DNA from: Pectinatus haikarae
GTDB lineage: Bacteria > Bacillota > Negativicutes > Selenomonadales > Selenomonadaceae
Direction: 5' to 3'
DNA: 64,000 nt
Assembly: GCF_015732185.1 (NCBI RefSeq)
Contig: NZ_WIQM01000016.1
Location: forward strand, 775,001-839,000
The notes under the pieces are model-generated. The model saw only the letters and a list, made by a program, of their open reading frames with translations, did not search any database and had not been told where the DNA came from. Shown here in pieces: positions 1-64,000 of this stretch. Position numbers and translations under genes: made by a program. Every line of letters begins with the position of its first letter. Within the stretch, counting starts at the first letter, position 1.

Positions 1-222
1 GCATACGGCCAGTTTACCTATATTGCCGCCGTTAAAAAACAAGGGTTTTACTACATAGGAGTCTGTAGTGAAGGCAATATTATTCTTTACAGGAAGCTTG
101 GCTCCGTCATGCATCTGACGCAGATATTCATTATCAAATGCTGGAACCATTATTTCTTCGACCAGCTCACGGCTTTTTACACCGCCCGCTCCGTGAGCCA
201 TAGTTATGAATTTATCTTCCAT
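1..222 (-). CDS. hypE: HypE, hydrogenase maturation carbamoyl dehydratase (N-terminal part, cut by window edge)
   Basis: Only the first 74 codons are in the window. The translation starts MEDKFITMAHGAGG, and the I-x-x-AHGAGG motif marks the start of HypE, which makes the cyanide ligand of the [NiFe] active site by ATP-dependent dehydration of the thiocarbamoylated HypE C-terminus. The C-terminal PRIC tail lies outside the window. The ATG overlaps the end of hypD by 11 bases, so the two are translationally coupled. An AAGGGAG Shine-Dalgarno inside hypD supports this start. It is the last gene of the hypA-hypE run that is visible here. Confidence 0.93.
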   Translation of the reverse strand, partial: MEDKFITMAHGAGGVKSRELVEEIMVPAFDNEYLRQMHDGAKLPVKNNIAFTTDSYVVKPLFFNGGNIGKLAVC

Positions 223-1309
223 AGTGATATCTCCCTTGCCCATATTTATACCACGCATGGCATGTGCCCTCAATGGAAACCATGCATGCACCGGCAGGGT
301 GTTCCGGTGTACATATTTTTTTGAATAAAGGACATTGCGTAGGGTTGATATTGCCTTTTAGTACATCACCGCAGCGACAGGCTGGATTTTCTCTTGAGTT
401 TTCCTTGGTCACAGGGATGCTGTGCAGTGCGTCATATTGAGCGTATGCCGCGTTGACTGTCATACCGGAATTTTCTATTCCGCCGAAGCCTCGCCAGTTT
501 GCGGATGTATTGCTGAAAACTGAAGATATTGCATTTTGAGCAATGGGGTTGCCTTCAGTCCTGACCACGCGCTTATAAGCATTTTCTATTTTTGCCTGAC
601 CGTTTTGAACCTGCAGGGCAAGCATATATACGGCCCGAAGAATATCGAGTGCCTCAAAACCGGCAATGACAGCCGGTTTTGCATACCTTTCAGATACAAA
701 GGAAAAGGGGGCTTCGCCCGTAATGACGCAGACATGGCCGGGCAGCAAAAATCCGTCGACTTTTATTGTCGGATCGCTTAATAAAGCATCGAGAGCCGTA
801 TATGTCCATTTGTGTGCAGAGAGAATAAAAAAATTATTTATTTGCTTTTTTTGTGCTGTTTGAATAGTGGCTGCCGTCAAAGGTGCGGTTGTTTCAAAAC
901 CAACCGCTAAAAAAATTATTTTTTTTGCAGGGTTATTTATTGCCAGCTGCAGGGCGTCAAGCGGAGAGTATACTATACGGATATCAGCGCCTTCTGCTCT
1001 TGCTTCATATAAGCTTGTGCTTGTACCGGGAACTTTAAGCATATCGCCGAAAGTAGTTATGATCACGTTTGAATTTTTCGCATAGGCGATTGCAGTATCC
1101 ATATAATCATTCGGCGTGACGCATACAGGACAGCCGGGACCGCTTACAAGATCCACCTTTTCAGGAAGAAGCTGTCTTATGCCGGAACGAAAAATAGATA
1201 CAGTATGTGTACCGCAAACCTCCATAAATCGCGTAGGTTTTGTTATAAGTCTATCAATGTTTTGCAGGAAAAACTCTGCTGCCTTCTTGCATTCTTCAGG
1301 CATTATCAT
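212..1309 (-). CDS. hypD: HypD, [NiFe]-hydrogenase Fe(CN)2CO assembly scaffold
   Basis: A 365-residue protein of normal HypD length. It carries the family signatures MEVCGTHT (about residues 29-36), GPGCPVC, GFETTAP and a C-terminal cysteine cluster (ACRCGDVLKG, then CPLF, CTPEHPAGACMVS) that ligates a [4Fe-4S] cluster. HypD works with HypC in the cytoplasm as the platform on which Fe, CO and two CN ligands are assembled before transfer to the hydrogenase large subunit. It overlaps hypC upstream by 14 bases and hypE downstream by 11, as expected for a coupled maturation operon. Confidence 0.97.
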   Translation of the reverse strand: MIMPEECKKAAEFFLQNIDRLITKPTRFMEVCGTHTVSIFRSGIRQLLPEKVDLVSGPGCPVCVTPNDYMDTAIAYAKNSNVIITTFGDMLKVPGTSTSLYEARAEGADIRIVYSPLDALQLAINNPAKKIIFLAVGFETTAPLTAATIQTAQKKQINNFFILSAHKWTYTALDALLSDPTIKVDGFLLPGHVCVITGEAPFSFVSERYAKPAVIAGFEALDILRAVYMLALQVQNGQAKIENAYKRVVRTEGNPIAQNAISSVFSNTSANWRGFGGIENSGMTVNAAYAQYDALHSIPVTKENSRENPACRCGDVLKGNINPTQCPLFKKICTPEHPAGACMVSIEGTCHAWYKYGQGRYHYGR

Positions 1310-1520
1310 TTTGGGCGACCTCTTTTAACAGCTGGGCAGTATAATTTGCCTCTTGTTCATCTATTGTCTGAATCGCAAAACCGGCATGCATAAGAACAAA
1401 ATCACCTTTTTTTGCATCGGGTAAGAGCATCAAACTGATTTTTCTCTGTATGCCCTCAACATCAACGGTTGCCATCATATCATTCTTTTCTATAATTTTT
1501 GCAGGAACAGCAAGACACAT
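1296..1520 (-). CDS. hypC: HypC, hydrogenase maturation chaperone
   Basis: A 74-residue protein starting MCLAVPAKI, the HypC/HybG/HupF signature whose Cys2 binds the Fe(CN)2CO unit after removal of Met1. It shuttles the iron moiety from HypD to the hydrogenase large-subunit precursor. It lies between hypF and hypD, overlapping hypD. Only one HypC-type chaperone is visible, matching the single hydrogenase in the window. Confidence 0.96.
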   Translation of the reverse strand: MCLAVPAKIIEKNDMMATVDVEGIQRKISLMLLPDAKKGDFVLMHAGFAIQTIDEQEANYTAQLLKEVAQNDNA

Positions 1521-1534
1521 TTTTATCGCTCCTT

Positions 1535-3814
1535 TTATAATAAGCCTCTATTTTTATTTATAATAGCACATGCTGCCGCTGCCTGTCCAAATGACAGACC
1601 ACCGTCATTTGCAGGAACTTTTCTATTTATATAAACGGAAAAATCGTCTTCCAGCAGGGCAAATATGTTTTTGAGCAATAATAAATTCTGAAAGACTCCA
1701 CCGGACAGAACAATTTTTCTGACCCCGGTCTTCTTCTTTAGAATCCTGACGGTATCCACCACGGCAGCTGCCATTGTTAAATGGAAAGAAGCAGCTTTTT
1801 CGGAGATTGCAGTATCATCCTCAATTAAGCTTCTGAACATAGGCAGAAAATCTATCTGACACATTCCATTTTCTTCTTTTGATTCATAAGGTAAAAGGCT
1901 GCCGTTTCCTGCCGCCGCTATTTGCTCAAGTTCTATTGCGGCCTGTCCTTCATAATTTATCCTTCCTCTTATGCCAAGAACAGCCGATACCGCATCAAAT
2001 ATTCTGCCGGCACTGGAGGTAAGGGGTGAGTTAAAGCCTTTTTCTGCTATTTGAACAGCTAAGGACCAGTTTTCCGGTACAGATTTCCATAAACCACATT
2101 CTTTTTCCAGCATTTTTTTCCCATATAAAGAATGCATTATATAAGCGGCAAGGCGCCATGGTTCTTTTATCGCGGCCGATGCTCCCGGCAGAGGCAGATA
2201 TGAGAAATGTGCCAAACGCTCATAGGAAGTACAGTCACACAGGAAAAATTCGCCGCCCCACAGACAGCCGTCATCGCCATAACCGGTACCGTCAAGTGCC
2301 ACACCGATTACCTTTTCCGATATGTTATTTTCAGCAAGGACAGAAACAATATGTGCATGATGGTGCTGTATTTTGATGAGCGGCAATCCTGTTGCAAGTG
2401 CATATTTCGTAGAAAAATATTCTGGATGGAGATCACATGCGGCTATTTGCGGCTGTATGGAAAAAATTTTTTGATAATGGTTTATGGCCTTTCTGTAAGA
2501 ATCATATGCGGCCTTGTTAGCTAAATCGCCGATATGATGGCTTAGAATTGCCTTATTTCCATCGGTCAGACAAAATGTGTTTTTCAATTGACTGCCGGCA
2601 GCGAAAACTGACAGCTGCTTATTGCAAGATGACAGAAAAAGGGGTGCAGGGGCAAATCCTCTGCTGCGCCTTATGTAATAAGCTTCATTTTTCACCACTT
2701 GCATCACTGAATCATCTATAGACATATTGATGCGGCGATCATGTATCAAAAAATGATCGGCTATTCCAGCCAGACGTTCCAGCGCGTCCTCTTCTTCGTA
2801 GGCAATGGGTTCTTCACTGAGATTGGCACTGGTCATCACAAATACATCTCCTTTTTGCAGGAGCAGACAATGGATAGGTGCATAAGGAAGCATAAAACCA
2901 ATACTGCAATTACCGGGAGCCACTGCAGCAGCCAGAGCACAATTTTCTTTTTTTGCAAGAAGGACGATGGGCGCTGAAGGACTCTTAAGGAGGCTTTCTT
3001 CTTTGGCATTGACAATGCATAAGGTTTTTATCGTGTCTACTGAATCTGCCATCACGGCCAATGCTTTGTCAAAGCGTTTCTTCCTGTTTCTGAGTTTAAG
3101 TATTGCAGAATTATTATAGGCATCACAGACCAGATGATAACCGCCGATACCTTTTAAAGCAATTATTTCTCCTTTTTTTATAGCTTTTCTTGCTGATTCC
3201 AGTATAATTTCATTATCAATTGATATTACAGTACCTTTGTTATTCAAAAGTTTGTACTGCGGGCCGCAACTATTGCAGGCATTTGGCTGGGCATGAAAAC
3301 GCCTGTCCTGAGGCTGCGCATATTCTTCCCTGCATTTGCTGCACATAGAAAAAGTTTTCATTGTAGTATTGCGCCTGTCATAGGGAATGTCTTCCACTAT
3401 GGAAAAGCGCGGTCCGCAGTTTGTACAGTTAGTAAAAGGGTAATGATATCTTCTGTCAGATTTGTCCATGATTTCTCTGCGGCAATCAGCACATATTGCC
3501 AGATCTGGTGATATAAACGCTTTCCGTAGGGCAGCAAGAGGACTTTTTTTTATTGTAAAATCTTTTTCCGAAGCAATGATTTCTTTTTCAGCTGTTACAA
3601 TTTCCATGACGGAAGCTGCGGGCGGTGCTTCATAGCTAAGCTCTTTAAGCATCACATCAAGAGATGTTTCAATACCCTGAATTTCCATTAAGACACCGTC
3701 ATCATCGTTTAAAACGAAGCCGGTAAGATTATTTTCCCGTGCCAACCGATAGACAAAAGGCCTAAAACCGACGCCCTGAACGATGCCTCTGACTCTTACT
3801 GATAATCTTTTCAT
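1535..3814 (-). CDS. hypF: HypF, carbamoyltransferase for hydrogenase cyanide ligands
   Basis: A 759-residue protein with the full HypF domain order. An N-terminal acylphosphatase-like domain (VRGIVQGVGFRPFVYRLA) is followed by two zinc-finger pairs (CADC/CTNCGPRF and CSKC/CNSCGPQY, about residues 109-185), a YrdC-like domain, and a C-terminal Kae1/TobZ-like carbamoyltransferase domain with HHHAH and DGTGYGDDG motifs. It uses carbamoyl phosphate and ATP to carbamoylate the HypE C-terminal cysteine. It sits between the maturation protease and hypC with gaps of about a dozen bases, so is part of the same transcript. Confidence 0.97.
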   Translation of the reverse strand: MKRLSVRVRGIVQGVGFRPFVYRLARENNLTGFVLNDDDGVLMEIQGIETSLDVMLKELSYEAPPAASVMEIVTAEKEIIASEKDFTIKKSPLAALRKAFISPDLAICADCRREIMDKSDRRYHYPFTNCTNCGPRFSIVEDIPYDRRNTTMKTFSMCSKCREEYAQPQDRRFHAQPNACNSCGPQYKLLNNKGTVISIDNEIILESARKAIKKGEIIALKGIGGYHLVCDAYNNSAILKLRNRKKRFDKALAVMADSVDTIKTLCIVNAKEESLLKSPSAPIVLLAKKENCALAAAVAPGNCSIGFMLPYAPIHCLLLQKGDVFVMTSANLSEEPIAYEEEDALERLAGIADHFLIHDRRINMSIDDSVMQVVKNEAYYIRRSRGFAPAPLFLSSCNKQLSVFAAGSQLKNTFCLTDGNKAILSHHIGDLANKAAYDSYRKAINHYQKIFSIQPQIAACDLHPEYFSTKYALATGLPLIKIQHHHAHIVSVLAENNISEKVIGVALDGTGYGDDGCLWGGEFFLCDCTSYERLAHFSYLPLPGASAAIKEPWRLAAYIMHSLYGKKMLEKECGLWKSVPENWSLAVQIAEKGFNSPLTSSAGRIFDAVSAVLGIRGRINYEGQAAIELEQIAAAGNGSLLPYESKEENGMCQIDFLPMFRSLIEDDTAISEKAASFHLTMAAAVVDTVRILKKKTGVRKIVLSGGVFQNLLLLKNIFALLEDDFSVYINRKVPANDGGLSFGQAAAACAIINKNRGLL

Positions 3815-3826
3815 AATATTTTACCA

Positions 3827-4297
3827 TCAAACGGGGAAAACATGCCATTTTTTTAAATGGCTGAGGACTTTCTCTATCGTCTTATCCATCTTTTCCTCTA
3901 TGATTTCTGTAAGTTCCATTCCCAGGTCGACAACAGCCGGTTTGATACCCATGACAACAGTTTCATCAACAGGATCATTGGTTATGGCAAGTGCTGCAAG
4001 AAGATCATTGATACCAAGATCATGCACCGATATTTTGTTGGAAAAGTAAGCGTTGACTTCACTTCCCTCAAAACAAAAAAAATCTCCGGCAGTGCCTGGT
4101 GCATTTATGGCGTCTACTATAAGTAGTTTTTTTGTACCTTCTATATATGGCAGGAGAAGCATTCCCAATGTTCCTCCGTCAAGGATTCTCACTTTTTCAG
4201 GCCACTTCATCAGCTGTAGTTTTTCGATCAGTCTGACGCCAAAGCCATCATCCTGCATAAGAATATTACCGACACCTAGTATTGTAACATTATCCAT
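3827..4297 (-). CDS. [NiFe]-hydrogenase maturation endopeptidase (HyaD/HybD/HycI family)
   Basis: A 156-residue protein with the family fold markers: an N-terminal GVGNILMQDDGFGVRL motif, VDAINAPG (second metal ligand Asp) and the SVHDLGI histidine. Nickel-dependent proteases of this family remove the C-terminal peptide after the last His of the large-subunit DPCxxCxxH motif once nickel is inserted. The first acidic ligand is Asp in a DDGFG context rather than the commoner Glu, as in HycI-type proteases. It overlaps hypB by 8 bases. Its partner is presumably HyaB, the only large subunit in the window. Confidence 0.93.
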   Translation of the reverse strand: MDNVTILGVGNILMQDDGFGVRLIEKLQLMKWPEKVRILDGGTLGMLLLPYIEGTKKLLIVDAINAPGTAGDFFCFEGSEVNAYFSNKISVHDLGINDLLAALAITNDPVDETVVMGIKPAVVDLGMELTEIIEEKMDKTIEKVLSHLKKWHVFPV

Positions 4298-4967
4298 TAT
4301 TTTTTTTCATCCGTTCATTTTTTTCATAAGCAGCTGCCCGAAGCCAGCTGCACCATTGATCAAGACCATTATCTGTGCGGCAGGATGTTTCAATGATACT
4401 GATACCGGGATGAAGACAATTGATATCATGCCGGGCATTTTCCATGTCAAAATTTGTAAAGGGCAATATATCGATTTTGTTGAGTACAACGGCAGAGGCT
4501 TCTTTAAATATCAAAGGATATTTAAGCGGTTTGTCATCACCTTCAGTAATACTCAGAACAACGGCTTTGGTATCCTCCCCGATATTGAATTCGGCAGGGC
4601 AAACAAGATTGCCCACATTTTCGATTATAACAAGATCAAGGTTTTGCAGATCAAGTTTGCTGAGGACCTTTTTCACCATCATAGCATCCAGATGACACCC
4701 GCCGCTGGTATTTATTTGGATGACGGGAACATCATGGTCCGCTATGCGGTCGGCATCTTTGCTGGTAAAGAGATCACCCTCTATAACGGCTAAGCGCAGA
4801 TGATTTTTTAATGAGCCTATAGTTTTTTCCAGCAGAGATGTTTTTCCTGCACCGGGAGAACCGATCAGATTAAGAACAAAAATACCGTATTCGTCAAAAA
4901 TTTTTTTATTTTCAGCGGCCAGTTTATCATTGCTTCCTAAAATATCCTGCATTACCTGAACTTCCAT
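4290..4967 (-). CDS. hypB: HypB, hydrogenase nickel incorporation GTPase
   Basis: A 225-residue P-loop SIMIBI GTPase with Walker A GSPGAGKTSLLE (about residues 38-49), followed by the IEGDLFTSKDADRI segment and the NKIDILP guanine-recognition motif. HypB and HypA together deliver nickel to the large subunit. The N-terminus begins MEVQVMQDILG and lacks the CxxCGC high-affinity nickel motif found at the start of E. coli HypB. A protein bearing exactly such a motif is encoded just upstream at 5384-5626. The start overlaps the hypA stop codon by one base. Confidence 0.96.
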   Translation of the reverse strand: MEVQVMQDILGSNDKLAAENKKIFDEYGIFVLNLIGSPGAGKTSLLEKTIGSLKNHLRLAVIEGDLFTSKDADRIADHDVPVIQINTSGGCHLDAMMVKKVLSKLDLQNLDLVIIENVGNLVCPAEFNIGEDTKAVVLSITEGDDKPLKYPLIFKEASAVVLNKIDILPFTNFDMENARHDINCLHPGISIIETSCRTDNGLDQWCSWLRAAAYEKNERMKKNNG

Positions 4968-5308
4968 CAGTCTACCTCCAAATATTCAACGCGCAGCTCC
5001 CGCCCCGATATAATATCTACCTTGGCACTGCCGCACTGAGGACAAAAAAAATTGTAATTTTCAATATGCGATTCATTGCCGCAATCATTGCAATGTCCGA
5101 TGAGCGGGATACTTTTCAACTTCATCTCTGCATTTTCGGCGATAGTTCCTTTAGCGGTAGCTTTAAAACAAAATTCAAGAGATTCAAAAACAACGCCTGT
5201 CATTTCTCCTATCAAAAGAGCGATGGTCCTGACTTTTGTAGCATTGCTTTTTTTTGCATAACTTTCGACTATCTCCATTACACCCTGTGCCATTGCCATT
5301 TCATGCAT
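4967..5308 (-). CDS. hypA: HypA, nickel metallochaperone
   Basis: A 113-residue protein of standard length starting MHEMAMAQGVMEIV. The N-terminal His2 is the nickel ligand of the family. The zinc site is visible as CNDCG and CPQCGS near residues 73-95. It hands nickel to the large subunit together with HypB. A Shine-Dalgarno (AGGAG) lies 9 bases before the ATG. The gene begins only about 20 bases after a strong intrinsic-terminator-like hairpin, leaving no space for a separate promoter between them. Confidence 0.95.
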   Translation of the reverse strand: MHEMAMAQGVMEIVESYAKKSNATKVRTIALLIGEMTGVVFESLEFCFKATAKGTIAENAEMKLKSIPLIGHCNDCGNESHIENYNFFCPQCGSAKVDIISGRELRVEYLEVD

Positions 5309-5329
5309 AATTTACTGCTCCTGCAATCA

Positions 5330-5366
5330 AAAAGGCTGCTGCAATCTTTGTTTGCAGCAGCCTTTT
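5330..5366 (-). terminator. Hairpin between hydrogenase structural and maturation genes
   Basis: A perfect 15-bp stem (5330-5344 with 5352-5366) and a 7-base loop, with a U-rich tail in the minus direction. It looks like an intrinsic terminator after the small HMA-like gene. Because hypA starts about 20 bases later without room for a promoter, it probably acts as a partial terminator or attenuator that lets reduced transcription into hypA-hypE. Confidence 0.8.
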
Positions 5367-5383
5367 ATTTCTTAATTATTTAC

Positions 5384-5626
5384 TTAAATAGCTGCCTGCA
5401 GACCCTTTTGTTCAAAAACAGCGGTAAGTTCACTTAAGCGTGTTTTTGCAGGGTCATAATTTATTGTTGTTTCTCCGTCATGAGTATGAATATGCACATA
5501 CAATACTCCCGGAAGACCCAAAAGTTTTTCTTCCACTGCCTTGGAATTTTTTGCATCATATCCTGTGACAAAAAATTGAATCTGAGTTCCCTGACCATGG
5601 CTTGAACAGCCGCATGTTGAGCACAT
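5384..5626 (-). CDS. Small CxxCGC-HMA-like protein of the hydrogenase operon
   Basis: An 80-residue protein of unknown function. It begins MCSTCGCSSHGQG, a CxxCxC motif very like the MCTTCGCG nickel-binding start of E. coli-type HypB. The rest has the length and pattern of an HMA (CopZ/ferredoxin-like) domain: beta strand, helix ending LLGLPGV, HIHTHDGETTINYDP, then a helix ending in QAAI. The usual HMA metal loop CxxC is absent (GYDAKN instead), so any metal site would be the N-terminal cysteines or the HIHTH patch. It is 14 bases after hyaC and before the maturation genes. A nickel-handling role is inference from motif and context only. Confidence 0.7.
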   Translation of the reverse strand: MCSTCGCSSHGQGTQIQFFVTGYDAKNSKAVEEKLLGLPGVLYVHIHTHDGETTINYDPAKTRLSELTAVFEQKGLQAAI

Positions 5627-5640
5627 ATGAAAACCTCCTG

Positions 5641-6402
5641 CTAGCCTTTAATGATTTTACCATTTTTGTCTCTTATATCATTTATATCATCGGGCAAATG
5701 AGCCAATACTTTAGTTCCTGAAATCATGCTGGAAATTTCTCCTTCACGTTCCATAAAGTCAGCGCGCACTACCATATAAACATGTATAGCTGCAAATAAG
5801 AAAATGCACCAAGCCACTATGTGATGAACAACATGAAGAAACATTTCTCCGTATGGAACGACAAGCCAGCCAAAAATCGAGCCGCCGATACCATTGGGAT
5901 TTACCTGAAAATACATAGCAAAGCCGGTCAGTATTTCTACCACTATCAAGCCGTAAATTGCTATATAGGACATACGCGCCATCGGATTGCGCAAAAATTG
6001 TTTATGTGAATATTTGAGCAGACAATAATGCATCATTACTTCCACAAGATCATCCCAGAATTTCATTTGAAAGAAATTAGGCAAAAGCCTGTCGCCCTTA
6101 TTGATTATATAGCCGTATATTCTGAATAAAAATGCTGCCGAAAGAATGAAGCCGGCAAGAAAATGAAGATTTCTTATCCAATCGACAGATAAATGCCATT
6201 CATTCAAAATTACATACTGTCCTTCACCCATGGACATAGGCGTCATTACAACTATACCGGTAGAAAATAAAATTATTATAGAAATGACCATCAGCCAATG
6301 AAAAATTCTCAAAAAAGGACTGAAAATATAAAATCTTGTCAAATGAGCTTCCTTGCCATTAGGTATGGAAGTTTCAACAAACTGATTTTCTCTGACCGTC
6401 AT
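5641..6402 (-). CDS. hyaC: Ni/Fe-hydrogenase b-type cytochrome subunit
   Basis: A 253-residue membrane protein of the HyaC/HupC cytochrome b family with four predicted membrane segments (about residues 30-55, 75-97, 145-165 and 185-210) and membrane-placed histidines such as FHW, LHFL and HVVHH that would bind two b hemes. It anchors the HyaAB heterodimer on the outer face of the cytoplasmic membrane and passes electrons to the quinone pool. Its ATG overlaps the hyaB stop in an ATGA arrangement. This subunit identifies the enzyme as a group 1 respiratory uptake hydrogenase. Confidence 0.94.
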   Translation of the reverse strand: MTVRENQFVETSIPNGKEAHLTRFYIFSPFLRIFHWLMVISIIILFSTGIVVMTPMSMGEGQYVILNEWHLSVDWIRNLHFLAGFILSAAFLFRIYGYIINKGDRLLPNFFQMKFWDDLVEVMMHYCLLKYSHKQFLRNPMARMSYIAIYGLIVVEILTGFAMYFQVNPNGIGGSIFGWLVVPYGEMFLHVVHHIVAWCIFLFAAIHVYMVVRADFMEREGEISSMISGTKVLAHLPDDINDIRDKNGKIIKG

Positions 6403-8294
6403 ACTTTACCACTCCCTATATATGGATCGGTGTTAACCATACTAAGTGTTTTCTTCTTGCTGTCATATACGTGCGCGGCACATGCGAGACATGGATCAAA
6501 TGAACGGACCGCTCTTACTATTTCCAAAGGTTTGTCCGGTATGGCAACATGTGTGTCAATCATGGATAATTCATACGCCCCGTTTCCTGATTGATCATCA
6601 TGCGGACAGGCATTCCACGTTGTCGGCACTACGGCTTGATAATTTTTTACTTTTTTGTCTTTTATTACTATCCAATGAGATAAGGCTCCGCGCGGTGCTT
6701 CATAAAGACCTACGCCTTTAAATTCACCGTTCGTCCACGATGAAGGTTCCCATTTTAAAGTATTGGCGATATTTGTATCGCCTGTGCCTATATTTTTTAC
6801 CAATTTGTCGAAGAAATATTTTTCCATTGTTGCAGCAAGCTGGGCATCAAGAGCACGAGCGACAGTACGGCCGGCAGTTGATGGCAGCCACTTTTCGGGC
6901 GGGAGATTGAGGAGTTTTGAAACATGATCTATCTGACCGATCATGATTTCTTCTGCCCAGGTAGGTGTTATGATACCTTTCTTTACTTTCGTATAAACGA
7001 TAATATAACGTGCAAGAGGACCCACTTCACAGACCCTGCCGCGCCATTTTGGGGTTTTTATCCATGAATATTTATTATCTTTGTCAAGATATTCCCATTT
7101 TTCTTTGTTGCCGTTTTTGTCACCTGTATAATTGGGATCTGTTTCACCATCCCACGGATGAAGTGCATCATTATTCTCATACCAGGAATGTTTAGCGTTT
7201 TCGGTTATTACAGCACTGTCTTCAAGGTCTTTCCCCGTCAATTCCGTATATTTTGCACTGTTTAGTCCTTGAGCAAAATCTTCTACTACACCGTTGCAGC
7301 GAACAAGTGCCGCTGAGGCAAAATCTTCGTGTCCGGCAAAAGGTTCATCAGGATAAGAGCCAAAACCGAGTACACGTATTCCGGCAAGACCGCCCCCGTC
7401 GATGGCACTGCCTTTTTGCGCATGAATGTGAGCAATAGCCAGGGCATCAGGTACGTAAAAGGAATTTACCACATCCGCAGCCAGAGAAATTGCAGTTTCG
7501 ACAGCAGCCAAACGCTGGCTGTTGACAGGTGCGTTCATATCATTCATTGAAATGGCGCAGGACATACCGCCGACGACATAATGAGGATGCGGGTTTTTAC
7601 CGCCGAATATGACATGCGGGATTACTATCTCGCGCTGTTTGTCCAGCATGTTCAGATAATGTGATACAGCCATCAGATGCACTTCGGGAGGTAATATTTG
7701 ATATGCGGGATGGTCCCACCAATTAGCGGCGAAGATGCCCAGCTGGTTGCTGTCAACGAGCTGTTTTATTTTATCTTGTATATCTTTATAGTACGCTGTT
7801 GTAGCTTTGGGAAAAGCTTTGGGATAGGCGCTGAAATCGTATCCTTCGGGATTTTTCACAGGTATGGAATAAGTATTAAGGACGGTATCCTGCATTGCCG
7901 CTGTCGCTTTAGGATCGGCTTTTAAAGCTTCAATAGGACTGACCCAGTCCAAAGCATGCAAGTGATAAAAATGGACTATATGATCATGCGCTGTTATTGT
8001 GCCTGCCATAATATTGCGTACATAATGAGCATTTTTGGGTATTTTTATAGAAAGTGCGTCTTCGACAGCACGGACTGCAGCCAAAGCGTGCACACTGGTG
8101 CAGACACCGCAGATGCGCTGTACATAAGCCCATACATCGCGAGGATCACGGTTTTTTACTATAGTCTCAATGCCTCTCCATGCTGTTCCGCTTGAGAGAG
8201 CATCATTTACTTTTCCCGAAGCTTCGTCAACCTCAACTTCTAAACGTAAATGACCTTCTATTCGAGTAACAGGATCTACCACAACTCTTTTCAT
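6399..8294 (-). CDS. hyaB: [NiFe] uptake hydrogenase large subunit
   Basis: A 631-residue protein with the L1 motif RICGVCTSVHA (about residues 61-71) and the C-terminal DPCLACAAH motif; together these supply the four cysteines that bind Ni and Fe. The start has RIEGHLRLEVEVDE, typical of group 1 enzymes. After the motif's last His follow about 23 residues (VYDSKKK onwards) that the maturation protease would remove. It heterolytically splits H2 and passes electrons to the small subunit. It is co-exported with HyaA by the Tat system and lies 7 bases downstream of hyaA. Confidence 0.97.
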   Translation of the reverse strand: MKRVVVDPVTRIEGHLRLEVEVDEASGKVNDALSSGTAWRGIETIVKNRDPRDVWAYVQRICGVCTSVHALAAVRAVEDALSIKIPKNAHYVRNIMAGTITAHDHIVHFYHLHALDWVSPIEALKADPKATAAMQDTVLNTYSIPVKNPEGYDFSAYPKAFPKATTAYYKDIQDKIKQLVDSNQLGIFAANWWDHPAYQILPPEVHLMAVSHYLNMLDKQREIVIPHVIFGGKNPHPHYVVGGMSCAISMNDMNAPVNSQRLAAVETAISLAADVVNSFYVPDALAIAHIHAQKGSAIDGGGLAGIRVLGFGSYPDEPFAGHEDFASAALVRCNGVVEDFAQGLNSAKYTELTGKDLEDSAVITENAKHSWYENNDALHPWDGETDPNYTGDKNGNKEKWEYLDKDNKYSWIKTPKWRGRVCEVGPLARYIIVYTKVKKGIITPTWAEEIMIGQIDHVSKLLNLPPEKWLPSTAGRTVARALDAQLAATMEKYFFDKLVKNIGTGDTNIANTLKWEPSSWTNGEFKGVGLYEAPRGALSHWIVIKDKKVKNYQAVVPTTWNACPHDDQSGNGAYELSMIDTHVAIPDKPLEIVRAVRSFDPCLACAAHVYDSKKKTLSMVNTDPYIGSGKV

Positions 8295-8301
8295 GAAAAA
8301 A

Positions 8302-9426
8302 TCAATCCTTTCTTCTGCTTATTCTGTCGAGTTCTTCAGCAGTCTTTTTTTTATCTTCAAGTTCTTTTTGATCACGTTTTCTCTTCTGAACAGCTGAAGT
8401 AGCAAGATGCGCAGTTATGCCAACAGCCAGTGCGCCCGTCGCGACGGCGCCTATTTTGTCTATATTGCCGAGACCGAGGCCCGCGACTTCAGGCAGGCGC
8501 GTGTAAAATGGATCATTGTCCCAAAAATTCTTACTTGTACAACCAATGCAGCCATGTCCGGATTGAATAGGATATGATAATCCATTCCACCAGCGCATGT
8601 TGCCGCAGGAGGCATATGTTTCCGGGCCGCGGCAGCCGAGTTTATATAAACACCAGCCGGCTCTTGCCCCGGCATCATTGAAATCATTGGCGTACATGCC
8701 GGCATCAAAGAACGGTCTGCGGTAGCATGTATCATGTATACGATTACCAAAGAACTGCTTAGGACAATTTTTATTATCAAGAGGAGGCAGATTGCCAAAC
8801 ATTGCATAATGGGCAATAACACCGGTCATTACTTCAGGAATAGGAGGGCAGCCGGGAACATTGACAATAGGTTTATTGCCTACGATTTCATTCAGGGATA
8901 CAGCTTGTGTAGGATTAGGCCGGGCAGCCTGTATGCCGCCCCACGTGGCACAGGTGCCGTAAGCAATGATAGCCGCAGCTCCAGCTGCCGCTTCTTTTAC
9001 TTCTTCGACAAATGGCCTGCCGCCTACCATGCAGAAACCGCCTTTGGGATCAGGGGGAGCAGCTCCTTCTACGGCAAGGATATATTGTCCTTTATAAATT
9101 TTCATAATTTCCTGCAAATGGTTTTCAAACGGCTCACCGGATGCGGCACTGAGTGTGTCATCGTATTCCAAAGCGATCATATTGAGTATGACGTCAGATG
9201 TCAACGGTGCCCCTGAACGTAAAAAAGCCTCACTGCAGCCTGTGCATTCATGTCCGTGAAGCCAGATTACGACCGGCAGTCTTTTTTCGGCAGCTTTGAC
9301 AACATCGGGCAGCATTGTGGGAGCTAATCCGAGCAAGGCAGTCATTGCTGTGCAGGTTTTAATGAAACTGCGACGGCTAATCCCCTTTTTCTTGTACATG
9401 TCCCAGATAGAATCGTATCTTTCCAT
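8302..9426 (-). CDS. hyaA: [NiFe] uptake hydrogenase small subunit, Tat-exported
   Basis: A 374-residue iron-sulfur subunit. The N-terminus has a Tat signal (SRRSFIKTCTAM, about residues 18-29, then a hydrophobic stretch to VKA). The proximal cluster motif is visible as HGHECTGCSEAF, with more cluster cysteines in GTCATWGG, GCPPIP, GCRGPETYASCGN and GHGCIGC. A C-terminal hydrophobic helix (about residues 325-345) followed by a charged tail anchors it in the membrane beside HyaC. It relays electrons from HyaB through three Fe-S clusters. First gene of the hya operon, with an AGGAGGG ribosome site before the ATG. Confidence 0.97.
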   Translation of the reverse strand: MERYDSIWDMYKKKGISRRSFIKTCTAMTALLGLAPTMLPDVVKAAEKRLPVVIWLHGHECTGCSEAFLRSGAPLTSDVILNMIALEYDDTLSAASGEPFENHLQEIMKIYKGQYILAVEGAAPPDPKGGFCMVGGRPFVEEVKEAAAGAAAIIAYGTCATWGGIQAARPNPTQAVSLNEIVGNKPIVNVPGCPPIPEVMTGVIAHYAMFGNLPPLDNKNCPKQFFGNRIHDTCYRRPFFDAGMYANDFNDAGARAGWCLYKLGCRGPETYASCGNMRWWNGLSYPIQSGHGCIGCTSKNFWDNDPFYTRLPEVAGLGLGNIDKIGAVATGALAVGITAHLATSAVQKRKRDQKELEDKKKTAEELDRISRRKD

Positions 9427-9740
9427 AATAACCCTCCTGTGATATTCTTTCGCGTATTATAATATCAATTATTACATATTCCATGCAATATTATAAACCT
9501 TGTTTATTTTATTAGTCAAGGAGAAGAAATAGTATTTATTGTATATGTATAAAACATTTTTGTCGAGTATATTATTTAACGAGCTGTTAAAATAAAAAAA
9601 TAATATTTACGGAGCGAAATATGTATAATTACTAAGGCTATAATAAGAATTTTTTAAAATAATAATATATACGTAATATATATTATATACGTATATGTTT
9701 TAAAAAAAAAGTGTTAATATGCAAATTTTCAGGCATTAAT
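9427..9740 (-). other. Leader and promoter region of the hydrogenase operon
   Basis: About 310 very AT-rich bases without a gene. Besides the promoter listed separately, there is a cluster of TATACGTA/TACGTATA repeats at roughly 9666-9696 forming an imperfect dyad. It could bind a regulator, but I cannot name one. No FNR-like TTGAT-N4-ATCAA site was found. Confidence 0.45.
9490..9519 (-). promoter_or_regulatory. Probable sigma-70 promoter of hyaABC
   Basis: On the minus strand, TTGACT (9514-9519) and a perfect TATAAT (9490-9495) are separated by 18 bases, about 65 bases upstream of the hyaA start codon. Confidence 0.65.
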
Positions 9741-9786
9741 AAAAAAAACAGGCATACAAGGTCGGGTACACCAACCTTAAATGCCT
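9741..9786 (-). terminator. Intrinsic terminator after dhaM
   Basis: Interrupted stem AGGCAT/ATGCCT plus AAGGT/ACCTT at 9750-9786, followed in the minus direction by eight U residues (9741-9748). It ends the dhaKLM transcript before the hydrogenase leader. Confidence 0.85.
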
Positions 9787-9804
9787 ATTCTGGTTAATCA
9801 TTTT

Positions 9805-10197
9805 TCAGTCAATCTTATCCATATTCCGTGCATCGTGTGCAGTCTGCAATACCTTTTCCAATGAACTTCCCATGGAAGCTTCGACTGTGGCCGCGATGGC
9901 ACCCTCAACTATTGGCGCGTTCGCTAATTTTACTACTTCGGCAAGATCAGGGTCCAGCATTTCCTTGGCAAGACCGACACTCATGACAGCACTGCCAAGA
10001 TCTGCCATAACAACTACACCGTCGCCTGAATTTGCGGCCTCCATAGCTTCCTGGATGCGTATCGGATCTGTGCCTATACCGCCGTCAGCTGTTCCGCCGG
10101 CAGTAAATACCGGATGGCCTTTCGCCATTTGCAGGGCCAATTCTTTTACCCCTTCGGCAATTTTAACACTATGAGAGACAATAACAATGCCAACCAT
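9805..10197 (-). CDS. dhaM: DhaM, phosphotransferase subunit of dihydroxyacetone kinase
   Basis: A 130-residue EIIA(Man)-like domain beginning MVGIVIVSHSVKIAEGV, where His9 is the phosphorylated residue. Further family motifs are GTADGGIGT and VVVMADLGSAVMS. It receives phosphate from HPr of the PTS and rephosphorylates the ADP bound to DhaL. Only the EIIA domain is present, without the HPr and EI-like extensions of E. coli DhaM, so general PTS proteins encoded elsewhere must supply phosphate. Last gene of dhaK-dhaL-dhaM. Confidence 0.93.
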   Translation of the reverse strand: MVGIVIVSHSVKIAEGVKELALQMAKGHPVFTAGGTADGGIGTDPIRIQEAMEAANSGDGVVVMADLGSAVMSVGLAKEMLDPDLAEVVKLANAPIVEGAIAATVEASMGSSLEKVLQTAHDARNMDKID

Positions 10198-10213
10198 TTT
10201 TTTACTCCTCTTA

Positions 10214-10831
10214 TTACTTTATATAGTTATAAAGCGCAGTCAACATGATAGTCGCTGATGTGGCACCGGGGTCCTGATGACCGATGCTGCGTTCAGCCAA
10301 ATAGCTTGCCCGTCCTTTTGTCGCAATAATCGTTTTTGTATACTCAACGCCGTCTTGAGCAGCCTGGACAGCAGAAGAAAGGCATTCGAGAAGAGTTTTA
10401 TCTGCTTTTATACCCTCAGCAAATGCTTCCGATGCTGGGATAAGTGCATCAAGCATTGTTTTTTCACCTTTTTGTGCCTTGCCACGATCCTGTATTCCCT
10501 TTATAGCTGCGTCAAGCATAGCCTTGGCTGTATTGGCATCAATGTTTGTTTTGTCCTTGCATGGTCCTGCGGCACGCAGAAAAGCTGTCCCGTATAATGG
10601 ACCGGAAGCTCCGCCCACACTTGAAATCAGCCCCATACCCACAGTTTTTAAAATGGAGGATATATCCGTGTCATCAGGCAGAACCTCTGTTTTTTGTAAA
10701 ACACTTTCAAAACCGCGTGCCATATTTATACCATGATCTCCATCCCCGATCGCCTGATCAAGATCGGTAAGAAACATTTTTTTTTCAATAACAGCCTGTC
10801 CGACTATTTTTACAGCGTCTTTTCCAGTCAT
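10214..10831 (-). CDS. dhaL: DhaL, nucleotide-binding subunit of dihydroxyacetone kinase
   Basis: A 205-residue all-helical DhaL protein. The magnesium/ADP site is visible as DQAIGDGDHGINMARG (about residues 23-38), followed by SVGGASGPLYGTAF and the C-terminal GHQDPGATSATIM motif. DhaL carries ADP as a fixed cofactor and passes phosphate from DhaM to dihydroxyacetone held by DhaK. It lies 37 bases after dhaK and 16 before dhaM, in one operon. Confidence 0.95.
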   Translation of the reverse strand: MTGKDAVKIVGQAVIEKKMFLTDLDQAIGDGDHGINMARGFESVLQKTEVLPDDTDISSILKTVGMGLISSVGGASGPLYGTAFLRAAGPCKDKTNIDANTAKAMLDAAIKGIQDRGKAQKGEKTMLDALIPASEAFAEGIKADKTLLECLSSAVQAAQDGVEYTKTIIATKGRASYLAERSIGHQDPGATSATIMLTALYNYIK

Positions 10832-10868
10832 TAATAATCCGTCCTTTTCTGTGAATTAAGTTTTGTTG

Positions 10869-11864
10869 TCAGTATTGAACAAAGGCAGGAGTATCAGCCG
10901 GCGCCAGTAAAAGTTCCTTTAATTCGTCATCCAGTTTCAGCAGTGTTACTGAATATCCGGCCATTTCCAAAGAAGTCATGTAATTTCCTACATATGTTTT
11001 TACCATATGCAGACCTTTTTCCTGAAGAACAGCCTGTACTTTATTGCTGACCACATAAAGCTCCATCAGAGGTGTGGCACCCAATCCGTTTATTAGGACA
11101 GCTACTTCATCACCGCTGTTATATATTTTTTCGGCCAATATTTTATCTACAAGCTGTTGTGTGATTTCATCGGCTGTTCTTATAGCTTCACGATGAGTGC
11201 CGGGTTCACCGTGTATGCCCATGCCGATTTCTATTTCATTTTCTGCCAAGGTAAAGCTGGGTTTTCCTGCTGCCGGTACTGTACAGGGAGATAAAGCCAT
11301 GCCCATAGAACGTTCGTTGGCAATAACCTTTTCCGCTATCCGTTTTACATCCGCCAGCACTGCGCCCGATTCCGCTTTTGCTCCGGCAATCTTATGAACC
11401 AGTATCGTACCCGCAATACCGCGGCGGCCTATTGTCCAGGTGCTGTTTTCTACGGCTACATCATCATTTGTTATTACTTTTTCCACATCTATGCCGTCTG
11501 CCGCAGCCATTTCCGCAGCCATTTCAAAATTCATGACGTCGCCGCTGTAGTTTTTTATTACGAGGAGAACGCCTTTTCCGGCATCAACCGCCTTTATTGC
11601 TTCATAAACCTGATCGGGTGTAGGCGATGTAAAAACAGGGCCTGCCACCGCGGCATCAAGCATGCCTCTGCCGACATAACCACCGTGAGATGGTTCGTGG
11701 CCGCTGCCGCCTCCGCTGACTAAGGCAACTTTATCAGCTTTTTTATTTGTTCTGATGACAGAATCAAAGCCTTCTAATCTTGTCAGATACTGAGGGTGAG
11801 ATGCTGTCATGCCATTGAGCATTTCTTCTACGACATTGTCGGGATTATTAATGATTTTTTTCAT
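10869..11864 (-). CDS. dhaK: DhaK, dihydroxyacetone-binding kinase subunit
   Basis: A 331-residue protein with the DhaK signatures VSGGGSGHEPSHGGYVG near residue 50 and MGIHGEPG near residue 215, where the histidine forms a hemiaminal with dihydroxyacetone. The product, dihydroxyacetone phosphate, enters glycolysis. No glycerol dehydrogenase or DhaR/DhaS regulator is in the window. The neighbouring glp genes give an alternative phosphorylated route to the same intermediate. An AAGGAGG site precedes the ATG. Confidence 0.96.
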   Translation of the reverse strand: MKKIINNPDNVVEEMLNGMTASHPQYLTRLEGFDSVIRTNKKADKVALVSGGGSGHEPSHGGYVGRGMLDAAVAGPVFTSPTPDQVYEAIKAVDAGKGVLLVIKNYSGDVMNFEMAAEMAAADGIDVEKVITNDDVAVENSTWTIGRRGIAGTILVHKIAGAKAESGAVLADVKRIAEKVIANERSMGMALSPCTVPAAGKPSFTLAENEIEIGMGIHGEPGTHREAIRTADEITQQLVDKILAEKIYNSGDEVAVLINGLGATPLMELYVVSNKVQAVLQEKGLHMVKTYVGNYMTSLEMAGYSVTLLKLDDELKELLLAPADTPAFVQY

Positions 11865-11952
11865 ATAATGAGCCTCCTTATCAATATATAGATTATAATA
11901 ATTATACTATAAAGCAGGAAAAACATCTATTAAAATATATTGCTCTGTCTGT

Positions 11953-11995
11953 ATAATAAAGCGGCATTTTGAGGAACAAAATGCCGCTTTATTAT
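11953..11995 (-). terminator. Intrinsic terminator after glpABC
   Basis: A perfect 18-bp stem (11953-11970 with 11978-11995) containing GCGGCATTTT, with a 7-base loop. It lies 14 bases beyond the glpC stop and ends the glpABC transcript. Near-symmetry means it could also work in the other direction. Confidence 0.85.
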
Positions 11996-12008
11996 CTGAT
12001 CTATTTAT

Positions 12009-13223
12009 TTATAAACCATATGCCTGACGCAATACAGTGAGCGGATGAATTGCTTTCACTCCGCTGCCGTTTTCCATCTGCAGGCGGCAGGTACCGCATT
12101 CACAGACACCTAATTTTGCGTGAGAATTTTTTATCCTATTAAACAGTTTAGAACCAACTTTCATAGCTATTTCATGCTTATCTGCTTTAAAGCCATAACT
12201 TCCGGAAATACCGCAGCAGCCAACATCTGCTTCCTCGATATCTATACCGGGAATCATTGGCAGAAGTTCCATAGACGGACGTCCGATAGCCTGAACCTTC
12301 AAATGGCACGGAGCGTGATAGATATACTTTGTGTTGTCATTTGCAAAGTCAGTATCAAATTGACCGTCATCATGTAATTTTGCCAGATATTCTATGGAAT
12401 CATACATATGCGCAGCGTATTCTGCCATTCCTTCAAAGTCGAACAGCTCTTGATATTCCTGTTTGAGCATAAGTCCGCAGCTGGTGCATGCGGTAACTAT
12501 GTCATAGCCTCTGTCCACCCAGCTTTTCAGCAATGCCGTATTTTTTGAGGCATTTACTCGTGCATCGTCGATATAGCCGCCGGATACCATTGGTGAACCG
12601 CAACAAACAAAATTTTCGTCTATAGCCACTTCGATTTTATTTTTCTGATATACTTTGACAAGATCAGTACCAACTTCCGGCTGGTTATAGTTGATATAGC
12701 AGCCAGAGAAAAAGACTACTTTGCGGGGATATGGGGTCTGTTTTATTTTCTTAAATTTACTGATAAAGGATTCGCTGGCGTAAGACGGCATTTTGGCATC
12801 TTGAGCTATACCCATGGCTCCCATAACACCAAATGATTTTCCTACAGACATGCCAAGATTTGCAAAAGTTGAACCGAGAGGCAAAGCTGTTATAAGTTTG
12901 CCCATTTTTTCACTGTGCGCAAGCATATCATCAGCTTTCGATTTACGCGGATGTGTTTTGTAATATTCATTTTTGGCTATCATGTTGAGCGTAGAGATAG
13001 GAACGCCAGAGGGACATACTAAATCGCAGGTTTTACAATTTGAACAGTAATCAAGCATAGGATCATCATCAGATACCAATTTTCTGAGTCTGGTAAGAGC
13101 AGGGCCAGTCATTTTCGGGCCGCGGAATTTTCTTGTTGCTGCGGTCACAGGACACGCAGTGATACATATAGTACAAGCGGTACATTTATCAGGATCTATC
13201 GCATGTTGTTTATTTATTGCCAT
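12009..13223 (-). CDS. glpC: Anaerobic glycerol-3-phosphate dehydrogenase subunit C
   Basis: A 404-residue iron-sulfur protein. Two ferredoxin-type sites stand at the N-terminus (CTACTICITACP and CSNCKTCDLVCP), followed by two CCG domains (about residues 170-260 and 310-395, with FVCCGSP and VGCCGISG). GlpC anchors GlpAB to the membrane and transfers electrons to the quinone pool. It is the last gene of glpA-glpB-glpC, starting 6 bases after glpB, and is followed by a strong terminator. Confidence 0.95.
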   Translation of the reverse strand: MAINKQHAIDPDKCTACTICITACPVTAATRKFRGPKMTGPALTRLRKLVSDDDPMLDYCSNCKTCDLVCPSGVPISTLNMIAKNEYYKTHPRKSKADDMLAHSEKMGKLITALPLGSTFANLGMSVGKSFGVMGAMGIAQDAKMPSYASESFISKFKKIKQTPYPRKVVFFSGCYINYNQPEVGTDLVKVYQKNKIEVAIDENFVCCGSPMVSGGYIDDARVNASKNTALLKSWVDRGYDIVTACTSCGLMLKQEYQELFDFEGMAEYAAHMYDSIEYLAKLHDDGQFDTDFANDNTKYIYHAPCHLKVQAIGRPSMELLPMIPGIDIEEADVGCCGISGSYGFKADKHEIAMKVGSKLFNRIKNSHAKLGVCECGTCRLQMENGSGVKAIHPLTVLRQAYGL

Positions 13224-13229
13224 TCTTTT

Positions 13230-14495
13230 TTATGCCTCCCCACAAAATGCGGCAGCTGCTTTATAAGCTGTGATCAAAGCCACACCATTGCCTGACTTTT
13301 CATAACAGAAATCGTATCCTGCCAAACTTCTGCCTACAACTTTTACATTAGAAGCAGGTTTGCTGCCATCCGCAGCAACCGGTGTAAGATTTTCATCTAC
13401 GCTGACACCATATTGCGCAAAAATTTGTTTTTTGTCCGCAAACAGCTGCTTGTAGGACCAATCTGTTTGGACTTTAGGAACTTCAATATCGATATTGAAG
13501 ATAGGTTCCGACATAGCGCCGATTTTAGCTATGATACCGCCGCCGTAAACGCCGCCGGTAGCCAGGATAAATTGCTCAGCATAGAATTTTCTCTGACGGT
13601 CAAAACCTTCTGTTATAACAGCCTGACATTTTCCATCTATTATTTCCGAACCCACAACACGTGCTTTTTCAATTATTTGAACACCGCGTTTCTTGGCACA
13701 TGAATGGAGCATTTTATTCAATCGGGTCCCTGTTACAGCCGGGGGTAAAGAAGACACCTCTATCAATGCACAGGATAGTTCTTTTTTCAGAGAATCAAGA
13801 ACCTTATAATTTGGCTCCAATCCTAAAACAGGAGGCAGAACAATAGCTGTATTGGCTTTGACATGCCCCTTTACTTGATCTACGAAGGAACGGTGGCCTT
13901 CATCTGTTTCCAGCCATCTTGCCACATCCATAGCTGAAATATCACGTAAATCACGTCCGTATTCAAAATTGAGCTTAACGATGAATTCTTCAACATTTTT
14001 ATTTTTGCTCAGACGTTCCCGCAGATTTTTTGTAGCCATATCGGCATAAAAATCTTTCATGGTATCAAAGCCGACTACAAGTATATTATCGGCTTTGAAC
14101 AAAGCTTCTGTATCCATGGTGCGAGGAACCAGGCAAGTTGGTTTAAAGTTGCCGACAGCCGTAGGCAGCCATAAATTTTTATCAGGGGAACCTAAATACG
14201 GATACCCTTCTTCTTCAGTAATTTTCAAAAAAGCCTCAAGTGCCTTTTTTGCTGTTTGGGCACCGGTTTTTGCGTAAGGATGATTTGCTGATATACCGTC
14301 CATCCCTTTCAGCGGGTCAGCAATAAACTTTCCCTGATCATCATAACCGAGAACATCTATAATACCGCCGCCTATAGTGAGCGTACCGGCACCATAGGAC
14401 AGTATCTGGACTTTTTTCCCCATATCTGCGGCTATACATGCAGCAAATAAACCGGATATACCATTTCCTATGATCAAAATATCACTTTTTTTCAT
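13230..14495 (-). CDS. glpB: Anaerobic glycerol-3-phosphate dehydrogenase subunit B
   Basis: A 421-residue flavoprotein with an N-terminal dinucleotide-binding motif (IIGNGISGLFAACIAADMG). FLATGGVYGGGI sits near residue 311, and the length matches GlpB. It forms the soluble catalytic dimer with GlpA. Its ATG overlaps the glpA stop by four bases. Family assignment rests on sequence pattern and on its position between glpA and glpC. Confidence 0.93.
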   Translation of the reverse strand: MKKSDILIIGNGISGLFAACIAADMGKKVQILSYGAGTLTIGGGIIDVLGYDDQGKFIADPLKGMDGISANHPYAKTGAQTAKKALEAFLKITEEEGYPYLGSPDKNLWLPTAVGNFKPTCLVPRTMDTEALFKADNILVVGFDTMKDFYADMATKNLRERLSKNKNVEEFIVKLNFEYGRDLRDISAMDVARWLETDEGHRSFVDQVKGHVKANTAIVLPPVLGLEPNYKVLDSLKKELSCALIEVSSLPPAVTGTRLNKMLHSCAKKRGVQIIEKARVVGSEIIDGKCQAVITEGFDRQRKFYAEQFILATGGVYGGGIIAKIGAMSEPIFNIDIEVPKVQTDWSYKQLFADKKQIFAQYGVSVDENLTPVAADGSKPASNVKVVGRSLAGYDFCYEKSGNGVALITAYKAAAAFCGEA

Positions 14496-16099
14496 TTTAT
14501 CTCTTCCACCCCGCTCAAGTTTAAGGCTGCATCGTAAATTGCGCGCGTAAGTTCGATATCACGAAGCATATTTCCCCACAATACAGGGCGGATACCCTTC
14601 CAACGCGTTTCTAAAAATTCCTTGAACAAATATACGGAATCCTTTGCCCATGGCATATTTTCTTTATTTACAGCACCTACACTGCGATAGGCACAAAAAG
14701 TTCCCTGACATGTCCCCATTCCCAAACGTGTGCGTCTTCTTAAATCGCTTACGGTATGGCTTGTCGGCTCTGAAGCTACCTCTTCGATTTCTGCCAAAGT
14801 GACATTTTCACATTCGCAGACAAGTTCTTTCATTTCAGGTTGTGTTTCGATGCGTTTAATAACACGTTCCAGTTTTTCGTTGCCTAAGCGTGAAGATGCA
14901 AGTTCTGCACCATAGCTTGGGAATACTGCTTTTGCTCTGCTTATGAGATCCGGTGACGGATCGTCCACCAGATTTTCTTCTGCTGTGTGGCATTTTGCAT
15001 TGACACCCAGCTGTTCACAAACAATATCACACACTTTTTCTGCCATCAGACGATAGGTAGTAAATTTACCGCCGCATACACTCATAAAATGATTGATACC
15101 GTCGTGTGCGTGATCAAGAGCGACAAAACCGCGCGATGCACTGCGGCCTTTCGCATTAGGATCGGCACTGTACAAAGGACGTGTTCCGGCAAAAACACGT
15201 AAGATGCGATAATCGTAAATGTTTTCAAAAGTTATTTTTCCTATTTCCATCATTGCCATAACTTCTGCTGTTTCTGTGCTTGTATCGTCCGGTGCACTGT
15301 CAATGGAGCTTGTTCCCAATATAGTTATCGAACCATGCGGTACAAAGATATCTGCATCCGAAGATTTGTGGAGTCTGTGCACTACACGATTGCAAATACG
15401 ATGATTAAACGCTATCAGGGTACCTTTGCTGGGTTTGACATTTACAGAAAGGCCCGCTAAATGAGCAACTTCCCCGGCAAAAGAACCGGAGGCACTGATA
15501 ACGAAATCGCAGGAGATTTTTTCTTCAGCACCAGTCCATCTGTCCCGTATTTTGACACCGACAACAGTGCCGTTTTCTGTTTCAATGCCGATTACTTCTT
15601 TATAAGTCATGGCCTTGCCGCCATACTTGTTCGCTGAAGCCACAGTCTGCCAAAGCAGACGGAATCCGTCAACGGCGGCACCGGGACAGCGATAAGCTGA
15701 AAGTAATTTGCGGCTCAGATTAGGTTCTAATTTAAAAGCTTCATCCATAGAGATAGGAACAGCTGAAATACCACACTCAGCGCAGGATTTTACCCATTCC
15801 TGCTCAAATTCCTCACTGTCTTCAGGAGCACGTACAAAAATACTTTCTGTAGCCTCAACACAATGACGGCCTATCTTGCGCAAAATGGTGTTTTCCTGGA
15901 TGCATTCTTTTGCAGCTTCTTTATCTTTTACAGCATAACGGCCGCCGCTGTGAAGCAATCCGTGAAATCTTGAACTGGTCCAGTAACCAAGGTCATCACG
16001 TTCTACCAGAATTGCGTCTACTCCGCGCATTGATAAATCACGCAGAATACCGACGCCGGTAGCACCACCGCCGATAACTACTACTGTTGTTTTTAACAT
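14492..16099 (-). CDS. glpA: Anaerobic glycerol-3-phosphate dehydrogenase subunit A
   Basis: A 535-residue FAD-dependent dehydrogenase. The N-terminal Rossmann motif is VVVIGGGATGVGILRDLSMRG. The DAO-type domain spans about residues 1-370, and a C-terminal BFD-like [2Fe-2S] domain has cysteines in CECENVT and GTCQGTFCAY. It oxidises sn-glycerol-3-phosphate to dihydroxyacetone phosphate during anaerobic growth. First gene of the operon, with a good sigma-70 promoter about 50 bases upstream. Confidence 0.96.
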   Translation of the reverse strand: MLKTTVVVIGGGATGVGILRDLSMRGVDAILVERDDLGYWTSSRFHGLLHSGGRYAVKDKEAAKECIQENTILRKIGRHCVEATESIFVRAPEDSEEFEQEWVKSCAECGISAVPISMDEAFKLEPNLSRKLLSAYRCPGAAVDGFRLLWQTVASANKYGGKAMTYKEVIGIETENGTVVGVKIRDRWTGAEEKISCDFVISASGSFAGEVAHLAGLSVNVKPSKGTLIAFNHRICNRVVHRLHKSSDADIFVPHGSITILGTSSIDSAPDDTSTETAEVMAMMEIGKITFENIYDYRILRVFAGTRPLYSADPNAKGRSASRGFVALDHAHDGINHFMSVCGGKFTTYRLMAEKVCDIVCEQLGVNAKCHTAEENLVDDPSPDLISRAKAVFPSYGAELASSRLGNEKLERVIKRIETQPEMKELVCECENVTLAEIEEVASEPTSHTVSDLRRRTRLGMGTCQGTFCAYRSVGAVNKENMPWAKDSVYLFKEFLETRWKGIRPVLWGNMLRDIELTRAIYDAALNLSGVEEIK

Positions 16100-16146
16100 A
16101 GCTTTTTCCTTTTCCTCCCTGAGACTTATATATTGTCAGAATTTAA

Positions 16147-16175
16147 ATTATAGCAAAATAAATTTTCTTTAACAA
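16147..16175 (-). promoter_or_regulatory. Promoter of glpABC
   Basis: TTGTTA (16170-16175), a 17-base spacer and a perfect TATAAT (16147-16152) on the minus strand, about 50 bases before the glpA ATG. Confidence 0.72.
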
Positions 16176-16460
16176 TATATATTCTTTTACATTAGGATTT
16201 AAATTTTAATTTTATTGTCAGACGATATATTTTTGAAGTATTATTAGTATAAATGCAGTCCTTTTACATATATAAATATGTTTTATTTATCTGTATGTTC
16301 TATTAAATAAAGCAGAGATACGCCTGACAGATAAAATCGCTTAATTATTATTATAAAGCATGAGTTGATTTATAGCAATATTTTTTGATGCATTAATAAA
16401 AATATTTATTTCATATGAAGTCACTAATTCTTCATTTGAAATAAAAAAACAGCGATAAAT
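16176..16460. other. AT-rich gap between glpK terminator and glpA promoter
   Basis: About 285 bases with no open frame, RNA or clear operator that I can recognise. Any GlpR/GlpP or CcpA control site would be expected here, but no convincing dyad was found. Confidence 0.4.
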
Positions 16461-16495
16461 ATAGGCCGCAGTTATTAAAGATAACTGCGGCCTAT
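16461..16495 (-). terminator. Intrinsic terminator after glpK
   Basis: A perfect 15-bp stem (16461-16475 with 16481-16495, ATAGGCCGCAGTTAT) and a 5-base loop, 33 bases downstream of the glpK stop. A poly-T run follows about 10 bases after the stem in the minus direction. Confidence 0.82.
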
Positions 16496-16527
16496 ACTAT
16501 GAAACAAATAAGCTTTTTTTACATTTA

Positions 16528-18811
<2,284 letters not shown>

Positions 18812-18887
18812 TTATAAATTCCTCCTAAATAAATATGAAATTATCCGTATGCAATTATTTTTAAAGGACTCCTTTCTCTTAGTATTC

Positions 18888-18916
18888 ATTACAATACGGT
18901 GTATAAGCATATACAA
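18888..18916 (-). promoter_or_regulatory. Candidate promoter of glpFK
   Basis: TTGTAT (18911-18916), 17 bases, TGTAAT (18888-18893) on the minus strand, about 75 bases before glpF. Within the leader lies the dyad AAAGGACTCCTTT (about 18863-18875), which could be an operator or an RNA stem. Moderate match only. Confidence 0.42.
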
Positions 18917-19095
18917 TATTTATAGTACATATAATTTTTGTAATTTTCTAATTTCTTTAGTACACGCAAAAATATATACCCCATACGAAGAATATATTTT
19001 TTGTGTGTACATCACCAACGAATTACATAACGCAATATCTAAGTATAAGATAAAAATTTTCTGCCAGATAAATTTTATGAAAATATGTAAAAATA

Positions 19096-19956
19096 CTATT
19101 TTTTAAGCCGCCCGCCGATTATATCATTAACCTTATAAATAGTAACAAATGCCATTTCATCGACATCAAGCACAGTTGTTTTCAATTTGTCTATTTCCAA
19201 TCGTGTTACTACACAGTATAATATTTTACGTGATTCTCCGGAATATCCGCCTTCACCATGCAATAAAGTCACTCCGCGCCCTAATTCATTCATAAGCCTA
19301 TAAGAAACCTCTTCGTGATTAGATGTAACAACCATTACTGCATATGATTCGTCCAATCCTTGAATAACAATGTCAATTGTTTTTGCAATGATGAAATAAG
19401 CTATTAAAGAATACATTGCATTATCCCAGCCAAAAACGAGTCCCGCACCGCTCAAAATGAACAGATTGATGAACATTACTATTTCACCGATTGAGAATAC
19501 GGTTTTCTTATCTAAAATGATCGCAACCATTTCAGTACCATCAAGAGATCCGCCGTTCCTTATTATTAAGCCAACGCCCAGTCCCGTTACTATTCCGCCG
19601 AAAACAGCAGCCAAAAATGGCGTCTCTGTTACCTCTTTTATCGGTACGAAAACACTGGTCCAACCGGAAAGACAGATAATAGAGAAGATACTAGCGACCA
19701 CAAATGACTTACCGAGATTACGATATCCCAAATATAGAAAGGGTATGTTCAGGATTGTCAGGAAAACGCCCAAAGGCAGACCAGAAAGATAACTGCCCAT
19801 TATGGAAATGCCGACAATGCCTCCGTCAATGATGTGATTAGGAACAAGAAACAATTCCAAACCGACTGCTGTTATTATTGAACCAATAAATAATAGTAAA
19901 TATTTGCGTATGCAATGTGTATATTGACGTTTACGGCATAATTCCTGATTTTCCAA
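19096..19956 (-). CDS. YitT-family membrane protein (DUF161/DUF2179)
   Basis: A 286-residue protein with five or six membrane segments in the first 200 residues and a C-terminal cytoplasmic DUF2179 domain (GRGVTLLHGEGGYSG, then LDVDEMAFVTIYKV). The family function is not settled. The frame is open for 28 more codons upstream, but a TTG at 19956 preceded by AAAGGACGGGG gives the family's usual length, whereas the upstream ATG has no ribosome site. Monocistronic, convergent with nothing, and with no functional link to the glp genes visible. Confidence 0.85.
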   Translation of the reverse strand: MENQELCRKRQYTHCIRKYLLLFIGSIITAVGLELFLVPNHIIDGGIVGISIMGSYLSGLPLGVFLTILNIPFLYLGYRNLGKSFVVASIFSIICLSGWTSVFVPIKEVTETPFLAAVFGGIVTGLGVGLIIRNGGSLDGTEMVAIILDKKTVFSIGEIVMFINLFILSGAGLVFGWDNAMYSLIAYFIIAKTIDIVIQGLDESYAVMVVTSNHEEVSYRLMNELGRGVTLLHGEGGYSGESRKILYCVVTRLEIDKLKTTVLDVDEMAFVTIYKVNDIIGGRLKK

Positions 19957-20189
19957 ATTCCCCGTCCTTTCTGAAATGAAACAATAAATACTGCTAAAGC
20001 TAAATGTTATCTGGTAAATATTATAATTTAATTTTTTCATTTATGCAAACGAAAAAATTGATATACTGTTAGCATTACCAAAGAGTTACAAATGAAATCA
20101 AGAAGACTGTCATAGAAATTGTTTCAACTCTATTAAGCTGATTTTTTGGAAAAAATACTACTATATTTCTAAAAATACCTAAAATAAAA

Positions 20190-20852
20190 TCACTGAAGTA
20201 TATTAAGTAAATTAAGTTTGAAAATATCAATCAAGTCTTTGTTATTTTTGTAAGCCTCGGTTAATTTTCCCTGTAAAACAGACATTTCCTGCCTTATTGT
20301 CTCAAGTTTGCCCAAACTGTTGTTGATTTCGTCAATTTTTGTTTGTGCCTGAGCTATTTCTTTATCAATTTGAATATTATTTTCTTGTTTTTGTGCAGCT
20401 TTCTTTTCTTTTTCACCTGTCAAAGAATCAATGACATTATTGAGCCATGAAGCTTGCGGTTCAGAAGAGTTCCTGCCGCTATTGAGTTCATTTTTTTCGT
20501 GTTCAAGCTGACTGCGCTGCTTTTCCAGTTCTTCTTTCTGACGGTCTATGGCGGCCTGCTGTTTTTTTAAATCCTGTTGCTGGTGAATTGATTCATTTTC
20601 GGTAAGCTGCTTTTGATCGTTGTAATAAGAGGAAAGATAAAAACCACCTATTAAAGCAAAAAAGAAAACGATTAAAATCCCCCAGATCCTGATATGTTTT
20701 GCGTTAAACCAACTCTTGGAAGGCAACGGCTTTTTCTTTTGCTCAACATCTTTTATTTCAATATCGGAACGATGCCGATCGAGAAAGTCTTTATGGGAAA
20801 TCGGTTCCAGTTTACGTGTTTTATCCAAATCTGCATCATGGTTATTGCGCAT
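20190..20852 (-). CDS. Membrane-anchored coiled-coil protein, unknown function
   Basis: A 220-residue protein I do not recognise. It has a basic cytoplasmic N-terminus (about 65 residues), one membrane helix (IRIWGILIVFFFALIGGFYL, about residues 59-78), then a long Gln/Glu/Lys-rich coiled coil (about 85-210) that would lie outside the cytoplasm. The start ATG at 20852 has AGGA upstream and overlaps the previous gene by 11 bases. The frame continues 12 codons further, but without a ribosome site. A structural or envelope-spanning role is possible. It is co-transcribed with the two genes before it. Confidence 0.65.
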   Translation of the reverse strand: MRNNHDADLDKTRKLEPISHKDFLDRHRSDIEIKDVEQKKKPLPSKSWFNAKHIRIWGILIVFFFALIGGFYLSSYYNDQKQLTENESIHQQQDLKKQQAAIDRQKEELEKQRSQLEHEKNELNSGRNSSEPQASWLNNVIDSLTGEKEKKAAQKQENNIQIDKEIAQAQTKIDEINNSLGKLETIRQEMSVLQGKLTEAYKNNKDLIDIFKLNLLNILQ

Positions 20853-21258
20853 TTTTTTCCTGCTTTTTTTTATGATCAACAAATGCACCGTGTTCTTTGT
20901 ACATAGTAAGGCAAAGCCTTTTCAAGGACCAAAATCTGTTCAGCGGTGTAACGACTGCTTTATATGAGATAATTATATCAGCATTATGTAATTTTGCCAA
21001 TACTTCATCAAGGCGTTTGCTTTTTATGTTATGAAAAATCATTACTTTATGGTTAAAATCAAAATCTTTTTCATCGGGAATGCTGACTTCAGAAAAGCCT
21101 GTGAGACCCAATAAATAACCTACCTTTTGACAGTGACAGTTTTGCTTTACTACAACAGTATTTATATGCATAGCCGCAAAAAAATCCTGAACCTTCTGAA
21201 GGAATTGTTCATCGATAAAGTTGTACAGTAAAACTTTTTCTTCTTTTATTTTTCTCAT
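20842..21258 (-). CDS. DUF3783-family protein
   Basis: A 138-residue soluble protein whose central part (HNIKSKRLDEVLAKL, IIISYKAVVTPLNRFW) matches the DUF3783 pattern common in anaerobic Firmicutes. The family has no established biochemical role. Two cysteines (CHC) near residue 42 are conserved-looking. It sits between a membrane-anchored DUF2939-like gene and the coiled-coil gene, with 27-base and overlapping spacing, suggesting one operon. Confidence 0.72.
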   Translation of the reverse strand: MRKIKEEKVLLYNFIDEQFLQKVQDFFAAMHINTVVVKQNCHCQKVGYLLGLTGFSEVSIPDEKDFDFNHKVMIFHNIKSKRLDEVLAKLHNADIIISYKAVVTPLNRFWSLKRLCLTMYKEHGAFVDHKKKQEKNAQ

Positions 21259-21285
21259 TATATTCTACCTTATGCTCTCCTGTTT

Positions 21286-22341
21286 CTATTTGGAAAGATC
21301 TCTTTTTATTATATTCGTGAGATTATTTTCATTTGTTTCCAATATTTTTGCCCTTTTTAGACTGTCATTTGCATCCCGGAGACTTTTTATATTTTTATCA
21401 TCGAGCCATTTTATATAATTTTCATAATATGCGATGTAATAATCACATATTTGCAGCCGGAGCCGCTGCAATGTTTCTGCTGATTTAGGCGGATTTATGG
21501 CAGCCAGAGCTTCTTTAAGCATATGCCAATGCGGAAGCATGTTGTCATTCATAATCTTTTTTAGATCATCGCGGACCGAATTGCTGCCGATATTTCCTGA
21601 AGAAATTATTTCCTGCAACTGTGAATCAATATTATTAAAGGTCTTTTTGTGTTCATTCATCAGTGCGTCGGTTTTTTCTACATAGGAAAGCATATACTTT
21701 TTGCGTTCAGTGCTCAGCATAGAAAGAAATTCTGAATAATTTTCTATTTTGGTGACCATCCAGCGACCGTTGTCCTGCTGCAATAAAATTATTTTGAAAG
21801 TAAAGGTTTTTGCTATTTCATTTTGCGTTGTATCAACAGCAAGAGTTGCTGTTTTTGCAGATTTATCCACAGATATTATTTTGTAATCATTGACAGAAAG
21901 ATCAATTAATCCGGCATTTTCAAGCAAGCTCATATAACTTGCCGTATCCTCATCAGCAGATGATGCGGTATCATCGGACCATTTTTCAGATGATACAAAT
22001 TTCGTCAGCGCTGTGTCAAGATTTTTTAGAAAAGCAGTTTTGAATATAGATGAATATTCTTGTAAGGCAAAAGCTGTATTATCAGTCGTCTGCTGGTCAG
22101 ATTGAATAATATCGGCGATAATGTCATCGGCCATGCCGCTCAATAATTCTTTTCTGTCAACGTATTTGTTGAATTCTGCCAAATCATGTTTATTTATTGA
22201 TTCACTGATCATTTTCAATGCGTATTCAGGTGTTTTTATGTGATAACCGAAATACCAATATAATGTGCTGCAAACTATTATTGCCATTATAATACTTGCA
22301 ATAATAGTTTTTACTCTGAAATTATTAAAAGAAATTCTCAT
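21286..22341 (-). CDS. Membrane-anchored DUF2939-like protein, unknown function
   Basis: A 351-residue protein with one N-terminal membrane helix (TIIASIIMAIIVCSTLYWYF, about residues 12-31) and a large extracytoplasmic part that begins TPEYALKMISESINKHDLAEFNKYVD, resembling DUF2939 and NTF2-like envelope proteins. The rest is helical and charged. ATG 22341 is chosen because AGGAGG lies 8 bases upstream; the GTG three codons earlier is too close to it. It is first of the three-gene cluster with DUF3783 and the coiled-coil protein. Function unknown. Confidence 0.62.
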   Translation of the reverse strand: MRISFNNFRVKTIIASIIMAIIVCSTLYWYFGYHIKTPEYALKMISESINKHDLAEFNKYVDRKELLSGMADDIIADIIQSDQQTTDNTAFALQEYSSIFKTAFLKNLDTALTKFVSSEKWSDDTASSADEDTASYMSLLENAGLIDLSVNDYKIISVDKSAKTATLAVDTTQNEIAKTFTFKIILLQQDNGRWMVTKIENYSEFLSMLSTERKKYMLSYVEKTDALMNEHKKTFNNIDSQLQEIISSGNIGSNSVRDDLKKIMNDNMLPHWHMLKEALAAINPPKSAETLQRLRLQICDYYIAYYENYIKWLDDKNIKSLRDANDSLKRAKILETNENNLTNIIKRDLSK

Positions 22342-22578
22342 GTTAAACACCTCCTGTGTCAGGCGAATTTATTTCATATTATGACATCTTGTCAGTTTTT
22401 CTGCAAGAGCCGTGTAGCAAATTTTGGAAAAACATCGAAAATCATAGTATAATGGTTCAGCACGAATTGTTTAGCGGCGGCATATACATAAAACTAAACA
22501 GGCTGATCTGTTTTGTGCAGCGGTATTTAGTTGTGGATGCAGTTTTCTTAATTTTAGAAGGGAATGTATATTTTTATT

Positions 22579-23844
22579 ATGAGATTTAAGAATGTCGTTT
22601 TTGATATGGATGGAACCTTGATCGACACCCATGATATATTAGTGCTGTCTTTGAGGGAAGCTTTAAAAGAAATAATCCCGCTGCGGGTTTTTACAGATAG
22701 TGAACTTTCTGCTGTTATCGGTATACCGGGCGAAGACGGGCTGCGTAAGCTGGGGGTGAAAAATCCTGAACTGGCTTTGGAAAAATGGAATTTACATATG
22801 AAAGACTATCATCATGCTATAAAAATTTTTGATGGTATTAAGACGCTGCTCAAATCTTTGAAAGAAAAAAATATAAAACTTGGCATTGTAACCTCAAAGC
22901 TGAAACGTGAATGCAAATCAGATTTTTTTCATTTGGGGATAGCCCAATACTTCGATGTAATAATTTCAGCCGATGATACTGCAAAACATAAGCCTTTTGC
23001 TGAGCCCTTGCTCAAATATATGGAAATAGCAGGTGCAGAGAGGCAGGATGTGCTTTATATAGGCGACACTATTTATGATATAGAATGTGCCGCCGCCGCA
23101 AAAGCAGCATCCGGGCTTGCTGTTTGGGGATGCCGTTCTGTCGAACATATAAAAGCCGACTACTATTTTAGATCTCCGGCAGAAATCATATATTATCTGG
23201 AGCAAAAAAGTGATCCTCTGCTTGAAATGCCATGGCTGAAATGGGCTATGGAACTGCGTTTTATCGCTCAGGCGGGTCTTTATTATTCGAAAAACAAGTT
23301 TGACATTGAACGATTCGAGCGCATCTCATCAATAGCTGTTGAGATGCTTGCGCTGAAAACAGGCATTCCCACTGATCAGATAAACTCTCTATTTTGTAAT
23401 GAAAAAGGATTTCAAACACCAAAGATTGATACACGGGCAGTTATTTTTAATGCAAGTAATGAAATACTTCTTGTTCAGGAAACAGATGAACAAGGAACGT
23501 GGTCTCTTCCGGGAGGCTGGGTGGATATTGATAAATCTATAGCGGAAAATACCGTTAAAGAGGCATTAGAAGAAAGTGGATTAACAGTTTTTCCGCGGCG
23601 TATCATTTCAGTACAGGAACGAAATCGTCATAATCGTCCGGTTTATGCATACTCAGTATGCAAAATCTTTATTGAATGTGACATTATTGATGGATCATTT
23701 AAAGAAAACAGTGAAACTTCCCGTAGTGCTTATTTTTCTTTTGACTGCCTGCCCCCTCTTTCTGAAAAAAGAAATACGGCAGAGCAGTTGGCTCTTTGTT
23801 TTAAGGCTCATAATGACATACACTGGAACGTGATTTTTGATTGA
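22579..23844 (+). CDS. HAD-family phosphatase fused to a Nudix hydrolase
   Basis: A 421-residue two-domain protein. Residues 1-210 form a HAD-IA hydrolase (DMDGTLIDT nucleophile motif, a VTSKLK motif II serine/threonine region, AKHKPFAEP lysine, GDTIYDIECA), like phosphoglycolate phosphatase or PpaX. Residues about 220-421 match the YjhB-type Nudix hydrolases with a Nudix N-terminal helper domain and a Nudix box GGWVDIDKSIAENTVKEALE. In that box the usual first Glu and the Arg are Lys, but the metal-binding EE is kept. It may clean up a nucleoside diphosphate derivative. The start is uncertain: AAGGGA directly abuts an ATG at 22564. Confidence 0.85.
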   Translation: MRFKNVVFDMDGTLIDTHDILVLSLREALKEIIPLRVFTDSELSAVIGIPGEDGLRKLGVKNPELALEKWNLHMKDYHHAIKIFDGIKTLLKSLKEKNIKLGIVTSKLKRECKSDFFHLGIAQYFDVIISADDTAKHKPFAEPLLKYMEIAGAERQDVLYIGDTIYDIECAAAAKAASGLAVWGCRSVEHIKADYYFRSPAEIIYYLEQKSDPLLEMPWLKWAMELRFIAQAGLYYSKNKFDIERFERISSIAVEMLALKTGIPTDQINSLFCNEKGFQTPKIDTRAVIFNASNEILLVQETDEQGTWSLPGGWVDIDKSIAENTVKEALEESGLTVFPRRIISVQERNRHNRPVYAYSVCKIFIECDIIDGSFKENSETSRSAYFSFDCLPPLSEKRNTAEQLALCFKAHNDIHWNVIFD

Positions 23845-23865
23845 CTGAATAATGCCCTTAGAGAT

Positions 23866-23927
23866 AAAAAATCTCTCAATAAAGACAGAAGTATTGCTAC
23901 AGCTGTTTATATTGGGAGATTTTTAAT
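23866..23927. terminator. Bidirectional terminator between convergent genes
   Basis: An imperfect long stem: AAAAATCTCTCAATAAA pairs with TTTATATTGGGAGATTTTT around a roughly 20-base loop. It lies between the convergent HAD-Nudix gene and chemoreceptor gene, with A- and T-runs on both sides. Confidence 0.65.
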
Positions 23928-23952
23928 AAATAATTGTTTTGACAGTTGACTA

Positions 23953-25953
23953 TTATAACTTAAAGCTTTGAATACTGTTTTTCAGTTTATTGGCAAGCTG
24001 CGATAAATCATCACTAGATGCGGCGATTTCCTGCATTGCTGCCGATTGTTCTTCTGTAGCCGCAGAAACGCTCTCGGAACTGGCTGCAGTCTCATTCATT
24101 GCCTGATTAACTTCGTTTGAGGATATTTCAACAGTGTGTCCGTCGTTGACTAATTTATCAGTATAAGAAAGTACTTTTGCAGTTTTTTGCTGAACATTTT
24201 GAATCAGATCAGCTATTTCCAAAAATTGTTTTTCTGCGTCGGTAACATTTTTTATACCCTCGCTGACATCTGTGCCGGAATGCTCCACTGCCGATACAGC
24301 TGTTTCCACATCCTGATTGATTTCTGCTATAAGTGAAATTATCTGTCCTGCAGAATCCTGCGATTGTTCAGCAAGTTTGCGCACTTCATCAGCGACAACT
24401 GCAAAACCTCTTCCGTGTTCACCGGCTCTTGCTGCTTCGATGGCGGCATTCAGTGCCAAAAGATTGGTCTGAGCTGCTATGCCGGAAATAATATTTACTA
24501 TTTCTCCTATCTTAGCGGTTCCTTTGGAAAGTTCTGTAACAGCATTTGTGACATTCTGAGAGCTGTTATTTATATTTTCCATTTGTATTCTGGCATTTTG
24601 GACAGTCTGCGTGCCGCTTTGTGTTTTTTGAACAGCACTGTCAGCAAAATTGGTAGCATCTTGAGTATTATCCTTCATTTTACTGATATCCTGCATAAAG
24701 CCATCAAAAATCCTGTTTACTTCATTGATGCCTTTTTGTCCGCGTACGGTTTGTTCGGATACTTTTGTCACAGATTCAGCTACCTGAGTCGCAGTCTGGG
24801 CAGACTGACCAGCACTTTCCTTAAGCTGAAGGGAGGAACTGGCTGTATGCACTGCTGCCTTGTCAACCTGGTGCATCAAACTCCATAATTCTTCTCGCAT
24901 AGTGATCATGGCTTTTCTCAGTGTACCAATTTCATCCTGAGCATTATATTTAGACCGGTCTATTTTTTCTAATGTTTCCTTTGAAAGGTCGCCCTTGGCT
25001 ATTGCTGAGACATACTGGGACATCTCCTTGATGGGTCTTGTTACCTTCCCGGCCAGCAAATTGACGACAAATACTGCGATGCCCAATCCTATAAAGAATA
25101 ATATGATAAACATCCATGTGAGTTTTTGGATAGGGGCAAATTCCTGCGATACAGGGGCAACTGTGAATACTCCCCAGTTATCTTCAGTGGGAACATAGGC
25201 AACAAGTGACGCTACGCCATCAATTGTTGTGATCATATATCCTTTTTTCCCCTGAGTAATATTTTGCAAAGCATCTGTCAGATCTTGATTTTTTATGTCC
25301 TTAATGTTGGTTTTCATTACAAGATCAGCATTAGGATGACTCACAATTACTCCATCGGGAGCCACTATCATACAGTAGCCATCCTCACCTATTTTCAATT
25401 CACTGAAACCATCGGTGAATTTTTCCAAAGGAATACCGCCGACCACAGCACCGGCAACCTTCTGGTCGACCGATACAGGCGCCGCGCCAACTACTATGGC
25501 TTTACCCGTGGTAACTGCGACAATTGGGCTGTCCATGAAAGTTTTGCCTTCGGGCAGTCTTTTTATATAGGACAGTGCTGAAGCATCAACATATTTACCG
25601 GCACTGGTGGCAACTTTTTTTGCCGTCAGATCGGTAATAAAACTGACAGGATTCCATTCTGTGTAGGTATCATGCATGCGTTTAGTGAATTCAAATTGCA
25701 ATTGATCATTTGCCTGATACTCAGGAAAGTTATGTGTTACTTGTTTACCGAAGGAATCCATAACAGTTTTTTCTTTCTGAAAGCGTATATCAAATGCATT
25801 AGCTATTTCCTGTGCCTGAATCTGGAATCGTTCTTCCAGATTGGTCTTCAGCATGCTGGATGTAGTCCAATATGATATAAACATGACACAAAGCAGGATA
25901 GCTGCGATAGTTATACCGAGAGGAACCAATAATTGAAACTTTAAACTTTTCAT
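23953..25953 (-). CDS. Methyl-accepting chemotaxis protein with Cache sensor
   Basis: A 666-residue transmembrane receptor. The order is TM1 (about residues 9-30), periplasmic double-Cache sensor (about 40-275), TM2 (about 285-305), HAMP, and a long cytoplasmic coiled coil with the MCP signalling tip ([20 protein letters not shown], near residue 490). The Cache domain contains FMDSPIV and [17 protein letters not shown] patterns typical of small-ligand sensing (amino acids or organic acids). No CheBR-binding pentapeptide is at the C-terminus. It implies motility or another che-controlled output. The ligand cannot be told from sequence. Confidence 0.94.
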
Positions 25954-25990
25954 TACAACCCTCCGTTGTCGTACAAAAAATTTTTCGTAT

Positions 25991-26779
25991 TCAGTTAGAT
26001 TGTTCTACTGCTTTCAACTCTTTGCTGTAGTCGCTGTTGAGTGCCGCATTTTTAAAAGCGTCGCCGCCCGGCAGGACCATCCGGAAATCAGATATTCTGG
26101 ACACCTGCACTTTACCATGAATAATTTCACCGCTCAGTACATGTCCGCCTGATTTGCGGTCATCCGAAATAAAATGCAAATGGTAGCCGGGGACGTTGAT
26201 TCCGTTCATATATTGTGGGCACCATATGCCGACAATCGTTCCATGTACATTTTTTAGATCAAATTCCGATTGAGTTTTTGCGGCTTCGGCCAGTGTGGGG
26301 TAAGGTTTACTTTTTTGCGGAATTGCGCGTGTTTTCAGATTCATTACGCCATCTATACGAATGGCATAAACGTAATTTCTGTCTTTAATGATAGAATCCA
26401 ATGCGTTTTCTATTTCAGCAAAACTCTTTGCATCATTGATTTCACCAAATATTTCTGGTTTGAAATTAAGTACGTTCGCAAACGGAGTTTTTACTTTGTC
26501 ATCAGAAGTGATTACAGCTCCTGTAGATTTTACATGATAAGCTTTACCATCCAGCATAACCATTTCTCCGTCTAAGCCGTCATATGTGCCTATGCCAAAA
26601 TTACCGTACTTTTTCAGCTCTCCCACAGAAATTTCACCTTCATATACTCCCTGGATCAAAGCATTTATTGTAGAAACCTGATACATGGCATTTGGCTCTT
26701 GGGCTTTAGCCACAGATACAAAAAAGGACATGCAAAAAAACAAAATTAACATTCTTCCGAGCAAATTGATTCTCTTCAT
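25991..26779 (-). CDS. budA: Alpha-acetolactate decarboxylase with signal peptide
   Basis: A 262-residue enzyme converting acetolactate to acetoin. The core has [27 protein letters not shown] near the start of the mature domain, and the zinc ligands are visible in [17 protein letters not shown] (two His of HLH plus the later His). A typical Sec signal peptide ([27 protein letters not shown], cleavage after AKA) precedes it. Most bacterial enzymes are cytoplasmic; an exported form is known from Brevibacillus. No acetolactate synthase or acetoin genes are adjacent. Confidence 0.9.
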
Positions 26780-27232
26780 TATTCCGACCCCATTTTCTTT
26801 GTATTAATAGTAAGCCCGACTATATCCATATAATCAGACCGGCCAATCTGTAACTCTGTGTAAAACAGCGGTCATACTTTATTACTTACAAAATTTTTAT
26901 TCGTTTTTTGCATATTCAGCTGCACGGAATCATACATTAAAACAACATATTAAATTGTCTTCACTAAACTTTAATAACAGCAAAATTTAGCAATTTATCC
27001 AATCCGTTTACCCGTATTCGTGTATCATGAGGATCGCACTCGTCGTTTTCACGAAAACATTGATAAGACTTCAATAGATAAAATAATCCCGAATATTGCT
27101 TTGCAGTTCAAACATATATCACTGCGAAAAAATATTACATATATTATCGCAGTTACAGAGCAATATGCGTTTTTTATCGGCTCCCTTCATCAAATAGTAT
27201 ATTATCTGTCAGTCTGTTGATAATGTTACATA
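26780..27232. other. Non-coding stretch upstream of budA
   Basis: No convincing gene on either strand. Two inverted repeats stand out: GTTTTCACGAAAAC near 27044-27057, and ACTGCGA-N19-TCGCAGT near 27121-27153. A 66-codon open frame at 27020 lacks a ribosome site and family resemblance. Confidence 0.4.
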
Positions 27233-27329
27233 CTACATTCTATAAAACATGTGCATCATCAGACTGCTTCGGATAATAATCAAGATATGAACGAAAATAA
27301 AAATTCTTCCGCTCATGCCTGTAAAACAA
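27233..27329 (-). CDS. Micro-ORF candidate(s) behind a strong SD
   Basis: On the minus strand AGGAGGTG (27333-27340) is followed after 5-6 bases by TTG at 27329, opening a 29-codon frame (MFYRHERKNFYF..., stop at 27240). In another frame an ATG at 27316 opens a 27-codon hydrophobic peptide with FIFVHILIII (stop at 27233). The promoter, hairpin and perfect SD upstream argue that something is expressed. Which frame, if either, is unknown. A hydrophobic toxin-like peptide or a regulatory leader are both possible. Confidence 0.35.
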
Positions 27330-27344
27330 TGCCACCTCCTAATT

Positions 27345-27375
27345 AAAAAAGCCGTCCTATATCAGTAAAGACGGC
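27345..27375 (-). terminator. Hairpin with U6 tail directly after a promoter
   Basis: GCCGTC/GACGGC stem (27351-27375) followed in the minus direction by six U (27345-27350). It starts about 13 bases after the predicted transcription start of the promoter at 27395-27423 and ends just before an SD. It would act as an early terminator or attenuator. Confidence 0.65.
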
Positions 27376-27394
27376 ATAATTACGAATTTATTTT

Positions 27395-27423
27395 ACTATA
27401 TTACTTTTAACAAAAAATGTCAA
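27395..27423 (-). promoter_or_regulatory. Near-consensus sigma-70 promoter
   Basis: TTGACA (27418-27423), exactly 17 bases, TATAGT (27395-27400) on the minus strand, in an otherwise empty region. The downstream transcript would contain the hairpin and micro-ORF described at 27233-27375. Confidence 0.7.
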
Positions 27424-27675
27424 TAAATTCAGACTCATCTATAGTGTTTGTTTTGGCGATATAATAAATTTTTAGTAAAATATTTATTTACACTATAAAG
27501 TTTTTGTTAATTATTTTATTATTATTTATTATAGATGTTCTGTTTTATTTATTTTATTAACGAACGTTTACCGTTTTATAAGCAAATATTAAGTATATAC
27601 TTTTGTTAATTATTTTTGTAAGTTTCCGCCAAATATGTTAAACTGACTGTAAACTTTTAGAAAGAATAATACCCA

Positions 27676-28434
27676 ATGAAAATTATTATTTCACCGGCGA
27701 AAAAAATGAATACAGCTACGGATGATTTTCTGCCTGCCGGACTGCCTGTATTTATAGCTGAAACAGCAAAACTGCTTGATATTTTGAAGACCATGGATTA
27801 TACCGCGGTAAAAAAGTTATGGCACTGCAGCGATGCTATTGCAACTATGAATTATGAGCGTCTGCAGACTATGGATTTGTATCGAAATCTTACACCGGCT
27901 GTTCTGGCATACGAAGGCATTCAGTATATGCATATGGCTCCGGGGATTTTTGAATACAGCCAATTAGAGTATATAAAAAAGCATTTGTATATTTTGTCCG
28001 GGTTTTACGGACTTTTGCGGTCCTTTGACGGGATCGTACCTTATAGATTAGAGATGCAGGCAAGGTTTCCTGCAATGCCTTTTAAAAATCTTTATTCTTT
28101 TTGGAACGATAAGATTTCAAGCGTGCTTTGCAGTGACAAAGAATTGATATTGAATCTTGCTTCTAAAGAGTATAGCAGGGTTGTCACGGATCATCTGCCG
28201 TCTTCTGCCCGATTTCTTACCTGCACTTTTGGTGAAATGAAAGCCGACAGGGTAGTGGAGAAGGGCACAATGTGTAAAATAGCACGCGGAGAAATGGTCC
28301 GCTGGCTGGCTGAAAATAAGGTTGCCGATTTTCAATCAATTAAAGAATTTGCCATATTCGGCTATAGCTACAACAATATGTATTCTACTGAAAATAATTT
28401 TGTTTTTATTCGTAATAATCCGGTCGTACTTTGA
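27676..28434 (+). CDS. yaaA: YaaA, peroxide stress protein
   Basis: A 252-residue UPF0246/DUF328 protein starting MKIIISPAKKMN, the family signature, with later KDHLYILSGFYG-like and ARGEM segments. In E. coli YaaA limits free iron and protects DNA from Fenton damage under H2O2 stress. Here it is followed after 63 bases by a thiol peroxidase, so the pair looks like a peroxide-defence unit. There is only a weak ribosome site (AGAAAG). Confidence 0.92.
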   Translation: MKIIISPAKKMNTATDDFLPAGLPVFIAETAKLLDILKTMDYTAVKKLWHCSDAIATMNYERLQTMDLYRNLTPAVLAYEGIQYMHMAPGIFEYSQLEYIKKHLYILSGFYGLLRSFDGIVPYRLEMQARFPAMPFKNLYSFWNDKISSVLCSDKELILNLASKEYSRVVTDHLPSSARFLTCTFGEMKADRVVEKGTMCKIARGEMVRWLAENKVADFQSIKEFAIFGYSYNNMYSTENNFVFIRNNPVVL

Positions 28435-28497
28435 AATGATCCTGGCAGTTAAGGAAAAAAGGACGGCTGAAGATATTCATAAACAGGGGGAATTAAA

Positions 28498-28956
28498 ATG
28501 CTTCAATCCGGTGACAAGGCTCCAGATTTTATTCTTTTAGATAAAAACGGCAGCAAAGTATCACTATCCGATTTTTCCGGCAAAAAAATTGTCCTTTATT
28601 TTTACCCGCGGGATAATACGCCGGGCTGCACAAAACAGGCTTGTGCTTTTGCCGGTGCGTATGAGGATTTTAGGAAACAGGACATTGTTGTTATAGGCAT
28701 CAGCAAAGACAGTACGGCATCGCACCAAAAATTTGCAGAAAAGTATGACCTTCCGTTTATACTTCTTTCTGATCCGGAATTGCAGGCTATTAAAGCCTAT
28801 GATGTCTGGCAGGAGAAAAAAATGTATGGCAAAGTGAGTATGGGAATTGTCCGTACGAGCTATATAATTGATGAAAACGGTGTCATTGAAAAAGTCATGC
28901 CAAAGGTAAAACCCGATACCAATGCGGCAGATATATTGGCTTATCTGCGCGAATAG
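28498..28956 (+). CDS. bcp: Thiol peroxidase, Bcp/PrxQ type
   Basis: A 152-residue peroxiredoxin. The catalytic motif is YPRDNTPGCTKQACAF (about residues 37-52), where the first Cys is peroxidatic and the second, five residues later, is the resolving Cys of the atypical 2-Cys PrxQ class. It reduces H2O2 and organic hydroperoxides with thioredoxin. A CAGGGGG site lies before the ATG. It is co-directional with yaaA and ends at a bidirectional terminator. Confidence 0.95.
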   Translation: MLQSGDKAPDFILLDKNGSKVSLSDFSGKKIVLYFYPRDNTPGCTKQACAFAGAYEDFRKQDIVVIGISKDSTASHQKFAEKYDLPFILLSDPELQAIKAYDVWQEKKMYGKVSMGIVRTSYIIDENGVIEKVMPKVKPDTNAADILAYLRE

Positions 28957-29004
28957 TAAGCAGAAAGATGCAAAACGGACATCCCGATCGTTCTTAGAAA
29001 TTAA

Positions 29005-29061
29005 AGCAAAAAGGCAGTTGTTACTGTATACTGATCATATAGTAACAGCTGCCTTTTTGCT
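29005..29061. terminator. Bidirectional terminator between bcp and hutU
   Basis: A near-perfect 21-bp stem (29005-29025 with 29041-29061; AGCAAAAAGGCAG pairs with CTGCCTTTTTGCT) around a 15-base loop. A-run and T-run on the two arms let it serve both the bcp transcript and the convergent hut operon. Confidence 0.88.
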
Positions 29062-29076
29062 GTTTTCTTACAAAGC

Positions 29077-31089
29077 TTACTTGTCAAACATTTTATCTAC
29101 CAGGCCGCTTACCAGATTCTCATCGGCAACAAAAGGAATTGTTATATGACCTTTACCGGTGTATTTTTTGTTGAATTCTTTTGATGTTTCTATGGCATGA
29201 GGATTGCGTGCCCAGCTGCGGCGGGCGACACCACCCATAACATCCCAGAGCATAGCTGACTTTATGATAGTATCAATACGTTCACTGCCGTCAAGCACCA
29301 GTCCAAAGCCGCCGTTTATTGCCTTGCCTATTCCTGTACCGCCGCCGTTGTGAAGAGAGATAAGGCTCATGCCACGGGCTGCATTGCCTGCATAACACTG
29401 TACCGCCATATCGGCCATAACATTGCTGCCGTCTTTGATATTTGAAGTTTCCCGGAATGGTGAATCTGTACCGCTGACATCATGATGATCGCGTCCCAGC
29501 ATAATGGGGCCTGTTTCACCCTTACGCACTAACTCATTGAACTTGAGAGCTATTTTTATGCGTCCCTCGGCATCCTGGTAAAGTATGCGTGCCTGAGTAC
29601 CGACAACCATTTTATTTTTTTCCGCATCACGGATCCAATTATAATTGTCTCTGTCCTGGTATCTTCTGCTTGGATCTATGCAATCCATAGCGGCTTTGTC
29701 TGTCTGCATCAGATCTTCATGCCTGCCGCTGAGGCATACCCAGCGGAATGGACCGTAACCGTAGTCAAAAAGATGCGGTCCCATTATGTCTTCGACATAA
29801 GAAGGGAGAATAAAACCGTCTTTTTCATCAACGCCGTTTTTCGATAATTCCTTTACACCTGCATCATAGACTGCCTTAAGAAAGGAATTTCCATAATCGA
29901 AAAAGTAGGTGCCTTTTTTGACGCACGCCATTATCAGCTCATAATGGCGCCGCAAACTTTTGTTGACAAGCTTCTCAAAGGTTTCACGGTCTTCGGCGAG
30001 CATGCGAGTGCGTTCTTCAAAGCTTACTCCCTGAGGACAATAACCGCCGTCATAGGCCACATGGCACGATGTCTGATCACTCATCAGATCGATCTTGATA
30101 TCGTTTTTAACTACGTATTCCAAAAGATCGACTATATTACCGTTGTAGGCGATAGAAACAGTTGTTTTATCATGTAAATGTTTGTCAGCTGCAGCAAAAA
30201 CTTTATCGAGATCTTTGTAGCATTCACCGACCCAGCCCTGATCAAGGCGTGTTTTGATGCGGGAGTAATCGACTTCCGCTATTACTCCTACTCCATTTGC
30301 TATTTCTACGGCTTTTGGCTGAGCACCGCTCATTCCCCCCAGACCGGAGCTGACGAATATGTGGCCGTTGAGATCGCCATCGTTAGGAATACCTAAATGC
30401 ATTCGTCCGGCGTTCAAAAGAGTGTTATATGTGCCATGCACTATTCCCTGCGGCCCAATGTACATCCATCCGCCCGCAGTCATTTGACCGTAATTTGCCA
30501 CACCCATTTCCTCGGCTATTTCCCAATCTTTTTCATTGTCGAACATACCTATCATCAGAGCATTTGTGTTGATTACACGGGGAGCTTCCGGCTTCGAAGG
30601 AAAAAGACCGAGCGGCATCCCCGATTCCACCACTAAAGTCTGTTCATCGGTCATTACTTCCAAATATTTTTTGATAAGCCTATAACCCAGCCAATCATGA
30701 CATACACTGCCTGTCTCACCGTAAGTAACAAGTTCATAAGGATAAAGAGCCACCTCAAAATCAAGATTATTATCTATCATCACTTGAAAAGCTTTTCCTT
30801 CCAAACATTTTCCGGCGTATTCATCTATTGGTTTTCCGTATATGCGCCCTTGAGGGCGCCATCTGTATGCATATATGCGCCCGTAAGTCTTTAATTCCTG
30901 TAAGAATTCCGGAGCTGCTTTTTCATGCAGTTCTTCGGGCAGATAACGCAAAGCATTTTTTAAGGCTATTTTTGTCTGTTCACTGCTTAAATGAAAACCT
31001 CTGCTTGGGGCTCTGCGTATTCCCTGCTCAAATATCGGTTCATCAGGAAAGATATTATCCAGCTTTATTTCGGTCGTTGACTGTATCAT
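29077..31089 (-). CDS. hutU: Urocanate hydratase (long form)
   Basis: A 670-residue urocanase, of the long type rather than the 555-residue Pseudomonas type. Motifs include GWMYIGPQGIVHGTY, SGLGGMSGAQPKA, DQTSCHVAYDGGYCPQG and FRWVCLSGRHEDLM near the NAD-binding site. It adds water to urocanate to give 4-imidazolone-5-propionate. Last gene of the minus-strand operon, 24 bases after hutI. No histidine ammonia-lyase is in the window, so the substrate urocanate must come from elsewhere. Confidence 0.97.
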   Translation of the reverse strand: MIQSTTEIKLDNIFPDEPIFEQGIRRAPSRGFHLSSEQTKIALKNALRYLPEELHEKAAPEFLQELKTYGRIYAYRWRPQGRIYGKPIDEYAGKCLEGKAFQVMIDNNLDFEVALYPYELVTYGETGSVCHDWLGYRLIKKYLEVMTDEQTLVVESGMPLGLFPSKPEAPRVINTNALMIGMFDNEKDWEIAEEMGVANYGQMTAGGWMYIGPQGIVHGTYNTLLNAGRMHLGIPNDGDLNGHIFVSSGLGGMSGAQPKAVEIANGVGVIAEVDYSRIKTRLDQGWVGECYKDLDKVFAAADKHLHDKTTVSIAYNGNIVDLLEYVVKNDIKIDLMSDQTSCHVAYDGGYCPQGVSFEERTRMLAEDRETFEKLVNKSLRRHYELIMACVKKGTYFFDYGNSFLKAVYDAGVKELSKNGVDEKDGFILPSYVEDIMGPHLFDYGYGPFRWVCLSGRHEDLMQTDKAAMDCIDPSRRYQDRDNYNWIRDAEKNKMVVGTQARILYQDAEGRIKIALKFNELVRKGETGPIMLGRDHHDVSGTDSPFRETSNIKDGSNVMADMAVQCYAGNAARGMSLISLHNGGGTGIGKAINGGFGLVLDGSERIDTIIKSAMLWDVMGGVARRSWARNPHAIETSKEFNKKYTGKGHITIPFVADENLVSGLVDKMFDK

Positions 31090-31112
31090 TATGCATTGCT
31101 CCTTTATGACTA

Positions 31113-32357
31113 TTAGAATATAATTTCACCATTTTTTATCACATGCTCAACTATATTAATTCCTGTCAGATAGACTAAAAATCTATAGTCCGATTTGCTT
31201 AAAAGTAAAATATCAGCCTTTTTACCCGGCTCTATACTGCCTGAAGTATCAGCCTCATCCACTGCGGCCGCGGCATTCAGTGTAATCGCTGTCAATGCCT
31301 CATTTATTGTCAGATGCATATTAATAACGGCAAGTGCAAGTATAAGCGGCGCGGCGTATGAATAGCAGCTTCCCGGATTGAAATCGCTGGCTAAGGCTAC
31401 GATGCAGCCGGTGTCTATCATCTGTCTGGCCGGGGCAAATTGCTTGCGCATGCAAAAGGCTGTCATCGGCAGTAATACTGCCGCAGTATTACTGCCAGCT
31501 AATTTTTTTATATCTTCATCGGTAACAGCAAGCAGATGATCTGCACTGACCGCCCCTATGTCCGCAGCCAGACCGCCGCCTCCTGTCGACACTATTTCAT
31601 CGGCATGTATTTTTGCCTTCATGCCCGTTTCCTTTGCAGCCAGCAGCAATTTCTGCGATTCAGCTATACTGAATACACCCTTTTCACAAAAAACGTCGCA
31701 GAACTCAGCAAGTTTTTCTTTTTGTATTTCAGGAAAAACCTGTTCTATCGTAAAATCTATAAATTCATTGGATCTGCCGGCAAATTCGGGAGGTACGGCA
31801 TGTGCTCCTAAAAAAGTCGTTTTCAATGTAATCGGCAGGTCTTTCTGCAGTCTTTTCATTGTCCGCAGCATTTTAAGCTCGGTATTTTTATCCAAGCCGT
31901 ATCCGCTTTTGCCTTCTATAGTTGTAAAACCTTGTTTGAGCATATTTTCGAGAATTTTTTTACCGGCAGAGTACATATTTTCTTCGCTCATCACACGAGT
32001 CTGCCGCATGGTGCTGACTATACCGCCGCCTCTTTTTAAGAGATCCATATAGGGAACACCCTCGAGCCTGGCGATGAACTCGTCGGCACGAGTTCCGCCA
32101 AACAAAAAATGTGTATGCGGATCAACAAAGCCGGGAACGGCACATTTTCCGTGAGCGTCTATTTCTTTGACAGCTGTGCCAGACGATAGCTGCGGCAGTA
32201 CTTCTTCGGCTGTGCCTGCCAGTTTTATTATTCCGTCTTCACAATAAATTGCGCCGTTTTTATAAATCTTTATATCGTTCATTGCTTTCCCACGCAGTGC
32301 TGTCTTTCCGAGCGGAGTGGCAATTTCAGCTAAATTTTTTATAAGCAGACGATTCAT
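31113..32357 (-). CDS. hutI: Imidazolonepropionase
   Basis: A 414-residue metal-dependent amidohydrolase. Metal ligands appear in DPHTHFLFGG (about residues 77-86), IHADEI and SDFNPGSCYSY. It opens the ring of 4-imidazolone-5-propionate to N-formimino-L-glutamate. It lies between the aconitase X small subunit and hutU in a single operon, with a GAGG site 9 bases before the ATG. Confidence 0.96.
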   Translation of the reverse strand: MNRLLIKNLAEIATPLGKTALRGKAMNDIKIYKNGAIYCEDGIIKLAGTAEEVLPQLSSGTAVKEIDAHGKCAVPGFVDPHTHFLFGGTRADEFIARLEGVPYMDLLKRGGGIVSTMRQTRVMSEENMYSAGKKILENMLKQGFTTIEGKSGYGLDKNTELKMLRTMKRLQKDLPITLKTTFLGAHAVPPEFAGRSNEFIDFTIEQVFPEIQKEKLAEFCDVFCEKGVFSIAESQKLLLAAKETGMKAKIHADEIVSTGGGGLAADIGAVSADHLLAVTDEDIKKLAGSNTAAVLLPMTAFCMRKQFAPARQMIDTGCIVALASDFNPGSCYSYAAPLILALAVINMHLTINEALTAITLNAAAAVDEADTSGSIEPGKKADILLLSKSDYRFLVYLTGINIVEHVIKNGEIIF

Positions 32358-32386
32358 CAGCTTTACCTCATATTCAGTACATTTAT

Positions 32387-32791
32387 TTATATTTTCCGCA
32401 GAATGCCATTATCTGCATCAAGTTCTACCATGTCACCGTCATGGAAATCTTTGTAAAAGTCATCATCCATTTTATTTACCATAGGAGCGTCAAGAATGAT
32501 AGCGCTCGCAGCTAAGGTCGTATCAGCATTTACCACTATCATGGCAGCAGGATTCATTCCTGTCATTTTCAATTGATACATTCCGTCTGCCTGTACAACT
32601 GAACTCCCTTTACCATAGGGGAATACTAAGATTTTTCCGGCAACGGATTTTTGATAAAGGCAGTGCTCTTTTTCTATAATCTTACCGTCTTTTGGTTCAA
32701 TAAGATAAAAGCACATACCGTCATCGGAAAAAAGTAATTGGCCTGTTACCTTACCACCTGATATTTTGTGGCAGTCGTATTGTTTTTTCAT
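32387..32791 (-). CDS. Aconitase X swivel (small) subunit, DUF126
   Basis: A 134-residue protein of the DUF126 family, the swivelling domain of aconitase X. It has ISGGKVTGQLLFSDD near the start, and LDAPMVNKMDDDFYKDFHDGDMVELD near the end. The two-subunit aconitase X enzymes studied so far dehydrate hydroxyproline derivatives or, in archaea, phosphomevalonate. Its ATG follows the large-subunit stop by one base (TAA-A-ATG), so the subunits are made together. The substrate here is not known. Confidence 0.88.
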   Translation of the reverse strand: MKKQYDCHKISGGKVTGQLLFSDDGMCFYLIEPKDGKIIEKEHCLYQKSVAGKILVFPYGKGSSVVQADGMYQLKMTGMNPAAMIVVNADTTLAASAIILDAPMVNKMDDDFYKDFHDGDMVELDADNGILRKI

Positions 32792-32792
32792 T

Positions 32793-33992
32793 TTAGTATT
32801 CTCCTTTCAAAGCTGCATATATACTTTCTTTAAGAGGGGCTATGATAAACTGCATATCACGCCGTTTCGTATAATAGGCGCATTTGGGAGAATCTGTTAT
32901 TCCCTTTTTACCATATAAAAATTTCCAGCATGGTTGATCCATACAAGTATCTTCTACTATTTCACCGCCGGCTGTTTTTATTATATCCGCATATCCCATT
33001 TTTTGAGACAAACTGCGAGTCAGTGAAGAGGTCATAATAAATAACGGAACAGATAATTTTTTCCCTTTTACCATTTCGGCAACCGTGCATACCTGGTCGA
33101 TCGTGAAATGCGGGCAGCCATATAAGGCAAAATCTATTTTCCCATTTTTGTCAGATATTTCTTCGCGCATATTTTTCAGATCATTATTGGTGATGGTTAC
33201 TTCATACTGTGGTTTTTTGCCTTGAAAGGCATCTTCCATTGTCAGTGCTTCCGGTGTAAAACCAAGAATGTGATAAAGGGCTACGTTGCCTCCTGTATTA
33301 AGCTGTGCGCCCAGATTCATCAGAGCTTCCTTACTGGGATTTGTCAGCCCTTCAAAAACAGGGATAGAAAAGCCGATTTTTTTTGGAGCAAAATAACCGA
33401 GCATCTGATAAGTAAAATCATCTTCCATATCAGCCTCCACATGTACCAATACCTGTCCGGCACGATTTTCTTTCAATAAAAATCCGTAATAAGGTGTTAC
33501 TCCCGTAACAGCACTGCATAGAGCGCTCTGCGCTGATTCTCTGTTAGAACGGGCACCATAAACGGAGTTTACAAAAGGCGTCGCGCTTGATTCGGAAAAT
33601 GAAATGATTTCGCCGAAACGCGGTACATTTTTTTCAAGATAAGGCGTACAATCATAAGTCATTATTGCGCCGAGCTTGGTGTAGGCCGCATGTGTACGTT
33701 TGACTATTTCTTCGTCTTCCCTGTCAATATCAGTTATTGCCTGAAATTGTTCCAGATTGAAACTGGGATTGACAGTCGGACGTATACGGCATACTGCCTC
33801 ACCAGCCGTTAATTTTTCAGCAAACCATAGATCAGCTTCCTGATTGCTGAGCGCAACATGAGTACGTGTCACGGGAACCATCTTGGGAGCATCGTAGGCT
33901 TCTCCTATCGCAACCAGTATTTTCATTGCCAGCTGAGTGCCCTGCCCGTAGTTTCCTTCTAACATTTTTTTTTCTTCTTCAGTAAGATACAT
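32793..33992 (-). CDS. Aconitase X catalytic (large) subunit, DUF521
   Basis: A 399-residue protein of the DUF521 aconitase X family, starting MYLTEEEKKMLEGNYG. Family features are SFSESSATPFVNSVYGARSNRE, LVHVEADMED and LYGCPHFTIDQV, with cysteines available for the iron-sulfur cluster. ATG 33992 is preferred because GGGGAGG lies 7 bases upstream; the open frame runs 17 codons further. Known relatives act as cis-3-hydroxy-L-proline dehydratase or mevalonate-5-phosphate dehydratase. No proline-catabolic partner is present, but hutI and hutU follow, so a role with histidine-derived or hydantoin-like compounds is suspected. Confidence 0.9.
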   Translation of the reverse strand: MYLTEEEKKMLEGNYGQGTQLAMKILVAIGEAYDAPKMVPVTRTHVALSNQEADLWFAEKLTAGEAVCRIRPTVNPSFNLEQFQAITDIDREDEEIVKRTHAAYTKLGAIMTYDCTPYLEKNVPRFGEIISFSESSATPFVNSVYGARSNRESAQSALCSAVTGVTPYYGFLLKENRAGQVLVHVEADMEDDFTYQMLGYFAPKKIGFSIPVFEGLTNPSKEALMNLGAQLNTGGNVALYHILGFTPEALTMEDAFQGKKPQYEVTITNNDLKNMREEISDKNGKIDFALYGCPHFTIDQVCTVAEMVKGKKLSVPLFIMTSSLTRSLSQKMGYADIIKTAGGEIVEDTCMDQPCWKFLYGKKGITDSPKCAYYTKRRDMQFIIAPLKESIYAALKGEY

Positions 33993-34051
33993 ATATAAAC
34001 CTCCCCAATTATAGTATTGCTCCGGATAATGAAAATAGTGCAATAAAGTTT

Positions 34052-35392
34052 TTACTCATTTTCAAGATGCTGCATAGTCATTTTTACCTGTTCAAGTACA
34101 CGACTTTCTGTTGTATTTACCAAGTGGCCCTGTATGACTGTTGTTTTGCCGTTTACAGCTACACGTTTAATCGCTGTGGGCTGCATGGAGTAAATAAGAT
34201 TGGGTAGAAATTGCTGCCCTTTTTTTGTCAGGGGCTGCATAGAAAAATCATATACAGATATTCCGACGAAGTCGGCTTTATAACCGTCGGCTATTTTGCC
34301 GATGGGAAGGTCAAGCACTGTACCGCCTGTTTCGGTTCCCATTTTGAATGCATCATGGAAATTCACACAAAGAGCGTTACAGGTTTTTGCCTTCTGCAGA
34401 AGTGATACCATGCGCATTTCCTCAAATACACTGATGCGACTGTTGCCGCAGGCTCCATCACTGCCCAGTGCTATGGGGACCGAATGCCTGATGTATGCGG
34501 GAATATCGGTGATACCGTCTGCGAGGAACATATTGCTTGACGGGCAGTAAATAAGATGAGCACCTTTTCGGCCCATCGTTCTTATTTCATCTTCACTGAG
34601 CCATACACCATGTATTATTGACATATGTTTGTCAACTACGCCTAAGGAATCAAGATATTTTAACGGTGTCATGCCATGTTCTTTTTTTACTTGATCTACT
34701 TCAAAGATTTCTTCCGCTACATGAATATGATAGGGGGTATTATATTCACATGCCAGACGGTAGCCTGCTTTGATCATTTCAGGGGAAGCAGCATGCAGAC
34801 TGTGCGGTGCGGGCAAAACTTTCACCATTCCACCCGTATATTTTTTCATCAAAGATGCTGTATTGCTGACTGCTGTTTCGACATTTTCTACATAACCGGA
34901 AGGTGCGCCGGTCCAGTCATACATAGTTCTGGCTATGACCAGTCTTATTCCGGCATCGTTTGCTGCCTGAATAACTGCTTCATCGCTTTCACTGCCAAAT
35001 TGATGAAGATAAAAGAAATCGGCTACAGTGGTCGCACCGCATTTCATCATCTCTGTAAAGGCAAATAGTGCTCCCGTGTAAATATCCTGCAATCGCATAC
35101 GCGGTGAAAATTTGTAGAGAGAGTTATCACGCCATTCTAAAAAAGGCCGGTCAGCGGCTACTCCGCGGAGTAAGCTCTGAAAGCTGTGATTATGGGCATT
35201 AATGCTGCCGGGAACAATGACGAGATCACCCCAGTCTTCTTTTCCGGCGTCAGGATACTCCTTTTCCAGCTGTGCTGCTGCAGCTATCTTTTCAATATCA
35301 CCGGTGTGCATATTTACTGCAATGGCTTTATTTTCCACAAGACAGCTGTCAATAAAAATTGCTGCTGCTTTTATTATTTTTATTGACATCAT
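34052..35392 (-). CDS. HutF-like amidohydrolase/deaminase
   Basis: A 446-residue ATZ/TRZ-type amidohydrolase. Metal sites are visible in SINAHNHSFQ (about residues 61-70), PYHIHVAEE, IIHGVWLSEDE and LGSDGACGNSRISVFEEMR. The NAHNHSFQ, LEWRD and TEMMKCGATTVADFFYLH stretches resemble formimidoylglutamate deiminase (HutF), which would fit directly after HutI and give N-formylglutamate plus ammonia. Similar deaminases act on guanine or other heterocycles, so HutF activity is inference. It overlaps the upstream M20 gene by four bases (ATGA). Confidence 0.8.
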   Translation of the reverse strand: MMSIKIIKAAAIFIDSCLVENKAIAVNMHTGDIEKIAAAAQLEKEYPDAGKEDWGDLVIVPGSINAHNHSFQSLLRGVAADRPFLEWRDNSLYKFSPRMRLQDIYTGALFAFTEMMKCGATTVADFFYLHQFGSESDEAVIQAANDAGIRLVIARTMYDWTGAPSGYVENVETAVSNTASLMKKYTGGMVKVLPAPHSLHAASPEMIKAGYRLACEYNTPYHIHVAEEIFEVDQVKKEHGMTPLKYLDSLGVVDKHMSIIHGVWLSEDEIRTMGRKGAHLIYCPSSNMFLADGITDIPAYIRHSVPIALGSDGACGNSRISVFEEMRMVSLLQKAKTCNALCVNFHDAFKMGTETGGTVLDLPIGKIADGYKADFVGISVYDFSMQPLTKKGQQFLPNLIYSMQPTAIKRVAVNGKTTVIQGHLVNTTESRVLEQVKMTMQHLENE

Positions 35393-36660
35393 ACCAGCTC
35401 CTTATCCAAAATCAACAATGTATCGAGATAAACTTGTGCCGCTATAGCCACTTCACGCGGAGCGGTATATTCCTGAGGACAATGGCTGTATCCGTTGACA
35501 CTCTGGGAAAAAAGCATAGCGGTTTTTGTCAGCCTTGCCATATTGGCAGCATCATGTCCGGCCATGCTCACAAGCTTCATCGGCGGCTGCGCTTCTTTTT
35601 CGATGGCCTTCATGACAGCCTCCACTGCCGTTTCATCCATGGACATTTCCGGTTGATCAAGATTAAGTCTGCGTATTATTTTTATATCCCGTTTTTTCTC
35701 TATTGCTGCTATCCTTTCCTTTAATTTTGCCAGAGCCTTTTTCCTATCTTCAGGAAAGGCCGTACGCAGATCTATGGTAAAAGAAACTTCACCCGGTATG
35801 ATATTGGAAGCGTTTGGAATAATCTGCATATGACCGACAGTCACAGCAATTGACGTGAAATCTTCCATTATATGTTCAATGGCAAGACAGAGCTCTGAGG
35901 CAGCACATAATGCATCCCGCCTGTCCTGAAGCTGTGTGGTGCCTGCATGATTTGCCTCTCCTTTTATTGATATAATTTCTCTGTAGATGCCTGTGATACA
36001 ACTGACGGCCGCAACAGCCTGCTGTTTGCGGTATAAACGTTGTCCTTGTTCGATATGGAATTCAAGGAAAGCGGTCATAGTGCCTTTTTCCAGAACGGCA
36101 CTGTCTATTTGGCTGCTGTTTCCGCCGAGCCAGTCGATAGCTTCAGTCAAAGGTCTGCCTGTATTTCTGTCGTGCAGAATACTTATATCTTTTTTTGTCA
36201 GGCGGCCGCATAAAATTTTGCTGCCGAGGGTAGAAACAGAAAAGCTGTTTGGTTCTTCACCGGTAAAAGAGATAATTTCTAAGGGGTGACGTGTTTTTAT
36301 TCCACTGTCACTTATTGATTGAATGGCTTCCATTGCCATCAATACACCAAGTGCTCCATCAAATTTTCCTCCATTGGGAACACTGTCGTGATGCGATCCG
36401 AAAACAATCGGTTTATTTTTTAGATGTTCGCCGTAACTGCCCCACATATTGGCGGCGGCATCAACAGTGACTTTCAGGCCTATGTCTTTTTCCCATATAT
36501 CTTTGAGCCATCTTCTTGTATCTTTATCAGCCTGGCTGCCAAGCTGTCTGTCTATACCACCGGTTTTTTTATTCAATCCGAACTGAGACATTTCTTCTAA
36601 TCTGAATAGTAAACGGTCCTTATTTATAGTGATTTTTTTATTGTCACTTATTTCTATCAC
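35389..36660 (-). CDS. M20-family N-carbamoyl/N-acyl amino acid hydrolase
   Basis: A 423-residue zinc amidase of the hydantoinase/carbamoylase family (HyuC, AllC-like). Metal-site motifs are GSHHDSVPNGGKFDG (about residues 93-107), FTGEEPNSF, FLEFHIEQG and GHDAANMARL. Relatives remove the carbamoyl group from N-carbamoyl-L-amino acids or hydrolyse allantoate. In a hut operon without hutG it could hydrolyse N-formyl- or N-carbamoyl-L-glutamate to glutamate. It begins with GTG and is first in the operon M20-amidohydrolase-AcnX-hutI-hutU. Confidence 0.85.
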   Translation of the reverse strand: MIEISDNKKITINKDRLLFRLEEMSQFGLNKKTGGIDRQLGSQADKDTRRWLKDIWEKDIGLKVTVDAAANMWGSYGEHLKNKPIVFGSHHDSVPNGGKFDGALGVLMAMEAIQSISDSGIKTRHPLEIISFTGEEPNSFSVSTLGSKILCGRLTKKDISILHDRNTGRPLTEAIDWLGGNSSQIDSAVLEKGTMTAFLEFHIEQGQRLYRKQQAVAAVSCITGIYREIISIKGEANHAGTTQLQDRRDALCAASELCLAIEHIMEDFTSIAVTVGHMQIIPNASNIIPGEVSFTIDLRTAFPEDRKKALAKLKERIAAIEKKRDIKIIRRLNLDQPEMSMDETAVEAVMKAIEKEAQPPMKLVSMAGHDAANMARLTKTAMLFSQSVNGYSHCPQEYTAPREVAIAAQVYLDTLLILDKELV

Positions 36661-36742
36661 ACAACATCAGCCCCTTGCTAATCTATAAATATTTGTAGAA
36701 TTAATTCATTTATATAAAAATATAATAAATAAATCATTCAAT

Positions 36743-36793
36743 AAAAAGCAAAAAAAGTGCCTTATTCACGAAGAATAAAGCACCCTTGCTTTT
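36743..36793 (-). terminator. Intrinsic terminator after the RpiR gene
   Basis: GTGCcTTATTC/GAATAAaGCAC stem at 36757-36783, extended by AAAAAGCAA/TTGCTTTTT, followed in the minus direction by a run of seven U. It separates the regulator gene from the hut-like operon. Confidence 0.82.
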
Positions 36794-36831
36794 TATTAGT
36801 GCTTTAATTATAAAATTCTGATACGTAAATG

Positions 36832-37692
36832 TCAATAGTAAACTTTATTATTAAGTTCTATATTCTCTATTTTTTCCATTCGTTTCGATATTTCCGGTAT
36901 CTTTTTAGCAGCATCACGCAGAAGTATGTTAAAAAATATCATGGGTGTACTGTAGATATCAAAAATAGAAGAAACAGTGAGCGGGACACAAACAGCAGAA
37001 TCACTGCATTCCATTAAAGGTGAAAATTCACTGTCGGTGACACCATAAATATGAAATCCTGATTTTTTTAATTTCTGACATTTTTCGACAAGAGCTCTCG
37101 GATACCGCGGCATCATAACGGCCAATATATTTACACTTTCAGGGTCCGTAAGCTCTACCGTGTCCCATTGCGGAGACGATGGCGTGTATTCATGTACAAA
37201 ATCCCTCATTTTATTGAGAATGTAATGCACATATGGCACGATAGTAAAAGACATCCTGGCTGATAAGATAATCAGCGGCTTAGTTGAGGCAAGCATATCC
37301 ACCATTTTTTTATAGGACTCAGACTCCATTATACCGCCAAGTTTTTCCATATTTGCCAGTTCGTTATCGAAAATAGAGTGCATGTATTTATCTTTTATGC
37401 CGTGCTTTTCTGTGAATTGCAGCCTTTTAGGGGCAGTAAGTTCCTTGCTTACCATATTTTGCAGATTTTGTAAAAAATCATTATATCCTCTGTAGCCAAG
37501 AGCCATGAAAAATCTTGATATGCTGCCCTGGCTGACACCTACCTGTTCGGCCAGCTCATTTGTCGTCATGAAAACGATTTGCAGATAGTTATCATTTATG
37601 TATACGGCAATTTTTTTATAAGTAGGGGACGTATCAGCAATAAATTTTAACATGTTAGTAAGTTGCTCAAATGTTTCAATATTTTTTCCCAT
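36832..37692 (-). CDS. RpiR/MurR-family transcriptional regulator
   Basis: A 286-residue regulator with an N-terminal HTH_6 domain (MTTNELAEQVGVSQGSISRFFMALGYRGYNDF, about residues 42-73) and a C-terminal SIS domain (about 125-260, IILSARMSFTIVPYVHYIL). RpiR regulators sense phosphosugars or, in several hut-like and amino-acid loci, other ligands. Its position just upstream of and co-directional with the hut-like operon and downstream of hutD makes it the probable local regulator. An AGGAGGA site precedes the ATG. Confidence 0.92.
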   Translation of the reverse strand: MGKNIETFEQLTNMLKFIADTSPTYKKIAVYINDNYLQIVFMTTNELAEQVGVSQGSISRFFMALGYRGYNDFLQNLQNMVSKELTAPKRLQFTEKHGIKDKYMHSIFDNELANMEKLGGIMESESYKKMVDMLASTKPLIILSARMSFTIVPYVHYILNKMRDFVHEYTPSSPQWDTVELTDPESVNILAVMMPRYPRALVEKCQKLKKSGFHIYGVTDSEFSPLMECSDSAVCVPLTVSSIFDIYSTPMIFFNILLRDAAKKIPEISKRMEKIENIELNNKVYY

Positions 37693-37732
37693 ATATTTAT
37701 CCTCCTTTTATTAATAGTATAATTCATGTATC

Positions 37733-37744
37733 AGTATTAATACT
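37733..37744. promoter_or_regulatory. Palindrome upstream of rpiR
   Basis: AGTATTAATACT is a perfect 12-bp palindrome about 40 bases before the regulator's ATG, surrounded by further AGTATA/TATACT repeats. It is a candidate autoregulatory operator, with no support beyond symmetry and position. Confidence 0.35.
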
Positions 37745-37808
37745 CAATATATTATACTGCATATACTATACTGCTGCATAATTTATTTTTAAGTCTATTT
37801 TGAAAAAA

Positions 37809-38375
37809 TCACCAGTTGATTTTACAAATAACAGCTCTTGAGTGATCTATAATTTTTTTTAATTTGCACGCAGGAAAATTATTTAAATACAGCAATTCTC
37901 CTTTATGCAGTGTAAAACTTTTTTGACCGCATAAAATTTCATATGCACCGTCTGCTATATATATGTAACAAGCATTATCAGCTTCTAAACTAAAATGAGG
38001 ATCAGCAATGGTAAAAAGATCTGCATTTTTATAAGAGTTTTGTTTAAGCATCACGTTAAAATCGGTGCAGCGGCCTTTGCTTATGGTCTTATCGGCTCCG
38101 CTGAAAAAGTGGGCAGTAAAAGGTTTTAATTTTATCTCTTTCCGGTTATTGTGTATAAGTGAGATTTCATTATCCAGACTCATCAAAATGCGGTCTATAC
38201 CAATCAGTTCGGTAAAGGTGGATACATCCGCATCTACTGTTGCCGAGCTTAAGCGCAGCTTGAAGTCTCTGGCTTCGTAATGTGAATTGTTGGGGGAAAT
38301 GTACAATTGGGTGGTGGATCCGCCGCTCCAAGACGTAGTCTGATGTTCTTTTGCCGAAAAAATTTTTTCAAACAT
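37809..38375 (-). CDS. hutD: HutD-family protein
   Basis: A 188-residue cupin-like protein with HutD (DUF886) marks: WSGGSTTQLYISP near residue 16, KLRLSSATVDADVSTFTELIGIDRILM and GRCTDFNVMLK. HutD is found with hut genes and, in Pseudomonas, is thought to set an upper limit on hut operon expression, perhaps by binding N-formylglutamate or urocanate. It has its own promoter and a terminator-like hairpin in the leader. Its presence supports a histidine/urocanate role for the neighbouring operon. Confidence 0.88.
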   Translation of the reverse strand: MFEKIFSAKEHQTTSWSGGSTTQLYISPNNSHYEARDFKLRLSSATVDADVSTFTELIGIDRILMSLDNEISLIHNNRKEIKLKPFTAHFFSGADKTISKGRCTDFNVMLKQNSYKNADLFTIADPHFSLEADNACYIYIADGAYEILCGQKSFTLHKGELLYLNNFPACKLKKIIDHSRAVICKINW

Positions 38376-38407
38376 ATTTTTTTCACCTCAGATTTCCATA
38401 TTATACT

Positions 38408-38440
38408 AAAAACGGCACCTATCATATATGATAAGCGCCG
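38408..38440 (-). terminator. Terminator-like hairpin in the hutD leader
   Basis: CGGC...TATCATATATGATA...GCCG stem at 38413-38440, then UUUUU (38408-38412) in the minus direction. It begins only a few bases after the predicted start of transcription from the promoter at 38453-38481 and precedes the hutD ribosome site. It could alternatively terminate mnmA read-through. Confidence 0.62.
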
Positions 38441-38452
38441 CTGCCTGCTCCA

Positions 38453-38481
38453 AGTATAGAAGCAAAGAAAAGAAATGTCAA
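38453..38481 (-). promoter_or_regulatory. Consensus promoter between mnmA and hutD
   Basis: TTGACA (38476-38481), 17 bases, TATACT (38453-38458) on the minus strand. It reads into a hairpin and then hutD. Confidence 0.72.
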
Positions 38482-38513
38482 GAATTCGTTTATTATGGCT
38501 GTCGTGAAGAAGT

Positions 38514-39596
38514 TCATTTAAGTGGTTCTGTTATTATGCCGCCGCCTAAAAGAATATTGTCATCATAAAAAACTACTGACTGTCCCGGTGTTACAGCACG
38601 CTGCGGTTCTTTAAAAATAACTTTTGCCGTATTATTTTCCAGCGGATAAACTGTCGCCTGGCACACATTCTTTCCATAGCGAATCTGCGCATATGTTTCA
38701 AGAGGCCCCTCTATATTATCAAAAGGGATCCAATTCAGTTTTTTGGCCATAAGCCCTGAGGAAAAAACATCTTTGTTGCTTCCGACGACAACTTCATTTT
38801 TATCGCTGTTGAGCTGGATTACATACAAAGGTTCAGCTGCGGCGATTCCAAGTCCCTTTCGCTGGCCTACGGTATACAACGATAAGCCGTTGTGACGCCC
38901 TAATATATTACCATCAACATCGACTATATTGCCAGCTTTGAAATGCATTTGCGAATGATTTTGAAGATATGCTTTATAATCGTCATTGGGAATAAAACAT
39001 ATTTCCTGGCTTTCCTTTTTATTTGCTACAGGCAGATTATATTTTTTAGCCATTTCCCGAGTCTGCGTTTTAGTGTAGCTGCTCAGAGGGAAGATTATGT
39101 GACTGAGAGCTTCCTGACCCAAATGATAGAGCACATACGACTGATCTTTGTGAGTGTCAGCGGCACGTTTGATCAGATAACGTTCTTTTTCGTTTTTTTC
39201 TATGGTAACATAATGCCCTGTGGCCATATAATCAGCGCCGAGTTTCATGCATTCGTTCAGAAGTCTGCCGAATTTTATGCAATGATTGCAGCGGACACAG
39301 GGGTTGGGGGTATGCGCTGACATATATTCATCTATGAAATAATCAGATACTTCTTTTTTAAATATGTCCTTGAAATCCATAACATAATGCTTAATATTAA
39401 GCAGATTGCAGACTATGCGTGCATCCTTTACAGAACTGAGCTGATCGTAGCTGTCTTCTTTGGAAAAACCGCGGCCTTCATCACTTAAAACCATGGTAAC
39501 GCCAAAAACGTCATAACCCTTGTCCAATAAAATAGCAGCTGTCGTAGAGCTGTCTACACCGCCGCTCATAGCAACGGCAACTTTTTTCTTTTCCAC
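38514..39596 (-). CDS. mnmA: tRNA-specific 2-thiouridylase MnmA
   Basis: A 360-residue PP-loop enzyme (VAVAMSGGVDSSTTAAILL near the start) that thiolates U34 of tRNAs for Glu, Gln and Lys. The two catalytic cysteines are in NPCVRCN and QEICFIPNDD. A GTG start at 39596 is chosen because AAGGTGAG lies just upstream; an in-frame TTG six codons earlier overlaps that site. In many Firmicutes mnmA follows an Rrf2 gene and a cysteine desulfurase. Here the desulfurase is missing and a hairpin separates mnmA from the Rrf2 gene. Confidence 0.96.
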   Translation of the reverse strand: MEKKKVAVAMSGGVDSSTTAAILLDKGYDVFGVTMVLSDEGRGFSKEDSYDQLSSVKDARIVCNLLNIKHYVMDFKDIFKKEVSDYFIDEYMSAHTPNPCVRCNHCIKFGRLLNECMKLGADYMATGHYVTIEKNEKERYLIKRAADTHKDQSYVLYHLGQEALSHIIFPLSSYTKTQTREMAKKYNLPVANKKESQEICFIPNDDYKAYLQNHSQMHFKAGNIVDVDGNILGRHNGLSLYTVGQRKGLGIAAAEPLYVIQLNSDKNEVVVGSNKDVFSSGLMAKKLNWIPFDNIEGPLETYAQIRYGKNVCQATVYPLENNTAKVIFKEPQRAVTPGQSVVFYDDNILLGGGIITEPLK

Positions 39597-39625
39597 TATT
39601 ATCTCACCTTGCAATAAATTAATAA

Positions 39626-39664
39626 GGGATGGAGAACAGGAAATATTCCATGTCCCTCCATCCC
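39626..39664 (-). terminator. Hairpin between Rrf2 gene and mnmA
   Basis: GGGATGGAG/CTCCATCCC 9-bp stem with an inner GGA/TCC, followed by TTATTAATTTATT in the minus direction. It lies 29 bases after the Rrf2 stop codon. It could end the Rrf2 transcript or attenuate mnmA. Confidence 0.55.
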
Positions 39665-39692
39665 GATAACCATGTGCTGAATCAGAAAAGGT

Positions 39693-40148
39693 TCATGCCT
39701 CCACCATACTGTTTAACATAGAGGCTTTCTTGCCATTTTCACATAAATCAGCCAGAGTAATCGAGTCCAAAACCTCGCTGATGCTTTGACACACCCGCTC
39801 CCATACTCCGCGGGTTACACATTTATCTGCTTTTTTACAAATCTGGCTGCTGGAATCCGCTTCATTCAGAAGACAATCTACCAAGGCAATAGGTCCTTCC
39901 ATGATAGTGATAATATCGCCTATAGTGATATCGGCGGGATCCCTTGTCAATACATATCCTCCCTGTGCGCCACGAGTACTCTTGACAAGACCGGCATTTC
40001 TGAGCGCGCAGATAAGCTGCTCCAGATAATTATCGGAGATATCCTGCTTTGCAGCGATAGTGCGCAATGATAAAGGTCCCTGGCCATAATTCAATGCCAA
40101 TTCATACATGGCAGTGACACCATAGCGACCTCTTGTCGACAATTTCAT
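39693..40148 (-). CDS. Rrf2-family (IscR-like) transcriptional regulator
   Basis: A 151-residue protein starting MKLSTRGRYGVTAMYELAL, with a winged-helix DNA-binding domain and three cysteines in CLLNEADSSSQICKKADKC (about residues 92-110), the spacing used by IscR/NsrR-type regulators to bind an Fe-S cluster. The ATG at 40148 has GGAGG 8 bases upstream; the frame continues five codons. It probably senses Fe-S cluster status or cysteine. No isc/suf genes are adjacent. Confidence 0.92.
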   Translation of the reverse strand: MKLSTRGRYGVTAMYELALNYGQGPLSLRTIAAKQDISDNYLEQLICALRNAGLVKSTRGAQGGYVLTRDPADITIGDIITIMEGPIALVDCLLNEADSSSQICKKADKCVTRGVWERVCQSISEVLDSITLADLCENGKKASMLNSMVEA

Positions 40149-40248
40149 ATATATTTCCTCCATTCATATCCTATTGAAGATGAAGATTGCAACTAAAATA
40201 GAAATCCTGCTAATATTATAAGTTTACTATATTATAACAGTTAGCGTA

Positions 40249-41586
40249 TTATTTGTGTAAAAAATTTTGATGTTCTTGCAAATATTCTTTTATAATCTTT
40301 TCTCTGCCGTTACTGCTTGGTTCATAATATTTTGTGCCGATAAGCCCGGACGGCATATATTGCTGTTTTACAAAATGATCAGCGTAATCATGGGGATATT
40401 TATAGCCTGTGCCATGACCAAGCTTTTGTGCACCCTTATAATGAGCGTCCTTCAGGTGTGCCGGTATGTCGCCGCACTGCAGATTTCGAACATCCGCAAT
40501 AGCTTTGTCTATCGCAAGATATGAAGAATTGCTCTTTGGTGCCGATGCTATATAGGTTACGGCCTGAGCAAGAGGCAGACGGGCTTCCGGCATTCCTACA
40601 AACTGCACAGACTGTACAGCTGCCATTGCCAGCACTAAAGCCATCGGATCTGCGTTGCCTACATCCTCAGATGCACATATCGCTATCCTGCGAGCGATAA
40701 AATTGGCATTTTCTCCTGATTCAAGCATTTTTGCCAGATAATAAATTGCGGCATCGGGGTCGCTGCCGCGCATACTTTTTATAAAGGCTGACACTGTATC
40801 GTAATGATTATCACCGTTTTTGTCATATGATTGGATTTTTTCGCCAGATATTTCCTGCAGAATTTTTTCGGTAATATCAGTTTCGGCAGCGGCGGCCATC
40901 AGTGCGGACTGTTCAAGCAGATTAAGTGCCACACGTGCGTCACCGGAGGAAAGCTGTGCTATAGTATGCAACTGGCTGTCCGAACAGGAAATATTCATAC
41001 TGCCAAGACCGTTTTTGGTATCTGTCAATGCCTGCCTCATTATTTTTAGCATTTGTGAATCGGTCAAGGCATTCAGCCTGATCACGCGTACACGGGACAG
41101 CAGTGCATGATTTACTTCAAAATACGGATTTTCTGTAGTGGCACCTATGAGGATAAGGCGGCCATCTTCGACATAGGGCAGAAGAACATCCTGCTGTCCC
41201 TTGTTAAAACGGTGTATTTCGTCAATAAAAATTATCGTACGTCTTTGATAAAATTTTCTCTGTTGTTCAGCTTCATCAACAATTTTACGAATGTCTGCGA
41301 TACCGGAGGAAACAGCGTTCAATTGTTTGAAATCGCTCTTGGTCATTGAGGCTATCATTTGAGATAAAGTAGTTTTTCCTGTACCGGGCGGACCAAACAG
41401 AATCAATGAAGGAATACTGTCCTTTTCAATCAATGTACGCAAAAAACGTCCTTTACCGAGAACATGGTCCTGTCCCGCAAACTCATCAAAATTTTGCGGG
41501 CGCATCCTCACAGCCAGAGGAACAGCATTCTTCATGCTGTTGTTTGTATTCTGGGCGGCAATAGAAAATAGGTCCATATCTTCCAT
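40249..41586 (-). CDS. rarA: Replication-associated recombination protein RarA (MgsA)
   Basis: A 445-residue AAA+ ATPase with Walker A FGPPGTGKTTLSQ (about residues 65-76), Walker B IIFIDEIHRFNKGQQD and sensor GATTENPYFEVN, plus the C-terminal tetramerisation domain (YPHDYADHFVKQQYMP). It acts at stalled replication forks and on single-stranded DNA. It follows dut with only three bases between stop and start, so both are probably co-transcribed. Confidence 0.96.
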   Translation of the reverse strand: MEDMDLFSIAAQNTNNSMKNAVPLAVRMRPQNFDEFAGQDHVLGKGRFLRTLIEKDSIPSLILFGPPGTGKTTLSQMIASMTKSDFKQLNAVSSGIADIRKIVDEAEQQRKFYQRRTIIFIDEIHRFNKGQQDVLLPYVEDGRLILIGATTENPYFEVNHALLSRVRVIRLNALTDSQMLKIMRQALTDTKNGLGSMNISCSDSQLHTIAQLSSGDARVALNLLEQSALMAAAAETDITEKILQEISGEKIQSYDKNGDNHYDTVSAFIKSMRGSDPDAAIYYLAKMLESGENANFIARRIAICASEDVGNADPMALVLAMAAVQSVQFVGMPEARLPLAQAVTYIASAPKSNSSYLAIDKAIADVRNLQCGDIPAHLKDAHYKGAQKLGHGTGYKYPHDYADHFVKQQYMPSGLIGTKYYEPSSNGREKIIKEYLQEHQNFLHK

Positions 41587-41589
41587 TGA

Positions 41590-42042
41590 TCAGACCCCCG
41601 TGGAACCCATGCCGCCATGACGGACAAGTCCCTTATCATTGCTGTCCCCATCGGTCATAAGATATTTATAGAAAATTCCCTGAGCCAGACGTGTTCCCTT
41701 TTTTACAGAAAAATCTGTTGAGGCATGATTAAAAACAGCCAGCATGATATGTCCCTCATTGTTGGCATTATTGTAATAGTCAGCATCAATAATACCCTGT
41801 CCGTTAATGAAGGAAAGAGAATTTTTCAAAGCTATGCTTGATCTGATGTGAATACCAAGGTACTCATCATCATTCATATATGCTTTGAGACCTGTGGGAA
41901 TGAGAGTTACTTTTCCCGCTTTTAAAATCGCATCTTCTGCGCAGGCTATATCATATCCTGCACTTTTATCTGTTTTTCGTTCAGGCAGAATAATATTATT
42001 TCCTTCATAAACGCTTACTATTTCAAAACCGCGGTTTTTCAT
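41590..42042 (-). CDS. dut: dUTP diphosphatase
   Basis: A 150-residue trimeric dUTPase with all five motifs recognisable: KSAGYDIACAEDA, RSSIAL, GIIDADYYNNANNEGHI, GTRLAQGIF and a C-terminal GGMGSTGV. It hydrolyses dUTP to dUMP, keeping uracil out of DNA. ATG 42042 is chosen for its AGGGGGA site; the frame is open 14 codons further. The last motif ends with V instead of the usual Phe. Upstream partner of rarA. Confidence 0.94.
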   Translation of the reverse strand: MKNRGFEIVSVYEGNNIILPERKTDKSAGYDIACAEDAILKAGKVTLIPTGLKAYMNDDEYLGIHIRSSIALKNSLSFINGQGIIDADYYNNANNEGHIMLAVFNHASTDFSVKKGTRLAQGIFYKYLMTDGDSNDKGLVRHGGMGSTGV

Positions 42043-42450
42043 TTTTTCCCCCTGTACATAGGCACTTTCATTTTGTCTGTGCAAAACAAATAGGGTTTTT
42101 TATTTGAAGCTGTTATTTACAGCGGTTCGACTGATTTTATAGAATAAATCCAACCGGAATAAAACCCCTTTTTACCAAAAATATCAAATATAAGTAAATT
42201 CATATACATTATAATTGATATTACTAATAATAGCAAATATGTATTGTTCATTTAGGATTGCTTTCACCAGAAAATCGCATATAACAGCTTTTGCACCGGT
42301 CAGAAAGAGGCGAAATATTGTGCTGCTGGTCAATTTTGCATGATATTCTTTAGTTAGGAGGCAGATCATGTATTTTATATATCTGCATGCTGTACAGCGG
42401 TTAAAATAAAACCTGTCCAATATTCAAAATGATGAAGTTTATCGAAAGTA
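42043..42450. other. Intergenic region between dut and htpG
   Basis: About 400 bases between two divergent genes. A 78-codon minus-strand frame (42184-42420) is AT-rich, cysteine- and isoleucine-rich, has no family resemblance and no ribosome site, so I do not call it. No RNA gene recognised. Confidence 0.4.
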
Positions 42451-42479
42451 TTGATTTTTTTTTCAAAGCGTTGTATAGT
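42451..42479 (+). promoter_or_regulatory. Promoter of htpG
   Basis: TTGATT (42451-42456), 17-base spacer, TATAGT (42474-42479), with the start of transcription predicted a few bases before the CIRCE element. Confidence 0.78.
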
Positions 42480-42490
42480 AAAAGTAACTT

Positions 42491-42517
42491 TTAGCACTCA
42501 CTGCTAATGAGTGCTAA
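42491..42517. promoter_or_regulatory. CIRCE element (HrcA operator) of htpG
   Basis: A perfect match to TTAGCACTC-N9-GAGTGCTAA immediately downstream of the htpG promoter. HrcA binding here blocks transcription until heat or misfolded protein titrates GroEL. CIRCE normally controls groESL and dnaK; htpG of Bacillus subtilis is not HrcA-controlled. Confidence 0.97.
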
Positions 42518-42548
42518 CAAAGCAATAAACGATGAAGGGGTTTGAATT

Positions 42549-44507
42549 ATGTCTAAAGAAACGCATGAATTTCAAGCAGAGACTAAACAGCTGCTTGATC
42601 TGATGATCCACTCAATTTATACAAATCGGGAAATATTTTTACGCGAACTGACATCCAATGCATCTGATGCCATTGATAAAATTCACTTTGAAAGTCTCAC
42701 CAATAAAGATTTACTTGAAGGTGATGACAGCTATGAGATTTTCCTGGTACCTGATGAAAAGTCGCATACACTATCTATTGCCGATAACGGTATAGGGATG
42801 GACAAGGAGGAACTCATTGAAAACATTGGTACGATAGCCAAGTCTGGCACCAAGGTCTTTCTGCAGAAAATGATGGAAGCGAAGGAAACTAATTCTGCTG
42901 TCTCAGGTAAGGAACTTATCGGTCAATTTGGTGTGGGTTTTTATTCTGCGTTTATGGTAGCTGAAAAAATAACTGTGGTTACGCGCAAAGCCGGACAAAA
43001 ACAAGCTTACAAATGGGAATCTGCCGGTGACGGATCATATACGATCGAAGAGTGTGATAAGGAAAAACGTGGAACAATAATTACACTTACGCTGCTGCCT
43101 GAATTTTATGGTGAAAAGGCTGAAGAAAACTTTACTGATACTTATAAAATAGACAGCCTTATCAAAAAATACTCAGACTATGTGCGCTATCCTATAAAAA
43201 TGAATTTTGTTGTCGAAGAAACACCAAAAGATAAAGACGGTAAGGAAATAGAAGGAGCGGAAAAAGTTAAGCATGATGAAATACGCACCTTAAATTCTAT
43301 GCAGCCGCTCTGGGCTAAAAATAAGTCAGAAATAAAGAACGAAGAATATAATGAGTTTTATAAAAATCTTTTCCACGATTGGGAAGAACCGATGGAAGTA
43401 CTGCATAATAAAGCTGAAGGGACTATAGAATATACGTCGCTGCTCTTCTTTCCTTCACATGCACCTTTCAATCTATATCATACTGATTATCAGCCCGGTT
43501 TGCAGTTATACTCGCGCCATGTCTTCATTATGGATAACTGCAAGGATCTTTTACCGGAGTATCTGCGCTTTGTCAAAGGGCTTGTTGATTCCCCTGATTT
43601 TTCTTTAAATATTTCCCGTGAATTGCTGCAGCAGAGCCGCGAACTGAAAATAATCGGCCGCAATTTAGAAAACAGCATTTTAAAAACATTGGAACGAATG
43701 CTTAAAAATAATCGTGAAAAATTTGAAAAATTCTGGGCTGAATATGGCAAATCGCTGAAAATAGGCGTATATGGAAGCATGTACAGCGGCAATGATACCA
43801 TAAGCAAACTCAAAGATCTATTGCTTTTTGCGACTTCTAATGGGGATAAAGGATTAAGTTCTCTTAAAGAATATATTGATCGCATGCCGGAAAGCCAGAA
43901 AAAGATTTATTATGCTGCAGGTAAGGATCGTAAGGCTATAGACAGTCTGCCGCAAATGGAACTTTTGCGTGAAAAAAATATAGAAGTTCTCTATTTGCTT
44001 GACAATGTTGATGAATTTGCCATTGAAGCACTGCGTGAATATGATGGTAAACAATTCCACTCAATAAGCCGCGGTGATCTGGACCTGGATGATGTAGAAT
44101 CTCAGCAAACAAAGAAGGAAACGGAAGATATCACCAAGAAAAATGAAGATCTTATCAAAGATATCAAGGAAAGTCTCGGTGAAAAAATTGCTGATGTCAA
44201 AATAAGCAACAGATTAAAATCAAGTGCCGTATGTCTTGTTGCAGATGAACAGGGACCAAGCTTCACGATGGAACAGGCATTCGCTGACGCCAGTAATCCG
44301 ATGTTTAAGGCAAAACGTATTTTGGAAATAAATCCGCATCATGAACTTTTTGAACGTTTGCAGGCAGTGCATAATCTTGGCAAGGAAAACGATGAATTCA
44401 AAAATTATTGTGAGTTATTATATACACAGGCACTTCTAATAGAAGGCATATTGCCTGAAAATCCTGCTGACATTGCTAATAAAATTGCTGCCTTAATGGC
44501 AAAATAA
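42549..44507 (+). CDS. htpG: Chaperone protein HtpG (Hsp90)
   Basis: A 652-residue Hsp90 with the GHKL ATPase N-terminus (NREIFLRELTSNASDAIDKI, DNGIGM, GQFGVGFYSAFMVA), a middle domain (around SRELLQQSRELKIIG) and a C-terminal dimerisation domain. It refolds client proteins in the cytoplasm with DnaK. GAAGGGG lies 8 bases before the ATG. Monocistronic: CIRCE upstream, intrinsic terminator downstream. Confidence 0.98.
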   Translation: MSKETHEFQAETKQLLDLMIHSIYTNREIFLRELTSNASDAIDKIHFESLTNKDLLEGDDSYEIFLVPDEKSHTLSIADNGIGMDKEELIENIGTIAKSGTKVFLQKMMEAKETNSAVSGKELIGQFGVGFYSAFMVAEKITVVTRKAGQKQAYKWESAGDGSYTIEECDKEKRGTIITLTLLPEFYGEKAEENFTDTYKIDSLIKKYSDYVRYPIKMNFVVEETPKDKDGKEIEGAEKVKHDEIRTLNSMQPLWAKNKSEIKNEEYNEFYKNLFHDWEEPMEVLHNKAEGTIEYTSLLFFPSHAPFNLYHTDYQPGLQLYSRHVFIMDNCKDLLPEYLRFVKGLVDSPDFSLNISRELLQQSRELKIIGRNLENSILKTLERMLKNNREKFEKFWAEYGKSLKIGVYGSMYSGNDTISKLKDLLLFATSNGDKGLSSLKEYIDRMPESQKKIYYAAGKDRKAIDSLPQMELLREKNIEVLYLLDNVDEFAIEALREYDGKQFHSISRGDLDLDDVESQQTKKETEDITKKNEDLIKDIKESLGEKIADVKISNRLKSSAVCLVADEQGPSFTMEQAFADASNPMFKAKRILEINPHHELFERLQAVHNLGKENDEFKNYCELLYTQALLIEGILPENPADIANKIAALMAK

Positions 44508-44519
44508 GAAAATATAATA

Positions 44520-44561
44520 AAAACGCTTCTGCTTCCCGAATTTATCGGACAGAAGCGTTTT
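44520..44561 (+). terminator. Intrinsic terminator after htpG
   Basis: AAAACGCTTCTG (44520-44531) pairs with CAGAAGCGTTTT (44550-44561) around an 18-base loop, followed by a T-rich stretch. Confidence 0.86.
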
Positions 44562-44795
44562 GCTTTTATATATAAAAATCTTTATGACATGTTGGAAATT
44601 CCGTTTTTCCATAACTAATAATGGTAATATATAATTTCAGCAGCCAGTATAACATGATCACTGTGATGAAATACATAACTAAAATATTTAATAAGACCAT
44701 GATACAATTATATTAGACAGATTGGATGCTGTCTTTTCGCTTCAATCAAGTGAAAAAGATAATGCTGTATTTTGGGAGTAAGGAGGAACTGCAAA

Positions 44796-45308
44796 GTGAG
44801 AAGGATAGATAGAGAAATTACTGATTTGAACGATATTATAAGAATAATGAAAGATTGTAAAGTATGTCACGTAGCATTTCACGATGAAGAATATCCTTAT
44901 GTGGTTCCTATGACCTTTGGCTTGGAAGTCAAGGCTGATGAGATAAATATATATTTCCATGGTGCCAAAGTAGGCAAGAAACATGATCTCATCAGGAGAA
45001 ATAACAAGGTCAGCTTTGTTATGGAAAATATTTGCAGCATTGTTACTGGTCCGCAGGTCGGTGAATGTGAATGTACGATGGAGTTTGAATCTGTTATGGG
45101 AACAGGGATAATCGAGTATGTTCCAGAAGAAAGAAAAACTATGGCATTGCAGACGATGCTGACCCAATACGGAGTGAAGGAAGGCAAAGCCGACTATCAT
45201 TTCCATTGCGAAGTAGTTCCAAAGATTCATCTGCTGTGTCTGCGGATTAACTCACTGTCAGCGAAAAGGCGTGATGTGGCTGAGCAAAAATATATTCCCC
45301 AAAAATGA
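44796..45308 (+). CDS. Pyridoxamine 5'-phosphate oxidase-like FMN-binding protein (NimA type)
   Basis: A 170-residue split-barrel flavoprotein. The N-terminus MRRIDREITDLNDIIRIMKDCKVCHVAF and the PYVVPMTFGLE and GKKHDLIRRNNKVSFVME segments are typical of the NimA/5-nitroimidazole reductase-like family. It probably binds FMN and reduces an unknown small molecule. GTG 44796 is the start, with AAGGAGG 9 bases upstream; an in-frame TTG eight codons earlier overlaps this site. Monocistronic. Confidence 0.86.
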   Translation: MRRIDREITDLNDIIRIMKDCKVCHVAFHDEEYPYVVPMTFGLEVKADEINIYFHGAKVGKKHDLIRRNNKVSFVMENICSIVTGPQVGECECTMEFESVMGTGIIEYVPEERKTMALQTMLTQYGVKEGKADYHFHCEVVPKIHLLCLRINSLSAKRRDVAEQKYIPQK

Positions 45309-45395
45309 GTATTAGTATATTTTTCTATAAGTTTTGTTGTTTAAACATCATTGCGATATATGGTGAAAGAATGAGCTAGTGCTTTATAAACGAAA

Positions 45396-45403
45396 TTAGG
45401 CTG
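45396..45403 (+). repeat. Left 8-bp target-site duplication of the IS6-like element
   Basis: TTAGGCTG, repeated in direct orientation at 46594-46601 on the other side of the element. An 8-bp duplication is the IS6-family norm. Confidence 0.82.
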
Positions 45404-45454
45404 GGCTTTGTAAAGTAAACATGAAAGATTAACAAACAGAAACAGCCAAATACT

Positions 45455-46495
45455 TCAAGCAACGAACAAAAGCTTGTGTTTACTTCTGGCAGAAAGATTG
45501 AGCCCTGCAACTTGTGCCGGAGTCAAACTGTTAAGAGCGGAATGAGGCCGGACAAAATTGTAAAAAAAGAGAAAAACCGCGATAAGGTTGTTGGCGGAAT
45601 TGAAAGAAGAAAATCCCTGTTTGGTTTTATACCATGCTTTGAACTGCTTGTTAAAGCATTCGATCAGGTTGTTGGTGATATCGTCACTGAAGCTGTGGAC
45701 ACGGATATGTTTGGCATTCAGCACTGCTTTTACAGGAACTTTGTAGGCACTGTAACGGTCGGTTACAATGGCTCTGGGTTTGCCAAGGTGCTTAACGGAA
45801 TTAAGCAAGGAAAAAGCCTGAGGACTATCCCGGTGTTTGGAAAGATGAAAGCCGAGGACAAAACGTGTTTCGCTGTCCACAATTAACCAAAGATAATATT
45901 TCATGCCACGGATTTTCACCACGGTTTCGTCCGCGTGCCATTCATCGGAGTCGAAATTGAGCGTTGGTATCAATTCAAGTGCAATGTTGTGAAACAAAGG
46001 GGCAAATTTCGTACACCAGTTGCTGATGGTGGTGTGAGAAAGCTGAATATTCATGACCGTACGCATAATAAGAGCAATATTGCGGAAAGAATTCTTGCCT
46101 AAATAAAACATTGACAATGCTGTCAGAATAACATGCATAGGATAACGCATTCGCTTGAAGTTGGTTTTTCCTGACAATTTCGACATGGAAGGTGCTGTAA
46201 TAGCAGCTTGTTTTGGGACAAAAAGGGAATGACCGCATTTCTTGTCACCACATTGGTAGTTTGAATAATATTTGTGTTCATGATGAAGAAACATGGCCTT
46301 CCCGCAGATAGGGCAAATTGGGTAAGAACGTATGCGTGGCCTTCCTGATTTGCCGGTTGTATTGGCATATGGTACAAATTGATGCCCGCATACACGGCAA
46401 AGATATTTTTGGTTTGCATCTTTATCTTTGCCATAACGATAAAAGTTTTGATGGTTGTTGCATTTTGGACAGCAAATCTGATATGATTTTGTCAT
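45455..46495 (-). CDS. IS6-like DDE transposase with N-terminal zinc ribbons
   Basis: A 346-residue transposase. The N-terminus has zinc-ribbon cysteine pairs (CCPKC, CRVCG, CPICG, CGDKKCG), followed by an HTH and an IS240-type DDE core: DEWHADETVVKIRG (first Asp), IVTDRYSAY (second Asp) and NNLIECFNKQFK (Glu). ATG 46495 (MTKSYQICC) has AAAGGAG 10 bases upstream; an in-frame TTG 25 codons earlier lies outside the ribosome site. The start codon abuts one arm of an 11-bp inverted repeat. Confidence 0.9.
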   Translation of the reverse strand: MTKSYQICCPKCNNHQNFYRYGKDKDANQKYLCRVCGHQFVPYANTTGKSGRPRIRSYPICPICGKAMFLHHEHKYYSNYQCGDKKCGHSLFVPKQAAITAPSMSKLSGKTNFKRMRYPMHVILTALSMFYLGKNSFRNIALIMRTVMNIQLSHTTISNWCTKFAPLFHNIALELIPTLNFDSDEWHADETVVKIRGMKYYLWLIVDSETRFVLGFHLSKHRDSPQAFSLLNSVKHLGKPRAIVTDRYSAYKVPVKAVLNAKHIRVHSFSDDITNNLIECFNKQFKAWYKTKQGFSSFNSANNLIAVFLFFYNFVRPHSALNSLTPAQVAGLNLSARSKHKLLFVA

Positions 46496-46568
46496 GAGGA
46501 CTCGTCTCCTTTCGGGAGGTACAGTGTTTGTGATAAAACTATTGTACCAGAAGGGCTGACGAGTCCTC
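46496..46568 (-). promoter_or_regulatory. Inverted repeat that could mask the transposase start
   Basis: GAGGACTCGTC (46496-46506) and GACGAGTCCTC (46558-46568) are perfect 11-bp complements. They bracket a candidate promoter (TTGAGG-N18-TACAAT), an inner GGTACA/TGTACC stem and the SD, itself in a CTCC/GGAG hairpin. Long transcripts entering from outside would fold and hide the start. Confidence 0.6.
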
Positions 46569-46593
46569 AACTTTCATTTAACTTTACAATACG

Positions 46594-46601
46594 TTAGGCT
46601 G
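46594..46601 (+). repeat. Right 8-bp target-site duplication of the IS6-like element
   Basis: TTAGGCTG, the direct copy of 45396-45403. Confidence 0.82.
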
Positions 46602-46618
46602 CTAAGGGAGAAAAAACT

Positions 46619-47142
46619 ATGAAACAAGACAGCTGCGTCGATATCATCAATGACCAGACAAGGCGGGCTTTGTGGGAAGTACAGAATGTGATTGAGTGTA
46701 TTCCGGATGCTTTGTGGAATAAAAAGTATTGCCATATGCCAATGTGGAAGCATGTTTATCACATGATTCATTCGCTGGATTCTTGGTTTATCAATCCATA
46801 TGATGAAAATTTTACGGAACCTCTGTTTCATGTTCCAGATTTAAATAATCTTGATGTAGCATCAAAAAAAATTTTGACCAGAAATGAGCTGGCAAATTAT
46901 TACATCGTTATTAAAAAAAGATAACAGATTATCTGCAGCAGTTGCACGATGACGATCTGCTGAAAAAACCTGCTGGATGTGAATATACAAGATTTACACT
47001 TATTCTTGCTCAGCATAGGCATCTGCACAGCCATATGGGAATAATCATGGGATTTATTATTGATAATGCAGGTCTGTGGCCAAAAATTATTGGACTAGAA
47101 CATGATATTCCTTTAGATGAAAAACACTGTAAATATTTTTAA
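46619..47142 (+). pseudogene. DinB-like protein gene with a frameshift in an A7 run
   Basis: The reading frame starting MKQDSCVDIIND runs to about 46923, then stops just after TTAAAAAAAG. Adding one A in this run continues smoothly into ITDYLQQLHDDDLLKKPAGCEY and on to 47142. The combined product of about 174 residues has the His pattern of DinB/YfiT-like metal enzymes (HMIHSLD, then HRHLHSHMG). The break could be a true mutation, phase variation or a sequencing error. The ribosome site AAGGGAG is intact, but the IS6-like element has separated it from any upstream promoter. Confidence 0.75.
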
Positions 47143-47204
47143 ATAAATATAATAATAGCCAAATAGTAAGGGTTCCTAAATCAATTTTTGCATTCAGTGT
47201 ATAT

Positions 47205-48041
47205 TTATACATATTCTATTGTTAGTCCCACACCGACTTCTTGTATACGAAAATTTCGGGATAATTCAATTTTTGATTGCAAATCTGTGCAATGGCAAGG
47301 CGATATATGCTGTATTTTATTTTGCTTCATATACAGACATGTTTTTTGAAGTAATTCTTCACTTGGACCAAGCAAGTGAAATCCGCCAATAATGTCAATA
47401 ATTCTGGTATCATGGCAAATACTTTTTGCTTTTTCCACAATATTGCAAATACCTGAATGCGCGCACCCTGCAATAATGACTAAGCCCTTGGATGCTTTAT
47501 ATACCAGAGCAGAATCATCCAACAGAAAGTCATCAAAATCGCGATCTTTATTTCTGAATTTTCCAATTGGCTTTTTGTTTTCAAAATCGTTTTTTCTTTC
47601 TATTTCTCCAAGAAAAACTAAATTATTCGTAAGCCAAATTTCTGATTTGCTCAATACTAATCTGAAATATCGTTTCAAAATATCTTCTTTTATCAGTGAG
47701 CCTATTTCATTTTTGTCTTCGTATTTATCACAGAAAGCCAATGGGTGAGCGATAAGTTCAGGTTTATTGTATTTACCATGTTCTGTATAGGCATCTGCAC
47801 AGTGTCGTATTAAATAAGGCAGACCACCGGTATGATCATTGTGCCCATGTGAGATAACGATTGTGCTGATATCATTTAAAGCAATATGCATTTTTTGAGC
47901 ATTTTTTAAAAAAATATCAGTGTATCCGACGTCAAATAATAATTTCATATTTTCATCTTCAATATAATAAGAGACTGCCGGTTCGCCTAAAAAATAATGA
48001 TCAATAAGCGTGTTGTTGTCAACGAGTACTGTTAATTTCAT
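47205..48041 (-). CDS. MBL-fold metallo-hydrolase
   Basis: A 278-residue metallo-beta-lactamase-fold protein with the SHGHNDHTGG metal motif (about residues 64-73), an IIAGCAHSGICNIVEKA motif and a closing HCTD-type histidine. It resembles the group annotated as dihydropteridine-type phosphate synthase-related hydrolases. The substrate is unknown. It lies downstream of the broken MerR gene on the same strand with a 119-base gap. Confidence 0.86.
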   Translation of the reverse strand: MKLTVLVDNNTLIDHYFLGEPAVSYYIEDENMKLLFDVGYTDIFLKNAQKMHIALNDISTIVISHGHNDHTGGLPYLIRHCADAYTEHGKYNKPELIAHPLAFCDKYEDKNEIGSLIKEDILKRYFRLVLSKSEIWLTNNLVFLGEIERKNDFENKKPIGKFRNKDRDFDDFLLDDSALVYKASKGLVIIAGCAHSGICNIVEKAKSICHDTRIIDIIGGFHLLGPSEELLQKTCLYMKQNKIQHISPCHCTDLQSKIELSRNFRIQEVGVGLTIEYV

Positions 48042-48913
48042 ATTTTCACCTTTCTGATTTTGATGGCAGAGTGAGAAATTTTCAGGAAAAGTGCGGGCAG
48101 ATACAAAAATATCGGGCAGATTTGATCAATTTAGAATTCATAGGGCTTCCAATGTAAAAGTTATGTTTTTATCTTTACGGCTATTCTAGTGACATAGTTG
48201 TCGGCAGTATTCATACTGATTTCATCAAGCAAAGATTCCTCATATGAAAATGCGTCGATTTTATAATGCTGGGTTTCCAAAAATTTTAAAATTTTTGCAT
48301 ATGCTCCATTGTAATTATTGGAATAAGAACCATGAAAATAACCAACAGCATATAATCCTGCCGGCTGAGTGAAGCGCTGTGCGCAGGCAGGAGCCGCTCC
48401 TTTAATGGAAAGGGAAGTTTTAGTAAAGCAATAGCTGTAATTTTGAAAATCTCCGGATAAAATATCTTCCTTGGCGACCATAGCGCCAAGCTGGTATCCT
48501 ACATTAAGGTTATGTTGAAGACAGTAGTTTATATGCTGCTGCACTATGCGATGCTGGGTGGCTTCATCATGTTCATCATGGAAATTTTCACTTAGCAATA
48601 ATTTTGAAGACGGAAGATGCTGCAGTCTGACATTGTTCATTATAAGCTGCTCCGATTCTTTGAGAAGCTGCAGCTTATTCTTTATCAAGAGGTTAAGTCT
48701 TTGTTTATGCTGAATTTCTTTTTGCAGGTATTTTCTTTGCAGCTTCAGGAGATCACGCAGATTTTCCGGGGTGCGATTATCTATATAGTCCTTAATTTCT
48801 TTTATAGACAGCCCTATTTCCCGTAAAGCCCGAATGACATAGAATATATATAATTGTCCATAGGAGTAAAAATGGTACCCATTTTTGCCAATAATATCTG
48901 GTCGAAAAATGGG

Positions 48914-48957
48914 GGCTGTGACAAAATGAGAAATCATTTTGTCCACAGCCTCTTTTT
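48914..48957 (+). terminator. Inward-facing terminator at the left IS1182 end
   Basis: GGCTGTG-a-CAAAATGA pairs with TCATTTTG-tc-CACAGCC (48914-48950), followed by TCTTTTT. It would stop plus-strand transcription entering the element antisense to the transposase. Confidence 0.75.
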
Positions 48958-49041
48958 CTATACAATTTGAGGCAACAAGCAGGCAATTACTGAAAAAAGG
49001 GCATACAACCCCTTTCCCCATAAAAACTGCTTTTCTACAGT

Positions 49042-50616
49042 TTATGCGGCTTTCTTCAAGCGTAGTTTTTTATTGTGGTATTTATAAAGATTGTGCCCAA
49101 TGGAAACCAGGAAAATCTCTAAACGTACCTGTTCCATGCCTTTTCGAACAATTCTTTTGTACCAGCGGTTATTTTTCATAATCCCAAAAGTACCTTCAGA
49201 TTGAATCGAGCGATTCATACGAAGAAGCGCTCCTTGAATGCTTTCTAGGTTATCCACAACTTCTTGGTGTATAGAGGTTAGTTCCTGGTTAAGACGAATC
49301 GTCCTGTTTTTATCCGTCTTCTTGCACTCGGAGGCATACGGACAATCCCTGCAATTTTCACACTGGTAAACTTCTTCCTGACGTCCGTATCGATTCCCTT
49401 TTACATTTCGTCTGTATTGAAGGTGAAATGCCTGTCCGGCCGGACAGCGCAGTGTGCCTTTTTCGTCAATCTTGAAATTCACTGCCCGAAACGGATTATC
49501 TCGATACTTTGCGTCAGTAGTTTCTTTCTTGTACATAGTAAATTTCATATACTTTTCCATACCGTGTTGCTCACAGTAAATATAATTGTTGTATGAACCA
49601 TATCCTGCATCAGCAACTGGATACTTTGGATAAAATCCGTAGGTATTATGAAATTTCTCCAGTAAGGGAACAAAACAATCCATGTCTGCACGGTATTGAT
49701 TTACATCAGCTACAGCTATGTATTCATCTGCAATACCAAATTGAATGTTGTAGGCTGGCAGGAGCTGGTCGTTGCCCATATAATCTGTCTTGATCCGCAT
49801 GAATGTCGCACAGTGATCTGTTTTGGAATAACTGTTCCGGTCTGGACCACAAATGGTTATCTTTTCAACATATTCTTTGAGTTTCGCTGTATATTCCTGA
49901 AGCCGTTCGTAATAGCGCTGCCGGGGTGTTTTTCGATGGCCTTTTCCATGGACAAATTTTGTTTCATCTATTTCATAGATTTTGGCATACCGATCCGTTA
50001 CTTCACTTAGGTACTCAGGAACGTATTCGGAATTCGTATCAATTTTGATGCCAAAGCTGGCAAGATCGTCGTTGATTTCATCGAGTAATCCCGTGACTTT
50101 TTCAAAAAGTCTATATCTAGATTTTTCAGTCGCTTTCTTCCATACCCAGCTATATTTATTAGCATTTGCCTCAAATTTCGAACCGTCAATATACAGATGG
50201 CTCAAATCCACATGATCTTTGGCAAAAATTTTATTGTTGATCTCGCTGAACAATTCCTCAACCGATGGTTTGAGCATAGTTTCGATAAAATAGCCGAACG
50301 TGCGATAAGATGGAGTCTCGCGTTCCATGAGATACATAAAGCGAAGATTGACTTTACAGCTATCTTCGAGCTCACGTAGCGATATATATCCATTTGTCAT
50401 AAATCCAAATAAGATTGTTTTCAACATGCTGGTCGGGTTGTATCTGATGCGTCCGGTAACGTGTTCCGGAACATTTTTCAGGTACTTCTCCAAGTCGATT
50501 CCCCCCATGAATCTGTCGAAAACCAGCACAGGATCACAAATATCCAGAAAATCCGAAATAAATAGTGGCAAAACTGCCTGTTTTGTTTTAAAATAATTGA
50601 TGGTTGAATTTTTCAT
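49042..50616 (-). CDS. IS1182-family transposase
   Basis: A 524-residue DDE transposase. The N-terminal region matches IS1182 (YNPTSMLKTILFGFMTNGYISLRELEDSC), the catalytic core has LYIDGSKFEANANKYSW and DAGYGSYNNYIYCE, and a cysteine cluster CENCRDCPYASECK precedes the C-terminal RMNRSIQSEGTFGIMK (Glu) motif. It is full length with no frameshift, so the copy may still be active. Confidence 0.95.
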   Translation of the reverse strand: MKNSTINYFKTKQAVLPLFISDFLDICDPVLVFDRFMGGIDLEKYLKNVPEHVTGRIRYNPTSMLKTILFGFMTNGYISLRELEDSCKVNLRFMYLMERETPSYRTFGYFIETMLKPSVEELFSEINNKIFAKDHVDLSHLYIDGSKFEANANKYSWVWKKATEKSRYRLFEKVTGLLDEINDDLASFGIKIDTNSEYVPEYLSEVTDRYAKIYEIDETKFVHGKGHRKTPRQRYYERLQEYTAKLKEYVEKITICGPDRNSYSKTDHCATFMRIKTDYMGNDQLLPAYNIQFGIADEYIAVADVNQYRADMDCFVPLLEKFHNTYGFYPKYPVADAGYGSYNNYIYCEQHGMEKYMKFTMYKKETTDAKYRDNPFRAVNFKIDEKGTLRCPAGQAFHLQYRRNVKGNRYGRQEEVYQCENCRDCPYASECKKTDKNRTIRLNQELTSIHQEVVDNLESIQGALLRMNRSIQSEGTFGIMKNNRWYKRIVRKGMEQVRLEIFLVSIGHNLYKYHNKKLRLKKAA

Positions 50617-50640
50617 TAGACACGTAAAATTTTACCACAA

Positions 50641-50680
50641 AAAGAGGATCACCGGCTCTTTCGAGCAAGCGATCCTCTTT
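50641..50680 (-). terminator. Inward-facing terminator at the right IS1182 end
   Basis: AAAGAGGATC (50641-50650) pairs with GATCCTCTTT (50671-50680), with an inner GCTC/GAGC stem. In the minus direction it ends in U-rich sequence just before the transposase start, shielding it from outside transcription. Confidence 0.7.
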
Positions 50681-50789
50681 TGTTTTTATAGGAGTGTTAT
50701 TTCACAGCCCCTCTTTTTATTTATATTGCAAATTTTAGCAAACTCGCCGGTAGATAAATATGCTTTTTGCAAAATTTTTCAGCTCCTTG

Positions 50790-50820
50790 TTGACTGTCCT
50801 GTTAGTGGATAGTTTATCAT
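50790..50820 (+). promoter_or_regulatory. MerR-type promoter/operator of the RND efflux operon
   Basis: TTGACT (50790-50795) and TATCAT (50815-50820) are 19 bases apart, the elongated spacing typical of MerR-activated promoters. A dyad ACTGTCC-N7-GGATAGT (50793-50813) lies across the spacer. It sits between the divergent MerR start (50772) and the pump genes (50865). Confidence 0.8.
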
Positions 50821-50864
50821 GAAATCTGGTTGAAAAAAAGAAATATTTCAAAGGAGAATAGAAT

Positions 50865-52052
50865 TTGTTACTTGGAAAAATCATAAAAAATCATCGTATC
50901 TTAATTGCCTCAATATTAATTTTGGGGTTATCGGGTGTAATATTTTTTTATCATAGCAATGATAATACAATACATGCAGATGAAAAAAAAGTAAAAGTAA
51001 AAATTATGCATCCATTGCAGCAAGATATATCGCTTTCTTATAAATATGTCGGCACGGTCAAAGCAGAAGATGAGATAAAGATTCAGTCGAATATATCAGG
51101 TAAGATTAAGGAAAAGTATGTTAAAGGCGGACAATATGTTAGACAAGGCCAGGCACTTTATAAAATAGATTCCCGACAATATGAATCGGCGCTTCTTTCA
51201 GCCAGAGCTGCTTTGGAACAATCTAAGGCAATTCTTCATAATGCGGAAATAGATTTAGCGCGGGATGAAAAATTATTGGCTTCAAGTGCTGTATCTGAGC
51301 AAAAGGTGACAACGCAGCAGTCACAGGTTCGTCAAAATAATGCCGTTGTTGCAGCAAATGAAGCGCTCGTAAAAAAAGCGCAGGAAGATCTTGATGACAC
51401 AGTGGTTTATGCTCCGACATCGGGGAGACTGGATCTTAAAGATGTTCCGGCGGGGACATATGCGGCAGCTGGTTCAACGACGCTTGCTACGGTAGGGACG
51501 AGCGATCCGACTAATGTGCAGTTTAATATCAGTGAAAATGAATATCTTAAAACAATTTCAGAATGGAATGATGAAGGCGAAAATAAAACGGTAAATCTTA
51601 TATTGAGCAATGGAAAAGAATATCCATTGCCAGGCAGTATCTTTGCCGTTGATCGTTCACTTACAGAAAATACAGGATCTCTTACGGTTAAGGCACTCTT
51701 TCCGAATCCTGATAATGATTTACTGCCTGGGATGTTTGCACGTGTCCGGATAAGTGGCCCTGTTGTACCAAATGCAATTTTGGTACCGCAGCGTGCTGTG
51801 CAGCAGCTTCTTGATAAAGCATTTGTCAATATTGTCAATAACAATGGTGAAGCGGAGGCACGGGAAGTGAAACTTGGTGATAAAGTCGGCAGTTACTATA
51901 TTATTGAAGAGGGAATAAAAGCTGAAGATCAAATTATTGTCGAAGGTCTTGTAAAGATACAGGACGGTACGAACGTCGAGGCAAGTGCGGTCACCCCGGA
52001 AGAAATGGGTTTTTCACTTACAGAAGATACAGAGACAAATATGGATTCATAA
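50865..52052 (+). CDS. RND efflux periplasmic adaptor (AcrA-like membrane fusion protein)
   Basis: A 395-residue adaptor with one N-terminal membrane anchor (ILIASILILGLSGVIFFY), then the barrel-sandwich lipoyl halves (SGKIKEKYVKGGQYVRQGQALYKID and DTVVYAPTSGRLD), an alpha-hairpin between them and a beta-barrel/membrane-proximal end (VPQRAVQQLL). It links the inner-membrane pump to an outer-membrane channel. The start is a TTG with AAAGGAG 8 bases upstream. First gene of the two-gene operon controlled by the MerR-type promoter. Confidence 0.94.
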   Translation: MLLGKIIKNHRILIASILILGLSGVIFFYHSNDNTIHADEKKVKVKIMHPLQQDISLSYKYVGTVKAEDEIKIQSNISGKIKEKYVKGGQYVRQGQALYKIDSRQYESALLSARAALEQSKAILHNAEIDLARDEKLLASSAVSEQKVTTQQSQVRQNNAVVAANEALVKKAQEDLDDTVVYAPTSGRLDLKDVPAGTYAAAGSTTLATVGTSDPTNVQFNISENEYLKTISEWNDEGENKTVNLILSNGKEYPLPGSIFAVDRSLTENTGSLTVKALFPNPDNDLLPGMFARVRISGPVVPNAILVPQRAVQQLLDKAFVNIVNNNGEAEAREVKLGDKVGSYYIIEEGIKAEDQIIVEGLVKIQDGTNVEASAVTPEEMGFSLTEDTETNMDS

Positions 52053-52065
52053 AGGGGAGATTAGC

Positions 52066-55000
52066 TTGTCACGATTTTTTATCAAGCGTCCTGTTTTTGC
52101 AATTGTTATAGCATTGATTATGGTTATTCTTGGAGGAATTGCAGCTATACAATTGCCTGTGGCTCAATATCCGGAAATTTCACCGCCTACGGTTACAGTG
52201 TCAACAAATTATACAGGTGCGGATGCTTCTGTCGTTAATGAAACAGTGGCACAGACAATTGAGTCTGAAATCAATGGTGTCCAGGGGATGGACTATATGA
52301 GTTCAAATTCTGACGCTTCCGGAGCATATAGTCTTGAGGTAGTGTTTAAATTGGGCACAGACGGTGATATGGATGCTGTTAAAACCCAAAATAATGTGGC
52401 GGCTGCTGATGCAAGTTTACCAGGCGAAGTACAATCTGTCGGTGTGACTACTCGAAAATCATCATCCGATATGGCATTAATGATATCGCTTTATTCACCG
52501 AAAGGCACATATGACAGTGTTTTTTTAAAGAATTATGCAGATTTATATCTTTTAGATAAAATCAAACGAGTCACGGGTGTGGGAAATGTCGCATCCTATG
52601 GTGCAGATTATGCCATGCGTGTCTGGCTTAATCCCGATAAGCTTGCAATGTACGGTTTGACTGTGGCTGATGTTACGTCGGCTATTAAAGAACAAAATAT
52701 TCAAGCTCCGGCGGGTGCAATCGGTCAGATGCCGGCATCAAAGCATCAAGAAAAACAATATATCGGAAAAATAAAAGGACGTTTGAAGACGATAAAAGAT
52801 TTTGAAAATGTAGTAGTGGAAGCACAGGGCGATGGATCTTTTGTTAGGCTCAAAGATGTGGCACGAATTGTGACCGGTGCCAAAGAAAATACATTTAGTG
52901 CTTATCAAAATGGGAAAGAAGCTTTTAGCTTTGGGGTTTCACTGACAAACGATGCCAATGCCATGCAGACGGTAAAGGCAGTACAGGATATTATGACAGA
53001 GGGAAAAAAACATTTTCCCCCAGGTATGGAATATAAAGAAGTCGTTGATAGTACGCGATATATTCATGCCTCTATTGAAGAGGTACTGCACACGTTTGCC
53101 GAAGCATTGGTTCTTGTCATTATTATTGTCTATCTTTTTTTACAGAGTTGGCGGGCTACACTTATCCCTGTCCTTGCAATACCAGTATCCTTAATTGCAA
53201 CTCTCGCGGCATTTGTCATACTGGATTTTTCTATCAATACACTGACCTTATTTGCTATGGTACTGGCTATTGGGCTGGTTGTTGACGATGCCATAGTCGT
53301 GATAGAGAATGTCGAGCATCATATGCAGGAAGATAGGATAGGAGTGAGAGAAGCCACAGAGCGGGCTATGGATGAGGTGCAAGGCCCGGTGGTAGCGATC
53401 GCCTTTGTTCTTGCAGCTGTTTTTATTCCGGCTGCGTTCCTTGGTGGGATGATGGGAGTTTTATATAAACAATTTGCGCTGACGATTGCTATATCAATGG
53501 CTTTATCGGCGTTTGTGGCATTAACATTAACCCCTTCTTTGTGTGTCCTTCTGTTAAAAACTAGGATACAAGCAGGACAAACCAATAGGCTGGCGCGGTT
53601 TTTTGCCAAATTCAACAATGGATTCGATGCGTTGAAGCACAGTTATTTGAAACAGGTCATATGGATGATTAGCAAAACAAAATATTGTATATTGTTTCTG
53701 ATTTTATTGATTATAGGGATAGGAGCTCTTTATAAAATTGTGCCGTCTACTTTCGTGCCGGATGAGGATCAGGGATATTTTATGACGGCAGTTAATTTGC
53801 CGGAGGGTACTTCGATGAATCTTACGTCAGAAACTATGCATAAGCTGGCAGATGAGATTATGGACTCTTCCGGAGTTACAGATGTCATGGAAATAATAGG
53901 TTTTGATGCATTATCCAATGGCCAAAAAGCCAATGCGGGGACGATGTTTATTTCGTTAGCACCATGGGCGGACCGAAAAGATGTGAAGCTGAAGGTGGAT
54001 GCACAGGTCGCAAAAGTCAATGAAGAAGGCGCAGAAAATATTCCTGAAGCGATGGTGGTTGCTATGAATCCGCCATCTTTACCGGGACTTGGTATGATAA
54101 GCGGGTTTTCTTTGCAGCTGCAGGATATGTCAGGGCATACGGATAAAGAGCTTGACAGCATTACAAAGCAAATTATCAAGACAGCCAATCAACGACCGGA
54201 ACTTCGTGAAGTTTCAACAACTTTCAGTATCAATTCACCAAATGCAGAATTTGTTATCGATCGTGATAAAGTCAAAGATCTTGGTATCAATTTGGCTGAT
54301 GTATTTACAGCGGTACAGGCTAATTTTGGCGGTGTGCAGATCAATGATTTCAATCAATTTGGACATACTTATAAAGTGGTATTGCAGGCGGATAAGAATT
54401 ATCGCAGCGAACTTGAAGCAGCTAAATTTATTTTTGTAAAAAATGCCGAGGGCACCATGGTACCTCTTGATACACTGCTAGAAACAAAAATCAACACAGG
54501 GGCTTCGATTATTTCGCGCTTCAACGGAGCCCGCAGTATTAATATACAGGGTTATCCAAATGATGGTTATTCGTCAGGACAGGCACTGAAAGCCATGGAA
54601 GATGTCGTACAGCAAATAGCGCCGGTCGGATTCAATATAGAATGGTCTGGTCAAAGCAGGCAGGAGAAAGCATCCGGTGACGCTGCTTTTAAAATATTGG
54701 CACTGGCATTTGTATTTGTCTTCTTGTGTCTTGCGGCACTTTATGAATCGTGGAGCATACCTTATGCGGTGCTTTTGACAGTACCAACGGGGATTTTTGG
54801 AGCATTGTTTTCGGAACTTGTGATGGCGCAGCCAAATAGTATTTATATGCAGATAGGGGTTATCATGATTATTGGTCTTGCAGCAAAAAATGCTATTTTG
54901 ATTGTTGAATTTGCCAAAGTACGCGTTGACAAAGGAATAGATCCTGTCCGTGCTGCGGTCACAGCTGCTGGACTTCGCTTGCGGCCGATACTGATGACTT

Positions 55001-55200
55001 CATTTGCATTTATTTTTGGCTGTATGCCGTTGGCCTTGGCAGAAGGAGCTGGAGCAGGAGCGCGAAACGGAATGGGAATTGCCGTTGTTGGCGGGATGAT
55101 TTTCGCAACGGCGATCGGCATTTTTTTGATTCCCGTATTGTTTATTACAGTTGAAACTATTGTTGCCAAATGGAATGTTTTTCGCCGTAATATATCGTAA
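52066..55200 (+). CDS. RND multidrug efflux transporter (AcrB/HAE1 family)
   Basis: A 1044-residue pump with 12 membrane helices and two large periplasmic loops. It begins MSRFFIKRPVFAIVIALIM. The proton-relay aspartates are in AIGLVVDDAIVVIENVE (near residue 408), and the lysine is in GLAAKNAILIVEFAK (near 940). It exports amphiphilic compounds by proton antiport. The TTG at 52066 has GGGGAGA upstream and lies 13 bases after the adaptor gene; the open frame begins 27 codons earlier inside that gene. No OprM/TolC-like gene follows. Confidence 0.97.
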   Translation: MSRFFIKRPVFAIVIALIMVILGGIAAIQLPVAQYPEISPPTVTVSTNYTGADASVVNETVAQTIESEINGVQGMDYMSSNSDASGAYSLEVVFKLGTDGDMDAVKTQNNVAAADASLPGEVQSVGVTTRKSSSDMALMISLYSPKGTYDSVFLKNYADLYLLDKIKRVTGVGNVASYGADYAMRVWLNPDKLAMYGLTVADVTSAIKEQNIQAPAGAIGQMPASKHQEKQYIGKIKGRLKTIKDFENVVVEAQGDGSFVRLKDVARIVTGAKENTFSAYQNGKEAFSFGVSLTNDANAMQTVKAVQDIMTEGKKHFPPGMEYKEVVDSTRYIHASIEEVLHTFAEALVLVIIIVYLFLQSWRATLIPVLAIPVSLIATLAAFVILDFSINTLTLFAMVLAIGLVVDDAIVVIENVEHHMQEDRIGVREATERAMDEVQGPVVAIAFVLAAVFIPAAFLGGMMGVLYKQFALTIAISMALSAFVALTLTPSLCVLLLKTRIQAGQTNRLARFFAKFNNGFDALKHSYLKQVIWMISKTKYCILFLILLIIGIGALYKIVPSTFVPDEDQGYFMTAVNLPEGTSMNLTSETMHKLADEIMDSSGVTDVMEIIGFDALSNGQKANAGTMFISLAPWADRKDVKLKVDAQVAKVNEEGAENIPEAMVVAMNPPSLPGLGMISGFSLQLQDMSGHTDKELDSITKQIIKTANQRPELREVSTTFSINSPNAEFVIDRDKVKDLGINLADVFTAVQANFGGVQINDFNQFGHTYKVVLQADKNYRSELEAAKFIFVKNAEGTMVPLDTLLETKINTGASIISRFNGARSINIQGYPNDGYSSGQALKAMEDVVQQIAPVGFNIEWSGQSRQEKASGDAAFKILALAFVFVFLCLAALYESWSIPYAVLLTVPTGIFGALFSELVMAQPNSIYMQIGVIMIIGLAAKNAILIVEFAKVRVDKGIDPVRAAVTAAGLRLRPILMTSFAFIFGCMPLALAEGAGAGARNGMGIAVVGGMIFATAIGIFLIPVLFITVETIVAKWNVFRRNIS

Positions 55201-55233
55201 TATATACTGAAAAGAAAAAATAAAGACAAGATT

Positions 55234-56088
55234 TTAGGAAAAGAGCTGGATGAATTTTTGCAAAGAAAGATTCATCCAGCTTTTTTTGCGCCAAACAAAT
55301 TTCACGGAAATATAACGATATTTTTCAGGAATTTCATGACAAAAAAGAATCTGATCGCTTGTGAAAGAATCTGCGGAATCTTTGGGAAAAAGACCGATGC
55401 CAAGCCCCGCACTGATGCTGGCAAAAAGAGCGCTCAACGAATTGAATTCTATGATCCTGGCAGGAACTAATTGTTCATCTTCCAGCCAGTTTTCTAAAAT
55501 CTGCCGGTAAGAACAGCCTTGAGGAAATACTAAAAGAGGCTGCTGAAGAAGCTGTTTTGTTGAAATGTTCTTCAGCGTGTTATTTGTAATCAGGGACAGT
55601 TCTTCATCCCTGACAATGACAGAGGATAATTTTTCATGCCTTGTTGCTCCGGCAACAAAGGCACCATCAATAGTATGCTCCAGAAGTTTAGCAAGAGAAC
55701 GTTTTGATATATCTGTATTTATTGTCAAAGCGATCTCAGGATTAGCTTGATGATATTTGATAAGAATATCCGGTACAAACGTGACAGCAGCCGACTCCAT
55801 GGTACTGATAGAAAGCGTCTGCTTAGTTGTGTCTGTGGAATGCATAGCATTTTCAGTATCGTAGGAAAGTTGGAGAAGTTTATCTGCGTATGCCAATAAA
55901 AGCTCGCCTTTTTCTGTTAATGTTACACCTTGGGATGTGCGATGAAAAAGTTTAACGGCAAACTCTTTTTCTAAATTTTTAATTTTTGTGGAGAGATTGG
56001 ATTGAGCATAGTTTAATTTTTGTGAGGCACGAAGGAAACTCCCCTCATGGGAAACTGCAGAAAAATATTTTAAGACTTGTAAGTCCAT
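55234..56088 (-). CDS. LysR-family transcriptional regulator
   Basis: A 284-residue regulator with an N-terminal winged HTH (LKYFSAVSHEGSFLRASQKLNYAQSNLSTKIKNLE) and a C-terminal periplasmic-binding-like effector domain. It is divergent from the CCG-protein gene at 56255, with a 24-bp palindrome between them, so that gene is a likely target. Convergent with the RND operon, whose terminator overlaps its 3' end. Effector unknown. Confidence 0.93.
   Translation of the reverse strand: MDLQVLKYFSAVSHEGSFLRASQKLNYAQSNLSTKIKNLEKEFAVKLFHRTSQGVTLTEKGELLLAYADKLLQLSYDTENAMHSTDTTKQTLSISTMESAAVTFVPDILIKYHQANPEIALTINTDISKRSLAKLLEHTIDGAFVAGATRHEKLSSVIVRDEELSLITNNTLKNISTKQLLQQPLLVFPQGCSYRQILENWLEDEQLVPARIIEFNSLSALFASISAGLGIGLFPKDSADSFTSDQILFCHEIPEKYRYISVKFVWRKKSWMNLSLQKFIQLFS
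55244..55287 (+). terminator. Terminator of the RND operon, inside the LysR 3' end
   Basis: AGCTGGATGAAT (55244-55255) pairs with ATTCATCCAGCT (55270-55281), then T7. It lies 44 bases after the pump stop codon and overlaps the last codons of the convergent LysR gene. Confidence 0.82.
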
Positions 56089-56138
56089 CTTGCAAAACCG
56101 CCTTTTATAATATATATTGTATTTAGATATATTTATAT

Positions 56139-56162
56139 ATCATTATTATATATAATAATGAT
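56139..56162. promoter_or_regulatory. 24-bp perfect palindrome between divergent LysR and CCG genes
   Basis: ATCATTATTATA followed by its exact reverse complement. Position midway between the divergent starts suggests a LysR operator, although the AT-rich composition makes chance symmetry easier. Confidence 0.5.
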
Positions 56163-56254
56163 GATTTGTAAAGACAGAGCAGAAAAGTTTAAAATATCAA
56201 TTCTTGATGGACAAAATAATAGCATAATGAATTGTGCAAAGGGGCGCGCATGTT

Positions 56255-56989
56255 ATGAAAAATGATTTTTATGTTGCAAGCTGTGTATTTACTGAAGAAG
56301 AACCTGCGTTGAGTAAAAAAGTACAGACCTATGTAAAAGATAAATTTGCTATATCATCTATTCGTTGCTGTACGGCCAACTATAAAGTAAAAGAATTTAC
56401 AGAAAAAATGCCGCAATGGTATCAAGCTGAATGGCAGTCTATACCTCATTTCTTAGAATATGCGTCGGCAGGTACAATGATATCGATTTGCCATAATTGT
56501 TCTGCTGTTTTTGAAGAACGTTATCCTGAAATCAAACGGTTATCAATATGGGAACTGATTTTACAGGATAAGAGTTTTCCTTATCCGAATTATCACGGAG
56601 AAAAAATGACAATACAAGATTGCTGGCGGTCAAAAGAAAATAAAGCAGAGCAGGATGCTGTGCGGGCGCTTATGCGGCACATGAACATAAATATTGTTGA
56701 GCTGGATGAAAATTACAGTCAAACAAAATTTTGTGGATACTCTCTTTATCAGCCGCAGCCGCCGAGAAATCCCAAATTGGCGCCTAAACGCTTCTTAGCG
56801 GGAGCAAAGGGATTGTTTCAGGAGCATACAGCAGAAGAAAAGAAACAGATCATGGAAGTATATTGTTCCCAAATCACCACAGAGAAAGCAGTGGCATATT
56901 GTCATTACTGTATCCGCGGATTGAATTTAGGGGGAAAATATGGGATTCATCTGGCACGACTGCTTTTTGAGCCGGAATTGATCTGCTGA
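56255..56989 (+). CDS. Cysteine-rich CCG-like (Fe-S) protein, function unknown
   Basis: A 244-residue protein with a cysteine pattern like the CCG domains of HdrB/GlpC/LutA. The first set is C10, C38-C39 and C79-x2-C82 (SCVFT, RCC, CHNC). A second, degenerate set is QDCWRS, FCG and YCHYC. The CCG domain binds a non-cubane [4Fe-4S] cluster or serves in thiol-disulfide chemistry. ATG 56255 is preferred over an in-frame TTG seven codons upstream because AAGGGG lies between them. Divergent from a LysR gene; no electron-bifurcation partners adjacent. Confidence 0.72.
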   Translation: MKNDFYVASCVFTEEEPALSKKVQTYVKDKFAISSIRCCTANYKVKEFTEKMPQWYQAEWQSIPHFLEYASAGTMISICHNCSAVFEERYPEIKRLSIWELILQDKSFPYPNYHGEKMTIQDCWRSKENKAEQDAVRALMRHMNINIVELDENYSQTKFCGYSLYQPQPPRNPKLAPKRFLAGAKGLFQEHTAEEKKQIMEVYCSQITTEKAVAYCHYCIRGLNLGGKYGIHLARLLFEPELIC

Positions 56990-57013
56990 TTTTTTAATAA
57001 ATATAATATTCTA

Positions 57014-57044
57014 TTGACTTATAGTGTGATCCAGGTCGTATACT
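57014..57044 (+). promoter_or_regulatory. Promoter with 19-bp spacer upstream of the second LysR gene
   Basis: TTGACT (57014-57019), 19 bases, TATACT (57039-57044). The spacer contains an imperfect dyad (ACTTATAGT / ATCCAGGT), as in MerR-family targets. Less certain than the other two such promoters because symmetry is weak. Confidence 0.5.
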
Positions 57045-57069
57045 GAATATGACATGGAGGTGGATTTTG

Positions 57070-57975
57070 TTGATAAAGCAGATAAAATATTTTCAAGCAG
57101 TTGTACGCTGTCAGAATTTTACAGAGGCGGCAGAAGAATGCTATATTTCCCAGTCGGCGATCTCTCAGCAAATTCAAGCATTAGAGAGAGAGCTCGGCGT
57201 GAAACTTTTGGAACGGAAAAAACGTAAATTCTTTTTGACACCGGCAGGAGAGTTTTTTTATAAGAAGAGTTTAGTGCTGGTGAATGATTTTGATCATCTT
57301 TGGGCGGAGACGATTCAAATTGCGAAAGGTGCGGTACATGATCTTGCAATCGGCTATTTGAAATATTATCGGGGAAATGAGCTGCGGCAGTCAATAGCGG
57401 AATTTCGGGTTAAATATCCGGAAGTAGCTTTGCAGACACTGGATGGTGCGCATGAGGAGCTCTATGAATTTTTACGTACAGGAAAGGCCGATATAGTGAT
57501 CAGCGATCTTCGCCGCACACCTTCTAATCAATATGTGAATTATTATCTGACTAAAAAAAAATTTTATGCGGAGCTTGCGGTACAAAATTCTCTTGCCGAA
57601 TTAGCAGTGGTTACTATGGCAGATTTAAAAAATTTGCCATGCATCATTGTTTCTTCTAAAGAAGAGGAAGCACATGAAGAATCCTTTTATCGGGAATATA
57701 TAGGTGTTAAAAGTGATTTTGTTTTTGCGGATAGTTTGGAGGAAGCGCATTTAATGGTGGTGTCGGGAAAAGGATTTATGCCGCTTGAGTTCATTCAAGA
57801 GCCGACAGATAAAGAATTGGTGGTCCGTCATATTCCTATCATTTGGAATGGAAAGCCGGTGTGCCGCGAATACTATGCATTTTGGCGGGTGGATGCAGTG
57901 AAAAATTATATGGAAAATTTCGCGGTTCTTTTGAAAAAAAATTTCTTGGCAGAGGCATGCAATAAAGCTTTCTAA
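57070..57975 (+). CDS. LysR-family transcriptional regulator
   Basis: A 301-residue regulator with the HTH IKYFQAVVRCQNFTEAAEECYISQSAISQQIQALERELG at the N-terminus and a substrate-binding-like C-terminus. GGAGG at 57056-57060 supports a TTG start at 57070 (or the TTG one codon earlier); the ATG at 57049 lies upstream of the ribosome site. It probably regulated the DUF362-MATE-flavodoxin block downstream before an IS30-like element inserted between them. Confidence 0.9.
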   Translation: MIKQIKYFQAVVRCQNFTEAAEECYISQSAISQQIQALERELGVKLLERKKRKFFLTPAGEFFYKKSLVLVNDFDHLWAETIQIAKGAVHDLAIGYLKYYRGNELRQSIAEFRVKYPEVALQTLDGAHEELYEFLRTGKADIVISDLRRTPSNQYVNYYLTKKKFYAELAVQNSLAELAVVTMADLKNLPCIIVSSKEEEAHEESFYREYIGVKSDFVFADSLEEAHLMVVSGKGFMPLEFIQEPTDKELVVRHIPIIWNGKPVCREYYAFWRVDAVKNYMENFAVLLKKNFLAEACNKAF

Positions 57976-57997
57976 AATTATAGAGATGCGCTGATAG

Positions 57998-58025
57998 AAA
58001 GACTTGCCGCGGCAGGTCTTTTTCT
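57998..58025 (+). terminator. Intrinsic terminator after the second LysR gene
   Basis: AAAGACtTGCC-GC-GGCAgGTCTTT stem followed by TTTTTC. It ends the LysR transcript. Confidence 0.82.
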
Positions 58026-58079
58026 TTTGTGACAAAATAGATAAGTTTTTCTTATGGATAATATGCAAAATCCGAATTG

Positions 58080-58095
58080 TTCCAAATCATTGGAA
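58080..58095. repeat. Short palindrome left of the IS30-like element
   Basis: TTCCAA-ATCA-TTGGAA inverted repeat in the non-coding stretch between the LysR terminator and the element. Possible operator remnant, not assignable. Confidence 0.3.
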
Positions 58096-58224
58096 GGCAT
58101 AAAATAGAAGAGTATTAAGACTTCTGCAAGAATTTGGGTGTGTAGGTGAATATAAGCAGATCCTCCGCATGATTGCACGGGGGCGGGGGTAATTGTCAAA
58201 AGGCGAATTAAAAGGATATACAAA

Positions 58225-58237
58225 ATTTTTAAGGTTT
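58225..58237 (+). repeat. Left flanking direct repeat of the IS30-like element
   Basis: ATTTTTAAGGTTT, found again in the same orientation at 59453-59465. Candidate target-site duplication, longer than the 2-3 bp usual for IS30. Confidence 0.5.
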
Positions 58238-59452
58238 GGTTGATTGTAAAATGAAAATGAACAGTTAGCAAAAAGTCCACAGTGACTTTTCTTTAAATGG
58301 TAAAATGGAGTTCTCACAGCACCATTAACCAAAGAGGAGACAATCACTATGGACTGCCATAATTATATCACAGTATTCCCTGAACGAAAACGTGGTCAGC
58401 ATTTGGGACGGGAAGAACGCGGAGCGATCCAGCAACTAAACAAGCAAGGATACTCTCTGCGGGCAATCGCCCGAGAAATCAATTGTTCGCCAAGTACTAT
58501 CATGTATGAATTGCGCCGCGGTACACCGCTGCGCAAAAGCCATAGAGGACGTACACCGGAGTACAGCGCCAAACGAGGTCTTGCAGTATATGAAATGAAT
58601 CGAATGAAGTGCAAAAGGCCGCATTATATCACACATTGCTCAGATTTTGTTAAGTGGGTGGTTGCGCAAGTTAGGGCAAAAAAGTGGTCGTTAGACGCTT
58701 GCGTCGGTCATGCGCGCCTGCACCAGCTCTTTGCTGATAAAGAAATGGTATGCACGAAGACCCTATATAACGAAATGGCTGCTGGTAATTTGCCGCTATC
58801 GCTGTTCGAGCTGCCTGAAATTCTAAAGCGAAAGCAAAACAAAAAAGGAACCCGAAAGCATAAACGTCTGAAAGGTCGCAGCATTGACGAACGTCCTGAC
58901 ATCGTAGATTTACGCACGGAATTCGGCCATTGGGAAGCTGACACGGTGATTGGCAGAAAAAAAGGCAGAGAAGCTGCTGTTTTAACTCTGATTGAGCGTG
59001 TTACAAACAATTACCTGGCTATTCGCATTCCTGGTAAAAACAGTGAGTCTGTCATGGCTGCGATGAAAGAACTACACGCTGAATATGGTGAGCGTTTCAG
59101 TTCTGTTTTCAAAACCATTACAACCGATAATGGCTCTGAATTCGAGGAATTTTCCAAGATTGAAGCCTGGGGTTCCAGTGTTTATTATGCACATCCTTAC
59201 TCCTCTTGGGAGCGACCAGTAAATGAACGGCACAACGGCTTCTTGCGTCAATATATTCCAAAGGGCGTTTCGATTGAGAAATATACTTATGAAGATATAT
59301 TACATTTTGCCGATGAATTGAATAGCCGTCCGCGCAAGCGACTTGCCTACCAGACACCGGAAGAATTGTTCGACGCTTTTCTCGATAAACTTTATATTGC
59401 CTGAGATCATCGGCATTTTACCAAAGTGTTCAATTTGCTATTGCAATTTACG
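58238..59452 (+). mobile_element. IS30-like insertion sequence
   Basis: About 1.2 kb between 13-bp direct repeats. Imperfect terminal inverted repeats share GTAAA-TG and TGAACA-TT cores, the right end having a longer GCAATAGCAAAT version. It carries one intact IS30-type transposase. It sits between a LysR gene and the promoter of the DUF362 gene, leaving that promoter intact. Confidence 0.8.
58349..59404 (+). CDS. IS30-family transposase
   Basis: A 351-residue transposase with an N-terminal HTH_38 domain (HLGREERGAIQQLNKQGYSLRAIAREINCSPSTI) and a DDE core: GHWEADTVIGRKKG (Asp), TTDNGSEF (Asp) and WERPVNERHNGFLRQYIPKG (Glu), all standard for IS30. AGAGGAG lies upstream of the ATG. Full length. 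Confidence 0.96.
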   Translation: MDCHNYITVFPERKRGQHLGREERGAIQQLNKQGYSLRAIAREINCSPSTIMYELRRGTPLRKSHRGRTPEYSAKRGLAVYEMNRMKCKRPHYITHCSDFVKWVVAQVRAKKWSLDACVGHARLHQLFADKEMVCTKTLYNEMAAGNLPLSLFELPEILKRKQNKKGTRKHKRLKGRSIDERPDIVDLRTEFGHWEADTVIGRKKGREAAVLTLIERVTNNYLAIRIPGKNSESVMAAMKELHAEYGERFSSVFKTITTDNGSEFEEFSKIEAWGSSVYYAHPYSSWERPVNERHNGFLRQYIPKGVSIEKYTYEDILHFADELNSRPRKRLAYQTPEELFDAFLDKLYIA

Positions 59453-59465
59453 ATTTTTAAGGTTT
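59453..59465 (+). repeat. Right flanking direct repeat of the IS30-like element
   Basis: ATTTTTAAGGTTT, identical to 58225-58237. Confidence 0.5.
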
Positions 59466-59489
59466 TTCTATTTTTGTTTTTAAAAATGC

Positions 59490-59520
59490 TTGCAATGGAG
59501 TTAACTCCAAGTGATACGAT
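59490..59520 (+). promoter_or_regulatory. MerR-type promoter/operator of the DUF362 gene
   Basis: TTGCAA (59490-59495), a 19-base spacer and TACGAT (59515-59520). The spacer holds a perfect 14-bp palindrome TGGAGTTAACTCCA (59496-59509). This is the layout bound by AdhR/NmlR-like MerR regulators that respond to aldehydes or electrophiles. No matching intact MerR gene is in the window. Confidence 0.72.
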
Positions 59521-59572
59521 AAATTTATACACAGTAAAATCAAAGAATTTATAAAAACAGGGGGTATTAGTT

Positions 59573-60610
59573 ATGGGGATTTCGAGGCGGGGGTTTATGA
59601 AGTTGGCTGGTGCTGCAGCTGTCGGGACAGCTTTTTCAGGTTTAGGTGGATTGGAAAAATCATTGGCACAGGCGCCGGTTGTCGGCAGTACGGAAGTGAC
59701 AGGTGGAAATACAGTCGGTTCGACAGCAAAAGTTTATTTTACGCAGCAGATTGATGCAGACCATTTGGTTCGTTTGTATGACCAAATGAATGAAGGCATA
59801 TATGGGAAAGTTGCCATCAAGCTGCATACAGGTGAACAGCATGGGCCGAATATTTTGCCGCGCGATATAGTAAAAGCATTTCAAGCGCATATTCCTGACA
59901 GCGCGATCGTTGAAACAAATACTATGTATACGGGTGATCGGGATACAACTGAAAAACACCGTAAAACATTGGATGTTAATGGCTGGACTTTTTGTCCGGT
60001 GGATATTATGGATGAAGAAGGCACGGTCATGCTGCCGGTTCGAAATGCTCTTCATCTCAATGAAGTATCAATGGGCGGGCATATTGTAAACTATGATTCA
60101 ATGATTGTGCTTACTCATTTTAAAGGACATGCCATGGGCGGCTTTGGCGGGTCGCTTAAAAATATAGCTATTGGCTGTGCGGATGGAAAGATCGGTAAAC
60201 GCCAAGTTCACGGTTTTAAAAAATCAACGGCACCACAAGCTCAGGATTGGAGTGATTCCATGGTAACGAAAGAATTGTTTATGGAAAATATGGCTGATGC
60301 CGGTAAAGCAACGGTGGATTATTTCGGCAAACATATTATATTTATAAATGTTCTGCGCCGCATGTCGGTGGACTGTGATTGCGCCGGAGTGAGCGCAGCT
60401 GAACCAAAAATTTCTGATATAGGGATTTTGGTGTCAACCGATATTCTGGCGATTGATCAGGCATCGGTAGATATGGTCTATGCTAAACCGGAAAATGAAA
60501 AACATGATCTTGTGGAACGTATGGAATCACGGCATGGCTTGCATCAGCTAGATGCTATGCGCAAGCTGAAGATGGGCAATGATAAGTATGAGCTGATTTC
60601 TATCGATTAA
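59573..60610 (+). CDS. Tat-exported DUF362 protein
   Basis: A 345-residue protein with an N-terminal Tat signal (ISRRGFMKLAGAAAVGTAF, cleavage likely after LAQA). The DUF362 core has KVAIKLHTGEQHGPN, THFKGHAMGGFGGSLKNIAIGCA and a late CDCAGVS cysteine cluster. DUF362 domains occur in secreted or Fe-S-associated proteins without a settled activity. Expression is probably controlled by the MerR-type promoter just upstream. A GGGGG site precedes the ATG. Confidence 0.86.
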   Translation: MGISRRGFMKLAGAAAVGTAFSGLGGLEKSLAQAPVVGSTEVTGGNTVGSTAKVYFTQQIDADHLVRLYDQMNEGIYGKVAIKLHTGEQHGPNILPRDIVKAFQAHIPDSAIVETNTMYTGDRDTTEKHRKTLDVNGWTFCPVDIMDEEGTVMLPVRNALHLNEVSMGGHIVNYDSMIVLTHFKGHAMGGFGGSLKNIAIGCADGKIGKRQVHGFKKSTAPQAQDWSDSMVTKELFMENMADAGKATVDYFGKHIIFINVLRRMSVDCDCAGVSAAEPKISDIGILVSTDILAIDQASVDMVYAKPENEKHDLVERMESRHGLHQLDAMRKLKMGNDKYELISID

Positions 60611-60769
60611 TCCGGTCTGCCGGGTACAGTGCCGTGCTTAAAATAAAAAAGTAAAGGTTTTGTTTTCAAAATATATAAAACGCAGTCAAATTTGAAGCTG
60701 ACATGAAATAATACGAATGAATTGCTCTATTTTTCATCAATTGCCGAAGGGAGTACCAACCATACTTTA

Positions 60770-62107
60770 ATGAAAACAAAATTTTTTAGTAATCATGATA
60801 TATTTAGACTATTTTTGCCAATAATTATTGAACAATTTCTCGAATACCTTGTAGGACTGGCGGATTCGATCATGGCTGCTTCTGTCGGAGAAGCGGCAGT
60901 ATCAGGGGTTTCGCTTGTCGATTTTGTTATGGCTCTTTTAATCAGTCTTTTCGCGGCTTTGTCAACCGGAGGTGCGGTGGTGGCCGGGCAATATTTAGGC
61001 TCGCAAAAAGAAAATGAAGCAAGAAATACGGCAAATCAGTTGGTCTGGTTTGCCGGTATTTCATCATTACTGATTATGTGCTGTATATATTTGCTGAAAC
61101 CTTTTATACTGCATGTTATTTTTGGACAGATAACCGCTGCCGTGGAAGATAATGCTGAACGCTATCTCATGATTACAGCACTTTCTATTCCTTTTTTGGC
61201 ATTGTATAATGCCGGAGCCGCTATTTTCAGGACCATGGGAAACGCCAGACTTCCCATGCTGATCATGCTTGCTATGAATATTGCCCATGCGGCAGGAAAC
61301 GCTGTTCTTATTTACGGATTTCATTTTGGCGTGGAGGGTGTGGCTATTCCCACTTTATTGGCTCGTATTGCTGCTGCTGTTATTGTTCTGGTATTTGCCA
61401 TGGATCGGCGTCAATCACTTTATCTTGCGCGAACGTTGAAATATAAATGCAATTTAAAATTAATCAGGCAGATCCTCAGCATAGGTATTCCCTATGGGTT
61501 AGAAAACGGACTTTTTTATTTTGGACGCATTGTTGTATTAAGCTTGGTTGCTACTTTCGGTACGGCTGCTATTGCTGCAAATGCCGTCGGCGGCACTATT
61601 GTTATGTTTGAAGCCTTACCCGGTATGGCGATTGGTTTTGGAATGACTGTTGTCATTGCACGATGCGTCGGTGCCGGAGATTATGAACAGGCAAGATATT
61701 ATACAAAAAAGATCATGGGGATTGTTTATGCAGCCCAAATTGTAAGCTGTGCTGTTGTTATAGCACTTCTGCCGGCAATTATGGATGTTTATGGATTATC
61801 TTCGGAAGCTACTGCGATGGCATATAAAATTGTTTGGGCTCATGCTCTTATCGAAATTTTAATTTGGCCATTGGCGTACACGCTGCCTGTTGCATTCCGT
61901 GCTGCGGGAGATGCAAAATTTCCAATGGTAATAGGGACACTTTCCATGATTTTTAGCCGCATTGCTTTGTCCTATGTGCTTGCAATTGATTTTGGGATGG
62001 GAATGTTCGGTACTTGGATAGCCATGTTTATTGACTGGCTGATCAAGGCAGTAATTTTTTTGATACGCTATCTGCGCGATACATGGACACATTATAAGGT
62101 GATTTAG
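60770..62107 (+). CDS. MATE-family efflux transporter
   Basis: A 445-residue membrane protein with twelve predicted helices in two homologous halves, starting MKTKFFSNHDIFRLFLPIIIEQF. MATE marks are DSIMAASVGEAAVSGVS, GNARLPMLIML and AAGDAKFPMVIG. It exports cationic or amphiphilic compounds by Na+ or H+ antiport. ATG 60770 is the best domain start, though the nearest purine-rich site (GAAGGGAG) is 16 bases away; an in-frame TTG 16 codons upstream is the alternative. It lies between DUF362 and the flavoprotein genes. Confidence 0.9.
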   Translation: MKTKFFSNHDIFRLFLPIIIEQFLEYLVGLADSIMAASVGEAAVSGVSLVDFVMALLISLFAALSTGGAVVAGQYLGSQKENEARNTANQLVWFAGISSLLIMCCIYLLKPFILHVIFGQITAAVEDNAERYLMITALSIPFLALYNAGAAIFRTMGNARLPMLIMLAMNIAHAAGNAVLIYGFHFGVEGVAIPTLLARIAAAVIVLVFAMDRRQSLYLARTLKYKCNLKLIRQILSIGIPYGLENGLFYFGRIVVLSLVATFGTAAIAANAVGGTIVMFEALPGMAIGFGMTVVIARCVGAGDYEQARYYTKKIMGIVYAAQIVSCAVVIALLPAIMDVYGLSSEATAMAYKIVWAHALIEILIWPLAYTLPVAFRAAGDAKFPMVIGTLSMIFSRIALSYVLAIDFGMGMFGTWIAMFIDWLIKAVIFLIRYLRDTWTHYKVI

Positions 62108-62262
62108 AAGTGCTTGGCCGTATTGTAGATGGATTCATGAAAGAGTGATAGAAATTCTGCAGAGAAGATGCTATATGGAGTTACAGGTGTATGAGCAATC
62201 TTGTAAAGCGGCTGTATTGTCGAGATAATCTGTAAAATTATATTTGTGAGAGTAGGAATTAT

Positions 62263-62799
62263 ATGTGTAAAAAAGTATTGGTTTTATCTGCCAGCCCGCG
62301 CAGAGGAGGAAATTCAGATATCCTTTGTGCCCAATTTGTGCGAGGCGCAAGAGATGAAGAAAATGAAGTTGAGAAAATTTTTCTTAGAGATAAGAAAATC
62401 AATTATTGTACTGCCTGTTATGCATGCAGAGATAGAGGAAAATGCGTTCACCAGGATGATATGGCAGAAATTCTAGAGATGATGATTGCGGCTGATGTCA
62501 TTGTTATGGCATCACCTGTTTATTTTTATACATTGGATGCACAGATGAAGACTTTGATTGATCGAACTGTTGCACGCTACACAGAAATCAGAAATAAAGA
62601 ATTGTATTTTATTATTGCGGCAGCAGATACAAGTATTTCGATGATGCAGCGGACTATTGAATGTTTTCGCGGATTTGCTGACTGTCTTGATGGTGCCAGA
62701 GAAAAGGGTGTTATTTACGGAGTTGGCGCATGGAATATTGGCGATATTGAAGGCACCAAAGCAATGCAGGAAGCCTATGAGATGGGAAAAAATGTATAA
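62263..62799 (+). CDS. NADPH-dependent FMN reductase / iron-sulfur-flavoprotein-like
   Basis: A 178-residue flavodoxin-fold protein. The FMN phosphate loop is LSASPRRGGNSD (about residues 7-18), with ASPVYFYTLDAQMKTLIDR later. The CTACYACRDRGKC cysteines at about residues 48-60 resemble the cluster-binding segment of archaeal iron-sulfur flavoproteins, although one spacing differs. It could reduce quinones or peroxides. Co-transcribed with the flavodoxin gene 26 bases downstream. Confidence 0.88.
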   Translation: MCKKVLVLSASPRRGGNSDILCAQFVRGARDEENEVEKIFLRDKKINYCTACYACRDRGKCVHQDDMAEILEMMIAADVIVMASPVYFYTLDAQMKTLIDRTVARYTEIRNKELYFIIAAADTSISMMQRTIECFRGFADCLDGAREKGVIYGVGAWNIGDIEGTKAMQEAYEMGKNV

Positions 62800-62825
62800 A
62801 ATAAACTGATGAGACGGAGAGAAAT

Positions 62826-63329
62826 ATGAGTAAGATGATAGTAGTGTATTATTCATGGTCAAATGGAAATACAGAAAAAATAGCAAAACAGCTGCAAGAG
62901 GCCACGGCTTCTGAGATTGCACGCATAGAAATGGTAAAGCCTTACAGCGGAAGCTATGAGGATGTTGTAGAACAGGGGAAAGAAGAGGTCAATCGTGGAT
63001 TTAAGCCTGAAATAAAATCAATGGCAGTCGACCTGAAGAATTATGATATCATTGCGGTAGGCACGCCGACCTGGTGGTATACAATGGCTCCTGCCGTAGC
63101 TTCGTTTTTAGATAACCGGGACTGGAATGGTAAAATAGTAGTCCCTTTCATTACCAACGGCGGTTGGCCGGGGCATATTATTAACGATATAAAAATAGCC
63201 TGCCAGGGAGCTGAATTTGCTCAAGAAATGGAAGTTCGTTTTGATTCCAGCGGCGGAAACCATATGGAAACAGGAGAAGATGAAGTTGGGGCATGGATTA
63301 CGCGAGTGAGAAATATTCTTTTAGGGTGA
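62826..63329 (+). CDS. Flavodoxin
   Basis: A 167-residue flavodoxin-like protein with phosphate loop YYSWSNGNTEKIA (about residues 8-20), and the aromatic FMN-stacking stretch GTPTWWYTMAPAVASFL. GGAGAGAAAT lies before the ATG. It is the type often paired with cupin and FMN reductase genes in MerR-controlled redox-stress blocks. Partner enzyme unknown. Confidence 0.92.
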   Translation: MSKMIVVYYSWSNGNTEKIAKQLQEATASEIARIEMVKPYSGSYEDVVEQGKEEVNRGFKPEIKSMAVDLKNYDIIAVGTPTWWYTMAPAVASFLDNRDWNGKIVVPFITNGGWPGHIINDIKIACQGAEFAQEMEVRFDSSGGNHMETGEDEVGAWITRVRNILLG

Positions 63330-63368
63330 AATAAAAGAATTTATATTTTTCAGACCGTACTTTATTGA

Positions 63369-63391
63369 TCATCAGGTATGGCAACTGATGA
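63369..63391. repeat. Inverted repeat upstream of the cupin gene
   Basis: TCATCAG-N9-CTGATGA, about 35 bases before the cupin start. It could be an operator or a weak RNA hairpin between flavodoxin and cupin genes. Confidence 0.35.
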
Positions 63392-63425
63392 GGATGAATA
63401 TTAATATTGGCTCAGGAGGTATTTG

Positions 63426-63833
63426 ATGATGAAAGAATTAAGTATATTCCCAATAGGGAAAAAGAACGATGCATACGCAAAATATTTTACAGGACAGAGT
63501 TATTTAAATATGTTGTCATTGGATCAGGTAGTTGTAGGAAATGTAACTTTTGAACCGGGGTGCCGCAATTGGTGGCATATACATCATGCAAAATCTGGCG
63601 GCGGACAAATTCTTCTTGTTACGGCAGGAACAGGCTATTATCAGGAGTGGGGCAAAGCAGCGCAGGAATTGCATCCGGGAGATGTGGTGCACATTTCTGC
63701 GAATGTAAAGCACTGGCATGGTGCGTCGCCGAATAGCTGGTTTGCTCATTTGGCTATTGAGGTTTCGGGCGAAGAAACTTCAAATGAATGGTGTGAACCA
63801 GTACCTGATGATGAATACGGGAAATTAAAATAA
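63426..63833 (+). CDS. Cupin-domain protein (carboxymuconolactone decarboxylase-associated type)
   Basis: A 135-residue single-domain cupin. The metal ligands are in WWHIHHAKSGGGQILLV (His-x-His pair, then Gln/Glu position) and VKHWHGASPNSWFAHLAI. Short cupins of this kind accompany carboxymuconolactone-decarboxylase and flavodoxin genes in redox-stress loci. AGGAGG lies 6 bases before ATG 63426. No promoter was recognised upstream, so it may belong to the flavodoxin transcript. Confidence 0.9.
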   Translation: MMKELSIFPIGKKNDAYAKYFTGQSYLNMLSLDQVVVGNVTFEPGCRNWWHIHHAKSGGGQILLVTAGTGYYQEWGKAAQELHPGDVVHISANVKHWHGASPNSWFAHLAIEVSGEETSNEWCEPVPDDEYGKLK

Positions 63834-64000
63834 TTTATAATAAAATGTTTTGTTCAGGTAAATTCTTGAAGATTGCCTTATGAGGAGATTTACCATTAAA
63901 GCAGTACATTGACAGTTCTTAAATGTAATGATATCCTATATATAATTATTTTCCAGCTAATTAGAAAACTAAAGGCTAGGAAATCAGATGTGTTTTCCGT

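Follow-up and report, generated by a model that had tools for sequence, protein, structure and literature searches.

A two-subunit aconitase X as a candidate HutH-independent source of urocanate in the hut operon of Pectinatus haikarae

A six-gene operon on the minus strand of the Pectinatus haikarae window, the whole 64,000-nucleotide stretch of DNA that was analysed, appears from its sequence to direct the conversion of urocanate to glutamate, with the urocanate made by an embedded two-subunit aconitase X (AcnX), most likely by dehydration of imidazole-lactate, and so independently of histidine ammonia-lyase (HutH). We put the probability of this reading at roughly two in three. Textbooks name histidine ammonia-lyase as the source of urocanate, a compound with strong absorption near 277 nm. 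The initial annotation had listed neither hutH nor ftcD in the operon, and a search of the whole genome (99.57% complete) extends both absences, with no HutH and no FtcD formiminotransferase domain found anywhere in it.

Gene coordinates and profile scores agree with the six genes, order, strand, tight spacing and families originally described. In the direction of transcription, a gene for an M20 amidohydrolase of the hydantoinase/carbamoylase family (35389-36660) overlaps by 4 nt that of a TRZ/ATZ-type amidohydrolase (34052-35392), which is followed after 59 nt by the AcnX large subunit (DUF521; 32793-33992), 1 nt further on by the AcnX small subunit (DUF126; 32387-32791) and then, after gaps of 29 and 23 nt, by HutI (imidazolonepropionase; 31113-32357) and the long form of HutU (urocanate hydratase; 29077-31089). 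The 59 nt gap is measured to the ATG at 33992, most likely the start of the large subunit in preference to the TTG at 34043, since GGGAGG precedes it and TkAcnX begins at the matching Met. Genes for an RpiR-type regulator (36832-37692; PF01418 (HTH_6) and PF01380) and for HutD (37809-38375; PF05962, 96.8 bits, cut-off 25) lie upstream on the same strand. Terminator-like hairpins are present at both ends of the operon, as had been noted, one after hutU between convergent genes (29010-29056) and one on the minus strand at 36753-36787. The latter, however, lies between the M20 start and a promoter-like site on that strand (36807-36835) that matches the consensus at 12 of 12 bases and has hexamers that recur in three other Pectinatus leaders, and because it is downstream of this site it may be a leader element instead of a plain operon boundary. 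No Rfam family reached its gathering score between positions 27000 and 40000.

The AcnX pair is confirmed as a two-subunit aconitase X by matches to PF04412 (large subunit, 429.4 bits, cut-off 31.5) and PF01989 (small subunit, 86.4 bits, cut-off 27). The best PDB match of the large subunit, and the nearest solved structure, is TkAcnX (7cnr, 236 bits), a mevalonate-5-phosphate dehydratase of AcnX Type IIb that likewise has two subunits. Cysteines equivalent to the three Fe-S ligands of TkAcnX (C110, C283 and C342) and the catalytic Glu/Ser and Lys/Tyr are kept in all 25 rows of the large-subunit alignment (the window and 24 loci, with L047 and L050 excluded for split or short frames), and the general-base Ser, Ser63 in the window protein, in all 26 rows of the small-subunit set (the window and 25 loci; L040 ends at a contig edge). 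The substrate pocket, in contrast, is unlike those of both known AcnX types. The phosphate-binding Gly48, Val49, Ser50 and Asn53 of TkAcnX are replaced by Leu, Ser, Asn and a gap in 25/25 rows, with an invariant ALSNQEADLWF stretch in the place of the loop. The cis-3-hydroxyproline dehydratase AtAcnX has the fold family and the general-base Ser, Glu, Lys and Tyr in common with the window enzyme, but the latter has the third, TkAcnX-like Fe-S cysteine and lacks the proline-binding residues, with Asp203 aligned to a two-residue deletion, Trp35 to Tyr and Thr72 to Val. The NCBIfam equivalog for the cis-3-hydroxyproline enzyme gives 215.2 bits for the large and 43.5 bits for the small subunit against a cut-off of 700, although this model describes the fused form and so disadvantages separate subunits. 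The lack of both substrate signatures is shared with the uncharacterised AcnX Types IIc to IIf (PMC8184944).

HutU (TIGR01228, 426.6 bits, cut-off 375; 577 bits against 6uek) and HutI (TIGR01224, 461.5 bits, cut-off 298.15) both pass their equivalog cut-offs, and are the part held in common with the classical hut operon, in which HutH, HutU and HutI are followed by FtcD or by HutF/HutG; the window operon differs in having AcnX as its proposed source of urocanate. The M20 enzyme passes TIGR01879 (312 bits, cut-off 204) and falls under the cut-off for ErtE, N-carbamyl-L-glutamate amidohydrolase (NF058540, 352.2 versus 520 bits). Ergothioneine breakdown, which an ErtE-like protein would suggest, was rejected because HutU scores as a true urocanase, with the thiourocanate hydratase models far under their cut-offs. 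The amidohydrolase (PF01979, 182.5 bits) had been called HutF-like; it is a TRZ/ATZ-type protein that falls short of the cut-off of the formimidoylglutamate deiminase model (TIGR02022, 183.3 versus 413.05 bits). The same M20 and amidohydrolase pair is present in HutH-type operons that lack AcnX, in genomes without FtcD. As both are retained where HutH replaces AcnX, we propose from gene context that they catalyse the lower steps from formiminoglutamate to glutamate, a role as stand-ins that had been anticipated and that this distribution favours.

The linkage of AcnX to hut genes is not peculiar to one strain. The same AcnX clade is found next to hut genes in four lineages, the Selenomonadales, Clostridia, Lactobacillaceae and one Bifidobacterium, and within the order all 12 genomes with AcnX also have HutU, as compared with 18 of all 189 genomes; chance linkage was discarded on these grounds. 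The association was counted over 27 HutU-bearing genomes, taken from the order sample of 189 and from 201 Lactobacillaceae selected around a known carrier. Six of them have both enzymes; the 10 that lack HutH all have AcnX, and the 11 that lack AcnX all have HutH (Fisher p 0.001, or 0.054 for the order alone, kinship being ignored in each case). Operons of the HutH type in several lineages have RpiR, HutD, M20 and amidohydrolase genes in common with the window operon, and in otherwise similar operons HutH and an amino-acid transporter are present where the AcnX type has AcnX. In the HutU tree the two types are interleaved, with at least seven changes, four of them forced by well-supported branches, when L032 and L041 are labelled AcnX despite HutH nearby (L099 and L100), L091, L108 and L109 are labelled HutH though AcnX is present elsewhere in their genomes, and no label is given to L103 and L107. 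This alternation among HutU genomes, and the exchange within similar operons, make AcnX most likely the supplier of urocanate. A strict replacement of HutH by AcnX is weakened by the presence of both in 12 of the 27 genomes that carry AcnX, including a Lactobacillaceae genome, L. uvarum (G207), from outside the drawn sample, and we retain AcnX as an alternative entry that would replace HutH in some genomes and sit beside it in others.

The genes that accompany AcnX point to imidazole-lactate as its substrate. A 2-hydroxyacid dehydrogenase is encoded at 19 of 26 AcnX loci, a LarA-type racemase (group 22) at 4 and IorB, of the arylpyruvate oxidoreductase IorAB, at 5, so that at least one of the three is present at 22, the exceptions being L026, L039, L040 and L050. 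None of 13 HutH-type loci has any of these 2-hydroxy and 2-oxo acid enzymes or the transporter type that goes with AcnX; the transporter switches with the enzyme, an amino-acid transporter accompanying HutH. By the stricter label count used here, the amidohydrolase is present at 17/26 and HutD at 14/26 AcnX loci (20/26 and 16/26 by a looser count). Neither at the window locus nor in P. cerevisiiphilus are the dehydrogenase and transporter beside AcnX; the window genome does have the IorAB-dehydrogenase gene set that, in another genome (G209), runs into the AcnX-hut module. AcnX relatives occur in 160 records of a plasmid collection, each at less than 60% identity. Six were examined among the matches listed, of which three lie beside genes annotated as hydroxyproline- or proline-racemase types and two do not; the sixth, from an unannotated Cupriavidus record (39% identity), has no match to the window hut proteins within its 17 kb. 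Titles and abstract openings among the matches listed from the openly licensed PMC literature do not tie AcnX to urocanate or imidazole-lactate, and the main text of two LarA papers mentions neither group 22 nor any imidazole compound.

We infer the AcnX substrate and the direction of each reaction as follows. The AcnX heterodimer would convert imidazole-lactate (2-hydroxy-3-(imidazol-4-yl)propanoate) to urocanate and water, its Fe-S cluster acting as the Lewis acid and small-subunit Ser63 as the base. HutU and HutI would carry urocanate on to N-formiminoglutamate, from which the amidohydrolase would make N-formylglutamate, to be split by the M20 enzyme into glutamate and formate. Imidazole-lactate would be imported, or formed from imidazole-pyruvate by the linked D-2-hydroxyacid dehydrogenase. 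At loci that encode them, the LarA-type enzyme would convert D-imidazole-lactate to the L form and back, and IorAB with a CoA ligase would direct imidazole-pyruvate to imidazole-acetate. The proposed module thus consists of transporter, 2-hydroxyacid dehydrogenase, LarA-type racemase, AcnX, HutU, HutI, amidohydrolase and M20 enzyme. The hydro-lyase had initially been regarded as without a place in a hut route; it behaves instead as an alternative urocanate source at the head of the pathway. The logic, from 2-oxo acid through 2-hydroxy acid to arylacrylate, is that of the reductive Stickland route, in which, however, phenyllactate dehydratase is a CoA-dependent radical enzyme, whereas the window enzyme is an aconitase-family protein and its urocanate would continue to glutamate. 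Imidazolyl-L-lactate is reportedly also degraded by Pseudomonas testosteroni (Coote and Hassall, in 1973), where imidazole-lactate likewise feeds histidine-type catabolism but by a route that returns via histidine and HutH.

Several points count against imidazole-lactate, among them the co-occurrence of HutH and AcnX and the loci, that of the window included, at which partner genes are missing. The compound would lose an alpha-hydroxyl, whereas the known AcnX substrates, C3LHyp and mevalonate-5-phosphate, lose a beta-hydroxyl beside an acidic alpha proton. A dedicated aminotransferase for histidine was not noticed either. The beta regiochemistry would be preserved if AcnX formed urocanate or a near precursor from 3-hydroxy-3-imidazolylpropionate, or from beta-hydroxyhistidine via imidazole-pyruvate, which is also compatible with the alternation with HutH; we know of no natural supply of either compound, and the linked dehydrogenase and LarA homologue belong to families that act on 2-hydroxy acids, which leaves this an improbable reading, if the strongest of the competitors. 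Slightly less probable is that AcnX is not a urocanate source, HutH-free carriers scavenging urocanate while AcnX handles a side product, for example by isomerising cis-urocanate or, as an electron sink, by turning urocanate into imidazole-lactate. The elimination is reversible in principle and other aconitase family members do isomerise, but the presence of AcnX in each of the 10 HutU genomes that lack HutH, and of HutH in each of the 11 that lack AcnX, would be unexpected for a side activity.

That AcnX works downstream of HutI, or belongs to another heterocycle pathway with a substrate such as hydantoin-5-propionate, was suggested in the initial annotation, which offered a new branch or a different heterocycle. 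The new branch is supported in part. A place downstream of HutI or in another pathway would accord with the relationship of the M20 enzyme, under cut-off as it is, to the N-carbamoylglutamate hydrolase ErtE, but is very unlikely given the equivalog scores of HutU and HutI and the occurrence of the M20 and amidohydrolase genes in HutH operons without AcnX. Least credible of all is a cis-3-hydroxyproline dehydratase in a hut operon by accident. This is the known activity of bacterial AcnX (PMC5144071); with the signature residues missing, the equivalog score low, no hydroxyproline genes noticed nearby and the hut linkage general across lineages, hydroxyproline is an unlikely substrate.

Dehydration of imidazole-lactate to urocanate would be a third aconitase X function, an Fe-S enzyme forming urocanate without HutH, and would define a module that has traded places with HutH several times in anaerobic and lactic-acid Bacillota and occurs in Actinomycetota as well, a wider claim that we favour with slightly less assurance than the reading of the operon itself. 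If true, the chemistry of the step would be new, as would the role for a poorly understood enzyme family, and both LarA group 22 and an uncharacterised AcnX subtype would gain a substrate. Genome-based prediction of histidine breakdown would change, in that HutU without HutH need not mean a broken pathway, and the fate of imidazole-lactate, described as a metabolite of microbial origin (PMC12583827), would be accounted for in some bacteria of the gut, of food and of beverages.

The six-gene operon of the initial annotation is confirmed by gene calls and family profiles. It lies on the minus strand at 29077-36660, in the order M20 (a proposed N-formylglutamate hydrolase), AH (a TRZ/ATZ-type amidohydrolase, proposed formiminoglutamate deiminase), AcnX large subunit, AcnX small subunit, HutI and HutU, with RpiR and HutD encoded immediately upstream. 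For the AcnX large subunit, the ATG at 33992 is the most likely start codon. Both HutU and HutI score above the thresholds of their equivalog models, AH misses the HutF equivalog cut-off in the profile scan, and M20 passes a hydantoinase/carbamoylase subfamily model and misses the ErtE cut-off. The reported absence of hutH and ftcD extends to the entire 3.11 Mb, 99.57% complete genome, in which neither PF00221 nor the FtcD domain PF07837 is matched (control genomes matched: 5 and 1 of 14, respectively). This genome has a second, weak PF04412 match at C4:481915-482142 (23.1 bits; cut-off 31.5). Outside the operon, the reading frame at 25991-26779, with a start that resembles a signal peptide, may encode an acetolactate decarboxylase. 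In front of the operon, at 36640-36840, a promoter-like site (12 of 12 bases) lies partly within the 3' end of rpiR, and a terminator-like hairpin comes ~20 nt after it. Four Pectinatus leaders share the site and the hairpin, as well as a conserved AT-rich repeat behind them. The arrangement may reflect attenuation or just the end of rpiR; the leader is a possible attenuator or operator.

The linkage of AcnX to hut genes proved to be general, spanning many genera. Of the 189 genomes of the order, 12 have a window-type AcnX (75-100% identity; 87-90% for Pectinatus genomes that are named or of the same genus). Scanning the contigs of named genomes yielded 26 AcnX loci, from Selenomonadales (Pectinatus, Propionispira, Megamonas and others), Clostridium, Faecalispora, Lachnospiraceae, Liquorilactobacillus, Agrilactobacillus, Bifidobacteriaceae, Propionibacterium, Actinomyces and one spirochaete. 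HutU, HutI, AH and M20 are each present in 17 of these loci, and HutD and RpiR in 14 each, many of the stretches counted ending at contig ends. HutU is encoded somewhere in 26 of the 27 carrier genomes, the sole exception being Actinomyces provencensis, in which the AcnX gene seems incomplete. The large-subunit frames at L050 10010-11200 and L047 6430-7673, from A. provencensis and one L. mali record, are short or split, through decay or sequencing error. In a tree of 25 large-subunit rows with TkAcnX, AtAcnX and six plasmid AcnX, the large subunits form a single clade (support 100/99), with long branches among the outgroups. Some contexts are unusual: in Clostridium sporosphaeroides and Faecalispora (L034, L035) AcnX clusters with M20, AH, a dehydrogenase, a transporter, HutD and RpiR, and HutU is elsewhere in the genome; in the spirochaete, a sugar-type ABC transporter and short-chain and zinc-type dehydrogenases precede AcnX, as do a DcuA/B transporter and two M20 proteins at L040.

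All AcnX genomes (12) and all HutH genomes (12) in the order fall within its 18 HutU genomes, of which six have HutH without AcnX, six AcnX without HutH (one, G181, only 82% complete) and six both. Of 201 Lactobacillaceae genomes, drawn around a known carrier, nine have HutU; AcnX is present in four of these and HutH, searched for in the nine HutU genomes only, in exactly the remaining five. With both groups pooled, none of the 27 HutU genomes lacks both enzymes (Fisher p 0.001; Lactobacillaceae 0.008, order 0.054; all uncorrected for kinship). Strict exclusion is weakened because 12 of the 27 AcnX carrier genomes also have HutH, including L. uvarum, a lactobacillus outside the draw. In P. frisingensis (L101, G190/G045 C68 and C69) the HutH match is divided between two contig ends.

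Four loci in AcnX-free genomes (L085-L087 and, from Lactobacillaceae, L092) encode, in sequence, HutH, an ABC transporter, M20, AH, HutU and HutI; RpiR flanks the genes on one side, and two of the four loci also have HutD. HutH is the last gene in L088 and L089, and the L090 contig stops before HutH. As M20 and AH are present in such operons without AcnX, they are independent of AcnX, and they fit steps below HutI. The exchange of HutH and AcnX in otherwise similar operons therefore indicates that the two alternate as urocanate source. Both operon types are interleaved in the HutU tree, with at least seven changes, four forced by well-supported branches. FtcD occurs in three of the 27 HutU genomes (G178, G315, G363), always within the HutH locus. 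One of these, Megamonas sp. UBA1796 (G178), has two hut systems, HutU-HutI-FtcD-permease-HutH, with an amino-acid permease (L091), and M20-AH-AcnX-2-hydroxyacid dehydrogenase-NMT1 transporter-HutU-HutI-HutD (L030). In two Lactobacillaceae loci (L096, L097) HutH occurs with a shorter, distant HutU (~30% identity). AcnX is, with a probability of roughly 0.8, the other source of urocanate feeding HutU.

Genes that accompany AcnX but not HutH point to the AcnX substrate. A D-isomer-type 2-hydroxyacid dehydrogenase is encoded in 19 of the 26 AcnX loci, directly behind the small subunit in 16 of the 19, a LarA homologue in four, IorA in four, IorB in five and a CoA ligase in five; at least one of the dehydrogenase, LarA and IorB is present in 22. 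An NMT1/SsuA-type binding protein is encoded in 20. The 13 HutH-type loci (L085-L097) have no match to any of these at E 1e-6. The type of transporter differs as well: of nine candidates scanned, one from each of nine HutH loci, six are amino-acid binding proteins of family 3 and the other three are amino-acid permeases. Of the nine, eight directly adjoin HutH and the ninth (L097) is ~6 kb distant, and at two loci with both enzymes (L099, L100) HutH is followed by an amino-acid binding protein. The one LarA homologue scanned matches the profile of nickel-pincer isomerase group 22 (484.7 bits; cut-off 400) and may be an imidazole-lactate racemase. LarA homologues, at L032 1895-3163 and in L031, L041 and L046, lie directly before AcnX or one gene off. 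Acetolactate-synthase-like TPP enzymes adjoin the module at L046 19359-21008 and L051 8310-10004 and might decarboxylate imidazole-pyruvate. The window locus has no 2-hydroxyacid dehydrogenase. Some 310 kb from the operon, however, C1:484287-493772 of the window genome (L105 6288-15773) encodes a binding protein, 2-hydroxyacid dehydrogenase, IorA, IorB, CoA ligase, aldehyde dehydrogenase and iron-type alcohol dehydrogenase. Counterparts of all seven, 49-77% identical, form one run in G209 that leads into LarA-RpiR-AcnX-M20-AH-HutU-HutI-HutD. The partner enzymes are those expected around imidazole-pyruvate and imidazole-lactate, and this context makes imidazole-lactate a reasonably likely substrate. 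AcnX would dehydrate it to urocanate in a single step, and the urocanate would then enter HutU.

Comparison with the crystal structures of PMC8184944 shows a conserved catalytic core and a different distal pocket. The three Fe-S cysteines of TkAcnX (7cnr) and the Glu/Ser/Lys/Tyr set are invariant in 25 of 25 large-subunit rows, as is the base Ser in 26 of 26 small-subunit rows. In contrast, the phosphate-holding residues of TkAcnX, a mevalonate-5-phosphate dehydratase (Type IIb), and the nitrogen- and ring-holding residues of AtAcnX, a cis-3-hydroxyproline dehydratase, are replaced in the window clade, which has an invariant ALSNQEADLWF stretch in the distal pocket, Tyr in place of Trp35 (AtAcnX) or Leu27 (TkAcnX), and SSVVQ(A/T)DG around the base Ser. 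Types IIc-IIf, according to PMC8184944, are uncharacterised and have neither substrate signature. Regiochemistry presents a difficulty, as known AcnX substrates lose a beta-hydroxyl whereas imidazole-lactate would lose its alpha-hydroxyl. Aconitase, however, removes the alpha-hydroxyl from isocitrate and, by this analogy, such an elimination, new for AcnX, is possible.

Many carriers (L026-L029, L037, L038, L042-L045, L047) belong to genera known from beer, wine, cider and water kefir, habitats in which yeast-made imidazole-lactate might be available. The operon is probably a HutH-independent route to urocanate via AcnX, a probable imidazole-lactate dehydratase.
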